A stretch of DNA of 64,000 nucleotides from Phocaeicola plebeius (lineage in GTDB: Bacteria > Bacteroidota > Bacteroidia > Bacteroidales > Bacteroidaceae): NCBI GenBank assembly GCA_022767125.1, contig JALEPZ010000026.1:1-64000 (forward strand), written 5' to 3'. A program made the translations under genes and the position numbers. This document shows positions 1-64,000 of this stretch, piece after piece (within the stretch, counting starts at the first letter, position 1; every line of letters begins with the position of its first letter). The notes beneath the pieces were generated by a model that saw only the letters and a program-made list of their open reading frames with translations, ran no database searches and was not told the DNA's origin.

Positions 1-293
1 TTTGCTAACGCTGCGGCAGTGTCAACCACAATCGTGACTAAGTCGCAAACGTATCAACCAAATATAAAAGTAATGTTTAACCAGGTCAACCAACATTAAA
101 AGTAAGGCTTGAAGTAGTCAACCAAAAGCGTTAAACTACAATAATCTGTTCAGCCATTCAGTCTCTTTTTTTAGTTTCATTTATTTGGTACTGGAGTATC
201 AATCGACTGGTACTGGAGTATCTCATGGCTGGGACTGCCTATGAAAGTTGACTTACTTTTTGCTCATTCGCAACTTCAGTAGGGTACATACAG

Positions 294-334
294 CAAAGGC
301 ACAAGGAAAGGGGATTCCCTTCCTTGTGCCTTTG
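294..334 (-). terminator. Rho-independent terminator downstream of clpB
   Basis: Inverted repeat caaaggcacaaggaaagggg/attcccttccttgtgcctttg directly after the clpB stop. Confidence 0.7.
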
Positions 335-367
335 TAGCCATAGGGGCCGACTGGCGGCCGGGCAGTG

Positions 368-2956
368 TCAGTTCCGGAAACGCAAGCCGTCGCTGCTGCG
401 CTCCACGATGATGGGGCGGGAGCGGTCCACGCGCTGTGCCAGCAACTGCTTCGACAGGTCGTTGAGCAGGTAGCGCTGGATGGCACGCTTCACCGGACGG
501 GCACCGAACTCGGGGTCGAAACCGGCGGAAGCGATGAAGCGGATGGCTTCGTCACTCATGTTCAGCGTGACACCGTTTTCTGCCAGCATCTTCCGGATGC
601 TGTTGACCTGCAGACGGACAATCTGTTCAATCTGCTCTTCGTTGAGCGGCTGGAACATGATGATTTCGTCGATACGGTTCAGGAACTCCGGACGGATGGT
701 CTTCTTCAGCAGGTTCATCACCTCGTTCTTCGTCTGCTCGACAATCTGGTCGTGGTTCTGCGCATTGATGTGCTCGAACTGGCTCTGGATGTACGAACTG
801 CCGAGGTTGGAAGTCATGATGATGATGGTGTTCTTGAAGTTCACCACCCGCCCCTTGTTGTCGGTCAGCCGTCCGTCGTCGAGCACCTGCAACAGGATGT
901 TGAATACATCCGGATGCGCTTTCTCGATTTCATCGAACAGGACTACCGAGTAGGGTTTCCGCCGCACGGCTTCCGTGAGCTGTCCGCCCTCGTCGTAGCC
1001 TACGTAGCCCGGAGGCGCTCCGATAAGCCGCGACACGGTATGCTTCTCCTGGTACTCGCTCATGTCGATACGGGTCATCAGCGATTCGTCGTCGAACAGG
1101 TATTCCGCCAGTGCCTTGGCCAGTTCGGTCTTTCCCACACCGGTCGTGCCGAGGAAGATGAACGAACCGATGGGTCGCTTGGGATCCTGCAGTCCGGCAC
1201 GGCTCCGGCGCACGGCATCGGCCACGGCCGTGATGGCTTCGTCCTGTCCCACTACCCGCTTGTGCAGTTCGTCCTCCAGGTGAATCAGCTTGTCGCGTTC
1301 GCTCTGCAGCATCTTGCTCACCGGTATACCCGTCCAGCGCGATACCACGTCGGCGATGTCTTCGGCCGTCACTTCTTCCTTGATCATGGCGCTGTCGCCC
1401 TGCTTGCGCTTCAGATCTTCCTGGATGCTCTTGATTTCAGCCTCCAGTGCCTGCAGCTTGCCGTAGCGGATCTCGGCCACCTTGCCATAGTCGCCTTCGC
1501 GTTCGGCCTTGTCGGCTTCGAACTTCAGCTGCTCGATGGCCTGCTTGTTGGTCTGTATCTTGTTCACCAGTTCCTTTTCGCTCTGCCACTTGGCCTTGTA
1601 CGAGGTTTCCTGTTCCCGCAGCTCGGCAATTTCCTTGTTGAGCTGGGCCAGCTTGGCTTCGTCTTTCTCGCGCTTGATGGCTTCGCGCTCAATCTCCAGC
1701 TGCTTCAGCCGGCGTTCGATTTCGTCCAGTTCCTCAGGCAGCGAGTCGCGTTCCATCCGCAGCTTGGCGGCCGCCTCGTCCATCAGGTCGATGGCCTTGT
1801 CGGGCAAGAACCGCTCGGTGATGTACCGGTTGCTCAGTTCCACGGCGGCAATGATGGCCTCGTCCTTGATACGCACCTGATGGTGGTTCTCGTAGCGTTC
1901 CTTCAGTCCGCGCAGGATGGAGATGGAGCTGGCGGTGTCCGGCTCGTTCACCATGACGGTCTGGAACCGTCGCTCCAGCGCCTTGTCCTTCTCGAAATAC
2001 TTCTGGTACTCGTCGAGGGTCGTGGCACCGATGCTGCGCAGTTCGCCACGTGCCAGTGCCGGTTTCAGAATGTTGGCGGCATCCATGGCTCCTTCTCCCT
2101 TTCCGGCCCCTACCAGGGTATGGATTTCATCGATGAAGAGGATGATGTTGCCGTCCGACTTCGTCACTTCGTTGATGACCGATTTCAGCCGTTCCTCGAA
2201 TTCGCCTTTGTATTTGGCTCCGGCTACCAGGGCACCCATGTCGAGCGAGTAGAGCTGCTTGTTCTTCAGGTTCTCGGGCACGTCGCCGCGCAGGATACGC
2301 TGGGCCAGTCCTTCTACGATGGCGGTCTTACCGGTACCCGGCTCACCGATCAGTACCGGGTTGTTCTTGGTCCGCCGGCTCAGGATCTGCAGTACCCGAC
2401 GGATTTCCTCGTCACGGCCGATGACCGGATCGAGCTTGCCGTTGCGGGCCGCCTCGATGAGGTTGATAGCGTATTTGTTCAGTGACTGGTAGGTGTCTTC
2501 GCTGGACTGGGAAGTGACGTTCTGTCCTTTCCGCAGTTCGTTGATGGCTGCTCTCAGTTCCTTGTCGTTCATGCCGGCGTCCTTCAGGATGGAGGCCACG
2601 GTGCTTTTGACGTTGAGCAGTGCCAGCAACAGGGCTTCCAGTGAAACGTATTCATCTTTCAGCTCCTTCGAGTAGTCGGTGGCTTTCTGCAGCACTTCGT
2701 TGGCTTCGCGGCTCAGGTAAGGTTCGCCGCCCTGCACTTTCGGCAGCGATGCGATTTGCCGGTCGAGCACGGATTCAATCTGTTGTCCGTTGATGCCCAG
2801 CTTCTGGAAGAGAAAATTGGTGACGTTTTCTCCTACTTTCAGCACCCCTGCCAGCAGGTGTTCGGGCTCGATGGCTTGCTGGCCGCGGCTCTGTACGAGG
2901 TTCACCGCTTGCTGCACCGCCTCTTGCGATTTGATGGTAAAGTTGTTGAAGTTCAT
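368..2956 (-). CDS. clpB: ATP-dependent chaperone ClpB
   Basis: 862 aa; two AAA modules ([34 protein letters not shown]), N-terminal Clp repeats, middle coiled coil. Confidence 0.98.
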
Positions 2957-3164
2957 ATCTTTTTCTCCTTTCTATCTGTTGTTAGTCTTTGGTTGTGAAT
3001 CGCTGAGAATAGTTCAAAAGTCTTGCCAAACGCTGGAAAGGCTTCCAGATATGACTTTTTGGCATAACGCGCTGTAAATCAACTGCAATTTTGTCTGTTT
3101 GTGGTACAGGATGGCAGTGAAGGGAGGGACGTCGATCCGTGCTATATATAAAGGTATATTGCGA

Positions 3165-3279
3165 TGCCTGTTCTTGTCCCTCAAGAAGGCTTATTCTTGT
3201 CTCTTAAGAATGCCTGTTCTTGTCCCTTAAGGATGCCTGTCGAAGCCACCCAAGGATGCCTGTCGAAGGAGTGTAAGGA
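3165..3279. repeat. Five degenerate tandem 23-bp units in the clpB/ABC-F intergenic region
   Basis: tgcctgttcttgtccctcaagaa / ggcttattcttgtctcttaagaa / tgcctgttcttgtcccttaagga / tgcctgtcgaagccacccaagga / tgcctgtcgaaggagtgtaagga, uninterrupted. Confidence 0.85.
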
Positions 3280-3512
3280 CTTCGGTCGTTAGGAGGTAAC
3301 ACAGCCTGTCGTTAGACACTGACAACAGCAGTTCTTGATTTAACAGAAAGAAAGATATTGACTTTCTGTAGATGTGAATGGTGCTTTCCCTTTCGCTCGG
3401 AAGAGAAAACCGCTGGAGACCTGTCTTTTTGTCAAAACGGGCGAGTTTGTCCCTGATAGGCTCCTTGAAAAAAAAGAACGGCAGGGATGGGGAGATTGTG
3501 CCTGAAAACTTG

Positions 3513-3520
3513 TAACTTTG
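3513..3520 (+). promoter_or_regulatory. Bacteroidetes -7 box (taactttg) for the ABC-F gene
   Basis: TAnnTTTG match 26 bp upstream of the ATG. Confidence 0.5.
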
Positions 3521-3545
3521 CACGGATTTTACCATTGTAATAACT

Positions 3546-5486
<1,941 letters not shown>

Positions 5487-5524
5487 CTTCCTGCGAGGTG
5501 AAAACTTTTTTAATATCAAGATAC

Positions 5525-7564
5525 ATGAGAAAGATGAATTATGTAGCTACTGCCGCTGTGCTGATGGCGGCAATGGCAGGTGGATGCGCCGGACAAAAAG
5601 GCGCACAGGCCGTGTCGGGCATTGACCGGGCCAACATGGATACCACGGTGGCACCCGGCAAGGACTTTGCCCGTTACGCAACGGGAGGATGGAACGATGC
5701 CCATCCGCTGACAGATGAGTATTCGCGTTACGGGTCGTTCGAAGTGTTGGCCGAGAATAACCAGGAAAAACTGAAGGAACTGATTGAAGGACTGGCGGCA
5801 CAGCAGCACGAAGCCGGTACGGCAGCCCAGAAAATCGGTGACTTGTATAACCTGGCCATGGACAGTGTGACCCTGAACGAGCAGGGCATGGCACCGGTAA
5901 AGGCGCAGTTTGACAAGATTGCTGCCCTCGGCGACCCGTCCCAACTGCTGCCGATGGTGGCCGAACTGGCTAAACAGGGGGTCGGTACGTACTTCTCGTC
6001 GTATGTGTATGCCGACCCCAAGAACAGCGAACTGAACATTTTCCAGCTGGCGCAGGGAGGCATTAACCTGGGAGAAAAAGAATACTATCTGGCCACCGAC
6101 AGCGTGACCGAGAACATCCGCCAGCAGTACAAGGAGTATATTGTCCGCTTGTTCCGGCTGGCCGGTTGCGAGGAAGAGGCTGCCCGTCAGAAAGCGGCCG
6201 ATGTGCTTGAAATCGAAACGCGCATTGCGGAGAAGTCGTTCAGTGCCGTACAGCGCAGAGACCCCGAAGCCAACTACCACAAGATGACCTATGCGGACTT
6301 CCAGCAGCAGTTTGCTGGGGTTGATTGGCCCGGCTATCTCCGTGCCTTCGGTATCGATGGCCTGGACGAACTGAATGTGGAGCAGGTAGAGCCGATTCAG
6401 GAAGTGGTGAAACTGGCCAACACCTTGCCAATGTCCAAACACATCGCTTACTTGCAGTATAACCTGCTGGATGCAGCGGCTCCTTACCTGAGCGACGATT
6501 TCGTGGCCACCCGTTTCGACTTCTACGGAAAGGTGCTGAGCGGTCGTCAGGTGAACCGTCCGCGCTGGAAACGGGCTGTCGGTTCGGTTGACGGCCTGTT
6601 GGGCGAACTGGTAGGCCAGATGTACGTGGAAAAATATTTCCCTGCTGCCGCCAAAGAGCGGATGCTGCAGCTGGTGAAAAACCTTCAGGTATCACTGGGA
6701 CAGCGCATCGATGCACAGGAATGGATGTGCGACAGTACCAAGGCCAAGGCGCACGAGAAGTTGGCAGCCTTTACGGTGAAGATCGGATATCCCGACAAGT
6801 GGAAGGATTATTCCGACCTTGATGTGCAGAAGGATTCCTATTGGGCCAATGTCTGCCGGGCCGCAGCGTGGGGCGTGAAGGATATGTACAGCCGGGTGGG
6901 CAAGCCGGTAGATAAGAGCGAATGGCTGATGACACCGCAGACGGTGAATGCCTATTACAATCCTTCCACCAACGAAATCTGTTTTCCGGCTGCCATCCTG
7001 CAGTATCCGTTCTTCGACATGAATGCCGACGATGCCTGCAACTACGGGGCCATCGGTGTGGTGATCGGCCACGAAATGACGCACGGATTCGACGACCAGG
7101 GCCGTCAGTTCGACAAGAACGGTAACTTGAAGGACTGGTGGACAGCAGAGGATGCCGCCCGTTTCAAGGAACGTACGCAGGTGATGGTGGACTTCTTCAA
7201 CAAGATTGAGGTGTTGCCGGGCCTGTTTGCCAACGGTGAACTGACATTGGGCGAAAACATTGCCGACCATGGCGGCTTGAAGATTGCCTTCCTGGCGTTC
7301 CGGAATGCCACGAAAGATGCACCGCTGGGCGTAGAGAACGGTTTCACGCCCGAACAGCGTTTCTTCCTGTCGTATGCCCTGCTGTGGGCGGGCAACATCC
7401 GTGACGAGCAGATTCGTGTCTATACCAAGTCTGATCCGCACTCACTGGCCCGCTGGCGCGTGAACGGTGCGTTGCCGCACATCCCGGCCTGGTACGATGC
7501 CTTCGGCATTACGGAAGGCGATGCCATGTATGTGGCACCGGAAGCACGGGTCAATGTTTGGTGA
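5525..7564 (+). CDS. M13 family (neprilysin-like) metallopeptidase, lipoprotein
   Basis: VIGHEMTHGFDDQGRQFD (HExxH), ENIADHGGL motif, lipobox-like MAAMAGGCAG; start chosen at MRKMNYVATAAVL inside the longer ORF. Confidence 0.93.
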   Translation: MRKMNYVATAAVLMAAMAGGCAGQKGAQAVSGIDRANMDTTVAPGKDFARYATGGWNDAHPLTDEYSRYGSFEVLAENNQEKLKELIEGLAAQQHEAGTAAQKIGDLYNLAMDSVTLNEQGMAPVKAQFDKIAALGDPSQLLPMVAELAKQGVGTYFSSYVYADPKNSELNIFQLAQGGINLGEKEYYLATDSVTENIRQQYKEYIVRLFRLAGCEEEAARQKAADVLEIETRIAEKSFSAVQRRDPEANYHKMTYADFQQQFAGVDWPGYLRAFGIDGLDELNVEQVEPIQEVVKLANTLPMSKHIAYLQYNLLDAAAPYLSDDFVATRFDFYGKVLSGRQVNRPRWKRAVGSVDGLLGELVGQMYVEKYFPAAAKERMLQLVKNLQVSLGQRIDAQEWMCDSTKAKAHEKLAAFTVKIGYPDKWKDYSDLDVQKDSYWANVCRAAAWGVKDMYSRVGKPVDKSEWLMTPQTVNAYYNPSTNEICFPAAILQYPFFDMNADDACNYGAIGVVIGHEMTHGFDDQGRQFDKNGNLKDWWTAEDAARFKERTQVMVDFFNKIEVLPGLFANGELTLGENIADHGGLKIAFLAFRNATKDAPLGVENGFTPEQRFFLSYALLWAGNIRDEQIRVYTKSDPHSLARWRVNGALPHIPAWYDAFGITEGDAMYVAPEARVNVW

Positions 7565-7578
7565 TATTGCTGAACACT

Positions 7579-7643
7579 GAACAGAAAGAAAGGAAGACAC
7601 AAAGGAAGAAAATATTTCTTTGTGTCTTCCTTTCTTTCTGTTC
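7579..7643. terminator. Bidirectional terminator, perfect 26-bp stem
   Basis: gaacagaaagaaaggaagacacaaag ... ctttgtgtcttcctttctttctgttc between convergent genes. Confidence 0.85.
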
Positions 7644-7709
7644 CAGCCCTTATTCCTTTCGCTGGCTATTCAAGGAAGAACATCCGGTTGGACTTTCGCA
7701 ACCTGATGC

Positions 7710-8738
7710 TTATTTTTCCCAGTCGAGGATGACCTTTCCGCACAGTCCGGACTCCATGACATCGAAGCCCTTCTGGAACTCTTCGATGGGGAAGTGGTGC
7801 GTGATGACCGGTGTCAGGTCGAGACCCGACAACAGCATCTGCTCCATCTTGTACCAGGTCTCCCACATCTGACGGCCATAGATACCCTTGATGGTCAGCG
7901 CCTTGAAGATGATCTCACTCCAGTCTACGGTGGTGCTGGGCGGCAGGATGCCCAGTTGGGCGATCTTCGATCCGTTGTACATGTGGGCCACCATGTCGCG
8001 GAAGGCGACCGGCGAACCCGACATTTCCAGACCTACATCGAAGCCGCGGATACCCATTTCCTTCATCACACCTTCCACCGTTTCCCCCTTGGCGGCGTTC
8101 ACCGTGCGAGTGGCCCCCATGCGGCGGGCGATGTCCAGCCGGTAGTCGTTGAGGTCGGTCACAATGACGCGCTTGGCACCGGCGAAGCGGGCAATGGCGG
8201 TGGCCATCGTACCGATCAGTCCGGCCCCGGTAATCAGTACGTCTTCACCCAGCAAGGGGAAGGAGAGGGCCGTATGGGTGGCATTGCCGAAGGGGTCCAT
8301 GATGGCCGCCATATCGTCGGAGATACGGTTGTCCAGTTTCACCACGTTCGATTCGGGGATACACAGGTATTCGGCAAACGCACCGTCGCGGTTTACGCCC
8401 ACACCGATGCTGCTCTCGCAGATGTGCTGCTTGCCCCGCCGGCAGTTACGGCACTGGCCGCAGGCAATGTGCCCTTCACCCGTCACGCGGTCGCCCACTT
8501 TCACTTTCTGTACACCCGCACCCACTTCGGCGACGATGCCTACGTATTCGTGACCGATGGTCATCGGGGTCTTGATGGTCTTCTGGCTCCATTCGTCCCA
8601 TTTGTAGATGTGTAGGTCGGTACCGCAGATGGCGGTTTTCTTAATCTTGATGAGGACATCGTTCACGCCCACTTCGGGAACGGGAACATCGTCCATCCAT
8701 ATGCCTTTTTTCGGCTCTTTCTTTACTAATGCTTTCAT
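7710..8738 (-). CDS. tdh: L-threonine 3-dehydrogenase (Zn-dependent MDR family)
   Basis: [36 protein letters not shown], Zn-binding Cys cluster [15 protein letters not shown]; adjacent to kbl. Confidence 0.93.
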
Positions 8739-8766
8739 AGTCGGGAAAATTTGATTGGCTGAAAAA

Positions 8767-9954
8767 TTAGTTGATAACACCCAGTTCCTTGCCGATCTTG
8801 GTAAAGGCAGCGATACACTTGTCGAGGTGTTCGCGCTCGTGGCCGGCAGAAATCTGTACTCGGATACGGGCTTCACCCTTCGGAACGACCGGATAGAAGA
8901 AGCCGGTGACGTAGATGCCTTCTTCCTGCAGGCGGGCAGCCATCTGCTGGGAGAGCTTGGCATCGTAGAGCATGACGGCACAGATGGCCGACTGGGTCGG
9001 CTTGATGTCGAAACCGGCAGCCAGCATCTTTTCGCGGAAATAGTCGGTGTTGGCATGCAGCTTGTCCTGCAGTTCGTTGGTCTCGTCCATCATCTGGAAC
9101 ATCTTGATGCCGGCAGCCACGACCATCGGGGGCAAGGAGTTCGAGAAGAGGTACGGGCGCGAACGCTGGCGCAGCATATCGATGATTTCCTTCTTGCCGG
9201 TGGTGAAACCGCCTACGGCACCGCCGAAGGCCTTGCCCAGCGTACCGGTGATGATTTCAATCTTGCCGCGCAGGTTGTGCAGTTCGGTCACCCCTCGTCC
9301 GGTACGTCCTACCACACCTGCTGAGTGCGATTCGTCCACCATGACCATGGCATTGTATTGGTTGGCCAGTTCGTAGATCTTGTCCAGCGGGCAGACATTG
9401 CCGTCCATCGAGAAGACACCGTCGGTGACGATGATGCGGAACCGGCAGCCGGCAGCTGCCTTCAGCTTTTCTTCCAGGTCGGCCAAGTCGGCATTGGCAT
9501 AGCGGAAACGCTGTGCCTTGCAGAGGCGCACGCCGTCGATGATGGAAGCATGGTTCAGGGCATCCGAGATGATGGCATCTTCCGGACCCAGCAACGGTTC
9601 GAATACGCCGCCGTTGGCATCGAAGCAGGCAGCGTAGAGGATGGTATCTTCCGTGCCGAAGAAATTGGCAATGGCCTTTTCCAGGTCCTTGTGGCGGTCT
9701 TGTGTGCCGCAGATGAAGCGTACGGATGACATGCCGTAGCCCCGTTCGTCCATGGCCTGCTTGGCCGCTTCAATCAGTGCCGGGTGGTTGGCCAGGCCCA
9801 GGTAGTTGTTGGCGCAGAAATTCAAGACGGTTTTTCCGGCTACAGTGATTTCAGCACGCTGGGGCGAGCAGATGAGGCGTTCGTTCTTGTACAGGCCGGC
9901 TTCCTGGATGGAAGCCAGTTCAGCAGAGAGATGTTTCTGAAAATCGGTATACAT
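8767..9954 (-). CDS. kbl: Glycine C-acetyltransferase (2-amino-3-ketobutyrate CoA ligase)
   Basis: 395 aa AONS-family PLP enzyme, [40 protein letters not shown]. Confidence 0.95.
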
Positions 9955-10022
9955 GATTGTATCGTTTAGGTTAATAATTAAGGTAGGTAAGTGGGCCAGT
10001 CAGGGCAGTGGCTTACCTTCTG

Positions 10023-10030
10023 CAAAGGTA
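10023..10030 (-). promoter_or_regulatory. -7 box (TACCTTTG) for kbl-tdh
   Basis: caaaggta on the + strand upstream of kbl. Confidence 0.5.
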
Positions 10031-10156
10031 CTAAATTTTGGCGGTAACAACGATATGTAGGAGAAAAAATATCCTAAATCATGAAAACTCTTCTGACAAT
10101 GGGTTGTATGTGGCGCTTTTTCTGTATTTTTGCACTCGCAAATCAAAAAATGACGT

Positions 10157-11092
10157 ATGGAGCCGAAGGTACGCTATCAGGATTTTTCCGCTTTTCTGGC
10201 CGGACGGTTTCGCACCAAGGTGCAGAAAGTGTCTGTGAATGCGGGATTCACGTGCCCCAACCGCGACGGACGGGTGGGGGTGGGTGGCTGTACGTACTGC
10301 AACAACCAGACGTTCAATCCTGCTTATTGCCGGACGGAGAAGAGCGTGGCGCAGCAGGTGGAGGAGGGAAAGGCATTCTTTGCCCGCAAATACCCTGCGA
10401 TGAAGTACCTGGCTTATTTCCAGGCCTACACGAATACCTATGGAGCGACAGATGCCTTGCGTCAGCTCTACGAGGAGGCCTTGTCGGTCGACGGGGTGGT
10501 GGGACTGGTCATCGGCACACGCCCCGACTGTATGCCCGATGCGTTGCTGGATTATCTGGAGCAGTTGGGCCGCCGGACTTTCGTGCTTGTGGAATACGGC
10601 ATCGAGAGTACGTCGGACGCCACGCTGAAACGGATCAACCGGGGACACGACTTCGCCTGTACGCAGGAGGCGGTGCACCGGACGGCAGACTGTGGCCTGC
10701 TTGTGGGGGGACATGTCATTCTGGGATTGCCCGGCGAAGGACATGACGAACTGATGCGTCAGGCGGAGGAGATTTCGGCCTTGCCCTTGGATACCCTGAA
10801 GATGCACCAGCTGCAGCTGATTAGGGGAACCCGTATGGCCGAAGAGTATGCCCGTCATCCCGAGGACTTCCGCCTCTACACGGCGGACGAGTACATCGAC
10901 CTCGCCATCGACTACGTGGAGCATTTGCGTCCCGGCCTGGTGCTGGAGCGGTTTGTCTCGCAGTCGCCCAAAGAGTGGCTCATCGCCCCCGACTGGGGAC
11001 TGAAGAACCACGAGTTCACCGCCAAGGTGAGGCGCCGGATGGAGGAACGCGATGCCTGGCAGGGAAAGCAGTGGAAGGCAAGAAAGAACTAA
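10157..11092 (+). CDS. TIGR01212-type radical SAM protein (YhcC-like)
   Basis: FTCPNRDGRVGVGGCTYCNN cysteine motif, YFQAYTNTY. Confidence 0.92.
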   Translation: MEPKVRYQDFSAFLAGRFRTKVQKVSVNAGFTCPNRDGRVGVGGCTYCNNQTFNPAYCRTEKSVAQQVEEGKAFFARKYPAMKYLAYFQAYTNTYGATDALRQLYEEALSVDGVVGLVIGTRPDCMPDALLDYLEQLGRRTFVLVEYGIESTSDATLKRINRGHDFACTQEAVHRTADCGLLVGGHVILGLPGEGHDELMRQAEEISALPLDTLKMHQLQLIRGTRMAEEYARHPEDFRLYTADEYIDLAIDYVEHLRPGLVLERFVSQSPKEWLIAPDWGLKNHEFTAKVRRRMEERDAWQGKQWKARKN

Positions 11093-11119
11093 ATTTATAT
11101 ATATTCAGGAAACACAGTT

Positions 11120-12310
11120 ATGGAATTGAAAGGAAAAGTACATTACGTGGGTGTGAACGACCGCACCAAAGCATTGTTTGAAAACCTCTGGCCGTTACCT
11201 TACGGCGTGTCGTACAACTCGTATCTGATTGCCGACGACGACATGGTGGCACTGGTAGATACGGTCGATGTGGCATTCTTTGAACTCTATTTGAAGAAAA
11301 TCCGTAGCGTCATCGGTGACCGCAAGATAAATTATCTGATCATCAACCACATGGAGCCCGACCACTCCGGCTCCATCTCCCTCATCAAGCAGTATTACCC
11401 CGACATCGTGCTGGTGGGCAACAAGAAGACATTCGATATGGTCGAGGGATATTACGGTGTGACGGGCGACCGCTACGTGGTGGCCGACGGCGATTTTCTG
11501 AAGCTGGGACATCACAACCTGCGCTTTTATCTGGTGCCGATGGTCCACTGGCCCGAAACGATGGTGACCTTCGACGAGACGGAAGGCATCCTGTTCTCCG
11601 GCGACGCTTTCGGCTGCTTCGGTGCCCTGAACGGAGGGTGCATCGACCGTTGCATCAATACCGACATCTACTGGGACGAAATGCGCCGCTACTACTCGAA
11701 CATTGTGGGCAAGTTCGGCAATCCCGTCCAGAAGGCCCTGCAGAAATGCAGCGGGCTGGACATCAAGATGATCTGTCCGACGCACGGACCGGTATGGGAG
11801 GAATACATTCCGAAAGTGGTGGCCCTCTACGACCAGTTGAGCCGCTACCAGGGAGAAGACGGCGTGGTCATTGCCTACGGCACCATGTATGGCAACACGG
11901 AGGAACTGGCGGAAGCCATTGCCGAAGAATTGAGCCGTCAGGGGGTGAAGAACATCATCCTGCACAATGTGTCGCACACGCACCATTCGTACATTCTGGC
12001 CGACATCTTCAAGTACCGGGCCCTTATCGTGGGATGCACCACTTACAACATGCACCTCTATCCGGAGATGGAAGCCCTGCTCAGCAAGGTGGCTGCCCGC
12101 GAGATGAAGAACCGCCTCATCGGCTATTTCGGTTCGTTCACGTGGGCCAGCGCGGCGGTGAAGAAGCTGGCCGAGCAGGCTGAGAAACTGAAGTTCGAGG
12201 TGGTGGGCAACCCCATCGAGATGAAGCAGAGCATGAAGGCGGACAACTATGCACAGGCGAAGGAACTGGCGAAGGCCATGGCGGAACGCCTGAACGCCGG
12301 GAAGGCTTAA
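11120..12310 (+). CDS. FprA-family A-type flavoprotein (diiron/FMN)
   Basis: Metallo-beta-lactamase-type motif INHMEPDHSGS, C-terminal flavodoxin GTMYGNTEELAEAIAEEL. Confidence 0.95.
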   Translation: MELKGKVHYVGVNDRTKALFENLWPLPYGVSYNSYLIADDDMVALVDTVDVAFFELYLKKIRSVIGDRKINYLIINHMEPDHSGSISLIKQYYPDIVLVGNKKTFDMVEGYYGVTGDRYVVADGDFLKLGHHNLRFYLVPMVHWPETMVTFDETEGILFSGDAFGCFGALNGGCIDRCINTDIYWDEMRRYYSNIVGKFGNPVQKALQKCSGLDIKMICPTHGPVWEEYIPKVVALYDQLSRYQGEDGVVIAYGTMYGNTEELAEAIAEELSRQGVKNIILHNVSHTHHSYILADIFKYRALIVGCTTYNMHLYPEMEALLSKVAAREMKNRLIGYFGSFTWASAAVKKLAEQAEKLKFEVVGNPIEMKQSMKADNYAQAKELAKAMAERLNAGKA

Positions 12311-12331
12311 GAAAGGCAGGAGCAGCGCGGT

Positions 12332-12943
12332 ATGCTATTGAAACTGTACAGCAAGAACAATTCGCCGGAGAGTCTGCAGCGGGTAGCCGATGTGCTGAAC
12401 GACGGTGGGATCATCATCTATCCCACCGACACGATGTATGCCATCGGTTGCCATGCCTTGAAGGAGCGTTCCATCGAACGGATCTGCAAGCTGAAGGGCA
12501 TCGACGCCCGCAAGCATTTCCTGTCCGTCATCTGCTACGACCTGAGCAACATCAGTCAGTACGCACGGGTGGAGAACGCCACGTTCAAGCTGATGAAGCA
12601 GCTGCTGCCGGGACCCTTCACGTTTATCCTGAATGCCGACAGCCGGTTGCCGAAAATCTTCCGCAGCCGGAAGGAGGTGGGCATCCGTGTGCCGGACAAT
12701 CCCATCATCCGCGATATCTGCCGGCTGCTCGACGCACCGATCCTGACCACAACGCTGCCGTTGGAGGACGGCGAGGACATCGAGTACATTACCGATCCGG
12801 AGCTCATCCACGAGAAGTTCGGGGAAGATGTGGACCTGGTCATCGACGGGGGCATGGGCGGTACGGAGCCTTCGACCGTCATCAACTGCTGCGGCGACGA
12901 ACCGGAAATTCTCCGTCAAGGCAAGGGATGGGTGGAACTTTGA
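12332..12943 (+). CDS. L-threonylcarbamoyladenylate synthase (Sua5/YciO/YrdC family)
   Basis: GGIIIYPTDTMYAIGCHA, KHFLSVICYDLSN, GPFTFIL. Confidence 0.93.
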   Translation: MLLKLYSKNNSPESLQRVADVLNDGGIIIYPTDTMYAIGCHALKERSIERICKLKGIDARKHFLSVICYDLSNISQYARVENATFKLMKQLLPGPFTFILNADSRLPKIFRSRKEVGIRVPDNPIIRDICRLLDAPILTTTLPLEDGEDIEYITDPELIHEKFGEDVDLVIDGGMGGTEPSTVINCCGDEPEILRQGKGWVEL

Positions 12944-12978
12944 ACTGAAAAGAATTAACAAAAACTATTGGAGTGAAT

Positions 12979-13830
12979 ATGCTATTTACAACCCTACAAG
13001 TGGTTCTCGATACCACCCAGAAAATCGATGTAGAGAAAATGATTGAGCGCCTGCTGAACTGGGGCATTGAAGTCGGCAAGGATATTATCGGTGCCATCAT
13101 CATTTACGTGGTGGGCCGTTTCATTATCCGGCAGATCAGCCGTTTGGTCAGCAAGCTGCTGGAGAAGCGGAAGCTGGAGATCAGTGTGCAGACCTTCCTC
13201 AAGAGCCTGGTTTCGCTGTTGCTCAACCTCATTCTGGCATTTGCCATCATCGGCAGGCTGGGCGTAGAGACCACCAGCTTCGCAGCCCTGCTGGCATCGG
13301 CAGGTGTGGCAATCGGTATGGCCCTGTCGGGCAACCTGTCCAACTTTGCCGGCGGACTGATTATCCTGGTGTTCAAGCCGTTCAAGGTAGGCGACTACAT
13401 CGAGTCCGGCAGTGTAAGCGGCACGGTGAAGGAAATCCAGATATTCCATACGATTTTGACTACACCCGACAACCGCGTCGTCTTCGTCCCCAACGGATCG
13501 CTGAGCAGCAATGCGGTGACCAACTACAGCAAGGAGGAACTGCGACGGGTGGATTTCAGCTTCGGGGTTGAATACGGTACCGACTTCAACAAGGTCCGTC
13601 AGGTGCTGGGCGAGATTTTCGCGGCGGATGCCCGCATCCTGCAGTCGCCCGAACCGTTTGTCGCCTTGGGCGAACTGGCCGACAGCAGCGTCAATATCAC
13701 GGTGCGCGTATGGGTGAAGGCTGCGGACTACTGGGACGTGAAGTTCGGTATGAACCGTACGGTCTATGCTACGTTCAACGAGCGGGGCATTGGTTTCCCC
13801 TTCCCGCAGCTGACGATTCATCAGGGATGA
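12979..13830 (+). CDS. Mechanosensitive ion channel, MscS family
   Basis: ALLASAGVAIGMALSGNLSNFAGGLIILVFKPFKVGDYIE. Confidence 0.95.
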   Translation: MLFTTLQVVLDTTQKIDVEKMIERLLNWGIEVGKDIIGAIIIYVVGRFIIRQISRLVSKLLEKRKLEISVQTFLKSLVSLLLNLILAFAIIGRLGVETTSFAALLASAGVAIGMALSGNLSNFAGGLIILVFKPFKVGDYIESGSVSGTVKEIQIFHTILTTPDNRVVFVPNGSLSSNAVTNYSKEELRRVDFSFGVEYGTDFNKVRQVLGEIFAADARILQSPEPFVALGELADSSVNITVRVWVKAADYWDVKFGMNRTVYATFNERGIGFPFPQLTIHQG

Positions 13831-13837
13831 TGGGCGA

Positions 13838-13981
13838 GCCTGTCCGAAAACCTTGGGCCACCTATCCATCTGTCATGCTGAACGGAGTGAAGCATCTGAA
13901 TGCATCCACTTGCGCTAACAGATTTCTCTCCGTTCGAAATGACAGGGAAAAAGGAAAGCGGAAAACAATTCCCGGACAGCC
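13838..13981. repeat. Dispersed repetitive element with gcctgtccga/ccggacagcc ends
   Basis: gagcctgtccgaaaaccttgggccacctatc (13836-13866) is identical at 27491-27521 and present inverted at 40284-40313; contains the inner hairpin 13871-13944. Confidence 0.75.
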
Positions 13982-14003
13982 TGGGGTGCATGGTAGTCTG
14001 TTC

Positions 14004-16013
14004 CTATTTTTTGTTTTTCTTTCGCAGTTCTTTGGCTATCCGGTAGTGGATGGCTGCCTCCGACGTCTTTCCCGCCTTTTCCAGTGCCTCTCCGAAACAG
14101 TCATGGGCACCGGCATGGTCGGGTCTCACGCTGGTCGCCTTGTCTAAGTCAGCCACGGCCCCCTCGGTGTCGCCGGTATGCAGGCGCAGCTTGCCTCGGT
14201 TGTAGACAGCCTTGAACGAATGCGGCTGTATCCGGACGGCCTGGTTGAGGCACTCCTCCGCTTCTTGCACCCGTCCGTCGTTGAAGAGGGTGACTCCCTT
14301 CCGTACCCAGGCATCCGTATACTCCGGATAGAGGGCGATGGCCTTGTCGAAGTTGGCGAGGGCCGCCCTCGAGTCGTGGGCTTCGGTGATGCAGGCATTG
14401 CCCAGCTGGTAGTATTCGCGGGCGTACTTCTCCATCTGTTTCCGCTGTTCGCGCAATTGTTCTTTCAGCCGGCTGTTTTCTTCCTTCAGCCGAGGGATGA
14501 TGCTTAGCTTATGGCGCAGGAACCGCTGGACGAGGGGCTTCTCGATGTCGTAGCGCGAATGGATGGCCCGGAAGAAATGGCTCAAGAATCCGCTGAAGTC
14601 GTCCTGGTCGAAAGCGCGTATGGCGGCCACATATTCCACGTCCGCCTGGGCGGCCTTCATGGCCCGGTCGATGGCCTGCCGGTTGTTGAAGCTGCGTGCA
14701 AAGTTCACGATATCCTGTCGTACGAAAATGTCCGACCGGTTGATGGGCCGCTTCAGGGTGATGCCGTCGAGCGAGGTGCATCGGCTCAAGGCTACATACG
14801 CCTGTCCGCCGGCAAAGACCCCGCCGGAGAAGTCGACGACCGCCCTCGTGAAAGTCAGTCCCTGGCTCTTGTGGACGGTGATGGCCCAGGCCAGTCGGAT
14901 AGGGTATTGCGTAAACGTGCCCAGCTCTTCTTCCTCTATTTTCTTCTCCTCCTCGTTGTAGCGGTAGCGCACGTTGCTCCAGGTCTCCTTTTCTACATCA
15001 AACATCCGTCCGTTTTCTGCCTCAATCTGCAGGACGCCTTCCTCGTCCATCCCCGTAATGGTGCCGATGGTCCCATTCACCCAGCGTTTCTGCTGGTCGT
15101 TTTTCACGAAGATGACTTGTGCGCCCAGTTTCACCACCAGCTCCATCTGGGTGGGCAGGCTGTTTTCGGGAAACTCCCCGTGGATGTCGCCTCTCAGGGT
15201 GACCGGATCGCCCGGCAGTGCGGCCAACCGCTGCTCGTTGATGAAGTCCACGGTGTCGCGGCGGGTGGCGAGGGTGATGTAAAGGTCGTTGGTGGCAGCC
15301 GGTGTCTCTGCCGTGCAGACCCGCGTATTCAGCAGCTGCAAGTCGGTCGTACCAATGGTGTTGTTGCGGATGCGGTCGAGTACCCCCACGAAGACCGGAT
15401 CGCGCTGGCGGTAGACCTTGGTCAGTTCGATGGCCACCAGTTCCATCTCCTGGAACACCCGTGCGGAAAAGAAGAAGGGATTCGGATAGAATCGGTTCAG
15501 GATGTCGCGCTGGTCGGCAGTGACCACCGGTTCCAGCTGGTAGACATCGCCTACCAGCAGCACCTGCTTGCCGCCGAACGGCTCGCGCAGGTTCTTCGAA
15601 TACACACGCAGTACCTTGTCGATGAAGTCAATGATGTCCGCCCGTACCATCGAGATTTCGTCGATGATGACCAGCTCGATGTTCTCGATCAGCTTCCGGT
15701 GGTCGGCCGAATATTTCAAGGAAGCCTGCAGCTTTCTGCCGCTGATGCTGTAGTTCGGATCGTCGGGCAGCAGCGGATGGAACGGCAGCTTGAAGAAACT
15801 GTGGAGGGTGCTGCCGCCGGCATTGATGGCAGCGATACCGGTAGGGGCCAGTACCACGTGTTTTTTCTTCACCGTCTGGCAGACATATTTCAGAAAGGTC
15901 GATTTACCCGTACCTGCCTTCCCCGTCAGGAAAACCGACTGGCGGGTGTATTGGATGAGCTTCAGTGCGTTCTGGAACTCCTCGTTGCTGGTGTCAATGG
16001 CAGAGACATTCAT
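14004..16013 (-). CDS. PIF1/RecD-like superfamily 1 helicase with C-terminal TPR repeats
   Basis: VFLTGKAGTGKSTFLKYVC Walker A, VIIDEISMVRADIIDFID Walker B, AWAITVHKSQGLTF motif, C-terminal TPR-like repeats. Confidence 0.9.
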   Translation of the reverse strand: MNVSAIDTSNEEFQNALKLIQYTRQSVFLTGKAGTGKSTFLKYVCQTVKKKHVVLAPTGIAAINAGGSTLHSFFKLPFHPLLPDDPNYSISGRKLQASLKYSADHRKLIENIELVIIDEISMVRADIIDFIDKVLRVYSKNLREPFGGKQVLLVGDVYQLEPVVTADQRDILNRFYPNPFFFSARVFQEMELVAIELTKVYRQRDPVFVGVLDRIRNNTIGTTDLQLLNTRVCTAETPAATNDLYITLATRRDTVDFINEQRLAALPGDPVTLRGDIHGEFPENSLPTQMELVVKLGAQVIFVKNDQQKRWVNGTIGTITGMDEEGVLQIEAENGRMFDVEKETWSNVRYRYNEEEKKIEEEELGTFTQYPIRLAWAITVHKSQGLTFTRAVVDFSGGVFAGGQAYVALSRCTSLDGITLKRPINRSDIFVRQDIVNFARSFNNRQAIDRAMKAAQADVEYVAAIRAFDQDDFSGFLSHFFRAIHSRYDIEKPLVQRFLRHKLSIIPRLKEENSRLKEQLREQRKQMEKYAREYYQLGNACITEAHDSRAALANFDKAIALYPEYTDAWVRKGVTLFNDGRVQEAEECLNQAVRIQPHSFKAVYNRGKLRLHTGDTEGAVADLDKATSVRPDHAGAHDCFGEALEKAGKTSEAAIHYRIAKELRKKNKK

Positions 16014-16246
16014 ACTCCGACAAAAATAGCGACAATTTGCGAGAATCGCAAGCCGGCACTGTCCGTTTTATGCGACGCTGCACAAATATTGAGGGACGTA
16101 AGCTGGACTGTTGGCACCGAACGATGGTTTTCAGCGTCTGTGACAGATGCGTTCAAGGATGCCCCGAAGGAGCCGGCAGGAGGATTCCTGAAAAATATTG
16201 TAGTGTATTTTTGGGCCAAGATGTAGTTATTTTCAGCAAAATTATG

Positions 16247-16254
16247 TATCTTTG
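16247..16254 (+). promoter_or_regulatory. -7 box (tatctttg) for the hybrid two-component gene
   Basis: TAnnTTTG consensus ahead of ATG 16297. Confidence 0.5.
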
Positions 16255-16296
16255 GCATCAGTTGCTATAATTTATGAACCGTCTAATAGGTGTACT

Positions 16297-19200
16297 ATGC
16301 ATAACACATTGAACAATAAATTGCGGCATTGTCTCTTATGGCTTCCGTGCCTCTTTCTCTGGGCCTGTGGCGGTCCACAGGAGCCCCTGTACCGGATTGG
16401 TGTTTCTCAGTGTAGCGGCGGTTACTGGCGAGAAAAGCAGAACAACGAGATGCGGCGCGAGGCATTGCTCCACGAGGGGGTGAGCCTGGAGTTCCGTTGC
16501 GCCGTCGATGACAATGCCCGGCAGACCGCCGACATCCAGTATTTCATGGACCAGCGGGTAGATCTGCTCGTGGTGTCGCCCCACGACGTGGACGCGCTGG
16601 CGGGCATCGTTGCGAAGGCCTACGACAGTGGCATCCCTGTCCTGCTTTTCGACCGCTATGTCAAGGGTGACCGCTATTCCGCCTTTGTGGGCGGCGACAA
16701 CATCGGGGTCGGCAAGATCATGGCAGCCTATGTGGCCACGCGGCTTCCCCAGGGAGGGACGGTGCTGGAGCTGATGGGCGACATGCAGACCTCTCCTGCA
16801 CGGCAGCGCCATGAGGGCCTGCTGGCCGGCCTGAAGGAGCGGACGGACATCTGCCTGCTGGCTTCCGTGGACGCTGGATGGCTGGGGCCGCGTGCCGCCG
16901 CGGCGGGCGATTCGCTGCTGCGCGTCTATCCGGATGTGGACATTGTGGTGGCACATAGTGACTTCATGGCCAAAGAGGTCAAGAAGGTGGCCGACCAGTT
17001 GCTGCCGGGCCATGACATCCTTTTCGTAGGGGCCGACGGCTTCGGCTCGCCGGGGTTGGGGGTTGAGGCGGTCGAGACAGGCGAAGTGGATGCCACTGCC
17101 ATTTATCCTACGGGCGGAGATGCCATTATCCAGACGGCCCTGAAGCTGCTGCGGGGAGAGCCGTGTCCCCGCGAGACCTTGCTGCCCAGCCACCTGGTCA
17201 GCACCCCTCAGGAAGCCACTCTCCTTATTAATATGGATCGGGCGCTCACCGCCGAAGTGGAGCGGGTGGAAGGCATGCACCACCGCGCTGTGTTTTATCT
17301 CGAGCAAAGCCACGTGGAGCGGATGATGCTGTATGCTACCTTGGGCATCCTGGTGCTGGCGTGCCTGCTGTGCGTGGCCCTTTACCGGCTGAACAAGATC
17401 CGCAAGCAGGCCAACCGCCGCCTGCGCGAACAGCAGGACACCTTGCGCAGGCACAATGAGCAGCTGCTCACCATGACGAAAGACCTTGAGGAGGCCACCA
17501 ACGCGAAACTGGTGTTTTTCACCAACATCTCCCACGATTTCCGCACGCCGCTCACCCTGATTTCCGCTCCGTTGGAACAGGCGGTCCAACAGTTAGATGC
17601 GAAAATGGATGCCCATGTTGTGCTTCCGTTGCTGCAGATTGCCCAGCGCAATGTGCGTGTGTTGCTGGACTTGCTCAACCAGATACTCGACTTCCGGAAG
17701 GTGGAGAACGGCAAGATGAGGCTGAACCGGAGTGAGGCGGACTTGCGCGAGGCCTTCCGGCAGTGGCACGAGTCGTTCGCCACCTTGGCGGAGCGGAAGG
17801 GCATCCACCTGCAGCTGGTGGTCAACGAGGCGGACTGGAGGGTGAGGGTGGACGTGCGAAAGCTGGAGCGGATGGTCTATAACCTGATCGGCAACTCCAT
17901 CAAGTTCACCGCCCGTGGAGGAACCATTGCCTTGGAATGTCACCTTGGGGAGGAGCTGACGGTGACCGTGCGCGATACGGGAGCGGGAATCGACAAGGAG
18001 AACCTCAGCCGGATTTTCGAGCGTTTCTATCAGATAGACAGTTCCAACATGGAAGGGGCGGGCATCGGACTGGCACTCGTGAAGAAATATGCCGAGCTGA
18101 TGGGGGGACAGGTCAGGATTGCCTCCCGGACGGAAAGCAGCGGGACGGAGGGGACCGGGACTGCCATTACCATTGTCATTCCTGTGCGGGAAAAGGTGGT
18201 GGGCATCTTGGCCGATGAGCAGGAGAAGCCCTCGCAGGCGGCTGTGTCTGCCGCCGTTCCCTTGCAGTACCTGGCACCGGAAGGCCTGATTGCCTGTTCG
18301 GACCTTCCGACATCGACCAGCGAAGGACAGCCGCCTGTCACCGAGGATGAGCCGTTGCCCGTTGTCCTGGTCATCGATGACAATGCGGACATGCGTGCGT
18401 TCGTCTCTTCATTGTTTGCCGGAAAATACCGGGTGCTGGAGGCGGTGGACGGACAGCAGGGCTGGGAACTGGCCAGGGAGAATGTGCCCGACATTATCCT
18501 CTGCGACGTCATGATGCCGGTCATGGACGGGATGGAGTGTTGCCAGCACCTGAAGACAGATATGTGTACCAGCCATATTCCTGTCATCATGCTGACGGCC
18601 TGTACGCTCGACGAGCAGCGGGTGCAGGGACTGGCGTGCGGGGCGGAGGCTTACTTGTCAAAACCTTTCAGTGCGCCTGTGCTCCTGGCGCAGGTGGAAA
18701 CCTTGCTGGCCAACCGTGCGAGGGTGCGACGGTTGTCACAGCTCTCCGGCCTTCAGGGGGAAGCTGCCGTCCCCGATCCGGCAGCCGTGCCGGCAGGGTC
18801 GCCGGCGGCTCAGACGGAGTCATCGCCGGCCCAGGAGGCAGCTCAGGAGGCGGACCAGGAGACCCAGGAGGAACTGTCGAGGTACGACAAATTGTTCCTG
18901 GAGAAACTGACAGCGGCCATCATGGGCAACTATTCCGACGAACAGTTCAGTGTGGAGGCATTGGCGCGGCTGCTCTGCCTCAGCCGTACCCAGCTCTACC
19001 GGAAGACGAAGGCACTGACCGGCAACAGTCCCGTGGAACTGATCCGGAACACGCGCCTGGAGCAGGCGCACCGCCTGCTCACCACCACCCGGATGGACAT
19101 CTACGACATCGCCGGTGCCGTGGGCTTTGGCGATCCTGCCTACTTCTGCAAATGCTATAAGAGCTGCTATGGTCGGCATCCCAAGGATGTCCATGACTGA
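16297..19200 (+). CDS. Hybrid two-component system protein (HTCS): periplasmic sugar-binding (PBP type 1) domain + HK + REC + AraC
   Basis: Ribose-binding-like N-terminus, HATPase (GAGIGLALVKKYAELMGGQV), REC (VILVIDDNADMRAF...DIILCDVMMPVMDG), C-terminal AraC HTH; resembles the fructose-sensing BT1754 type. Confidence 0.95.
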   Translation: MHNTLNNKLRHCLLWLPCLFLWACGGPQEPLYRIGVSQCSGGYWREKQNNEMRREALLHEGVSLEFRCAVDDNARQTADIQYFMDQRVDLLVVSPHDVDALAGIVAKAYDSGIPVLLFDRYVKGDRYSAFVGGDNIGVGKIMAAYVATRLPQGGTVLELMGDMQTSPARQRHEGLLAGLKERTDICLLASVDAGWLGPRAAAAGDSLLRVYPDVDIVVAHSDFMAKEVKKVADQLLPGHDILFVGADGFGSPGLGVEAVETGEVDATAIYPTGGDAIIQTALKLLRGEPCPRETLLPSHLVSTPQEATLLINMDRALTAEVERVEGMHHRAVFYLEQSHVERMMLYATLGILVLACLLCVALYRLNKIRKQANRRLREQQDTLRRHNEQLLTMTKDLEEATNAKLVFFTNISHDFRTPLTLISAPLEQAVQQLDAKMDAHVVLPLLQIAQRNVRVLLDLLNQILDFRKVENGKMRLNRSEADLREAFRQWHESFATLAERKGIHLQLVVNEADWRVRVDVRKLERMVYNLIGNSIKFTARGGTIALECHLGEELTVTVRDTGAGIDKENLSRIFERFYQIDSSNMEGAGIGLALVKKYAELMGGQVRIASRTESSGTEGTGTAITIVIPVREKVVGILADEQEKPSQAAVSAAVPLQYLAPEGLIACSDLPTSTSEGQPPVTEDEPLPVVLVIDDNADMRAFVSSLFAGKYRVLEAVDGQQGWELARENVPDIILCDVMMPVMDGMECCQHLKTDMCTSHIPVIMLTACTLDEQRVQGLACGAEAYLSKPFSAPVLLAQVETLLANRARVRRLSQLSGLQGEAAVPDPAAVPAGSPAAQTESSPAQEAAQEADQETQEELSRYDKLFLEKLTAAIMGNYSDEQFSVEALARLLCLSRTQLYRKTKALTGNSPVELIRNTRLEQAHRLLTTTRMDIYDIAGAVGFGDPAYFCKCYKSCYGRHPKDVHD

Positions 19201-19248
19201 TGCCTTTCGCGTGCATGATACATGCGGTTGTAAAGATGTTCCATAAGA

Positions 19249-19287
19249 GTAAGGTTGCAACAAATGTTCAGAGTGTTGCAACCTTAT
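19249..19287 (+). terminator. Terminator after the HTCS
   Basis: gtaaggttgcaac...gttgcaaccttat followed by tctttttct. Confidence 0.65.
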
Positions 19288-19448
19288 TCTTTTTCTGCTC
19301 CCGTCCATCGTTGTAATTTCGCAGCGAGCTAATGAAATGAAAAACACTGGCGGACCTTTTTTCTGTACAGCGTGTTGGCGTTGTTTCAAAGGCGATAAAG
19401 AACGGAAGTGAGCAATAACATCAATATGAACAAAAAAACACATTTATC

Positions 19449-22400
19449 ATGAAGCGAAGTATTTTCTTAGGCCTCGTCTTTCTGATGATGGGCACCCTAT
19501 GGGCAGCCGCCCAGACGGTGAAAATCACGGGAAGTGTCGTAGGCAAGTCAGACGGCGAGCCGCTTATCGGCGCCACCGTCAGAGAAATGGGTTCCCAGCG
19601 TGCCACCATCACCGACATCGACGGAAATTTTGCCCTCGATGTGGAGCCAGGGGCCGAGTTGCAGTTCTCGTATGTGGGCTACGAGCCGCTGACCTTGAAG
19701 GCCGTTGACGGCATGCGGGTAGAACTGTCGGACATGCTGGAGTTGCAGGAGGTAGTGGTGACCGGTTACACCACCCAGCGAAAGGCCGACCTGACGGGCG
19801 CAGTCTCCGTGGTCAGCGTGGGCGACCTTAAAAAGCAGAACGAGAACAACCCCATGAAGGCCCTGCAGGGACGGGTGCCGGGCATGAACATCTCGGCCGA
19901 CGGATCACCGTCGGGAGCCGCTACGGTCCGCATCCGTGGTATCGGTACGCTGAACGACAACGATCCGCTGTACATCATCGACGGAGTGCCCACCAAGGCG
20001 GGCATGCACGAGCTGAACGGCAATGACATCGAGAGCATCCAGGTGCTGAAGGATGCCGCGTCGGCCTCCATCTACGGGTCGCGTGCCGCCAACGGGGTCA
20101 TCATCATCACCACCAAGAAAGGCAAGGACGGCACGGTGAAGGTGGATTTCGACGGCAGTGTATCCGCTTCCGTCTATGCCAACCGCATCAAGACCCTCAA
20201 CGCCCGGCAGTGGGGCGAAGCCTACTGGCAGGCGTGCGTCAACGACGGCAAGGACCCCAACGCCAACAACCTGGGCTACCACTACAACTGGGCCTACGAC
20301 GCACAGGGATATCCTGTCCTCCAGGGGGTCAGCATGAGTGCCTTTATCGACGATGAGGCAACCGTACGGACCGGTGACACCGACTGGTTTGACCAGGTGA
20401 CCCGGACGGGAGTGGTCCAGAACTACAACCTCTCTGTCAGCAACGGCTCAGAGAAGGGAACCTCGTTTTTCTCGCTGGGCTATTATGGCAATCAGGGTAC
20501 CATCAAGACCACTGATTTCAGCCGTATTTCGGCACGTGCCAACAGCGACTACAAGCTGTTCGGCGGGAAGGTGACCCTCGGAGAGAATTTCAACCTGAAC
20601 CGCACCAGCGGCGTGGACGCTGCAGGTAACATCATCGAAAACTCGCTGCAGTTCAATCCGAACTATCCCATCTATGCGGAGAACGGCGAATACGCCCAGG
20701 CACTGGGTGCGTACTCCGAACGCGAGAATCCGTTGAGCATCCTGAAGAACAGCCAGGACAACCGCTATACCCAGTGGCGCATGTTCGGCGATGCCCACCT
20801 GAGCATTCACCTGTTCGAGGGCTTCGACATCCGCTCGACCTTTGGACTGGACTACTCGCAGAAGGAGCAGCGGTTCTTCACCTATCCCATCGCCAACGGC
20901 AAGATGTTCCGCGCCGAGAACGCCTCGGAAAGCAAGCAGGAGCACTGGATGCGCTGGATGTGGAACGCCATCGCCACCTATAACTTCGAGGTGGGCCGCC
21001 ACCGTGCTGATGCCATGGTCGGCATTGAGACCAACCGGCAGGACTATAAGTGGAGCAGCGCCAAGCGCTATGACTATGCCATCCTCACCCCCGACTATAT
21101 GTGGGCATCGGCCGGCGCCGGCCGTCAGGAGGCCAAGGCCAGCAGCGAAGGCTTCTCGTTAGTGTCGTTCTTCGGAAAGGTGAACTATACGTACAACGAC
21201 CGTTACATGGCCTCGTTCACCCTGCGTCGCGACGGCTCCAGCCGCTTCGGTAAGAACAACCGCTATGGTAACTTCCCCTCCGTGTCACTCGGCTGGCGCC
21301 TGTCGGAGGAATCCTTCATGGAATCGTCCAAGAGTTGGCTGGAGACCCTGAAGCTGCGTCTCTCCTGGGGACAGACGGGTAACTCGGAAATCAGCAATAC
21401 GGCCCGTTACACGCTCTTCCAGTCGGTGGTTTCCACAGGACTGTGGGGATCGGGTGCTGCCGGCACTTCCTACGACATCGCCGGCACCAATGGAGGCTAT
21501 GCCCTTACCAACGGCTACATCCGTTCGCAGCGGGGCAATGAGGACATCAAGTGGGAGACCACCACGCAGGTGAACGCGGGAGTAGATTTCGACCTGTTGG
21601 GCAACAAGCTGTACGGTAGTTTCGAGTGGTACCACAAAAACACGAAGGACATCCTTCTCCAGATGGGAGGCATCGCCGCCATGGGCGAAGGCACCTCACA
21701 GTGGATCAATGCCGGCGAAATGAAGAACGTGGGTTGTGAGGCCTCGTTCGGCTGGCGCGACGAGCTGCCCAGCGGTCTCTCGTGGGACATCAGCGGCAAC
21801 ATCGGTACCTATCGTAACACCATCACGAAACTGCCTGCTACCGTAGAGGCCAAGGGAACCTTCGGAGGCAACGGCGTGAAGAGCGTGGTGGGACATCCCA
21901 TGGGTGCCCAGGTGGGCTATATCTACGACGGCATCTTCAAGAGCCAGGAGGAGATAGACAACCACGCCGTGCAGGAAGGGGCCGGACTGGGACGCATCCG
22001 CTACAAGGACCTGAACGAGGACGGCCGGATTACGGAAGCCGACCAGGACTGGATCTATAATCCTACTCCTGATTTCACGTGGGGACTGAACCTGTACGTG
22101 CAGTACAAGGACTTCGACCTGACGCTGTTCTGGCAAGGGGTACAGGGAGTCGATGTGGACTGCCGTGGCTTCAAGACTCAGACCGACTTCTGGGCCAACT
22201 CCAACATCAACGTGCCCTATCTCAACAAGGGAGAGCGGGTGCTCAACGCATGGAGTCCGGCCAATCCGGGCAGCAACATCCCCGCCCTCACCACGTCCGA
22301 CACCAACAACGAAGGCCGCGTGTCTTCCTATTACATAGAGAACGGTTCCTATGCCAAGCTCCGCACCATCCAGCTGGGCTACAACGTGCCGAAAACCCTG

Positions 22401-22559
22401 GTGGAGAAGCTCCAGCTCCAGCGTCTGCGCATGTATCTCTCGGCGCAGAACCTGCTGACCATCAAGAGTGGCGGATTCACCGGTGTCGATCCGGAGAATC
22501 CGGGATTCAACTATCCGATTCCCATGAACTTCACGTTTGGCGTGAACCTGTCATTCTAA
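19449..22559 (+). CDS. SusC/RagA family TonB-linked outer membrane transporter
   Basis: 1036 aa, carboxypeptidase-regulatory-like N-domain, plug (DPLYIIDGVP, GSRAANGVIIITTKKG), C-terminal beta-barrel ending in F. Confidence 0.98.
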   Translation: MKRSIFLGLVFLMMGTLWAAAQTVKITGSVVGKSDGEPLIGATVREMGSQRATITDIDGNFALDVEPGAELQFSYVGYEPLTLKAVDGMRVELSDMLELQEVVVTGYTTQRKADLTGAVSVVSVGDLKKQNENNPMKALQGRVPGMNISADGSPSGAATVRIRGIGTLNDNDPLYIIDGVPTKAGMHELNGNDIESIQVLKDAASASIYGSRAANGVIIITTKKGKDGTVKVDFDGSVSASVYANRIKTLNARQWGEAYWQACVNDGKDPNANNLGYHYNWAYDAQGYPVLQGVSMSAFIDDEATVRTGDTDWFDQVTRTGVVQNYNLSVSNGSEKGTSFFSLGYYGNQGTIKTTDFSRISARANSDYKLFGGKVTLGENFNLNRTSGVDAAGNIIENSLQFNPNYPIYAENGEYAQALGAYSERENPLSILKNSQDNRYTQWRMFGDAHLSIHLFEGFDIRSTFGLDYSQKEQRFFTYPIANGKMFRAENASESKQEHWMRWMWNAIATYNFEVGRHRADAMVGIETNRQDYKWSSAKRYDYAILTPDYMWASAGAGRQEAKASSEGFSLVSFFGKVNYTYNDRYMASFTLRRDGSSRFGKNNRYGNFPSVSLGWRLSEESFMESSKSWLETLKLRLSWGQTGNSEISNTARYTLFQSVVSTGLWGSGAAGTSYDIAGTNGGYALTNGYIRSQRGNEDIKWETTTQVNAGVDFDLLGNKLYGSFEWYHKNTKDILLQMGGIAAMGEGTSQWINAGEMKNVGCEASFGWRDELPSGLSWDISGNIGTYRNTITKLPATVEAKGTFGGNGVKSVVGHPMGAQVGYIYDGIFKSQEEIDNHAVQEGAGLGRIRYKDLNEDGRITEADQDWIYNPTPDFTWGLNLYVQYKDFDLTLFWQGVQGVDVDCRGFKTQTDFWANSNINVPYLNKGERVLNAWSPANPGSNIPALTTSDTNNEGRVSSYYIENGSYAKLRTIQLGYNVPKTLVEKLQLQRLRMYLSAQNLLTIKSGGFTGVDPENPGFNYPIPMNFTFGVNLSF

Positions 22560-22593
22560 TTCATCACTCATTATCCAACAAACCGAAAAATAT

Positions 22594-24351
22594 ATGACTA
22601 CCTTTACCAATATGTATCGCAAGGGAGGGATGCTGATGGCCCTCGCACTCTCCCTGTCTCTGGCTGGTTGCAATGATTTCCTGGAGGAGCAAGTTCCCCA
22701 GGGCACACTCACCCAGGAAGAGGTGAAAGACCCCAAACAGATTGACAACCTCGTGGTGTCGGCCTATGCCGGGCTGCTCAGCATCGAGGACATGAACGCT
22801 TCCTTCTCGCTCTGGAACTATGACACCCGTTCGGACGACGCCTACGTGGGCGGCGGTGACTTTTCAGACGGTGAGCCTTTCCACCGGCTGGAGCTGGGCA
22901 CCGGCATACTGACGACCGACTGGCCTTTCGGCTCCATCTGGGGAAAGATGTACCAGTATCTCTCGCGGGTGAACCTGTCGCTCGATGTGCTCTCGCTGGC
23001 CGATGCGGACAATGCCACCATCCGTCAGCGCACGGCAGAAATGAAGTTCCTGCGTGCCTACGGACACTTCCAGCTGAAGCGGCTGTTCAAGAAGATTCCG
23101 TTTGTGAACAAGCCCAACATGACGGAAGAGGACTACAACCAGCTTTCGAACACCGAATATACGAACGACGAGGGCTGGCAGCAGATCATCAACGACCTGG
23201 AAGAGGCGTTCGAGGTGCTGCCCGAGGTGCAGGCCGACAAGGGACGGCCCACGAAGGCCGCCTGTGCCGCTTTTCTCGCCAAGGCCTATCTCTACAAGGC
23301 CTACCGCCAGGACAACGCGGGCAGCAATGCCGTCACCTCCATCAATCAGGAGGACCTGAAGAAGGTGCTGGATTACACGGCCCCCAGCCTCTATCGGGGG
23401 TATGGGCTGGAGAACGACCTTCACAACAACTTCCGGCCGGAAGAGGCTTATGAGAACGGCAAGGAATCCATCTGGGCCATCCAGTACTCCAAGAACGACG
23501 GCACCAACTATGGCAACCTCAACTTCTCCAACCGTCTTATCGTGCCCTGCATCCCCAAGGTCCACGATTCGGGCTGCGACTTCTACAAGCCGTCGCATAA
23601 CCTGGTCAATGCCTACCGCACCGATGTCAACGGCCTTCCCTATCTGGACAGCTTTGCCCAAACCGATTATCAGGTAGGCACTGCCCAGACGGTCGATCCT
23701 CGCCTGTTCGTGACGGTCGGTGTTCCCGGCACTCCGTATATGTTCAATCCCAACTTCCTGATGGAGGAATCGAACACCTGGAGCCGCTCGGGCGGCCAGT
23801 TCGGCTACTTCGTTTCCCTGAAGCAGAATGTCGATCCGGCGCTCACAGGCAGCTACCTCTTCCTTTGCGACTCCCAGTGGGCCAGCTCCATGAACCGTGT
23901 CGTGTTCCGCTACGCCGACGTGCTGCTGATGCGTGCCGAGGCCTGCGCCCAGCTCGGGCAGACCGCCGAGGCGGTGGAACTCATCAACCAGATCCGCCAG
24001 CGTGCCGCAGGGATGGCATCCGGCAGTGTGGTGGCCGGCTATCCCAACCAGTACAATGTGCATTACGCCGTCAGCCTCTACAAGGGTTCCTATAGCCAGG
24101 AAGAGACCCTGAAGATGCTCAAGTTCGAGCGTCGTCTGGAGCTGGCCATGGAGTGCGAACGCTTCTTCGACCTGGTCCGTTGGGGCGATGCCGCTACGGT
24201 CATCAACCAGTATTACACCACGGAAAGCCAGTCGATGAGTTTCCTCAACGGCGCGCGGTTCACGGCAGACAAGAACGAGTATCTGCCTGTCCCCTACGAG
24301 CAGATTGCGGCCTCCGACGGCCACTATGAACAGAACTGTGGCCAGTGGTAA
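22594..24351 (+). CDS. SusD/RagB family nutrient-binding lipoprotein
   Basis: Lipobox SLAGCNDFLEE, RMRAEA-like region (ADVLLMRAEACAQLG), follows SusC. Confidence 0.97.
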   Translation: MTTFTNMYRKGGMLMALALSLSLAGCNDFLEEQVPQGTLTQEEVKDPKQIDNLVVSAYAGLLSIEDMNASFSLWNYDTRSDDAYVGGGDFSDGEPFHRLELGTGILTTDWPFGSIWGKMYQYLSRVNLSLDVLSLADADNATIRQRTAEMKFLRAYGHFQLKRLFKKIPFVNKPNMTEEDYNQLSNTEYTNDEGWQQIINDLEEAFEVLPEVQADKGRPTKAACAAFLAKAYLYKAYRQDNAGSNAVTSINQEDLKKVLDYTAPSLYRGYGLENDLHNNFRPEEAYENGKESIWAIQYSKNDGTNYGNLNFSNRLIVPCIPKVHDSGCDFYKPSHNLVNAYRTDVNGLPYLDSFAQTDYQVGTAQTVDPRLFVTVGVPGTPYMFNPNFLMEESNTWSRSGGQFGYFVSLKQNVDPALTGSYLFLCDSQWASSMNRVVFRYADVLLMRAEACAQLGQTAEAVELINQIRQRAAGMASGSVVAGYPNQYNVHYAVSLYKGSYSQEETLKMLKFERRLELAMECERFFDLVRWGDAATVINQYYTTESQSMSFLNGARFTADKNEYLPVPYEQIAASDGHYEQNCGQW

Positions 24352-24391
24352 TAGAACAACAGCATCCGATTAATCCTAAAACAAGCAGATC

Positions 24392-25804
24392 ATGATGAAG
24401 AATTTAAACAGCCAGCTTTCGAAGCTGTTGCTTTATATGTTGCTTCCCCTGTGGGGAATGATGGGCGTTTCCTGCTCTGAGGACATCACTGGCAGCGTGG
24501 ATGTCAGCGGTATGTGCCTTGTGGAAGAGTTTGAGCTGAACGGCTCTATACGTGCGACGGTGGATGTCGCCTCGCGCCTGATCAAACTGAAGGTGCCGGA
24601 GAACTTCACCGGAAAGGAGAACATGGAGGTGACTGGCCTGCGTCTCTCCGAGGGGGCTACGGCCGACCTGCAGGTAGGCGACCATGCCAATTTCTCGGCC
24701 GACCGGACGCTCCGGGTCACGAACGGCGACCTGGTGATGGACTGGAAGGTCAGTGTGCGCAACGACGAGGCGGTCCTGAAGTTGTTCCTGCTCGAAGGAA
24801 TCAAGGGCGCCATCAACCAACAGACCAAGGAGGTGACCGTGTCTGTGCCGGGTAACAGCACAATCGACCTTTCGAACGCGAAGTTTGAGGCGGTTGTCAG
24901 CGAAGACGCTACCTGTTCGCCCGCCAGTGGAACAGCTGCCAACTTTACCGTACCCGTGGCACTGACCCTCGAGGACAATACGGCCAAGAGCGTGTATGTG
25001 GTCAAGGTCACCAAGATCGAGAATCCCACCGCCATTGTCGTGGGCCTGGCCGATACCATGGAGGAACTGAACGAGGAAGAAAAGGCAGCCGCCAAATGGT
25101 TTACCGGAAATGTGGAGGGAGCCGTCTATGCGTCCTTCAACGACATCGCTGCCGGAAATGTTCCCATGGGTGAGTGCAAGCTGGTGTTCTGGCACCGCCA
25201 CACGTCGGTCTATGGCAATTACAACGGGTTCGCAGGGGCCGAACAGGAGGCGATGCTTGCCCTTCCCCGCCTGAAGGAGTTCTATCAGCAGGGAGGCGCG
25301 TTCGTCCTGGGACGGGCTGCGGTCAACTACGCCATCGCGTTGGGAGCCATGCCGGCAGACGCTTATCCCAACAACTGCTGGGGAGGCGGAGGCGGTGAAG
25401 GGGCCGACCTGATGGGAGACGATCCCTGGCACTTCTACGCTTACGACATCCAGCATGCCTTGTGGCAGGGTCTCGCTACTTATCCCGGTGCGGCTGCCAA
25501 TGCCGTCTATACGCTGGATCCCCACTATACCATCTGCAACTCTACCGCCCAATATGGTTTCTGGGACACGTACCAGGGTGGCAAGGAGGCCGTGGAGGCC
25601 AAGACAGGCGGACGGGCACTGGGTGGCGACAACAGCGTCTCCTCTTGGGAACTGAAGGCGGCCGACGGCACGTTCGGTAAGGGCGGCATCATCTGCCTGG
25701 GCTCCGGACTCTTCGACTGGAACTCTCCCACGGCCTATACCTCCCACTATCATGACAACATGGGCAGAATCATGGAGAATGCAATCAACTACCTTACGAA
25801 GTAA
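24392..25804 (+). CDS. DUF4960-type surface glycan-binding lipoprotein of a levan/fructan PUL
   Basis: Lipobox MMGVSCSED; tandem Ig-like domains then a C-terminal domain (CKLVFWHRHTSVYGNYNGF, FDWNSPTAYTSHYHDNMGRIMENAINYL); position matches BT1761 in the B. theta levan PUL. Confidence 0.75.
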   Translation: MMKNLNSQLSKLLLYMLLPLWGMMGVSCSEDITGSVDVSGMCLVEEFELNGSIRATVDVASRLIKLKVPENFTGKENMEVTGLRLSEGATADLQVGDHANFSADRTLRVTNGDLVMDWKVSVRNDEAVLKLFLLEGIKGAINQQTKEVTVSVPGNSTIDLSNAKFEAVVSEDATCSPASGTAANFTVPVALTLEDNTAKSVYVVKVTKIENPTAIVVGLADTMEELNEEEKAAAKWFTGNVEGAVYASFNDIAAGNVPMGECKLVFWHRHTSVYGNYNGFAGAEQEAMLALPRLKEFYQQGGAFVLGRAAVNYAIALGAMPADAYPNNCWGGGGGEGADLMGDDPWHFYAYDIQHALWQGLATYPGAAANAVYTLDPHYTICNSTAQYGFWDTYQGGKEAVEAKTGGRALGGDNSVSSWELKAADGTFGKGGIICLGSGLFDWNSPTAYTSHYHDNMGRIMENAINYLTK

Positions 25805-25824
25805 CAATCCAATACTAATCAATT

Positions 25825-27390
25825 ATGAGAACAATGATATATACAACTCTGATGCTGTCAGCCCTCGCGCTGGCAGCTTGCAACGACGATGACTTCGGTC
25901 CCGACCCGTCAAAAGACTGGGCGACGACCACCCAGGTGTTCCACTCAACGGATGAGGCCGGTTTCTCCACCTATTACAATCCGCAGGTAGGACGTTGCGG
26001 CGACCCTATGCCGTTCTATGACAAGAAAGACGGCACGTACAAAGTGATGTACCTGCAGGAATACAACGAGAATGGCTCCTACCGCTTCCATCCCTTCTGG
26101 ACGGTCGAAACCGCCGACGGTGCCCACTACCAGTCGCTCGGTGAATGGGTCGGCACAGGCAGGACCGACACCGAGCAGGATGCTGCGCTGGGCACGGGCT
26201 GCTGCACGTACAACGAGCGGGACGGGAAGTACTACATCTATTATACGGGCCATAACGCCCAGCTCGAGAATGTGGAAGTGGTGATGCGTGCCGTCTCTGC
26301 CGACGGAAAGACCTGGACCAAGGACCCGCTCTTCGCCCTGAAGGGGGCCGACTATGGGTTCTCCACCGTGGATTTCCGCGACCCGCAGATCTTCGAGAAC
26401 GCAGGCCGTTATCACATGGTCATCTCCACGCGGCCGCTCACGGGCGGTGACCCCTGCTTCGCCGAGTTCGTCTCGGAGGATATGGTCAACTGGACCCCGG
26501 CCGGCCGATTCAAGATGATCTGGGACCGCATGCTCGAATGTCCGGACATCTTCCAGATGGGCAACTACTGGTACCTGGTGTACAGCGAGAGCTTTAAGGC
26601 CAGCTGGAGCCGCAAGGTGAAGTATATGATGGCCGATTCGTGGGAGAACCTCAAGAAATGCTTCGATGAGGGTCCCAAGTGGCCGGCCGACGGACGCGAA
26701 GGGGTGCTGGACACACGTGCCTTCTATGCCGGCAAGACGGCCAGCAACGGTACCGACCGCCTCATCTGGGGCTGGTGTCCTTTCCGCAGCGGGGCCAACA
26801 TGTACGAGAAGAACATCAATGTAGGGGCGGGCGACGGCAATGAGCCCAACTGGTCGGGTGCCCTGGTCTGCCACCGGCTGATCCAGCACGAAGACGGCAC
26901 ATTGTCGTGTGGCGAGGTGCCCGGCATCCGCGACAAGTACGCTCAGCCGCAGGAAGTGAAGGTGATGGAGGAAGATGCCGAGCATATCCTCTACAGCCGT
27001 CTGGGCACGCACAATCACCTGTCGTTTACGGTGAAGACCGCTGGCAATACCGATAAGTTCGGCATTTCGGTGGTACGTGGCAGTGACAGCGAGAAATACT
27101 ACACGATGGTGTTCAATCCCGAGAACGAGAACCTGCGCAAGATCAACTTCGAGGAAGAGGGATCGGCAGGCAAAGGGTTTGTGGAGGGAGTCGATGGCTA
27201 TTGCTTCCCCCGTCCGGCCGACAACACGTATAAAATCGACATCTATACCGACAACTCTGTGCTGGTGATGTACGTCAATGACAATGTATGTTACACGAAC
27301 CGCATCTACGGCATCCAGAAGAACTGTTGGAGCATCAACAAATATGGTCATTCCATTACGGTCAGCGATCTTCAGATCAGCCAGTACTAA
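25825..27390 (+). CDS. GH32-like (beta-propeller) glycoside hydrolase lipoprotein, probable fructanase/fructosidase
   Basis: Lipobox LALAACNDDD; GDPMPFYDKKDG, DFRDPQIF (RDP), ECPDIFQMG (EC) motifs spaced as in clan GH-J. Confidence 0.8.
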   Translation: MRTMIYTTLMLSALALAACNDDDFGPDPSKDWATTTQVFHSTDEAGFSTYYNPQVGRCGDPMPFYDKKDGTYKVMYLQEYNENGSYRFHPFWTVETADGAHYQSLGEWVGTGRTDTEQDAALGTGCCTYNERDGKYYIYYTGHNAQLENVEVVMRAVSADGKTWTKDPLFALKGADYGFSTVDFRDPQIFENAGRYHMVISTRPLTGGDPCFAEFVSEDMVNWTPAGRFKMIWDRMLECPDIFQMGNYWYLVYSESFKASWSRKVKYMMADSWENLKKCFDEGPKWPADGREGVLDTRAFYAGKTASNGTDRLIWGWCPFRSGANMYEKNINVGAGDGNEPNWSGALVCHRLIQHEDGTLSCGEVPGIRDKYAQPQEVKVMEEDAEHILYSRLGTHNHLSFTVKTAGNTDKFGISVVRGSDSEKYYTMVFNPENENLRKINFEEEGSAGKGFVEGVDGYCFPRPADNTYKIDIYTDNSVLVMYVNDNVCYTNRIYGIQKNCWSINKYGHSITVSDLQISQY

Positions 27391-27446
27391 GGGAGGACCC
27401 GACGAAGCTCACGACCCCTGAAAGGACAGTGTCCTTGGGGAAAAGG

Positions 27447-27477
27447 AAAGCCCCGGCTTGTTTCAGGCCGGGGCTTT
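27447..27477 (+). terminator. Terminator at the PUL end
   Basis: aaagccccggcttgtttcaggccggggcttt. Confidence 0.8.
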
Positions 27478-27492
27478 GTGTGGGGGAGGGGA

Positions 27493-27545
27493 GCCTGTCC
27501 GAAAACCTTGGGCCACCTATCAAAACCAAGACACCTCGGACAGCC
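27493..27545. repeat. Second copy of the gcctgtccga...tcggacagcc dispersed element (short form)
   Basis: 31-nt identity to 13836-13866; lacks the inner 74-bp hairpin. Confidence 0.7.
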
Positions 27546-27574
27546 CGGGGGTACGTACGGAAGGGGCCCTTCTG

Positions 27575-28381
27575 TCAGAACCGGAGCAGCTGGGCACCGA
27601 CTTGCAGGAACGCCCGGTTGCCTTCCGGGTTCCAGACGGCGGTGACATGGACGGGCAATGAATAGCGGGGCGTGAGGGGCAGCAGGCGGGCGGCATGGAG
27701 CTGCACATGGATTACGCCGGGACGCTGGCTGTAGAACGTGGAGCGGTCGCCCCCCTTCTGAAGGGCGAAGGTGCCCCCGCATCCTGCCGAGAGGGTCCAG
27801 CCGTCGTGCCGGTAGAGGGGATATTCCGCATAGACGAAGGTGGAATACTTGTTGGCGGTGTTGGCGGCATTGCGGTCGCGCCCGAAGACGATGGTGGACC
27901 AGAGCAGCCGCAGCGGAAACCGGGGACCGAACTGGTAGGCCAGCTGGGCATCGAGGAAGCGGCCGGTGGTGCGTGCCGAGTAATTGAAGAATTCCCGGTT
28001 ATTGTACGTGGCACCCGGCGAGAAATTATACGTGTCCCAAAAGGCAAGGGTCCATCCGCCCGTCTTGAACTCGGCAAAGTAGTTGAATTCCTTGTAGTCG
28101 CCCGAGGTGTTCGTGCCGCCCCACAGGCCGAAGCGGACATGGTTCTTCGGGTCGTGCAGGGAGAGGGAGGTCGTCGTGACGCATCCGTCGCTGACCTCGA
28201 TGCCGCGCCACAGGTGGTTGTTCGCCACATTCAGTTCGAAATCGACGGCTGCTGTCCGCGACTGTCCGGCGAGGCCGACGGGGAAGGAGAGGGCTGCCAG
28301 CCCGATGCTGGCAGCCTTTGTCAGCCTACGGACGGCTGCTCGCTGAAGTATAGAAGGAACATAGAGGGACATGACGGTCAT
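27575..28381 (-). CDS. Outer-membrane beta-barrel protein (TorF/porin-like, uncharacterised)
   Basis: Signal peptide, ELNVANNHLWRGIEVSDG, alternating amphipathic strands, C-terminal F; ATG overlaps the stop of the upstream dehydrogenase. Confidence 0.7.
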   Translation of the reverse strand: MTVMSLYVPSILQRAAVRRLTKAASIGLAALSFPVGLAGQSRTAAVDFELNVANNHLWRGIEVSDGCVTTTSLSLHDPKNHVRFGLWGGTNTSGDYKEFNYFAEFKTGGWTLAFWDTYNFSPGATYNNREFFNYSARTTGRFLDAQLAYQFGPRFPLRLLWSTIVFGRDRNAANTANKYSTFVYAEYPLYRHDGWTLSAGCGGTFALQKGGDRSTFYSQRPGVIHVQLHAARLLPLTPRYSLPVHVTAVWNPEGNRAFLQVGAQLLRF

Positions 28382-29409
28382 TTTTCGAGATCCACAATCA
28401 CTTTCATGGAAGTTTCCCGGTGCGTGTCGATGAAGCGATAGGCTTCGTCGTAGGCTTCGAAGGCAAACCGGTTGCTGATGAGCGGCTGAAGGTGGATGAT
28501 GTCCCGGCGGACGAAGTCTATGGCTGTAACATAGTCCTCGTGCCGGTACATCATCGAGCCGATGAGGCGCAGTTCGTGCTCGCCCAGGTGGAACATGCTC
28601 AGAGCGGGGTCTTTGGCAAAAACAGCCACCACGACAATGTCGCTGCCCTTTTCGATACATTCCATCATGGAGCGGAGCGACGATTCCACACCGGCTACCT
28701 CAAAACCAACCTGAAAACCTTCTTCACCAAAAATGGCTTGTGTCGCTTCGCGCAACGACTGTTTCGTCACGTTCAGCGTATGGGGGATGCCGCATTCGGC
28801 GGCTTTCTGCAAGCGCAGGTCGCTGACATCGGTGATGAGGACACTCTTCGCGCCCCGGGCCATGCAGAACTGTGCCACCAGGTTGCCGATGGCGCCGGCA
28901 CCGCTCACTACCACGTTCTTGCCCTTCACGTCGGTGCGGTTGGTAGCGTGTGCTCCTACGGCTGACGGCTCAATCATGGCCCCGAAGTCGAGGCTCATGC
29001 CTTCGGGCAGTGTCACGATGCGGTCGTCATCTATTACGAAATAGTCCTGTGCGGCCCCGTCGGCCTGGAACGCCTGTACCCGCAGGTGCTCGCAGACGTT
29101 GTATTGTCCGCGTTTGCAGGGGTTACACTCGCCGCATACCAGTTGAGGGCGGGCTGTCACGGCATCTCCCGGCCGGCAGACAGTGACTGCGCTGCCGCAG
29201 GCCACCACCACGCCGGAGTATTCATGCCCCTGTACCACGGGATAGAACGTGGCAGGATGCAGTCCGTGATACGAGTGGATTTCGCTGCCGCAGATACCGA
29301 TACGCTTCACGTTGACGAGTACCTGATGCTCGGTGAGCTGTTCGGCTGTCGGGGCAGCCACTTCCTTGAATTCAATGTGCTTAGGTTCAACCAATATTGC
29401 TTGTCTCAT
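28378..29409 (-). CDS. Zinc-dependent alcohol/polyol dehydrogenase (MDR family)
   Basis: GHEYSGVVVACG, CGECNPCKRGQYNVCEHLRV, GAGAIGNLVAQF. Confidence 0.9.
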   Translation of the reverse strand: MRQAILVEPKHIEFKEVAAPTAEQLTEHQVLVNVKRIGICGSEIHSYHGLHPATFYPVVQGHEYSGVVVACGSAVTVCRPGDAVTARPQLVCGECNPCKRGQYNVCEHLRVQAFQADGAAQDYFVIDDDRIVTLPEGMSLDFGAMIEPSAVGAHATNRTDVKGKNVVVSGAGAIGNLVAQFCMARGAKSVLITDVSDLRLQKAAECGIPHTLNVTKQSLREATQAIFGEEGFQVGFEVAGVESSLRSMMECIEKGSDIVVVAVFAKDPALSMFHLGEHELRLIGSMMYRHEDYVTAIDFVRRDIIHLQPLISNRFAFEAYDEAYRFIDTHRETSMKVIVDLEK

Positions 29410-29475
29410 AGTCGTAATATTTTTTAATTTCAGTAATTGTTCTGTTTAAATTCTTCATTCTTCATTTCTCATTCT

Positions 29476-30831
29476 TCATTTCTTCCCCAGTTCCTCCACG
29501 ATACGGTTATACGTCTTCTTGTTGAGCGGATAGAACAGCAGACAGCCAGCCGTGATGACCCACAGTACGCCGGGCAAGGTAGAAAAAGCATGCCGCATGA
29601 TGCTGATTACCGTATCGTTCTGCACGGCATTGCTCACATAGCCCGCACTACCCAGTGCCAGGGCGAGCAGTGAGGTGCCCAGTGCCATGCCGATTTTGTT
29701 GCCTAACGACACGAAGGCATATTGGAAACCGTCGTTGCGGATGCCGGTCTTCCATTCGCCGTACTCCACACAGTCGGGGATGATGGCATAGATAGCTGTG
29801 TTGAAGCCCGAGAAGAAGAACTGCGACAGGGCGGCCAGCAGGTAGAACGGGATGGCACTGTCTTTGGGGCTGAAGAAATACAGCCCTATCATGCTCAGCC
29901 CCGTCAGCAGGGAGAAGATAGCTGCCGTCCAGCCCTTGTTCTCCGTCCAGCGGAAGACCATCGGGAAGCAGGCGGCACCGATGATGGAGGGCACGATGAT
30001 GGCGAGCGAGTAGAACGAAAAGAGGTTGGCGGAACCTTCCACATACGTGAAGTAGTAGAGCATATCGGCATTGCGTCCGTAGAGGATAAAGCCGAACAGC
30101 AGTTGGCCGAGCAGTGCCAGCAGGTAAGGACGGTTCTTCATCACCGCTTTCAGCTGCACCCGCAGCGGGAGCCGCTGTTCGCGCGGCACCTCTACCACCT
30201 CGCGGGTCTTGTGGAAGCAGAACAGGTGGCAGGCAGCGAAGATGATGCCGTAGAGGATAGCCACCGACAAGTAGCCGTAGCTCGCATTCTCTCCGCCGAA
30301 CCATTCAATCAGCGGCACGGTCACGATGTTGATGATGCCGATGGCAATCATGGCACTCACCGAGCGGCTGGTGTTGAGCGAGGCCCGTTCGTCGATGTCC
30401 TGTGTCATGGCGCCACACAACGTTCCGTAGGGCAGGTTGACGCAGGTATAGCCCAACACCAGGATGCAGTAGGTCACCGCCATGTAGATGATCTTGGCCG
30501 TCTGGCTCCAGTCGGGGTGTGCCCAGAAGGTCAGCACCAGCACGAGGGCGGTGATCGGTGCTCCGAAGAGCAGCCAGGGGCGGAACCGTCCCCAGCGGGT
30601 GCGGGTCTTGTCGGTCAGCGAGCCGATAATCGGGTCATTGATGGCATCCCAGAAGCGGGACACCAGCATGAGGGTAGCCACGGCTCCCATGCCGATGCCG
30701 AACACATCGGTGTAGAATATCATCAGGAAGTTGCCGACGAACATCCAGCTGAAGTTGCAGCCCACGTCGCCCATTCCATACGCCAGTTTGCTGATCAGGG
30801 AAACTTTCCCTTTGGTTACATTGTCTTCCAT
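29476..30831 (-). CDS. MFS transporter, glycoside-pentoside-hexuronide (GPH) type
   Basis: ISKLAYGMGDVGCNFSWMFVGNFLMIFYTDVFG, TDKTRTRWGRFRPWLLFGA. Confidence 0.93.
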   Translation of the reverse strand: MEDNVTKGKVSLISKLAYGMGDVGCNFSWMFVGNFLMIFYTDVFGIGMGAVATLMLVSRFWDAINDPIIGSLTDKTRTRWGRFRPWLLFGAPITALVLVLTFWAHPDWSQTAKIIYMAVTYCILVLGYTCVNLPYGTLCGAMTQDIDERASLNTSRSVSAMIAIGIINIVTVPLIEWFGGENASYGYLSVAILYGIIFAACHLFCFHKTREVVEVPREQRLPLRVQLKAVMKNRPYLLALLGQLLFGFILYGRNADMLYYFTYVEGSANLFSFYSLAIIVPSIIGAACFPMVFRWTENKGWTAAIFSLLTGLSMIGLYFFSPKDSAIPFYLLAALSQFFFSGFNTAIYAIIPDCVEYGEWKTGIRNDGFQYAFVSLGNKIGMALGTSLLALALGSAGYVSNAVQNDTVISIMRHAFSTLPGVLWVITAGCLLFYPLNKKTYNRIVEELGKK

Positions 30832-30960
30832 TGTACTTGTTGTTTTTGATGGATATTAGATGCTTTTTTGTTACTGATTCTCGTGTGTTTTTGCCTTAAG
30901 ACACTGCGAAGGTAAGGGGTTGATTCGTAGGAAAAAACAGAAAAATGAGAAATGTTTTTT

Positions 30961-31003
30961 GCAACCGTTCCCGCAACCGTTCCCATTTTCCGCAACCGTT
31001 CCC
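30961..31003. promoter_or_regulatory. Triplicated 12-mer gcaaccgttccc (putative LacI-family operator cluster)
   Basis: Exact copies at 30961-30972, 30973-30984, 30992-31003, ending 11 nt before the -7 box 31015-31022. Confidence 0.6.
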
Positions 31004-31014
31004 GAAATTTTTCC

Positions 31015-31022
31015 TATCTTTG
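31015..31022 (+). promoter_or_regulatory. -7 box (tatctttg) for the lacI-type gene
   Basis: TAnnTTTG match 23 nt before the ATG. Confidence 0.55.
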
Positions 31023-31045
31023 CCGAAACTGAAAATCTAACGGAC

Positions 31046-32053
31046 ATGAAATACATAACCATCATCGATATTGCCCGCGAACTGGGCATTTCCAAATCTA
31101 CCGTGTCGAGGGCACTGGCGGGCGATACCCACAATGTGAAGGAGGAAACCATGCGCCGCATCGTGGAGACGGCAGAGCGGATGGGCTACCAGCGGAACGA
31201 GGTGGCCGTCAACCTCCGCAAGCAGAACACCCGGACCATCGGCATCGTCATCCCCGAAGTGGTGACCTCGTTTTTCATGAATTTCATCGAGCAGGCACAG
31301 AAGGAACTGCGCCAGGTGGGCTACCGGGTGGTGATTGCTATCTCCAACGAGGACCCGGAGCAGGAACGGGAGAACCTCCTGATGCTGGAGCAGTGCAGGG
31401 TGGAAGGCATCCTGATGAGCGTCTGTCACAAGGACCGGAACCTCGACCTGTACCGGAAAGTCATCCGCCGGGGCATCCCCATCGTGTTCTTCGACCGTAC
31501 GGTGGAGGGAGTCGAGGCCTCGCAGGTGTGGATGGACGATTACATCATGGCGTTCTTTCTGGTGGAAGCGTTGATCCGGAAAGGGCATCGCCGCATTCTG
31601 CACCTGGCAGGTCCGGCCTACGTGCGCAACGGGGCGGCCCGCAGCCAGGGCTACCGCGATGCGCTGGAGAAGTTCGGCATTCCGTACGACAGCCGCTATG
31701 TCGCCTATGGCGGTCTGAATGCCGACGAGGGCGGAAAGGCCATGGAGGATTTCCTGGCGAAGGGACTGGAGTTTGACGCGGTGTTCGGCTTTACGGAAAC
31801 GGCGACGCTGGGAGCGAAAAGCACCCTGCAGAAGTTCGGCTACCGCATTCCGGAGGAAGTGTCGGTGAGCTGTATCTCCGGGACGGCCCTGTGTACGCTG
31901 GTCCATCCCACCGTCACGGCAGTCGAACAGCCGGTCCACGAGATGGCGCAGACGGCCTGCCGCCTGCTGGTGGCAGGTATCGAGCAGCCTTCGGCCCCGA
32001 AAGAGGAAGTCGTCCTGCGGGGCGAACTGGTGTTCCGTTCGTCCACCCGATGA
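31046..32053 (+). CDS. LacI family transcriptional regulator
   Basis: MKYITIIDIARELGISKSTVSRALAGDTHNVKEETMRRI HTH, PBP1-like sensor domain. Confidence 0.97.
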   Translation: MKYITIIDIARELGISKSTVSRALAGDTHNVKEETMRRIVETAERMGYQRNEVAVNLRKQNTRTIGIVIPEVVTSFFMNFIEQAQKELRQVGYRVVIAISNEDPEQERENLLMLEQCRVEGILMSVCHKDRNLDLYRKVIRRGIPIVFFDRTVEGVEASQVWMDDYIMAFFLVEALIRKGHRRILHLAGPAYVRNGAARSQGYRDALEKFGIPYDSRYVAYGGLNADEGGKAMEDFLAKGLEFDAVFGFTETATLGAKSTLQKFGYRIPEEVSVSCISGTALCTLVHPTVTAVEQPVHEMAQTACRLLVAGIEQPSAPKEEVVLRGELVFRSSTR

Positions 32054-32152
32054 GGAGGATGACCGGGAGAAGTATCTATCGTGCAGCCACCATCACGGCA
32101 GTCGAGCAGCCGGTACGCGAGATGGTGCAGACTGATGAGGCGGAGAAGTACC

Positions 32153-33022
32153 TCACCCGGGGAAGGAAAGGAGGAAGGTGACCGGGTAGCCGCAGACAGG
32201 TGTGTCTGCCAGCCGCAGTTGTCCGCCCAGGGTCACCATTAGCTGGCGGGAGAGGGACAGGCCGATGCCGGAGCCGGTACGCTTGGTCGTGAAGAAAGGG
32301 ATGAAGATTTCCCGTGCCGTTTCGGCAGGAATGGGCGCACCGTTGTTGCTGACCCGCAGACCGTCGTCACAGCGGAGATCGACCTCGGTGGCTCCGGCCT
32401 CCAACGCGTTCTTCAAGAGATTGATCAGCACCTGCCGCAACATTCCAGGGTCGGTGGTCAGGGTCAGGTGCGAGGGCACGTCGATGTGCCATTGCAGGGA
32501 CGGATAGAGGGCCTTGATGCGGTCGATGAACGGCAGCAGCGGCACCTCTTCGGGCACCGGCTCCTGCAGCTGGGTCAGCTTGCGGTAGCTGTCGATGAAG
32601 GCAGACAGGCCCGTGCTGGTTTCGTAGATGGCGCGGATGCCTTCCTCGTAGGGCGTTCCTTGCAGGTCGGGTTGTTGGAGGTAGGCCTGGCTGATGCTGA
32701 TGATGGGCGTGGTGGCGTTCATGATTTCGTGGGTCAGCACGCGCGTCAGCTTTTGCCAGGACTCCACCTCGTTTTGCGCCACTAACGTGCCGATTTCCTT
32801 GCTCAGTTCGTTCAGCGTCTGCTGCAGGGCCCGTTCGGCGGAGAACAGTCCCTTGACAGGCAGCTGGAAGGTGAAGTCGCGGTTGCGGATGGCTTCGCGC
32901 ATCAGGTGCACCCGGAGGTGCAGGAGCCGCAGGTGGCGGTAGTAGCCGGCTGCCGACAGGAGTCCTGTCAGCAGTGCCGTAGCGGTGACAATGAACAGGA
33001 GGGATTCGTTCATGACGCTCAT
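32153..33022 (-). CDS. Sensor histidine kinase
   Basis: LTHEIMNATTPIISISQAY H-box, GSGIGLSLSRQLMVTLGG G-box; ATG overlaps the RR stop (ATGA). Confidence 0.92.
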   Translation of the reverse strand: MSVMNESLLFIVTATALLTGLLSAAGYYRHLRLLHLRVHLMREAIRNRDFTFQLPVKGLFSAERALQQTLNELSKEIGTLVAQNEVESWQKLTRVLTHEIMNATTPIISISQAYLQQPDLQGTPYEEGIRAIYETSTGLSAFIDSYRKLTQLQEPVPEEVPLLPFIDRIKALYPSLQWHIDVPSHLTLTTDPGMLRQVLINLLKNALEAGATEVDLRCDDGLRVSNNGAPIPAETAREIFIPFFTTKRTGSGIGLSLSRQLMVTLGGQLRLADTPVCGYPVTFLLSFPG

Positions 33023-33543
33023 TGTTTGTTCAGTTTGGCGTACAAGGTCTGCCGGGTAATGCCCAGCAGTTCGGCGGCCCGGCTGCGGTTGCCGTGGCAC
33101 TTCTCCACCACTTTGCGCACGTGGGCGGTCTCCACCTGTTCTAAGGGAACAATCTCTCGGCTGGCATCCACGGCATCCTTCAGCGTGCGGATCAGTTCGT
33201 CGTTGTCCCAGGGCTTGGTCACGAAATCTGCAGCTCCGTTTTTCAGCCCCTTTACCGCCAGTTTCACGTCGGCATACGCCGTCACCAGCACCACGGGGAT
33301 GTCGGGGTGCCATTTGTGGAGGGTGCGGAGCCAGAACAGCCCCTCTTCGCCCGAGTTGACCCCCAGCGAGAAGTTCATGTCGAGCAGGATCACCTCCACC
33401 GCCTCCTGCTGGAGGGTAGCCAGAAGGCGGTCGGGATCGGACAGGGTGATGACCTGCCCGAACGTGTCGCCGAGACAGATCTTGGCAGCCGTCAGCAGGG
33501 CAGGATTGTCATCGACGACCAGAATAGTACCGTATGTTGCCAT
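33019..33543 (-). CDS. Response regulator, REC + Fis-type HTH (no AAA+ domain)
   Basis: ILVVDDNPALLTAAK, VILLDMNFSLGVNSGEEGLFWL, VVEKCHGNRSRAAELLGITRQTLYAKLNK. Confidence 0.93.
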   Translation of the reverse strand: MATYGTILVVDDNPALLTAAKICLGDTFGQVITLSDPDRLLATLQQEAVEVILLDMNFSLGVNSGEEGLFWLRTLHKWHPDIPVVLVTAYADVKLAVKGLKNGAADFVTKPWDNDELIRTLKDAVDASREIVPLEQVETAHVRKVVEKCHGNRSRAAELLGITRQTLYAKLNKQ

Positions 33544-33614
33544 AGTCTTTTTCGGATAGATGGATTTCAAGGGCGAAAGTAGTGAAAGATTTCCAGTCGG
33601 TCAAGCCGGAGGAA

Positions 33615-33664
33615 CCGATTGTATGAAAATCATCCGCCTTTCTGTATGATTTTCATACAATCGG
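33615..33664. promoter_or_regulatory. Perfect 19-bp inverted repeat between divergent TCS and ABC operons (putative RR operator)
   Basis: ccgattgtatgaaaatcat - 12 nt - atgattttcatacaatcgg. Confidence 0.75.
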
Positions 33665-33745
33665 CCGCCGGGAGCCTGCCCACGCATTGCCCTTTTGTGC
33701 CTTTGCCTTACCTTTGCCGCCGTAGAAACAAAACCAACAGTACAA

Positions 33746-34432
33746 ATGATACGCATAGAGAATCTGACGAAAATCTTCCGTACGGAGGAAGTGGAGACCA
33801 TCGCCCTGAACGGTGTCAGCCTTCAGGTAGCGGAAGGCGAGTTTGTCGCCATCATGGGACCATCGGGGTGTGGCAAATCGACCCTGCTGGGCATTCTCGG
33901 CCTGCTGGACTCGCCCACCAGCGGCCGTTATTGGCTCGACGGCAGGGAGGTGGGGCAGCTGAAGGAGAACGACCGTACCCTGTTCCGCCGGGGACGCATC
34001 GGCTTCGTGTTCCAGAACTTCAACCTGATTGACGAACTGACGGTGGAGGAGAATGTCGATCTGCAGCTGAAGTACCTCGGCATCTCCAAGGACGAACGCC
34101 GGCGGCGGGTGCTGGAGGTGCTGCGCAAGGTCAGCCTGAGCCAGCGGGCACGGCATTTTCCTCCCCAGTTGTCGGGGGGCCAGCAGCAGCGCGTCGCCAT
34201 TGCCCGTGCCGTAGTGGGCAGGCCGAAGCTGATACTGGCCGACGAGCCGACGGGCAACCTCGACTCGAAGAACGGGCTGGAGGTGATGGACCTGCTGTCG
34301 CGCCTCAATGCCGAGGGCACCACCATCGTCATGGTGACCCACTCCCTGCACGATGCCTCCCGGGCACACCGCATCGTCCACCTGTTCGACGGACAGGTGG
34401 TGACGGACGAACCACATGTTGAACGATACTAA
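33746..34432 (+). CDS. ABC transporter ATP-binding protein (LolD/MacB type)
   Basis: MIRIENLTKIFRTEEVETIALNGVSL, GPSGCGKSTLLGILG, QLSGGQQQRVAIARAV, LADEPTGNLDS. Confidence 0.95.
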   Translation: MIRIENLTKIFRTEEVETIALNGVSLQVAEGEFVAIMGPSGCGKSTLLGILGLLDSPTSGRYWLDGREVGQLKENDRTLFRRGRIGFVFQNFNLIDELTVEENVDLQLKYLGISKDERRRRVLEVLRKVSLSQRARHFPPQLSGGQQQRVAIARAVVGRPKLILADEPTGNLDSKNGLEVMDLLSRLNAEGTTIVMVTHSLHDASRAHRIVHLFDGQVVTDEPHVERY

Positions 34433-34448
34433 AAAAACAGCTTGAACC

Positions 34449-36821
34449 ATGAAAAGTTATTTCCGCTTTCTGTCGCGCAATCCGCTCTATACCTTTATTA
34501 ATGTCGCCGGACTGGCCGTGTCGCTGATGTTCGTCCTGCTCATCGGCGACTATGCCTGGCGGCAGCTCAGCATCGACCGCTGGCACCGCTATGCCGACCG
34601 CACCTACCTGCTCGCTTCGCAGTCCAACACATACTCCTGGTTAGATGCCAGCCACGGCATGGGGAAGATGTTCCCCGAAATCGAACAGACGTGCTGCCTG
34701 CAGGGACAGGCCGGGAAAATCAAGGCCGGCATCCGCGAGTTTGTGGACAACGATTCGCCGTGCCTGCTGCTGGCAGACTCCACCTTCCTCGATATGTTCG
34801 ACTTCGAACTGCTGGAGGGCGACCGCCGTACGGCGCTCAATGCGCCCGACAAGTGCCTGATTACGGAAACCCTGGCGCGGGACTTGTTCCCCGACCAGTC
34901 GCCGGTGGGGCAGTCGCTCCAGGTGGTGGGCAATCAGTCGGTGTATATGGGCGAATCCACCCTCGATTCCACGCTGGTCTATACGGTGACGGGGGTGCTG
35001 CGCGATTTCGACCGTACCGTCCTGCCCAACGGCCTGAAGTTAGTGGCGAGCATGAGCCGATATCCGCAGCTGATGGGCTACCAGATGAGCAACAACAGCT
35101 TAGCTTATGGCTCCAGCGGGCCGATGCAGACTTACTACCGCTTGGTGCCGGGGGCTTCCCCCACCGTCAGGCAGCAGGAGATGCTGGCCTACCTGCAGCA
35201 GCAGGTGCCCATCCTGGAGCTGGCGGGCGTGAAAGAGGTGCAGCTGATTCCGTTGACCGACTTGCTGTTTGCTCCGCAGAATGAGGGGCTCGGCATGCAG
35301 AAAGGCGACCGCCGTCAGCTGTTTATCCTGCTCTCTGCCATGGTGGCGATTCTGTTCTTCGCCGTCAGCAACTACATCAACCTCACCGTGGCGAATACGG
35401 GATTCCGCGCGAAGGAGGTGGCCACCTGCCGGCTGCTGGGCAGCACCACCCGCGAGGTCGGCATCCGCTTCATCCGCGAATCGACCTTCTTAGTGCTGGT
35501 CTCCTTCTGCTTAGGACTGCTGCTGGCCCTGGCGTTCCAGAACGACCTGCAGACCCTGTTCCGGGGGAAGATGGCCTTGCAGGACGATGTCAGCGTAGGG
35601 TCGGTGGCGGTGTCGGCGGCCTTTGTGCTGGCCCTGGGCATCGTGTCGGGTATTGTCCCCAGCCTGCAGATGGCGCGGTTCAATCCCATGGACATCGCGA
35701 AGGGCACCTTCCGTTTCCGCTCCAAGATGGTGCTGGGCCGCATCTTCCTCTCCCTGCAGAGCATCATCACGTTCGTCATGCTGATGGCGGCGCTGGTCAT
35801 CTTCGTGCAGATCCGCCACTTGGTGTCGGCTCCGCTGGGCTATCACACGCAGAACATCTTCCAGGTACGTGCCGACAACGGCGATGTGCTGGGCGACCGG
35901 CTGAAAAGCCTGCCCTTCGTGAAACAGATAGGCTGTACGGGCGGATCGGGGCTGTCGGGCCATACTAACTCAATGATGACCCGGAAGGATGTCGCCGGAC
36001 AGGCGCATGTCTTCTTCCTGATGGACCTGGACTCCACCGCCATCGACATCTACGGACTCCAGCTGCTGTCCGACCGGGGCATCGGGACCTCCGAAGAAGC
36101 CTGGTACCTGAACGAGGCGGCGGTGCGCTGCATGAAGATGACGATGGACGATACGGAGATTCACTGGGGCGACGGGACGACGGAACCGGTGGCCGGTGTC
36201 TTCCGGGACTTCCACAAGAACCATATCCTCGACGACTACCAGCCCTTCCTGATCCGGATCCGGAATACGGCGAATTTCAAGCATCCAGACTACCTGGTGC
36301 TGACCGACGGGTCTGGCGATGCCTACCGGCAGCTGCGGCAGGCGGTGGTGGAGGCCGACGGCACGGACGAGTCTATCGACTACAAGGTATGTTCGGTCGA
36401 GGAGAACATTGCCAAGGAGTTTGCCGACACGGAGAACATCCTGCACATCATCCTGCTGTTTGCTGTCATGGCCGTGCTGATTTCCGCCATGGGATTCGTC
36501 GGGATGTCGCTCTTCTTCATCCGCCAGCGCAAGAAGGAAATCGGCATCCGGAAGATACTGGGCAGCAGCAGCCGTGAGGTCATCGTCCGCATGCTCCGCC
36601 TGTTCTGTTCGCCCGTCCTCCTGTCGTTCGTGGTGTCGGTCCCGCTCTCGGTGTGGCTGCTCGGCAGCTGGCTGCAGAACTTCAGTTACCGCATCTCCCT
36701 GCATCCCTGGATGTTTCTTGCCGTCGGCGCGGTGCTCCTGGCCATGGCCGTCGTCTCCGTCTTTTTCCAGCTCTGGCAGGCGGTGCACACCAATCCGGTG
36801 GAAAGCGTTAAGGTGGAATAG
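34449..36821 (+). CDS. FtsX/MacB-like ABC transporter permease
   Basis: 790 aa, N-terminal MacB_PCD-like region, FtsX segments, RQRKKEIGIRKILGSSSREV. Confidence 0.93.
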   Translation: MKSYFRFLSRNPLYTFINVAGLAVSLMFVLLIGDYAWRQLSIDRWHRYADRTYLLASQSNTYSWLDASHGMGKMFPEIEQTCCLQGQAGKIKAGIREFVDNDSPCLLLADSTFLDMFDFELLEGDRRTALNAPDKCLITETLARDLFPDQSPVGQSLQVVGNQSVYMGESTLDSTLVYTVTGVLRDFDRTVLPNGLKLVASMSRYPQLMGYQMSNNSLAYGSSGPMQTYYRLVPGASPTVRQQEMLAYLQQQVPILELAGVKEVQLIPLTDLLFAPQNEGLGMQKGDRRQLFILLSAMVAILFFAVSNYINLTVANTGFRAKEVATCRLLGSTTREVGIRFIRESTFLVLVSFCLGLLLALAFQNDLQTLFRGKMALQDDVSVGSVAVSAAFVLALGIVSGIVPSLQMARFNPMDIAKGTFRFRSKMVLGRIFLSLQSIITFVMLMAALVIFVQIRHLVSAPLGYHTQNIFQVRADNGDVLGDRLKSLPFVKQIGCTGGSGLSGHTNSMMTRKDVAGQAHVFFLMDLDSTAIDIYGLQLLSDRGIGTSEEAWYLNEAAVRCMKMTMDDTEIHWGDGTTEPVAGVFRDFHKNHILDDYQPFLIRIRNTANFKHPDYLVLTDGSGDAYRQLRQAVVEADGTDESIDYKVCSVEENIAKEFADTENILHIILLFAVMAVLISAMGFVGMSLFFIRQRKKEIGIRKILGSSSREVIVRMLRLFCSPVLLSFVVSVPLSVWLLGSWLQNFSYRISLHPWMFLAVGAVLLAMAVVSVFFQLWQAVHTNPVESVKVE

Positions 36822-36868
36822 GGAAGCGGATATTGCAGGAAGTGCTTGGCGGATGATGAAGATAGTTG

Positions 36869-36876
36869 TATCTTTG
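36869..36876 (+). promoter_or_regulatory. -7 box (tatctttg)
   Basis: TAnnTTTG upstream of the ACT-domain gene. Confidence 0.5.
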
Positions 36877-36918
36877 CACCCGCAAATTTCTAAATTCTTA
36901 TCAAAAGAGAATACAACG

Positions 36919-37191
36919 ATGAACAGAACGATTATTACAGTAGTAGGTAAGGACACCATCGGCATCATTGCCAAAGTGTGTGTGTATCTGGCAGAACACC
37001 AGGTAAATATCCTCGACATTTCGCAGACCATTGTGCAGGAGTACTTCAACATGATGATGATTGTAGACATGGCGAAGCTGGAGATTCCTTTCGAACAGGC
37101 AGCCGCCGAACTTTCGGAACTGGGACAGGGCATGGGCGTACAGGTGAAATGCCAGCGCGAGGAGATTTTCGACATGATGCACCGTATTTAA
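36919..37191 (+). CDS. ACT domain protein (UPF0237 family)
   Basis: MNRTIITVVGKDTIGIIAKVCVYLAEHQVNILDISQTIV; precedes the UPF0210 gene. Confidence 0.95.
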   Translation: MNRTIITVVGKDTIGIIAKVCVYLAEHQVNILDISQTIVQEYFNMMMIVDMAKLEIPFEQAAAELSELGQGMGVQVKCQREEIFDMMHRI

Positions 37192-37203
37192 GGAAGAAAG
37201 CGT

Positions 37204-38568
37204 ATGATCAACATATCGGAAGTCATCGAAACCAACCAGATGATCGAGCAGGAGAACCTCGATGTGCGTACCATCACCATGGGCATCAACCTGCTGGATT
37301 GTGCAGACAGCCGGCTCGACGTGCTCTGCCAGAACATCTACGACAAGATTACCCGCCTCGCCAAGGACCTGGTGCAGACGGGAGAAGAGATTTCAAAGGA
37401 ATTCGGCATTCCCATCGTGAACAAGCGGATTTCCGTGACTCCCATCGCACTGGTGGGCGGAAGTGCCTGCCGCACGTCGGACGACTATGTCACCATCGCC
37501 AAGACGCTCGACCGTGCCGCCCGCGCAATGGGGGTCAACTTCCTCGGCGGCTATTCGGCCATCGTATCGAAGGGGATGAGCCGTAGCGACGAGCTGCTCA
37601 TCCGTTCCATCCCCCGGGCATTGGCCGAAACAGACTTCATCTGCAGCTCGGTCAATGTGGGCTCTACCAAGACCGGCATCAACATGGATGCCGTCCGTCT
37701 GATGGGCGACATCGTGAAGGAGACGGCAGAGCGCACGAAGGAACGGATGTCGCTGGGCTGCGCCAAGTTAGTGGTGCTCTGCAATGCCCCCGACGATAAC
37801 CCCTTCATGGCTGGTGCCTTCCACGGCGTGTCCGAAGCCGATGCCGTGGTGAGCGTCGGTGTCAGCGGACCGGGCGTGGTGAAGTACGCCTTGGAGCAAG
37901 TGCGAGGCAAGAATTTCGAAGTCTTGTGCGAGACCGTCAAGCGCACCGCGTTCAAGATTACCCGCGTCGGCCAGTTAGTGGCCAAGGAAGCCTCCCGCCG
38001 GTTGGGGGTTCCCTTCGGCATCATCGACCTTTCGCTGGCTCCCACACCGGCGGTAGGCGACAGTGTGGCGGAAATCCTGCAGGAGATTGGACTGGAGCAT
38101 CCGGGTGCACCGGGCACCACGGCCGCCCTTGCCCTGCTAAACGACCAGGTGAAGAAAGGCGGAATCATGGCTTCCTCTTATGTGGGCGGCCTGAGCGGCG
38201 CGTTCATCCCGGTCAGCGAAGACCAGGGCATGATCGATGCCGTAGAGGCAGGTGCCCTGACCATCGAGAAACTGGAGGCGATGACCTGTGTCTGCTCCGT
38301 GGGCCTGGACATGATTGCCATTCCCGGCTCCACTTCGGCCGCCACCATTGCCGGCATCATTGCCGACGAGGCCGCCATCGGCATGGTGAACCAGAAGACC
38401 ACGGCGGTGCGTGTGATTCCGGCCGTAGGCAAGGAAGTGGGCGACCGCGTAGAGTTCGGCGGACTGCTGGGCTATGCTCCCATTATGCCTGTCAGCCCCT
38501 TCGGCTGCGATGCCTTCGTGAACCGTGGCGGACGCATTCCTGCTCCGATCCACAGCTTCAAGAACTGA
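37204..38568 (+). CDS. PFL family protein (UPF0210/DUF711)
   Basis: 454 aa, [66 protein letters not shown]. Confidence 0.95.
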
Positions 38569-38613
38569 CGGAATTACTTTCCCAAAGAACAGACGGAAAC
38601 TTTCCCCATAAAA

Positions 38614-38654
38614 AAACAGGGAGACGCGAATTTCTTCGTTGCGCCTCCCTGTTT
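38614..38654. terminator. Terminator (possibly bidirectional)
   Basis: aaacagggagacgcgaa ... ttgcgcctccctgttt. Confidence 0.7.
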
Positions 38655-38758
38655 CTGTTTACGTTTTTCGTCAAAGTCGGCAGACCTCGACAAAACAATT
38701 ATTCACTCTATCACTTATGTCCGTAGGGTCTCTTACGGGAACATTCCTGTGGAATGTG

Positions 38759-38845
38759 TCAGAACTGCAACCCTCTGCTGTTGAGTTCGTTTTCTCCCAT
38801 TCTTGCCAGTCCTCTCAAGAGGACATTCATAATCTTCTTCTTCAT
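38759..38845 (-). CDS. Candidate 28-aa small protein MKKKIMNVLLRGLARMGENELNSRGLQF
   Basis: ORF with -7 box TACATTTG (38877-38884, minus) and a terminator downstream; aggataactaaacATG leader. Confidence 0.4.
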   Translation of the reverse strand: MKKKIMNVLLRGLARMGENELNSRGLQF

Positions 38846-39820
38846 GTTTAGTTATCCTGTTTTTTGTTTGACGCTGCAAATGTAGGGGGATTCTCCTTCC
38901 GTTGTTATCCGTCGGAGCTGGTTTTTCAAGAATGGAGGCACTTTCTTGATTCACGTCAAGCGGGTTCGATAACCACAAAGGATATCTATTCTTCAAAGCA
39001 GGGGTCTGGATGGTAACGACATCGATAATGCTATAGACATTGTTTTCAATCAAATCGAACGAAGGGAGGGAACATTGACAAGGATATATGACAACATCGC
39101 AAGCAATAGAATTCGTTTGCTCTCTCTTCGAACTCTCACCATGACAAGATCATTGACTCCATGGGATTCCCTTATGGAATTGTTCTTCTGAGTCTTTTTC
39201 TTCATGTATCTTCGATTCAAAGAGAATGTTTCGCGGGACAAAATGGGACAAAAACGTGCTAAAAAACAGCAAAATTTGGCTGGTACAGATGTCGTTGATG
39301 ATGACTCGACAGTGGTCGTTGGTAATCTTGCTCATAGTGTGTGGTTTTAATGGTGAATACTCAGTTTTGTTGTGCCGAGGATGGGGGGGCCGGACCCATC
39401 TTCCCGTTCACAGGAGCAAAGTTAGGGAAAGTCTGCGGGGCCGATGTCGTTTAGTGTCGTTAACTCGGCGGGATTTTATAAGAAAAGCCGTTGTAAGTTC
39501 CTGATAATGGCTGTTGTAGAAGAATTATAACAGTTATTCTTATGGGTTGAGAAGTGCGGTTGTTCCAGTGTATGATTCGCCCATAGTGCGGCGGATGAAC
39601 CGCACTTCGCACAGGGTGAGGAGGAGGGCGGCGGTCGAACTGTTGTCCGTCGGCGGTGAGCAGGCGGTAGAGTTCGGGGCAGCGGCGGAGAAGGAGCGGT
39701 AAGGTGAGGCGAGCGGAAGGAGTAGTTACCTGTTAACATCTATTTACAATAGAGAAGATTTTATACCCCTCTCCGGACGGTTGGTGGAAATCACTGTGGA
39801 GTGCGGCAAAACGGTGGATT

Positions 39821-39857
39821 GTGTTCATTATTTCATTAGTCATTATTTCATTAAGAC
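39821..39857 (+). repeat. 37-bp repeat copy A
   Basis: gtgttcattatttcattagtcattatttcattaagac. Confidence 0.95.
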
Positions 39858-39893
39858 ACTGCACAACTTTACGGAGGAAACACCTATCCAAAT

Positions 39894-39963
39894 CAATATA
39901 TATAATATAATAATATATATATATATATAATATTATATATATATTATTATATTATATATATTG
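39894..39963. repeat. 70-bp AT-rich palindrome (27-bp perfect arms)
   Basis: caatatatataatataataatatatat (39894-39920) vs its exact reverse complement 39937-39963. Confidence 0.9.
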
Positions 39964-40031
39964 AGTATTTTACCACCCCCTCTTGTCCGAAGACTTGCGG
40001 GGGTGAAAAGGAGAAGGTAACAATAGGAAGT

Positions 40032-40068
40032 GTCTTAATGAAATAATGACTAATGAAATAATGAACAC
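40032..40068 (-). repeat. 37-bp repeat copy B (inverted)
   Basis: gtcttaatgaaataatgactaatgaaataatgaacac = reverse complement of copy A. Confidence 0.95.
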
Positions 40069-40202
40069 TTTGAGAAGATGGGATGAGATATTTTGTTTAT
40101 GAGATAATAAAATAAATTAGTAATTATTATAATTATAGAGGTGCCTCTTTTCTTTCTTTTCCCTGTCATTCGGAATGAAGTGAGGAATCTCTTTCTTTTC
40201 CC

Positions 40203-40279
40203 TGTCATTTCGAACGAAGTGAGAAATCTGTTCGCGCAAAGTGGATGTATTCAGATGCTTCACTCCGTTCAGCATGACA
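40203..40279. repeat. Dispersed hairpin repeat (tgtcat...atgaca family)
   Basis: tgtcatttcgaacgaagtgagaaatctg...cagatgcttcactccgttcagcatgaca; relatives at 13871, 51040, 58072. Confidence 0.85.
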
Positions 40280-40323
40280 GTTGGATAGGTGGCGCAGGGT
40301 TTTCGGACAGGCTTCCCCTAAAT

Positions 40324-40542
40324 GTGTTCATTATTTCATTAGTCATTATTTCATTAAGACGTTTCCATTCCGTTCAAGTGTTCATTATTTCATTAGTCAT
40401 TATTTCATTAAGACGTTTCCCATTCCGTCGAGGCTCCTCAAATGTTCATTATTTCATTAGTCATTATTTCATTAAGACGTTTCCCATTCCGTCGACGTTC
40501 CTCAAGTGTTCATTATTTCATTAGTCATTATTTCATTAAGAC
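40324..40542 (+). repeat. Four direct copies (C1-C4) of the 37-bp repeat
   Basis: Starts 40324, 40378, 40442, 40506; spacers 17, 27 and 27 nt. Confidence 0.95.
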
Positions 40543-40593
40543 GCTGCACTGCCTCAAAAAAACTTTGTGCCTCTGTGTTGAATCAAAGTGCAC

Positions 40594-41091
40594 TCAGAAT
40601 TTCAGCCGCTGGAATTCCTGCTCGAAGTTGGGCGTAAAGACACCTTTCCCGATGTGGGCACGAATTTCCTCCACCGGCCAGAACCTGCCGCCATCCAGTT
40701 CCTGGCTGGGACGGACAGCCCCGTCGTAGACCGTCTTGAAGCTGAACACCAGTTCGCGTTCGCGGGCCGACTCGAACACATACCGCGTCAGCGGTTCTGG
40801 CGTAAACTCCTCAATGCCCAGTTCTTCGCGCACTTCGCGGCGAAGGGCGATGTCCACGCTTTCGCCCAGGTCGACATGCCCTCCTACGGCCGTGTCCCAT
40901 TTGCCGGGCTGGATGTCCTTCCATTCCGGACGCTTCTGCAGGTAGAGTTCGCCCCGGCTGTTGAATACGTGCAGGTGGACCACCGGATGCAAGAGCCGGC
41001 TACCGTTGTGGCACTCGCCGCGCGAGGCGGCTCCCGTGATGTTTCCGTCTTCGTCTACCACCGGAAACATTTCTTCGTTATTGTCTTTCAT
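40594..41091 (-). CDS. NUDIX hydrolase
   Basis: GGHVDLGESVDIALRREVREELGIE Nudix box; start at MKDNNEEMFPVVDEDG. Confidence 0.93.
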   Translation of the reverse strand: MKDNNEEMFPVVDEDGNITGAASRGECHNGSRLLHPVVHLHVFNSRGELYLQKRPEWKDIQPGKWDTAVGGHVDLGESVDIALRREVREELGIEEFTPEPLTRYVFESARERELVFSFKTVYDGAVRPSQELDGGRFWPVEEIRAHIGKGVFTPNFEQEFQRLKF

Positions 41092-41116
41092 ACTGTTTTC
41101 TTTTTTAAAATCTCTG

Positions 41117-41124
41117 CAAAGATA
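41117..41124 (-). promoter_or_regulatory. -7 box (TATCTTTG) for the NUDIX gene
   Basis: caaagata on the + strand. Confidence 0.5.
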
Positions 41125-41147
41125 CACCATTGCCGTCGATTTATCTT

Positions 41148-41155
41148 TATCTTTG
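41148..41155 (+). promoter_or_regulatory. -7 box (tatctttg) for the Fe-ADH
   Basis: TAnnTTTG, divergent to the NUDIX promoter. Confidence 0.5.
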
Positions 41156-41182
41156 TGGGACAATCTGTAAAAACAAGCAACG

Positions 41183-42358
41183 ATGAACAATTTTGTATTT
41201 TATAGCCCTACCGAATTTGTGTTCGGCAGGGAGACAGAGAAACAGACCGGACAGCTGGTGGCCCGTTACGGGGGCCGGCGGGTACTGGTGGTGTACGGAG
41301 GCGGATCGGTGGTCCGCAGCGGACTGCTGCAGCGGGTGGAGGACACTTTGCGCGAGGTCGGACTGGTGTATGTGGAACTGGGCGGTGTGCAGCCGAACCC
41401 TATCGACACGAAGGTGTATGAAGGGATTGAACTGGCGCGTCGGGAAGGAGTGGATTTCCTGCTGGCGGTAGGCGGCGGCTCGGTGATTGATACGGCCAAG
41501 GCGATTGCTGCCGGAGTACCTTACGAAGGGGACTTCTGGGATTTCTATGCCGGTACGGCCAAGGTGGAGAAGGCCCTGCCGGTCGGTGTTGTGCTGACCA
41601 TTCCGGCGGCGGGCAGCGAAGGCTCGGGCAATACGGTCATCACGAAGGTGGAGGGACTGAGGAAGCTGGGATTGCGCACGGTGTATGAGCTGCGTCCCCG
41701 TTTTGCCGTGATGAATCCGGAGCTGACCTTTACGTTGCCTCCGTTCCAGACGGCCTGCGGCATCTGCGACATGATGATCCATATCCTCGAACGGTATTTC
41801 ACCAACACGGAGGAGGTGGAAATCGGCGACCGTCTGTGCGAAGGGACGTTGCTGGCCATCATCCGCGAGGCCTATAAAGTGAAGCAGCATCCCGATGACT
41901 ACCAGGCACGGGCCAACATCATGTGGTGTGGCACGATTGCCCACAACGGCACCTGCGGGGTAGGCAGCGAGGAGGACTGGGCTTCCCACTTCCTGGAGCA
42001 TGAAATCAGTGCCCTGTATGGAGTGACGCACGGAGCCGGACTGGCGGTCATGGTGCCGGCATGGATGACCTTCATGGCTTCCCATCATCCCGAAAAGGTG
42101 GCACAGCTGGCCGAGCGGGTGTTCGGGGTTCCTGTGTCGGAAGACAAGGAGGAGATGGCACTGGCCGCCGTGGCGCGTCTGAAGCATTTCTTCCGCTACA
42201 TGGGCCTGCCTGTCAATTTCCGGGAACTGGGCATCGAGCAGCCCGACATCGATGAACTGGTCCGCAAGCTCCACGAAAACAAGGGAGACCGCCTGGGCAA
42301 TTACATGAAACTGACCATGGACCAGTGCAGGGAAATCTACGAGCTGGCCTGCCGGTAA
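41183..42358 (+). CDS. Iron-containing alcohol dehydrogenase (butanol/lactaldehyde-type)
   Basis: GGGSVIDTAKAIAAG, EHEISALYGVTHGAGLAVMVPAW. Confidence 0.95.
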   Translation: MNNFVFYSPTEFVFGRETEKQTGQLVARYGGRRVLVVYGGGSVVRSGLLQRVEDTLREVGLVYVELGGVQPNPIDTKVYEGIELARREGVDFLLAVGGGSVIDTAKAIAAGVPYEGDFWDFYAGTAKVEKALPVGVVLTIPAAGSEGSGNTVITKVEGLRKLGLRTVYELRPRFAVMNPELTFTLPPFQTACGICDMMIHILERYFTNTEEVEIGDRLCEGTLLAIIREAYKVKQHPDDYQARANIMWCGTIAHNGTCGVGSEEDWASHFLEHEISALYGVTHGAGLAVMVPAWMTFMASHHPEKVAQLAERVFGVPVSEDKEEMALAAVARLKHFFRYMGLPVNFRELGIEQPDIDELVRKLHENKGDRLGNYMKLTMDQCREIYELACR

Positions 42359-42359
42359 T

Positions 42360-42923
42360 TCAGTGTTGCGCCCGGATGCGGCTGAGCGTGTAGATGGACA
42401 CGCCCAAAAAGGCTGCCACGTATTTCAGCTTCACCCGGTTGATGAGGCCGGGATAGCGGAGCAGAAAGTGCTCGTAGCGTTCTTTCGGGGAGAGCTGCAG
42501 ACGGTCCAAAAAGATGTGGCTCAGCTCTTTGTTGACATCCTGGTGCAGCACGCGCCCCCAGTTGGCAATGTCGATGTACTGCCCGTAGAGGGCATTGAGC
42601 CGGTCGATGGGCAGCACGTAAATCTCGCAGTCCTCGATGGTCTCGATGCTCTCGATGGAGGGGTGGCTGTAGTAGAGCGAGTCCATCCCGAAGGTCACGT
42701 CGCCCTCCTTGCTGAACCAGGTGGTGGTGTCCATGCCGTCGTGATGGAACACTGACCGGGCCACGCCTTTCTCGATGAAATAGACCAGTCGGTCGGTGTG
42801 GCCGGAAGCCACTATGCACGTCTCGCGGGGGTAGAACCTTCGTTCCATCCCCGCGGTGAGTGCGTGCAGCGCCTCGTCCGATACGGGATAGGTGGCGCGT
42901 ATTTTCGCTATGATGTTCTGCAT
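42360..42923 (-). CDS. Crp/Fnr family transcriptional regulator
   Basis: cNMP-binding-like domain and C-terminal HTH (VKLKYVAAFLGVSIYTLSRIRAQH). Confidence 0.88.
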   Translation of the reverse strand: MQNIIAKIRATYPVSDEALHALTAGMERRFYPRETCIVASGHTDRLVYFIEKGVARSVFHHDGMDTTTWFSKEGDVTFGMDSLYYSHPSIESIETIEDCEIYVLPIDRLNALYGQYIDIANWGRVLHQDVNKELSHIFLDRLQLSPKERYEHFLLRYPGLINRVKLKYVAAFLGVSIYTLSRIRAQH

Positions 42924-42930
42924 TCGTTGC

Positions 42931-44115
42931 TTATTTCTTGGCTGACGGTGCAAAGGTACGGAATTTCTGCCGTTTCGACAACCATTTCCGCACCGGCTCG
43001 TCGTAGAGTTTCAGGCAGGCCCAGGCTACGAGAATGTTCCAGCCATAGACGCAGAGGGCCGTCTGCCAGGTCTCGCCGAAAGAGAACTGCTCAGTGCGGA
43101 TGAGCCAGGCATAGAACAGGTACATGAAGGGGTAGTGGACGATGTAGAGCGGGTAGGAAAGGTCGCCCAGGAAGCGGCAGATGCGGGTGGAGACGGGGTC
43201 GGTGGTGTCGCCCGACGCGCCGATCCAGACGAGCACGGGGAACACGCAGGCGATGCAGAACATCTCGAATACGCCGTTCCAGAGCAGGGGCGTGTCGGCC
43301 GCGAAATAGGGGACGAACAACAGGGACACCAGAACGGCGGAACAGATCCAGAACGCGCCGCGCACCGGCCGCGGACGGAACCGGCGTGAGAGCAGCAGGC
43401 CGACGGTGAAGGGGAAGAGCATGCGGAGCAGCCCTCCCGTGAAATTGACGCTGTCCAGGGTCCAGCCCACTCCGATGCAGCCGTAGCCCGAGGCGTTGGT
43501 CACGGCAAACACCGTGAGGGCACCGCCGAGGAGGAGGGTCAGTGCCAGCAGGGCCTTGTGGGACAGGCGGCGGATCCACAGGGCATAGAGCAGGTTGCCG
43601 ATGTACTCGAAGAAAAGAGACCAGGCGGGACCGTTCAGGGGGAACAGCTCGCCGTTGCCGCGCACCTCGTAGCAGCAGCCGGGGATGGCGGGCAGGAGCA
43701 GCAAGCCGAAGAGCAGGGCCAGTAGGACGTAGGGAAGGCCGACGTGGGTGCCGTCCCACTGCACACTGCCTTGCACTAAGAAGGTGATGGCACCGATCAG
43801 GGCACCCAGGATGACCATGGGATGGAGACGGATGAGGCGTCGGCGGAGGAAGTCGCGGAAGGTCATCGACCGGTTCCAGCGGTCGTCGTAGGCATAGCCG
43901 ATGACGAAGCCGGACAGCATGAAGAAGAAGTCAACGCATAGGTAACCGTGGTTGATGCACTCTACGGTGGGCTTGGCACCGGCGAAGGCATAGCCTTCGA
44001 ACACGTGATACCACACCACCAACAGGGCGGCTACGCCCCGCAGCCCGTCCAGCAGGTGGTAGTGGGGCTTGGTGTCGCTGAAAGCGGCAGAGGAGGAAAT
44101 GTCGCAGTTTTTCAT
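42931..44115 (-). CDS. Membrane acyltransferase 3 family protein (OatA-like)
   Basis: HYHLLDGLRGVAALLVVWYHVFEG, CVDFFFMLSGFVIGYAY. Confidence 0.92.
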   Translation of the reverse strand: MKNCDISSSAAFSDTKPHYHLLDGLRGVAALLVVWYHVFEGYAFAGAKPTVECINHGYLCVDFFFMLSGFVIGYAYDDRWNRSMTFRDFLRRRLIRLHPMVILGALIGAITFLVQGSVQWDGTHVGLPYVLLALLFGLLLLPAIPGCCYEVRGNGELFPLNGPAWSLFFEYIGNLLYALWIRRLSHKALLALTLLLGGALTVFAVTNASGYGCIGVGWTLDSVNFTGGLLRMLFPFTVGLLLSRRFRPRPVRGAFWICSAVLVSLLFVPYFAADTPLLWNGVFEMFCIACVFPVLVWIGASGDTTDPVSTRICRFLGDLSYPLYIVHYPFMYLFYAWLIRTEQFSFGETWQTALCVYGWNILVAWACLKLYDEPVRKWLSKRQKFRTFAPSAKK

Positions 44116-44152
44116 TTTCAGGATAATTTTAATAGGTGATACATAAGTGGGG

Positions 44153-44160
44153 CAAAGGTA
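44153..44160 (-). promoter_or_regulatory. -7 box (TACCTTTG)
   Basis: caaaggta upstream of the acyltransferase. Confidence 0.5.
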
Positions 44161-44204
44161 CGGACATTTCTTCGTCTGTTTTTTGCTTTTGGGCAAAAAC
44201 AAGC

Positions 44205-44250
44205 GCCCAAGAAGGGGGTAGGCTCCTTGGACGCTCGTTTTTTTTCGTTT
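44205..44250. terminator. Terminator downstream of the DUF349 gene
   Basis: aaacaagcgcccaagaagg...ccttggacgctcgttttttttcg. Confidence 0.6.
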
Positions 44251-44291
44251 CCGTATAGGGTTTGCCGGCTGTCTGCCGGGCCTTCAGGCGG

Positions 44292-46088
44292 TCATTCGGC
44301 CTTCTCGTCGAGGGCAGCGATCTTCTTCTGCACCAGTTCCAGCTCGCCTTTCAGCCGCTCGATCTTGCGCTGGATTTCGGTGACCAGGCTGTTGCCCTTC
44401 TTGGACGACAGGTTGAGGAAGCCGAGGTTGTTCTCGTAGGTCAGGATGTCGCTCTTCAGGCTTTCGTAGTTGCGCACCAGCTTCTCGCGTTCGCGCGAAA
44501 GGCTCTCGCCTCCCCGGCTGATGGACGACTTGAACTTGTTCAGCCGCTTTTCGGAGGCGGTGATGTTCAGCTTGGCAAACAGCTTGTCGACCAGCTGGTG
44601 GAACGTGTCGTACAGGCGGTCTTTTTCCTTATAAGGCACGTGGCCTATGGCGTTCCATTCCTTGATGAGTTGCCGGGTGCGGTCGGAAGTGGCATTGTCG
44701 GTGGTGCCTGCTTCGTCCAGAGCGGCCAGCTGGCGGATAATCTCCTCTTTCTTGGCCATGTTTTCCGTTTCCACCGAACGCTGGGAGGACGTCATCTTGG
44801 CCTTCTGTTCGAAGAAATAGTCGCAGGCGCCGATGAAGCGTTTCCAGATGGCGTCGGAATGCTTTTTGGCCACCGGCCCGATGGTCTTCCATTCCTTTTG
44901 CAGCCGCGTCAGCTGTTCGGAAGTCGTTTTCCAGTCGGTGCTGTTCTTCAGGGTTTCCGCCTGTTCGCAGAGGGCCCGTTTCTTCTCCAGGTTGTCGGCC
45001 ATGTTCTCCTTGACAGACTTGAAGAAGGCCGCCTTGCGCTGGAAAAAGTCATCGCAGGCTGCGCGGAAGCGTTCGAAAATCTTCACGTTCATCTTCTGCG
45101 GAGCATAGCCGATGGTTTTCCATTTAGCCTGCAGGGCCAGGATTTCCTTGGTCTTTTCCTCCCAGTCGTTGAACGTCTTGAGCGTATCGTATTCCATGGA
45201 TTCTGCGATTTCGCAGATCACCGTCTTCTGGTCGAGGTTGTGTTGTTCGCGCTCTTTCAGCTGCTCGAAATGCTGCTGGTGGCGGCGGTTGACCGTGGTG
45301 GAGGCTGCCTTGAAGCGAGCCCAGATGCGTTCGCGCAGTTCTTTGGCCACGGGGCCGATGCTGCGGTATTCCTGGTGCAGCTTCTGCAGCTGGTGGAAGG
45401 CGGAGATGACATCGGCCTCTTCGGCCAGTTTCTCGGCGGCCTCACACAGACGTGTCTTCTGCTCCAGGTTCTTCTTGAAGTCGTATTCGCGGAACTCGTT
45501 GTTCAGCTTCACGCGGTCGTAGAACTTCTCCGTGTAGAGCTGGTAGCTCTTCCACAGTTCGTTGACCTTGGCGGCCGGCACTGCCTTGATGTCGTTCCAT
45601 TCCTGCTGCAGCTGCTTGAAGTCGTTGTAGATGATCCCTGTGTCTTCCCCGCTTTCCGTCAGTTCTTTCATCCGTTCCAGCAGGGCGAGCTTCTTCTGCA
45701 GGTTCTCTTCGAGCAGCTGTTCCTGTTCGGCAGCCAGTGCGCTTCGTTTTTCCTTGATGGAACTCATTACTTCCTTGAAGACATTCTCCATCGGGTCGGG
45801 TGCAGGAGTGAAGTCGTCCGGATTTCCGCCCTCTTCCATAAAACTCTTGCGTGCTGCTTCTTGTGCTGCCTTGTGGTTCTTGTAGAAGGTTTGTTTCAGG
45901 TAGTCGATTTCCTGCTTGTCAGCTTCGCAAGCGTTGAGGTCGATTTCTCTCAAGCGGTTGATGACATCCTCTTGAGTGGATTGCTGTGCATACGTAACGT
46001 GTTGGGTTTCGTCGGCAGCGGGAGTTGTCGTAGCGGCAGCTGCTTCTGTCGCTTCAGGCAAAGGGCGGTAGGTTTCGTTCAATTCCAT
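44292..46088 (-). CDS. DUF349 domain-containing protein
   Basis: Repeated W-x(3)-G-x-A/V motifs (AKWKTIGYAPQK, KEWKTIGPVAKKHSDAIW, KEWNAIGHVPYKEKDRLY) in helical repeats. Confidence 0.93.
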   Translation of the reverse strand: MELNETYRPLPEATEAAAATTTPAADETQHVTYAQQSTQEDVINRLREIDLNACEADKQEIDYLKQTFYKNHKAAQEAARKSFMEEGGNPDDFTPAPDPMENVFKEVMSSIKEKRSALAAEQEQLLEENLQKKLALLERMKELTESGEDTGIIYNDFKQLQQEWNDIKAVPAAKVNELWKSYQLYTEKFYDRVKLNNEFREYDFKKNLEQKTRLCEAAEKLAEEADVISAFHQLQKLHQEYRSIGPVAKELRERIWARFKAASTTVNRRHQQHFEQLKEREQHNLDQKTVICEIAESMEYDTLKTFNDWEEKTKEILALQAKWKTIGYAPQKMNVKIFERFRAACDDFFQRKAAFFKSVKENMADNLEKKRALCEQAETLKNSTDWKTTSEQLTRLQKEWKTIGPVAKKHSDAIWKRFIGACDYFFEQKAKMTSSQRSVETENMAKKEEIIRQLAALDEAGTTDNATSDRTRQLIKEWNAIGHVPYKEKDRLYDTFHQLVDKLFAKLNITASEKRLNKFKSSISRGGESLSREREKLVRNYESLKSDILTYENNLGFLNLSSKKGNSLVTEIQRKIERLKGELELVQKKIAALDEKAE

Positions 46089-46220
46089 CGTATGAGATTT
46101 TAAAGATAGTATTTTCTTCTTCCGAAGATATTCTCGACAAATTAAGCTAAAAAGTTTTATTTATCATAGTCTTTTTTCGATTTTTTTCTAAAAACACGAA
46201 AAAAAGTCATAGAGGGCAGC

Positions 46221-47561
46221 CTAAGAGAGCATCACGGTGATGCCCATGTAAATCAGCATGCCGATGATGTCGTTCGTGATGGAGATGAACGGTCCCGTAG
46301 CGATGGCCGGGTCTACCTTCAGCTTTTCCAGGGTCATGGGTACCAGCGTGCCGAAGATGGAGGCGAACATGACGACGGCAAACAGGCTGATGGAGACGGA
46401 GTAGCATACCGTGGCAGTGGGTCCGAAGCGGACGAAGTTGTAGACATACACCAGCATGGAGATGATGCTGGCATTGATGAGGGCCACGACCGACTCTTTC
46501 AGGATCTGCTTCCACGTGTTGTCCGAGTCGAGCGAATTGTTGGCCAGTCCCTGTACGACCAGGGCCGACGACTGGGTACCCACGTTTCCGCCCGTACCGC
46601 CGATGAGCGGAATGTAGAGGGCCATTTCGGGATGGGCGGCAAAGGTGGTGTCGAAATTGCCGAGAATCATGGAGTTGGCAATTCCTCCGAACATGCCGAT
46701 GAGCAGCCAGGGCAGGCGGGCACTGGTCTGGCGCAGCACGCTGTCGTCCGACTCTACGTCGGTTGACAGACCGGATGCCAACTGGTAATCGCGTTCGGCC
46801 TGTTCGCGCACCTCGTCCATCACGTCGTCTACGGTGATGCGTCCCACCAGCCGGCCGATGCTGTCCACCACGGGGACGGCCACCAGGTTGTATTTCTCGA
46901 TGGCCTGCACCACCTCTTCGATGGGCGTGTCCACCCTCACGGAGATGGGGTCTTTCTTCATCACGTGCTTCACCTTCGATACCGAGGGGCTGGTCACCAT
47001 CTTCTTCAGGGGGAAGACGCCGCGCAGCCGTTCGTCGTCGTCGACCACGTAGACATAGTAGATTTCGTCCATATCTTCGGCCTGGAGGCGCATTTCGCGC
47101 AGGCATTCGGGCATACTCCAGTTCTCGTTGACAATGACCATTTCCGTGCCCATCAGACCGCCGGCGGTGTCTTCGTCGTACTTCAGCAGGTCCACGATGT
47201 CGCCGGCCTGCTCGATGTCCTCGATGTGGGAGAGGATTTCCTCCTGCTTGTCTTCGTCCATCTCGCGGATGATGTCGACGGCATCGTCCGAGTCCATGTA
47301 GTCCACGAACCGTTTGGCGATGGTTTCGGAGGGCAGGATGTCGAGAAATTCCTTTCGGGCATCTTCGTCCATCTCGATGAGCACGTCGGCCGCTTTCTCG
47401 TTGTCCAGCAGCAGGTAGATGAACCGTGCCTCTTCTGCATCCAGTTCGTTGCACAGCTCAGCGATGTCTGCCGGGTGGAGTTCGCCCAGCAGCTCTTTCA
47501 GTTCGTCCGACTTCTTGTCGGCAATCAGTTCCGATACTTTGTTTACTTCTTCGTTTTCCAT
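46221..47561 (-). CDS. mgtE: Magnesium transporter MgtE
   Basis: N-terminal MgtE domain, tandem CBS, MALYIPLIGGTGGNVGTQSSALVVQGLA. Confidence 0.96.
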   Translation of the reverse strand: MENEEVNKVSELIADKKSDELKELLGELHPADIAELCNELDAEEARFIYLLLDNEKAADVLIEMDEDARKEFLDILPSETIAKRFVDYMDSDDAVDIIREMDEDKQEEILSHIEDIEQAGDIVDLLKYDEDTAGGLMGTEMVIVNENWSMPECLREMRLQAEDMDEIYYVYVVDDDERLRGVFPLKKMVTSPSVSKVKHVMKKDPISVRVDTPIEEVVQAIEKYNLVAVPVVDSIGRLVGRITVDDVMDEVREQAERDYQLASGLSTDVESDDSVLRQTSARLPWLLIGMFGGIANSMILGNFDTTFAAHPEMALYIPLIGGTGGNVGTQSSALVVQGLANNSLDSDNTWKQILKESVVALINASIISMLVYVYNFVRFGPTATVCYSVSISLFAVVMFASIFGTLVPMTLEKLKVDPAIATGPFISITNDIIGMLIYMGITVMLS

Positions 47562-47574
47562 ACGGACAGTCGTT

Positions 47575-48366
47575 TTATAAAGATTCCGCCAGGGCTTGTT
47601 CTACCCGGTTGGTGAGGTCGACAAAGTCGGCTACCGAGAGTTGCTCAGGCCGTTTGTTGAAGAGGGGGTCTGCGCTCAGCGGGTGCCCTTTTTCCAGGAT
47701 GGGGGAGATGGAGTTGCGCAGGGTCTTGCGGCGCTGGTTGAAGGTGGTCTTCACGATTTGCTTGAACAGCCGCTCGTTGCAGCCCAGTTCCTGCGTGTCG
47801 TTGCGGGTCATGCGGATGACCGCACTCTTTACCTTGGGAGGAGGATTGAACACGTGCTCATGGACGGTGAACAGGTATTCCACCCGGTACCATGCCTGGA
47901 TCAGCACGCTCAGGATGCCGTAGGTCTTGCTGCCCGGCGCGGCGGCTATGCGTTCGGCCACCTCTTTTTGGATCATGCCCGTGCAGCAGGGGATGAGTTG
48001 CTTGTAGTCGAGCATCTTGAAAAAGATCTGGCTCGATATGTTGTAGGGGTAGTTGCCGGTCAGGACGAACGGCCGTCCGCCGAATACCTCGTCGAGCCGC
48101 ATCTTCAGGAAATCCTGCTCGATGATGTGGTCGCCCAGCTGGGGAAAGTGCTCGTGCAGGTAGGCCACCGATTCGTAGTCCAGCTCCACGGCCTTCACTT
48201 CCCTCCCTTTGGGCAGGAGGAACTGGGTAAGCACCCCCATGCCCGGCCCCACTTCCAGTAGGGGCAGGCCCGGACAGGCGTCCACCGTGTCGGCGATGGC
48301 CTGGGCTACCTGCAGGTCCTTCAGGAAATGCTGCCCCAAAAACTTCTTTGGCTTTACTGATTTCAT
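47575..48366 (-). CDS. rsmA: 16S rRNA (adenine1518/1519-N6)-dimethyltransferase
   Basis: KPKKFLGQHFLKDLQVAQAI, LEVGPGMGVLTQFLL, LTGNYPYNISSQIFFKML. Confidence 0.97.
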   Translation of the reverse strand: MKSVKPKKFLGQHFLKDLQVAQAIADTVDACPGLPLLEVGPGMGVLTQFLLPKGREVKAVELDYESVAYLHEHFPQLGDHIIEQDFLKMRLDEVFGGRPFVLTGNYPYNISSQIFFKMLDYKQLIPCCTGMIQKEVAERIAAAPGSKTYGILSVLIQAWYRVEYLFTVHEHVFNPPPKVKSAVIRMTRNDTQELGCNERLFKQIVKTTFNQRRKTLRNSISPILEKGHPLSADPLFNKRPEQLSVADFVDLTNRVEQALAESL

Positions 48367-48378
48367 TCCTTATTATTT

Positions 48379-48404
48379 ATTATCTTTGCGACGTGCAAAG
48401 ATAA
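48379..48404. promoter_or_regulatory. Overlapping divergent promoters forming a perfect palindrome
   Basis: tTATCTTTGc-gacgt-gCAAAGATAa: two TAnnTTTG boxes facing each other. Confidence 0.6.
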
Positions 48405-48431
48405 CATTAATCTTTAATATAGGAATAAGTT

Positions 48432-49442
48432 TTGGAACGAAGTACGATAAAAAAGAGGATAAACAAGTCCTTGCAGGTGGGTTTCCCGCTTCTTCTGGGG
48501 GCCGCCATTCTGGTCTGGACCTATCATGGATTCGATTTTGCCCATCTGTGGAGCGTGTTCGACCAGGGTATCGATTACGGATGGATGGGCGTGTCGCTGC
48601 TCTTTGGCGTCCTGGCCCATGTGTTGCGGGGCTGGCGGTGGAACCTGGCCCTGGCTCCTTTGGGGGAATTTCCCCGCCGTTCCGACAGTGTCTATGCCGT
48701 CTTCGTGTCTTATGCGGCCAATCTGGTGCTGCCCCGGGTGGGGGAGGTGTCGCGCTGCGGCATCCTGGCCAAGTATGACGGGGTGTCGTTTGCCCGTTCG
48801 CTGGGGACGGTGGTGACCGAGCGGCTGGTCGATTCGGTGTGCATCCTGCTCGTCACGCTGTCCACCCTGCTGGTGCAGTCGTCGACGTTTGCCCGTTTCT
48901 TCCACCAGACGGGGACCGACGGGGCCTTCTTTCTCCACCTCTTCTCGACCACCAATTTCTACATCACCCTCCTTTGCCTGGCGGCAATGGGGGTCCTGGC
49001 CGTCTGGCTGGTGCGCAACCTCACCCTCTTCGGCCGCCTGCGGGGGCTGTTGCAAGGCATCTGGCAGGGCTGTCTGTCCATCCGCCATGTTCGCCGTCCC
49101 TGGCTTTACCTTATATATACTATAGGCATCTGGGCCTGCTACTTCTTCCATTTCTATCTCACCTTCTACTGTTTCAGCTTCACGGCCCATCTGGGGTGGG
49201 CGGCCGGCATGGCCTTGTTCGTGGCCGGCAGCATAGCGGTCATCGTCCCTACCCCCAACGGAGCCGGGCCGTGGCACTTTGCCATCATCACGCTGATGAT
49301 GATGTATGGCATCCCGAAGGAGGATGCGGGAATTTTTGCCCTGATTGTGCATGGAATCCAAACTTTTTTATTAATTTTGTTGGGTATTTACGGATTGGTG
49401 GCTTTGCCGCTGACCCACCCACTATCAACTCAAAAAAAATAG
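48432..49442 (+). CDS. Lysylphosphatidylglycerol synthase TM-like / UPF0104 flippase-like membrane protein
   Basis: Multi-TM, RGWRWNLALAPLG, VLPRVGEVSRCGILAKYDG, VIVPTPNGAGPWHFAI; TTG start. Confidence 0.9.
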   Translation: MERSTIKKRINKSLQVGFPLLLGAAILVWTYHGFDFAHLWSVFDQGIDYGWMGVSLLFGVLAHVLRGWRWNLALAPLGEFPRRSDSVYAVFVSYAANLVLPRVGEVSRCGILAKYDGVSFARSLGTVVTERLVDSVCILLVTLSTLLVQSSTFARFFHQTGTDGAFFLHLFSTTNFYITLLCLAAMGVLAVWLVRNLTLFGRLRGLLQGIWQGCLSIRHVRRPWLYLIYTIGIWACYFFHFYLTFYCFSFTAHLGWAAGMALFVAGSIAVIVPTPNGAGPWHFAIITLMMMYGIPKEDAGIFALIVHGIQTFLLILLGIYGLVALPLTHPLSTQKK

Positions 49443-49446
49443 TCGT

Positions 49447-50904
49447 ATGAGCGAAATCCTTTCATTAGCGCCACAACAAGTGTGGAAAAACTTTTATGCG
49501 TTAACGCAAGTTCCCCGTCCGTCCGGGCATCTGCAGCAAATCCAGGCCTTCCTGCTGGAGTTCGGCCGGCAGGCCGGAGTGGAAACCTTCCAGGATGAGG
49601 CGGGAAACATCATCTACCGCAAGCCGGCTGCTCCGGGCATGGAGAACCGCAAGACGGTTATCCTGCAGGCACACATGGACATGGTGCCGCAGAAGACCAA
49701 GGACACGCAGCATGATTTCGAGAAAGACCCTATACAGACCTATATCGACGGCGAATGGGTGCGGGCCAAGGGGACGACACTGGGCGCCGACAACGGTATG
49801 GGGGTGGCGGCCATCATGGCCGTGATGGAAGACAAGACCCTGAAGCACGGTCCGCTGGTGGGACTGGTGACGGCCGATGAGGAGACCGGTTTGTTCGGGG
49901 CCTTCGGCCTGAAGCCCGGCACCATCGAGGGAGATATCCTGCTCAACCTCGACTCGGAGGAGGAAGGCGAGCTGTACATCGGCTGCGCCGGCGGCGAGGA
50001 CCTGAGCGCTACCCTGGAATACAAGGAAGCACCGACCGACCCGGACGACGTGGCCTTGAAGGTGACGCTGAAGGGACTGCGCGGTGGGCATTCCGGCCTC
50101 CAGATCGGCTGGGGACATGCCAACGCCAACAAGCTGATGGCCCGCTTCCTGAATCAGGTGATTGCCTATGACGAGGCGTGCCTCGTGTCGTGGAACGGTG
50201 GCAACATGCGCAACGCCATCCCGCGCGAGTGTGAGGTGGTCATCACCGTACCGCCTTCTGAAGTGGAAGACGTAGAGGCCTTTGTGGGCGAATGCGAGCA
50301 GGTGTGGCGCGATGAGTTCGCTCCCATTGAGGAAGGACTGAGCTTCCAGTGCGAACGGGTGGAACTGCCTGCGCTGATGGTGCCCGAAGAAATCCGCGAC
50401 AACCTGGTGGATGCCATCTATGCCTGCCCGAACGGCGTGGAGCGGTTCATTCCTACTATCCCCGACACGGTGGAGACCTCGTCGAACCTGGCCATCGTGG
50501 AGATTGGCGGCGGCAAGGCGTCCGTGCAGGTGCTGACCCGCAGCGCGCGTGAGTCGATGAAGGATTATCGCAACACGGCGTTGGAGAGCTGTTTCTCCAT
50601 GGCCGGCATGCACGTGGAGCGCAGCGGCAGCTATTCGGGCTGGGAGCCGGATGTCAACTCGCCTATCCTGCACGCCATGAAGAAGAGCTATGCGGCCCAG
50701 TTCGGTGCGGAACCCGAAGTGAAGGTCATCCATGCGGGTCTGGAATGCGGTATCATCGGTGCTGTCATTCCGGGGCTGGACATGATTTCCTTCGGTCCTA
50801 CGTTGCAGTGCCCGCACACGCCCGAAGAGCGTTGCCTCATCCCGACGGTCGGCAAGTTCTACGACTTCCTGCTGGCTACGCTGGAGAATACGCCCGTGAA
50901 GTAA
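49447..50904 (+). CDS. pepD: Aminoacyl-histidine dipeptidase (M20 family)
   Basis: VILQAHMDMVPQK, TLGADNGMGVAAIMAVMED, LVTADEETGLFGA. Confidence 0.96.
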   Translation: MSEILSLAPQQVWKNFYALTQVPRPSGHLQQIQAFLLEFGRQAGVETFQDEAGNIIYRKPAAPGMENRKTVILQAHMDMVPQKTKDTQHDFEKDPIQTYIDGEWVRAKGTTLGADNGMGVAAIMAVMEDKTLKHGPLVGLVTADEETGLFGAFGLKPGTIEGDILLNLDSEEEGELYIGCAGGEDLSATLEYKEAPTDPDDVALKVTLKGLRGGHSGLQIGWGHANANKLMARFLNQVIAYDEACLVSWNGGNMRNAIPRECEVVITVPPSEVEDVEAFVGECEQVWRDEFAPIEEGLSFQCERVELPALMVPEEIRDNLVDAIYACPNGVERFIPTIPDTVETSSNLAIVEIGGGKASVQVLTRSARESMKDYRNTALESCFSMAGMHVERSGSYSGWEPDVNSPILHAMKKSYAAQFGAEPEVKVIHAGLECGIIGAVIPGLDMISFGPTLQCPHTPEERCLIPTVGKFYDFLLATLENTPVK

Positions 50905-50931
50905 AGGTGCGTCACGGTAGTGTACCTGACG

Positions 50932-51037
50932 ATTGGACATTCTGAATGGAAGGGCATTCCCTACCCAATTGTCATTCTGAATGGGAAGGAATTCCCTACC
51001 AGATTGTCATTCTGAATGGAAGGGCATTCCCTACCAA
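50932..51037. repeat. Three tandem ~35-bp units
   Basis: attg(t)cattctgaatggaagggcattccctacca at 50932, 50968, 51003. Confidence 0.9.
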
Positions 51038-51039
51038 AT

Positions 51040-51114
51040 TGTCATTCTGAACGTAGTGAAGAATCTGTAAGCACCAGTGTATGTATTCAGGTTCTTCCCT
51101 TCGTTCAGAACGGC
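51040..51114. repeat. Dispersed hairpin repeat (tgtcat family)
   Basis: tgtcattctgaacgtagtgaagaatctg...ttcaggttcttcccttcgttcagaacggca. Confidence 0.8.
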
Positions 51115-51153
51115 AAATAAATTGTTAGCCATTTTTTTTAACAGCATCCTTCT

Positions 51154-51594
51154 ATGAAACAACCTCTCGAAATACGTTGCGTAACGGAACCGCTCGACGA
51201 CTATGTGGAGGCGGTCCGTCGTCTGCTGGGCCAGCTCACCACCCGCCCCATTGCCTTTGGGAAGACGGAACTGGAGCAGCTCCTTGCCGACGAATCCTCC
51301 CGGCTCTATGTGGCCTGCCTGGATGGTACCGTCGTGGGAATGGCCACCGTAGGCACCTACCTCTGTCCCACCGGCCGGAAATTCTGGCTCGAAGACGTAG
51401 TGGTGGACGAGGCATACCGCGGCAGGGGAGTGGCCCGCGCCTTTCTCGAAACGGTGGTCGACGGCCTGCACCTGAGCGGGACCGAGAAGCTCTATCTCAC
51501 CTCCAATCCCTCCCGCATTGCGGCCAACCGGCTCTACCAGTCGATGGGCTTCCAGTCTAAAATCACGAATGTGTATTACAAGACTCCGGAGTAG
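51154..51594 (+). CDS. GNAT family N-acetyltransferase
   Basis: LEDVVVDEAYRGRGVARAFLETVV acetyl-CoA motif. Confidence 0.93.
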   Translation: MKQPLEIRCVTEPLDDYVEAVRRLLGQLTTRPIAFGKTELEQLLADESSRLYVACLDGTVVGMATVGTYLCPTGRKFWLEDVVVDEAYRGRGVARAFLETVVDGLHLSGTEKLYLTSNPSRIAANRLYQSMGFQSKITNVYYKTPE

Positions 51595-52585
51595 CGGGAG
51601 CCTTCAGCGTCTTCAGAAACCGTTCCACGTCGCGCCGGATCTGTTGGTAGAGGGGGCACTGTTTGTAGTTCGTGTTCTTGCGCAACACCTGGTCGACCCC
51701 TACCACCAACCGGTCGTAGGCATGCAGCTCGTTTTGTAGCTGCACCTTATGCAGGGCCAGCTGGTGTATCTGCTCTTCGCGTTCGCGGCGCAGGCTGTTG
51801 CAGACGGGAACCAGCAGGCGCAACACCACATTGTTCATGATGTGGTGGCCCTGGATGAACAGGTAGGTGGTGTCGGGCGTGACGCCCAGCTCTCCGAATT
51901 CCTGTTTCAGCTGCTCGATTTCTCCGAGGGCGGCGGGGTGTGCCTTCTCCAGGCTGTGGAGCTTCTTGTTCACCCGCCGGGCCATCTGTGCCAGACAGGT
52001 TTCGGGGTGGTGGGGATTCACCGCGTCGAGCCGAACGAACGAGCAGAAGTCCAGCAGCGAGAACTCCGACTGGTCCTTCTGGCGATAGAACCATACGGAC
52101 CATGCAAACAGCGGATAGGCGATGCGCGAATATTGGCGCATGAACTCCGCATAGTCGATAAGGGGATGGTCGTTCAGGGTCGCCGTCACGCAGACCTCGT
52201 GGAGCGATTCGGCATAGCAGAGGAAGTTCTCGATGGCATAGGCATAGGTCTGCAGGACATAGGGATTTCCGAGCATATAGCGCGAAGTCTGCGTACGGCC
52301 TTGCAGCAGGAAGTCGTAGTCGCTGTCGACACAGGCAATCATGTTCCTTCCCAGCTGGTTCATCAAAACCGTTTTCTTCCCCTTGGCCAGCGAACTTCTC
52401 GACGGGAGCATCACCTCGAAATAGCGTGTCTGGTCTTCATAGTCGGCCAGGATGGAACGCCAGAACAATACGTCGTCGTAGCTTTCCACGTAGGCTACAA
52501 TCTTTCGCCTGGCGCATTTCGGCCTCAGGTTGTTGGCTGCCTCAATGTAGCGCGACGATAGGTTGTCCGTCAGTCTTTTTCCCAT
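51563..52585 (-). CDS. DUF4435 (TOPRIM-like) protein, partner of the upstream ATPase
   Basis: AYVESYDDVLFWRSIL, IACVDSDYDFLL (E...DxD), AYAIENFLCYAES. Confidence 0.75.
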   Translation of the reverse strand: MGKRLTDNLSSRYIEAANNLRPKCARRKIVAYVESYDDVLFWRSILADYEDQTRYFEVMLPSRSSLAKGKKTVLMNQLGRNMIACVDSDYDFLLQGRTQTSRYMLGNPYVLQTYAYAIENFLCYAESLHEVCVTATLNDHPLIDYAEFMRQYSRIAYPLFAWSVWFYRQKDQSEFSLLDFCSFVRLDAVNPHHPETCLAQMARRVNKKLHSLEKAHPAALGEIEQLKQEFGELGVTPDTTYLFIQGHHIMNNVVLRLLVPVCNSLRREREEQIHQLALHKVQLQNELHAYDRLVVGVDQVLRKNTNYKQCPLYQQIRRDVERFLKTLKAPATPESCNTHS

Positions 52586-52610
52586 AGCTTGCCTCCTCTC
52601 CTTGTCGCGG

Positions 52611-53435
52611 TCAGTAGGAAGTAATGTCGCTCACCTCGGTCACGGCATCGATCCATCCGTTCATGATGAGGGCCGGCGAGTGGGTGGTCATGATGACCTG
52701 CGTGTTCGGATTCAGCTCACGGATCAGTTCGATGAGCCGCTGCTGCCACTCCACGTGGAGCGAGATTTCGGGTTCGTCCATGAAGAGCGCACAATGCTCG
52801 AAGTCCTGCACCAGTACGGTGAGCAGGATGACGAGCATCTGTTTCTCGCCCGAAGAGAGCTGGTAGGGGGTCAGTGTGTCGCCGTCTTGTTCAAACAGGA
52901 TTTCGTTGCTCTTGCGCAGGATGCGTTTCCCCGTTTCGCTGAACAGGTCGTCCATCAGGTCCTGGAACCGGGTCTTGGCCTTCGAAACCTCCGCCGCCCG
53001 GACTGTGTCTTCGGGCCGGCCACTGGTCAGCAGTTCGATGATGCGGTTGCCGATGTTCACCTGGTAGTCCAGGTACCGGCGTTGCAGCTGGTAGATCTGC
53101 CAGTCCAGTTCGGTCCGCACGTTCTGGTTCCCGATTTTCTCGATGAGCGTAGAGCTGATGAGCGGGCGGTCGAAACTGCGGATGACGTTGAAGGGGATAT
53201 AGGTGGCATCGGCCGGAGAGAACTCGAAATGTACCCCCGCTCTGCCGCCGTTGCTGAGTGCCCCGCCCTCCAGGTCGTCCAGGCTTTTCACCGAGTTGTT
53301 CAGGATGGTGCTTTTCCCGATGCCGTTCACGCCGCTCAGAATGTTCACGTCCGGCCGCAGGTCCCAGGAGATGTTCTTCCGTCCCCACAGCCCGATGATT
53401 TCAATGCGTTTGATGTACTCCGCTTGCTTTTTCAT
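52611..53435 (-). CDS. AAA/SMC-type ATP-binding protein (OLD/AAA15-like)
   Basis: NILSGVNGIGKSTILNNSV, YQLSSGEKQMLVILL, ALFMDEPEISLHVEWQQRLI, MTTHSPALI. Confidence 0.9.
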   Translation of the reverse strand: MKKQAEYIKRIEIIGLWGRKNISWDLRPDVNILSGVNGIGKSTILNNSVKSLDDLEGGALSNGGRAGVHFEFSPADATYIPFNVIRSFDRPLISSTLIEKIGNQNVRTELDWQIYQLQRRYLDYQVNIGNRIIELLTSGRPEDTVRAAEVSKAKTRFQDLMDDLFSETGKRILRKSNEILFEQDGDTLTPYQLSSGEKQMLVILLTVLVQDFEHCALFMDEPEISLHVEWQQRLIELIRELNPNTQVIMTTHSPALIMNGWIDAVTEVSDITSY

Positions 53436-53460
53436 GGTGCTCAGGTTTTGCTGTTGCAAA

Positions 53461-53468
53461 CAAAGTTA
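53461..53468 (-). promoter_or_regulatory. -7 box (TAACTTTG) for the ATPase/DUF4435 operon
   Basis: caaagtta on the + strand 26 nt before the start codon. Confidence 0.5.
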
Positions 53469-53609
53469 GCAGATTCCTTCGACATATCCAACTCTTCCCG
53501 GTTTTTTTTGTCCCGGGGCCCCGGTCGCTCCATTCTGACGGGAGAATCCTTGCAGGTTATCAAAAAAGATATGTATATTTGCCAAATAATTCAATAAAGG
53601 AGGTATATC

Positions 53610-53840
53610 ATGACCAGAGAGGAACTTTGGGAGAAAAACTATGCAGCCGTATGGCAGTTTGTGCAGCAGAACCACCGGGGCCCGTCGCGCCATCACAAGG
53701 AGGAATTCCGCCTGCTGAACTGGATGAAGTATAATCGCAAGATATTGAACCAAAAGCAGATGGAGCCCGTCCGGAAGGAGAAGTTCCAGAAGCTGCAGGA
53801 ACTGATTCATTCTTTCCATCGGGTGAATCAGTATATGTAG
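53610..53840 (+). CDS. 76-aa protein resembling a stand-alone helicase-associated (HA) domain
   Basis: WEKNYAAVWQFVQQNHRGPSRHHKEEFRLLNWMKYNRKILNQKQMEPVRKEKFQKLQEL; -7 box tatatttg 53574-53581; aaaggaggt SD. Confidence 0.65.
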   Translation: MTREELWEKNYAAVWQFVQQNHRGPSRHHKEEFRLLNWMKYNRKILNQKQMEPVRKEKFQKLQELIHSFHRVNQYM

Positions 53841-53888
53841 GCACGTCCTGCCAACACAAAGACACAACGGGCACCAAGGGATTTCGGC

Positions 53889-54923
53889 TCACGGCTTGAT
53901 CTTCCTCCGGTTCAGCTCCTGCTGGTAGCGGCGGGCGTTGCGCTGGTGTTCCGTCAGCGTAGTGGCAAAGTTGTGGAAGCCTGAGAAGTCTTCTTTGGCA
54001 CACATGTAGAGATAGGTATGGCGGGTGTAGCCCAACACGCTTTCCAGCCCGTTGGGGGTGGCTATGCGGATGGGGCCCGGAGGCAGTCCGGCCTGCCGGT
54101 AGGTGTTGTAGGGACTGTCCGTTTCCAGATGGGCGTAGAGAATCCGTCGCAGGCCGAAATCCTGCAGGGCGAACTTCACGGTGGGGTCGGCCTGCAGGGG
54201 CATTCCCCGGTGCAGCCGGTTGATGTAGAGCCCGGCCACGAGGGGTTTCTCGGCTTTCTGGGCCGTCTCCTCTTCGACGATGGACGCCAGTGTGGCCACT
54301 TCTACCGGCGTGAGTCCGATGGCGGCAGCCTGCGCCCGGCGCGTCTCGTTCCAATACCGGTTGTACTCCCGTTTCATCCGGAGCAGCAGATCGTGGGGCG
54401 AGGTGGTCCAATACACTTCGTAGGTGTCGGGAAGGAAGAGGGCCGGCAGGGTGTAGCGGTCGAAGCCCAGGCTGTCCGTAAAGACGCTGTCGGCGATGAC
54501 ACGGGCAAAGGCAGCCGAGTCGGCCATCAGTTTCCGGCCCATGAAGCCGGCCAGGCGGTCGAGGGTGCGCACGCTGGGCACGACCAGCCGGACGGGGGTC
54601 TGGTGGCCGTAGCGCAACTGGCGGAAGGCATCGAGTGCGCTCGTAGCGGCATCCATGCGGTAAGCGCCGCAGTGCACCTGTTCCGGATAATGGTAGAGGG
54701 CGGAAAGCAGCCGGAAGCCGGTCAGGGAAGTGGCGTTCAAGTCGCGCCGCAACTTGGCATAGACGGAGTCGGCCGTGTCGTCGGCATCGATGTAGAGCAC
54801 GACGGGACGGGCTGTATGGAAAGGACGGTGGGTGAGGAGACAATAGCCGCCGGCCAGCGTGGCAACGGCCAGCACTGCTGCCGTCAGGGCGGAGATCAGG
54901 AACAGCTTTTTCTTTCGGGTCAT
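53889..54923 (-). CDS. mltG: Endolytic transglycosylase MltG
   Basis: N-terminal TM, LASIVEEETAQKAEKPLVAGLYINRLHRGMPLQADPTVKFAL. Confidence 0.95.
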   Translation of the reverse strand: MTRKKKLFLISALTAAVLAVATLAGGYCLLTHRPFHTARPVVLYIDADDTADSVYAKLRRDLNATSLTGFRLLSALYHYPEQVHCGAYRMDAATSALDAFRQLRYGHQTPVRLVVPSVRTLDRLAGFMGRKLMADSAAFARVIADSVFTDSLGFDRYTLPALFLPDTYEVYWTTSPHDLLLRMKREYNRYWNETRRAQAAAIGLTPVEVATLASIVEEETAQKAEKPLVAGLYINRLHRGMPLQADPTVKFALQDFGLRRILYAHLETDSPYNTYRQAGLPPGPIRIATPNGLESVLGYTRHTYLYMCAKEDFSGFHNFATTLTEHQRNARRYQQELNRRKIKP

Positions 54924-55021
54924 GGTTTTTCCTTCGTTTTTTTATACAGGCTTGGTTGGACAGGCCGCCGCAAAGGTACGCACTTGCCGCCGTTCCTGCA
55001 AGCGGAAGGCGGGAAAAAGCG

Positions 55022-55378
55022 TCAGGTCCCCTCGAACTTCCGTTTCAGCACCTGGTTGAAGACCCACAGCAGGGGGAGCGACAGCAGCAAGGGCAGGGTA
55101 AACCCGTTGTTGAGCAGCAGCTGCAGCCAGGCCGTCGTATGGCGCAGTCCCTCCTTCAGGGATTCGCCGTAGAACCAGCAGCCGGCAAAGACCAGGCCGC
55201 CCACCATCAGGCAGCAGGTGGCCACCATGGCGACGAACAGCCACTTCTCCTGGGCATGTTCGCGCCGGCGTTGTTCTTCTTCGATACGCTGCAGGGTGCG
55301 GTACGTGAAATTGCTCGGCAGTCGCAGCTGCGGCGAGCTGCCCAGGGCTTTTCGGATTCCTTTGTCAGTCGGGTTCAT
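55022..55378 (-). CDS. Small membrane protein, possible anti-sigma-type partner
   Basis: 118 aa with two hydrophobic segments; start overlaps the sigma factor stop (ATGA). Confidence 0.6.
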   Translation of the reverse strand: MNPTDKGIRKALGSSPQLRLPSNFTYRTLQRIEEEQRRREHAQEKWLFVAMVATCCLMVGGLVFAGCWFYGESLKEGLRHTTAWLQLLLNNGFTLPLLLSLPLLWVFNQVLKRKFEGT

Positions 55379-55929
55379 CGTTTTTCCTCCTCTTTCATCA
55401 GTAGGTAGAGCTTCTTCCGGATGCGGTGAAGCTTCACCTTCAGGTTGTTTTCGGTTTGTTTCAGTATTTCAGACAGCTCAGCGACGGACTTCTCCTCCTC
55501 GTAGAACAGGGTGACGATGGCCTGTTCCTCGGGCGAAAGGCGGCGGATGGCACGTTGCAATAGGTGGATGCGGCTTTCCTCCTCGCTGTCCAGCGACTCG
55601 TCGATTTCCGTGTCCGAGAGCTGGTTCCATAGCCGTTCGTCGCAGGTGAACGTGTCCTGCGTCGCCCGCTTGCGCAGGGCCGACAGGGCCGTGTTGTAGG
55701 CGATGCGGTAGATCCACGTCGAGAAGCTGCTGTTTCCGCAGAACGAAGACAGATGGCTGAAAGCTTTCATGAAGGTGTCCTGTGTCAGCTCTTCCGCGTC
55801 TTCTTCCGAGTCCACCATACGGACAATCAGGGTGAATACCTGTTGTCCGTAGGTGTCCATGAAATAGGAAAACGCTTCGGTCTTTCCTCCCAGCACCTGT
55901 GCGATAATATGTAGCTCATCTTTCTTCAT
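55375..55929 (-). CDS. RNA polymerase sigma-70 factor, ECF subfamily
   Basis: DAEELTQDTFMKAFSHLSSF region 2, LSPEEQAIVTLFYEEEKSVAELSEILKQTENNLKVKLHRIRKKL region 4. Confidence 0.95.
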   Translation of the reverse strand: MKKDELHIIAQVLGGKTEAFSYFMDTYGQQVFTLIVRMVDSEEDAEELTQDTFMKAFSHLSSFCGNSSFSTWIYRIAYNTALSALRKRATQDTFTCDERLWNQLSDTEIDESLDSEEESRIHLLQRAIRRLSPEEQAIVTLFYEEEKSVAELSEILKQTENNLKVKLHRIRKKLYLLMKEEEKR

Positions 55930-56010
55930 TCTCTACCCTATAGACGCACAAAAGTCCGGAAGGTTACTTGCTGTGCTCCAGAATCGGGGCATTTTTTTCG
56001 TCGGGGCCGC

Positions 56011-57957
56011 CTATTGCGGATCGGCTGAATACGTAATGTCTTCCAGCGAACGGTGGCCGTCGGGGGTGGTGAACACGGCGGTGAACATCCATTTCACCAG
56101 TCGCGTTTCCGGCTGGCGGAATCGGCCGACGGGCAGCTTCAGGAAGAGCCGGTTCCACCCCTTCTGCAGGGTCACCTGCAACGGTGGGCGGCTGGTGCAG
56201 TTCTCGTTGCGCAGCGGCTGTTCGTTGGTGCGCTCCGTGTGGTTGTTCTGCCACACGGGCGGCAGCAGTTCCTCTCCGTTCAGCCAGGCACGGCTACCCT
56301 TGTAGTCCCAGGTGCCCGGGCGCGGAGGCAGGTCGCTTTCCGAACGGCTGTAGTTCTGGAATTCGAGCAGCAGGCCCGCCGGCTGCCGGCGCGGCGAGTA
56401 GACCCAGGTGGTGGCATAGGCCGTATGGTTCTCCTGCGGGTGGGCGTAGTAGGCCGGGACAGTAGTGCCCCATACGTGGCGCAGGTAGATGCCTGCCCCG
56501 TGGATGGTGCCGCTGCCGTAGGTCTTGCCCTCGTAGGTATAGGCCGTGTCCGTCTGTTCTTCGGGCGGGAAACGGCGGCTCAGGTCGCCCTCGTTGGGGA
56601 AGGCGTCCGTGATGCGCCAGCAGACCTGGCTCTGGCGGACATACGGGAACGGCTCTCCCTTCAGGTGGTGGTCCTTGTGCCAGAGCATCCGCTCCTCGAA
56701 GTCGGCAAAGCGGCGGTTGGCCTCCGGCGTGTCGTTCCAGAGCATCGTGCACCGGCCGTCGAAGTACCCTTCGCCGCCGCCCCTCCACGTGCGTTCGGCG
56801 AAGGCCAGCATCGTGGCGTAGAAATTGTTGTCGGCCAGCAGTTGGGGCACATTGTCGATGTAGCGGTCGTTCCAGTAGGCAAGGATGCTCCCCGCCAGGT
56901 CGTCACTGCCCTGCGGCTGGCCGTAGACGGTGCTGTTGTAGAGGGCCACCACGTCGTTGAACAGGTCGAAATGGTTGATGTAATGGAAGCGGCAGTCGAT
57001 GGCCGGGATGCCCGGCTGCGCCTTGCCCCGGTAGCTCCAGAGCTGCGTCATGTCGATTTCGCCGGGCCGGTACGACCAGCCGGGGTTCCACGAGATGACC
57101 TTCTTGCCCTTGGCCCGGACGTAGGCCACCATTTCCGGCACGAAGCGGGGATTGGTGAACTTCACTTCGTCGGTCCCGATGTGGAGGTAGGGAACCTCCG
57201 CAAAGGTTTCGCAGGCCTCGTCGATGAGTTCCTTCAGGAGGGCCGTTCCCCGTTCGCTCTGCATGTCGCAGCCGAAGGTCCGCTCGAAGGCAGCGGCATG
57301 GCCGGGCATATCGATTTCGGGAATCAGCAGCACGTGGTGTTTCCGGCAGAAGTCCGCCAGTTCCTTGGCCTCCTGCTGCGTGTAGTAGAGCCCCTTCTGG
57401 CGTTCCATGTTCTCCGCCGCATTGAGCTGGGGATAGCGTTTGCTCTCCAGCCGCCAGGCCTGGTTCTCCGTGAGGTGCCAATGGAAGGTATTGATCTTGT
57501 AGCGGCTCAGCAGGGCGATTTCTTTCTTCAGCTCTTCGAGCGGGAGATAGCTGCGTCCGGTGTCGTGCATGAATCCGCGGATGCGGAACGCGGCCCAGTC
57601 GGTGATTTCGCACACGGGCAGTTTCTTGCTGCCCTCTTTCAGCTGTGCCAGCGTCTGCAGCCCCCGGAAGGTACCGGCTTCGGTAACGGCATAGAGCAGG
57701 ATGCTGTCCTTGCGGATTATCAGGCGGTACGCCTCGTCCTGCAGGTCGCCTGCCTCGTCAATGCGGGCGGTGCGGTGGCAGGCCAGCGGAAGTTCGGCCC
57801 TTACTTGTCCTTTTCCCGTAACCACCTGCTGCGGGGCAGGCAGTAGACGTCCGATGCCGACATGTGTGGATTGCGCAGCTTGTGTAGGCTGAGCAGCTTG
57901 TGCGGGCTGAGCGGAAAGGGCGGTGAAAAGAAGCGTATAAAGAATGTTTTTCATCAT
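56011..57957 (-). CDS. GH20 beta-N-acetylhexosaminidase
   Basis: FRIRGFMHDTGRSYLPLEELK, INTFHWHLTENQAWRLE, YLHIGTDEVKF. Confidence 0.95.
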   Translation of the reverse strand: MMKNILYTLLFTALSAQPAQAAQPTQAAQSTHVGIGRLLPAPQQVVTGKGQVRAELPLACHRTARIDEAGDLQDEAYRLIIRKDSILLYAVTEAGTFRGLQTLAQLKEGSKKLPVCEITDWAAFRIRGFMHDTGRSYLPLEELKKEIALLSRYKINTFHWHLTENQAWRLESKRYPQLNAAENMERQKGLYYTQQEAKELADFCRKHHVLLIPEIDMPGHAAAFERTFGCDMQSERGTALLKELIDEACETFAEVPYLHIGTDEVKFTNPRFVPEMVAYVRAKGKKVISWNPGWSYRPGEIDMTQLWSYRGKAQPGIPAIDCRFHYINHFDLFNDVVALYNSTVYGQPQGSDDLAGSILAYWNDRYIDNVPQLLADNNFYATMLAFAERTWRGGGEGYFDGRCTMLWNDTPEANRRFADFEERMLWHKDHHLKGEPFPYVRQSQVCWRITDAFPNEGDLSRRFPPEEQTDTAYTYEGKTYGSGTIHGAGIYLRHVWGTTVPAYYAHPQENHTAYATTWVYSPRRQPAGLLLEFQNYSRSESDLPPRPGTWDYKGSRAWLNGEELLPPVWQNNHTERTNEQPLRNENCTSRPPLQVTLQKGWNRLFLKLPVGRFRQPETRLVKWMFTAVFTTPDGHRSLEDITYSADPQ

Positions 57958-58071
57958 ATGTAGTAGGATATAGGGGTTACCTTCATTTTCAGTACTTTTC
58001 CGGTATTTTTTTTAGTGCATTTTCCAGTACTTTTCCAGTACTTTTTAATTGTTCTTTGTCATTTTTTTTCT

Positions 58072-58148
58072 TGTCATTCTGAACGTAGTGAAGAATCTGT
58101 AAAGCGTTAGTGTATGTTTACAGATGCTTCACTCCGTTCAGCATGACA
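58072..58148. repeat. Dispersed hairpin repeat (tgtcat family)
   Basis: tgtcattctgaacgtagtgaagaatctg...cagatgcttcactccgttcagcatgaca. Confidence 0.85.
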
Positions 58149-58166
58149 ATCAGGAAGAGAGATGCT

Positions 58167-59783
58167 TCACTTCACCAGTTCTTTCAGTTTCACAGTCTGG
58201 AACGTCATGTGCGCCACACTGCTTTCGTAGAAGATGCCCACGGTTTCCTGGTCCACCATGCTCAGGCACGAGTAGCCCCAGTTATACCCTTCGTCCATCA
58301 GGACTTGATGTTCGGGCAGCCAGGTCTTGCCACCGTCGGTGCTCACCTTGATGGTGATGTCCTTGCGGTCGCGGGTAGAGTTCGGATTGGAGAAGATGAG
58401 CAGATCCTTGCCCAGCACATTGTCCTTCGCCTTCACACTGATGAGGCTCGCCATGCAGATGGGTTCGATGAGCGCCGTGCGCGACGATTCGTGTTCTTTC
58501 CAGGTCTGGCCCAGGTCCGTCGTGGTATAGACCGCACGGCTGCCGCCCCGGTTGTCACGCATGTTCAGCATCAGCACCCCCGGCTCCACCTCGGCCACCT
58601 GTGCCTCCGTGGTGTTGGTGCGGGCATGGTTGTGGATGGTCCAGTGTTCGCCGCCGTCCTTGCTGTACATGATGCCCGCATTCGGGATGCGGTCTTTGCC
58701 GATGTATTGGATGGGGAAGACCAGTGTGCCGTCGGCCATCGTGATGCCCCGTCCCGGTCCCTGCAGCAGGAAGTACCATTCCGGCTTCTTCACCTGCTCG
58801 GTGATGTTGATGGGCGCCGACCACGTCTTGCCGTCGTCCGTGCTCTTCGTCATCACCAGCTGGGCCGTGTGGCTCTTGTCCATGCCCGGGTGTGAGCTGA
58901 ACCAGGCCCGCTGGTTGCCCATGCCGTGGGTCCAGGCCGCCACAATCCATACGGTGTTGGTCTTCGTGTCTACCAGGATGGAAGGGTCGCCCACGCCGTT
59001 CTGTGCCGAGGGAAGTCCACCTTCCTCGCCGAAAGCCAGGGGCAGGCGCATCTTCTCCCACGTCTTTCCCCCGTCCGTACTGCGGCTCAGACCGATGTCC
59101 ACGTGCTCCTGCAGGTCGACGGAGCTGTTGTAGCGCACATCATACACCCCCAGCAGCGTCCCCTTGTTGGTGGTCACCAGTCCCGGGATGCGGAAAGCGG
59201 CCGATCCGTCGTCGCCGGCATGGCGCACGCCCACGCCCACCCGGTGGGCTACAGGCGCCGACACCGTCTTCACCGGATGCTCCTTTCCATCGGCCTTCGC
59301 GGCAGCAATGTCGGCCGTGATCTTCAGGTCCAGCGGAGCCTGCGGCTGCAGTTCGAGGCTTACCCAGAAGAAATTATAGCCCGGGAAGAGCGGCTGTCCG
59401 CCTTTCAGCGTCAGCGTGCGCTGCGGAGCGGCCTCCGACTTCAGGATGGAGTAGGAGGGGTTGGCCGCCCGGGTCTGTCCCGGCTTGTAGCTCGAAATGT
59501 ATTCGGCAGGGGCAAACCGCTCCTTGAGGTAATCCTGACGCGCGTCGGTGCCGCTGTAGTACAGCTTCACCGACTTGATCTGCTGCAGGGGCACCTCGTC
59601 GGCAAAGCGCAGGGTCACTTCGTCAAGCCGGCGGGTCTCCGTGGCGTGGATGCGCAGCTGCATCAGCACATTGTCCTGACGTTCTATCAGCAGGGGAATC
59701 TGCTGCTGCCGCACGTAGAGCGTGTCGGCAGCCTTGGCGGAAAAGGCAGCCAGCAAGCCGGCTGCCAATAGGAATTGTTTCAT
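58167..59783 (-). CDS. Exo-alpha-sialidase (GH33)
   Basis: AAFRIPGLV (FRIP), multiple Asp boxes (STDGGKTW, STDDGKTW, SKDGGEHW, STDGGKTW). Confidence 0.96.
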   Translation of the reverse strand: MKQFLLAAGLLAAFSAKAADTLYVRQQQIPLLIERQDNVLMQLRIHATETRRLDEVTLRFADEVPLQQIKSVKLYYSGTDARQDYLKERFAPAEYISSYKPGQTRAANPSYSILKSEAAPQRTLTLKGGQPLFPGYNFFWVSLELQPQAPLDLKITADIAAAKADGKEHPVKTVSAPVAHRVGVGVRHAGDDGSAAFRIPGLVTTNKGTLLGVYDVRYNSSVDLQEHVDIGLSRSTDGGKTWEKMRLPLAFGEEGGLPSAQNGVGDPSILVDTKTNTVWIVAAWTHGMGNQRAWFSSHPGMDKSHTAQLVMTKSTDDGKTWSAPINITEQVKKPEWYFLLQGPGRGITMADGTLVFPIQYIGKDRIPNAGIMYSKDGGEHWTIHNHARTNTTEAQVAEVEPGVLMLNMRDNRGGSRAVYTTTDLGQTWKEHESSRTALIEPICMASLISVKAKDNVLGKDLLIFSNPNSTRDRKDITIKVSTDGGKTWLPEHQVLMDEGYNWGYSCLSMVDQETVGIFYESSVAHMTFQTVKLKELVK

Positions 59784-59801
59784 GGCGGATCAAGTTTTGG
59801 T

Positions 59802-61031
59802 TTATTCTACATTATCGGTTTTCGGATGCAGGCAATACAGCTGCACGGCCAGGGCCACGGCCACTACGGCAGCCAGCATCGCAAAGCCCAGACCCAGGTC
59901 GCCGTTGTCGCTCCAGGTGCCCAGCAGATAGGTGATGAAAGCACCCGCAAACACGCCGACCATGTTCATCACCCCGTAGGCCGTGGCCCGCTGGCGCGAC
60001 GAAACAAACTGGCAGAGGATGGGCATGTTGTTGGCATCGAACATGCCGAAGCCGATGCCGAACAGCAGGCCGGCGGTGACGATGGCAAAGACATTATGCC
60101 CGAAGCCCAGCAGCAGCAGCGAGGGGATGGTCAGCCCCAGGCCGATGGCACCGGTATAGACGCGGCCCCGCAGGTTCTTCTGCGCCCAGCGGTCGGAGAG
60201 GGCCCCGCCGGCCAGTACGCCGATGAACGACGAAAGGGCGATGGTGATGGTCGACAGCGGTCCGGCTTCGGCCATCGGCATTCCCAGGTTCTCCGAGAAG
60301 AGGGTAGGCAGCCAGTTCTTGGTGGCCCATCCCGGCAGGCTGGGAACGGCAAAATAGAGCAGGATGACCCAGAAGGCGGCGTTGGTGAACAGCGACTTCA
60401 GGCTCGTGCCCACGCTTTCCTTCTGCACGGGCTTCGGCTTCTCCGTCGGCACGTGCTCGGTCTTCTTGTCGCGCAGGAAGAGCATTAGCACCAGGGCATA
60501 GGCAATGCCGATGATGCCGAACCAGTGGAACGTGGTGTGCCAGGAGAAGGCGGCCGCTACGGTGGCCCCGAAACCGCCTACCGCCTGGCCGGTGTAGAGA
60601 CCGGTCATGTGGATGCCCACGGCGATGGAACGCGACTTTCCGCTATGGTAGTCGGCGATGAGCGACAGGCCCGCAGGGATATACAACGCTTCGCTGACCC
60701 CCATCAGTGAGCGGAGCCAGAACACCTGGTCGAACGTGGTGGCCACTCCCATCAGGTAGGTCACGGCCGACCATACGAACAGGCTGCCCACGATGAGCCA
60801 CTTGCGGTTCAGGCGGTCGGCGATGATGCCCGACACGGGACTCATCAGTCCGTAGATCCATAGGAAGGCGGCCATCAGGTAGCCGAAGTTTTCTGCCGAC
60901 TGCAGTTCCGTGATGTCCATCTGCATGGCGTCTTTCATGGTACTCAGCATCTGCCGGTCCATGTAGTTGAGCAGTGCCACGCCCCATAGGAGGCCGACAA
61001 CTACCCAAGGATAGATTTTGGAATTTTTCAT
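59802..61031 (-). CDS. MFS transporter, probable sialic acid importer (NanT-like)
   Basis: 12-TM ACS-type MFS, LNYMDRQMLSTMKDAMQ; in the nan operon. Confidence 0.85.
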   Translation of the reverse strand: MKNSKIYPWVVVGLLWGVALLNYMDRQMLSTMKDAMQMDITELQSAENFGYLMAAFLWIYGLMSPVSGIIADRLNRKWLIVGSLFVWSAVTYLMGVATTFDQVFWLRSLMGVSEALYIPAGLSLIADYHSGKSRSIAVGIHMTGLYTGQAVGGFGATVAAAFSWHTTFHWFGIIGIAYALVLMLFLRDKKTEHVPTEKPKPVQKESVGTSLKSLFTNAAFWVILLYFAVPSLPGWATKNWLPTLFSENLGMPMAEAGPLSTITIALSSFIGVLAGGALSDRWAQKNLRGRVYTGAIGLGLTIPSLLLLGFGHNVFAIVTAGLLFGIGFGMFDANNMPILCQFVSSRQRATAYGVMNMVGVFAGAFITYLLGTWSDNGDLGLGFAMLAAVVAVALAVQLYCLHPKTDNVE

Positions 61032-61079
61032 GTCTTAGAATTTCAATTAGCAATCGTTTTTTCGAAGGTGCCGGTACGC

Positions 61080-62258
61080 TTATCCCAGCATTTCCTGGCA
61101 CAGCGCATAGGCCTTCACCATCATGCGCGGGATGTGGAACGGACCTTTGAAGATGTTGCCCTTTGCGGGTTGGGCCACACTGCCGTCGCGGTGCAGGTAG
61201 CCGTACCATTCGCCGAACTCATGGTCGGGGAAGTGCGCATACGTCCACTCGCTGATCATCCGGTGGCGTTCCAGGTATTTCTCGTCGCCCGTCAGCTTGT
61301 AGGCATACAGGGTGGCGATGATGGCCTCGGTCTGCGGCCACCAGAACTTCATGTCCTGCGAGTAGTCCTGCGGCGGGAAGTTCTTGCAGTCGCGGAAGTT
61401 GATGATGCCGCCGAACTCCTTGTCCCAGCCCCATTCCCACGACCAGTCGAGGATGGTCAGTGCCAGGTCGGTCAGTTCCTTGTCGCCGCCGCGGTCCATG
61501 GCCACGTCGAAGAGGAACCAGGACGTCTCGATGCAGTGGCCCGGGTTGATGACCCGTCCGTTGATGGTGTCGATAAACTCCCCGTTGGGTCCCACTGTCT
61601 CGAGCAGGGCCTTGAATTCGGGATGGATGAAGTAGGTCTTCAGCGCGTGGAGTGATTCGTCGATCTGTGCGTCCAGTTCCGGGTCGTCGATTGCTTTCTT
61701 GATGCGCGAGGCCACGTTGATCATGATCATCGTGATGGAGTGGCCCTGCATTTCCACGGTGGGCAGATACTTCGGGGCCAGCAGTCCCGGGGTGGCGAGG
61801 AAGCGGCGCATGTCCTTGAAGACGGCCAGTGCCTTCTCGGCATACTCCCGGCAGCCTGTGGCGAGGCTGTATTCGGCCATGGCGATGGCTGCAAAGCTTT
61901 CGCTGAAGATGTAGCGGCGCTTGCGCAGCGGAGTACCGTCGGCCGCCACTTCAAAATACATCCGCCGGTCGGTGTCGAAGCAGTGGGCCTCGATGAAGTC
62001 GAGGGTCGACTTGGCTGCCTCCAGGTATTCCGGCCGTTTCTCTACATGATTATAGGCAAAGCAGCAGGTGAAGGCAAAGCGTCCCTGGAACCATACCGAC
62101 TTGGTGCTGTCCATGAGCTTCCCCTCGCGGTCTACACAGGTGTACACGCCCCCGTGCTCCTTGTCCCATCCGTGTTCCAGCCAGAAGGGGAGGATGTTCT
62201 CTGTCAGGTCCTCCTTATATAAGGAGGACCAGTAGCTGAGGTAATTCTGTTTTTCCAT
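61080..62258 (-). CDS. N-acylglucosamine 2-epimerase family protein (NanE-like)
   Basis: AGE-fold motifs (EHGWDKEHGGVYTCVDREG, RVINPGHCIETSWFLF). Confidence 0.93.
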   Translation of the reverse strand: MEKQNYLSYWSSLYKEDLTENILPFWLEHGWDKEHGGVYTCVDREGKLMDSTKSVWFQGRFAFTCCFAYNHVEKRPEYLEAAKSTLDFIEAHCFDTDRRMYFEVAADGTPLRKRRYIFSESFAAIAMAEYSLATGCREYAEKALAVFKDMRRFLATPGLLAPKYLPTVEMQGHSITMIMINVASRIKKAIDDPELDAQIDESLHALKTYFIHPEFKALLETVGPNGEFIDTINGRVINPGHCIETSWFLFDVAMDRGGDKELTDLALTILDWSWEWGWDKEFGGIINFRDCKNFPPQDYSQDMKFWWPQTEAIIATLYAYKLTGDEKYLERHRMISEWTYAHFPDHEFGEWYGYLHRDGSVAQPAKGNIFKGPFHIPRMMVKAYALCQEMLG

Positions 62259-62274
62259 ATGCCTTTCTCCGGTA

Positions 62275-63192
62275 TTAGAATTGGTTGCAGCGTCCGAAGA
62301 AGCCGATGGCCTCCAGTTCGGCCTTCATGCGGGCCTCCTCTTCGTCGGTCATGTTCTGGAACGGCGTGCGGTTCTTGCCCAGGTCCAGTCCGATGAGCTT
62401 CATGATACGCTTGCCGCCCACGATGTTGCCGCGGAAGTGGCAGATTACGTTGATGACCTCCTGCGAGAAGTTCTGCAGTTCGCGTGCCTTTTCCAGGTCA
62501 CCGGCCTTCCAGGCCTCGATGATGCCCGTCAGGCAACGGCCGTTATAGTTGGTCGTTCCGCCGATGCCGCCCTGTGCGCCACCCATGGCGAGGCTGGGCA
62601 GGATGGTTTCGTCCTGACCGTGCAACATGTCGAACTTGCCGTTCTTGTAGAGGCGGCACTGGTTGTATTCGTAGATGCTTTCAAAGGTGTACTTGATGCC
62701 TGCAAAGTTCGGGATCCGTCCGTCCACGGCTTTCAGCAGCTCCACCATCGGGAGGAAGGCGCCGTTGAAGGCGGGGATATGATAATAGTAGAACGGCAGT
62801 TCGGGAGCGCCGGCAGCGATTTCCTCGCAATATTTCACCAGCTCTTCGATGCGTCCGATCTTCGGGAAGGGAGGAGCCATGGCACCGATGCCCCATGCTC
62901 CGATCTTTTGGGCATGTTCGGCCAGCATCTTGCTGGCTTTCACGCAGCAGCTGCCCACATGGACAATCACCTTGAAGCCTTCGGGGGCCACTTCCATCCA
63001 GCGTTCGGCCAGGCGCATACGTTCTTCTTCGGTCAGCATGTAGCCTTCGCCCGAAGACCCGTTGATGAACACACCTTTCAGGCCGTTCTTGGCCAACATC
63101 TTTGCATAAGCCTCGATGGGTTCGAGGTTGACTTCTCCATTTTCATAAAAAGGAGTAAAGGGAGCGTCGATAAGTCCGATTATCTTTTCCAT
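62275..63192 (-). CDS. nanA: N-acetylneuraminate lyase
   Basis: GLKGVFINGSSGEGYMLTEEERM, FYYYHIPAFNG, FAGIKYTF (Schiff-base Lys). Confidence 0.94.
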   Translation of the reverse strand: MEKIIGLIDAPFTPFYENGEVNLEPIEAYAKMLAKNGLKGVFINGSSGEGYMLTEEERMRLAERWMEVAPEGFKVIVHVGSCCVKASKMLAEHAQKIGAWGIGAMAPPFPKIGRIEELVKYCEEIAAGAPELPFYYYHIPAFNGAFLPMVELLKAVDGRIPNFAGIKYTFESIYEYNQCRLYKNGKFDMLHGQDETILPSLAMGGAQGGIGGTTNYNGRCLTGIIEAWKAGDLEKARELQNFSQEVINVICHFRGNIVGGKRIMKLIGLDLGKNRTPFQNMTDEEEARMKAELEAIGFFGRCNQF

Positions 63193-63232
63193 AATTCCAT
63201 AGATTTTTTTAAATGGTTAATAAATTATGCGG

Positions 63233-63240
63233 CAAATATA
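63233..63240 (-). promoter_or_regulatory. -7 box (TATATTTG) for the nan operon
   Basis: caaatata with a TTTG -33-like element 18 nt upstream. Confidence 0.55.
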
Positions 63241-63493
63241 CGGATTTGTTTTGTAATACAAAGCGAACAGGTCGCTTTTTTTTGAAAAAAACTTTGCATG
63301 TCCCTTTTCCCGCATCGTCTTCGTGACAAATGACATTCCCCGTTGCCCATATGCTACTGTTCACCGAACGGATTGACAAGTCTGCAGGCTGTTTATAGTG
63401 AACGTTGGCTTAGCTTTATTCTTGTTCACCAATGGGCTTTGGATGGTCGGAACATTATGACCAGCAAAAGTATGGAATCTCGCGGATTATTTC

Positions 63494-63501
63494 TATATTT
63501 G
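63494..63501 (+). promoter_or_regulatory. -7 box (tatatttg)
   Basis: TAnnTTTG upstream of ATG 63543. Confidence 0.45.
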
Positions 63502-63542
63502 CGGGAGAGAACGGAAGTGGAACCTTTAATAAACGTTGGACG

Positions 63543-64000
63543 ATGAAATACCCGATAGGCATACAGAGTTTTGAACAGATTATCCGCGAAGGATATGTAT
63601 ATGTAGATAAGACAGAGTTGGTGTACCGCATGGTCACTGAAGGAAAAATCTATTTCCTGAGTCGCCCCCGCCGGTTCGGCAAGAGCCTGCTGGTCTCTAC
63701 ATTGGAGAACTATTTCCTGGGCCGGAAAGAACTGTTCAAAGGGCTGGCGATGGAGCGGCTGGAGACGGAATGGAAGCAGTACCCCGTGTTCCATATCGAC
63801 TTCAACGGCGGGAACTTCGAGAAGGACGGCGAACTGGAAAGGCGGATAGAAGGTTACATCGACGACTGGGAACTTCTCTACGGCAGCCATCCGCACAAGC
63901 GGACAATGGGTGAGCGCTTCGCCTACGTGCTGCAGCAGGCGCACGAGCAGACGGGCCGGCGGGCGGTGGTGCTGATTGACGAGTACGACAAGCCGCTGCT
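63543..64000 (+). CDS. AAA-ATPase-like protein (AAA-ATPase_like/DUF1703 family), truncated at window end
   Basis: MKYPIGIQSFEQIIREGYVYVDKTELVYRMV...YFLSRPRRFGKSLLVSTLENYF...VVLIDEYDKPLL; open to the last base. Confidence 0.9.
   Translation, partial: MKYPIGIQSFEQIIREGYVYVDKTELVYRMVTEGKIYFLSRPRRFGKSLLVSTLENYFLGRKELFKGLAMERLETEWKQYPVFHIDFNGGNFEKDGELERRIEGYIDDWELLYGSHPHKRTMGERFAYVLQQAHEQTGRRAVVLIDEYDKPL

Follow-up and report, generated by a model that had tools for sequence, protein, structure and literature searches.

PARIS systems, which act against phages by suicide of the host cell, pair an ATPase, AriA, with a TOPRIM nuclease of the DUF4435 type, AriB. Defence systems such as these are usually gained and lost quickly. 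In the PARIS literature, a hexamer of AriA sequesters AriB until the anti-restriction protein Ocr triggers its release, upon which AriB dimerises and cuts tRNA, which in the case of E. coli AriB is tRNA-Lys. AriB has E26 as its catalytic glutamate and holds the anticodon through lysines K60 and K64, and its active site is similar to that of the TOPRIM rRNA maturase RNase M5 (PMC12409363). The E. coli B185 type (PDB 8ux9 / 8v45-8v49) has an AriA of 464 aa and is patchily distributed on P2/P4-type elements. A published rule recognizes PARIS as an AAA_15/AAA_21 ATPase gene beside a DUF4435 gene, with scores of >32, 27 and 27 (PMC9122126). OLD, Gabija GajA and PtuA also couple an ABC ATPase of related fold to a nuclease, although TOPRIM is fused in OLD and GajA, and PtuA has an HNH partner.

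Our study examined a stretch of 64,000 nucleotides from Phocaeicola plebeius (the window), in which an ATPase gene is followed after a 25-nt gap by a DUF4435 gene on the same, minus strand, the layout of E. coli PARIS. The features are as follows:

51563..52585, minus strand: AriB-like DUF4435 protein, predicted TOPRIM nuclease, 340 aa
52611..53435, minus strand: AriA-like ABC/SMC-type ATPase, compact form, 274 aa from ATG
53460..53467, minus strand: TAACTTTG, promoter -7 box of the Bacteroidetes type (TAnnTTTG), ~30 bp ahead of the ATG of the ATPase gene

Both open reading frames lie where the initial annotation had placed them, with the strand and gap it gave, and all of the motifs it quoted are present, namely GVNGIGKST, LSSGEKQM, FMDEPEISLH and THSPALI in the ATPase and VESYDD, DSD and ENFLCYAE in the DUF4435 protein. 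An in-frame TTG is an optional alternative start that would extend the ATPase frame to 53459. Against Pfam, the ATPase matched AAA_21 (E 2e-19, 71.1 bits) and AAA_15 (E 2e-17, 64.0 bits) and its partner matched DUF4435 (E 5.7e-54, 183.8 bits), all above the scores of the published PARIS rule. The same annotation had proposed a compact, divergent PARIS relative, to be checked by structure comparison and with PADLOC, and profiles and structures alike bear this out. PADLOC identified the proteins as AriA (E 5.1e-57) and AriB (E 3.8e-62). Among sequences of solved structures, AriA came closest to the ATPase (E 1e-14), its profile found AriA as the best PDB match (E 3e-21) and AriA structures were the top PDB matches of its AlphaFold model. 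The DUF4435 protein had no match in the PDB by sequence; its AlphaFold model (mean pLDDT 90.7) is only 9 % identical to E. coli AriB and had AriB (8ux9_A) as its sole credible PDB match, at a probability of 1.00, an E of 1.3e-3 and a modest TM of 0.45-0.48. As both proteins are homologues of AriA and AriB by profile and by best structural match, assignment to the PARIS family holds. Kinship to OLD, which had been suggested alongside that to PARIS, is only distant, as GajA was matched at no better than E 0.1 and ATPase and nuclease are separate genes rather than one polypeptide.

By anatomy, the pair is the compact-AriA kind of PARIS. Between Walker A region and signature, the window ATPase has ~141 residues and E. 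coli AriA ~316, so that this stretch is ~175 residues shorter and the insert of the full-length (~464 aa) AriA is absent from the 274-aa protein; a PADLOC AriA model, of 253 positions, covers compact AriAs. The ATPase signature and Walker motifs of E. coli PARIS are conserved, with LSSGE, DEPE, the H-loop and the lysine of Walker A invariant in 105/105 family sequences. A helix at about residues 110-131 (LDWQLYxLQRRYLDYQVNIGNR), which hardly varies within the family but does so in mobile relatives, could mediate contact to the partner or inside the ring. Variability is highest at residues 51-70 and 141-150, which are possible sensor surfaces. Pairs with the same gene order, catalytic residues and PADLOC AriA/AriB models are known from small ColE1-like or mobilizable plasmids, namely pRK2 (E. 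coli W), pK708696-4 (K. pneumoniae) and pAhaem11616c (A. haemolyticus). These differ in being mobile, in having ATPases of 325-336 aa and in a DUF4435 protein of only ~20 % identity. On three small plasmids, pRK2 among them (records L184, L185 and L188), a compact AriA/AriB-like pair is nearly the sole cargo.

The active site of the nuclease is similarly retained. Residues E34, D38, D87, D89 and D91 of the DUF4435 protein, which include the TOPRIM glutamate and DxD motif conserved from E. coli PARIS, were found in all 105 family sequences, and E119 in 104/105. Four of these (E34, D87, D89 and E119) are also kept in plasmid-borne DUF4435 relatives and in those of other families, and are the putative catalytic residues. 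Judged by order and spacing, E34 is a candidate counterpart of E26 of AriB, and a basic helix (K68/K70/K71) a candidate for K60/K64. Compared with nearly all family members in the alignment, the window protein is four residues shorter directly ahead of the catalytic DxD strand (VLMN-QLGRN-MIACVD).

The initial annotation had also given the ATPase gene a promoter of its own, and this is supported beyond the window. In 80/104 family loci, the 120 bp preceding the ATPase gene held a TAnnTTTG box, in most cases 25-50 bp away from the start codon, against a mean of 8.4 and a maximum of 16 loci for shuffled sequences; before the DUF4435 gene, the box was found in only 3/105. The DUF4435 gene directly followed the ATPase gene on the same strand in each of the 105 family loci examined. 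A box at the ATPase gene and rarely at its partner indicates that the pair is one transcription unit; its promoter is of the primary-sigma, or housekeeping, type. A predicted PARIS was reported among the transcriptomically active defence systems of a B. thetaiotaomicron strain (PMC12135933), and this may be the pair described here.

Using samples of one genome per species, the DUF4435 protein was found in 59/62 species of the same genus (37/38 high-quality genomes) at an identity of 54-76 %. Across the family Bacteroidaceae it was present in 193/200 genomes, 191/198 of high quality (96 %) and all 22 genera, with mostly full-length matches of 48-65 % identity; ksgA, an essential-type control, was found in 198/198 of the same family genomes. 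Outside the family it is scarce, with 17/198 genomes (16/194 high-quality) in a draw from the order and 15/299 high-quality genomes in a draw from the phylum, each including three Bacteroidaceae members, which places the pair in ~4-7 % of other Bacteroidota. The pair is thus a near-core chromosomal module of the Bacteroidaceae, old and inherited, as the initial annotation had allowed in its caveat that this could be a core gene pair, and it differs in this from the patchy, element-borne PARIS of E. coli. About a dozen genomes have additional, mobile-looking DUF4435 copies, <30 % identical. In a neighbouring family, f102, two genomes have a solo DUF4435 gene (L080:9902-10954, plus strand; L081:9998-11047, minus strand), ~40 % identical and with the catalytic residues kept, and no AriA-type ATPase was found beside it or elsewhere in either genome. 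A literature search, with subscription papers and preprints outside its scope, returned nothing specific on a core PARIS in Bacteroides, Bacteroidaceae or Prevotella; what our study adds is a compact-AriA lineage whose gene pair belongs to the core genes of a whole bacterial family.

The surroundings of the pair are those of a chromosome. Its GC content (0.57-0.58) equals that of the window (0.57), no tRNA gene was found in the window and the neighbours tested held no mobile-element domain, being ordinary chromosomal genes: a DUF349 protein, mgtE, ksgA, an LPG-synthase-like membrane protein, a peptidase, a sigma factor, a GH20 protein and a sialidase. The earlier description of a pair set between GNAT and mltG genes, with no obvious island, was correct as to the chromosomal setting, with the small correction that the GNAT gene runs towards the DUF4435 gene and shares ~32 bp with its 3' end. 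To the right of the window pair lies a gene for a 76-aa protein, followed by mltG. This small gene (53610-53840) is divergent from the ATPase gene, and its product has a weak, below-cut-off match to helicase-associated PF03457. Among the other genomes examined, G017 alone has retained flanks of the window. It shares the left side (mgtE, ksgA, membrane protein and peptidase) but has on its right EamA and a helicase, the commonest right flank in the family, where the commoner neighbours are an EamA transporter in divergent orientation (16 loci) and an SF1 helicase (9 loci). Given the common left flank, the right flank of the window is better read as a local rearrangement than as a sign of an island. 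A single locus shared across the family was considered and rejected, as flanks differ between genomes, which indicates that the pair moved with chromosomal rearrangements. Two plasmid-labelled PLSDB records, OY725943.1 (Bacteroides finegoldii, L186) and OY726067.1 (Phocaeicola massiliensis, L187), both carry the pair; they are 98-99.5 % identical to chromosomal contigs and are probably mislabelled chromosome pieces.

Phylogenetic inference from 110 DUF4435 and 108 ATPase sequences, using quick trees without bootstraps that serve for genus clustering only, gave 18 genus-label changes for DUF4435 (minimum 17; shuffled mean 79) and 17 for the ATPase (minimum 16; shuffled mean 78). Gene trees that track genus labels almost perfectly indicate vertical inheritance of the pair. 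Values of dN/dS of ~0.07-0.23, from the few pairs unsaturated at synonymous sites, indicate strong purifying selection. Loss is rare and usually takes both genes together, as the ATPase orthologue was missing as well from eight genomes without the DUF4435 gene; it is kept in a ninth (G209), although an assembly gap is possible. In Bacteroides loci the pair is flanked by mechanosensitive-channel and EamA transporter genes. These two genes are directly adjacent at an empty site in genome G103, where the neighbours meaB and DUF1573 are kept, and in three complete Bacteroides genomes TCA-cycle genes, instead of the pair, separate the same two flanks. A search for remnants of the pair at the empty sites found none. 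Joint loss and an empty site indicate that the bacteria can do without the pair and that its two genes function as one unit. Universal conservation with essential housekeeping behaviour, which the initial annotation had named as grounds for abandoning a defence reading, does not describe the pair, since complete genomes without both genes show that it is not essential.

Taken together, the reading we favour, at a probability of roughly 60 %, is an ancient, vertically inherited, near-core, compact PARIS-family operon of the Bacteroidaceae whose ATPase holds a TOPRIM RNase in check as in E. coli PARIS. The pair would have been acquired, or have arisen, once, at or before the base of the family, and have descended vertically since. 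As the ATPase-control and nuclease parts are both conserved, the same logic as in PARIS is the best explanation of how it may work. By analogy with the E. coli system, an ATPase ring would hold the DUF4435 RNase inactive, a trigger would make the ATPase release it, and the freed RNase would dimerise and nick host tRNA, which would stop translation and, with it, phage growth. The long AriA insert is absent, however, which makes an Ocr-type protein bound as in E. coli an improbable trigger, and with ~141 rather than ~316 residues from Walker A to signature sensing must differ from that of E. coli AriA. Defence appears to be the likeliest role. However, near-universal vertical retention is atypical of defence, and a housekeeping or stress role fits it equally well.

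It is this unusual retention that makes domestication the main rival. Here, the PARIS pair would have taken on a cellular role, for instance in the quality control or surveillance of tRNA or rRNA, or in a stress-triggered or programmed growth arrest. We consider this possible, yet appreciably less probable than the reading above. Core distribution, vertical descent, purifying selection, the conserved sigma-type promoter before the operon and the housekeeping neighbours all agree with it, as does the resemblance of the AriB active site to that of an rRNA maturase, RNase M5 (PMC12409363). RNase M5 itself has no ATPase partner, and no match to it was found in our analysis. Against domestication, complete genomes lose both genes, unlike ksgA, the AriA/AriB pairing and the ATPase control site are still recognizable, and the mobile relatives on small plasmids are defence-like.

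A selfish toxin–antitoxin pair, kept by addiction and of no defence benefit, would combine a toxin-like nuclease and an ATPase that inhibits it, and the two genes are indeed lost together. We regard this as improbable, as either gene of E. coli PARIS can be deleted without toxicity (PMC9122126), the solo DUF4435 gene occurs in the two f102 genomes without any AriA-type ATPase, and selection on the nuclease site has been long-term and purifying; the ATPase without DUF4435 in G209 is a further point against it, if not due to an assembly gap. Least credible of all, and barely worth entertaining, is an ordinary mobile PARIS/OLD defence cassette recently acquired at the window locus. PADLOC would call the pair PARIS, and about a dozen genomes have the mobile-looking extra DUF4435 copies. 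However, 96 % of the family has the pair, its trees match the genera, its GC content is that of the window, the window holds no tRNA gene, and the tested neighbours hold no mobile-element domain. The pair had no match among phage records, and its two Bacteroidaceae 'plasmid' matches are those of chromosomal identity described above. Recent acquisition in the Bacteroidaceae is refuted by prevalence, trees and GC content.

In summary, a PARIS-type pair fixed across a family, with every catalytic residue kept, raises the question of what maintains it. 'PARIS' has been reported in 20 % of human-gut MAGs, mainly those of Bacteroidales, a figure that probably reflects the core pair of the Bacteroidaceae. 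If domestication proved true, 'PARIS' calls in gut genomes would mostly count a core gene rather than acquired immunity, and a PARIS module would have turned into a conserved cellular function at the root of a dominant gut family. The minimal AriA offers a system for finding the trigger sensor, and Bacteroides and Phocaeicola are genetically tractable hosts in which to ask about a cellular role of PARIS.
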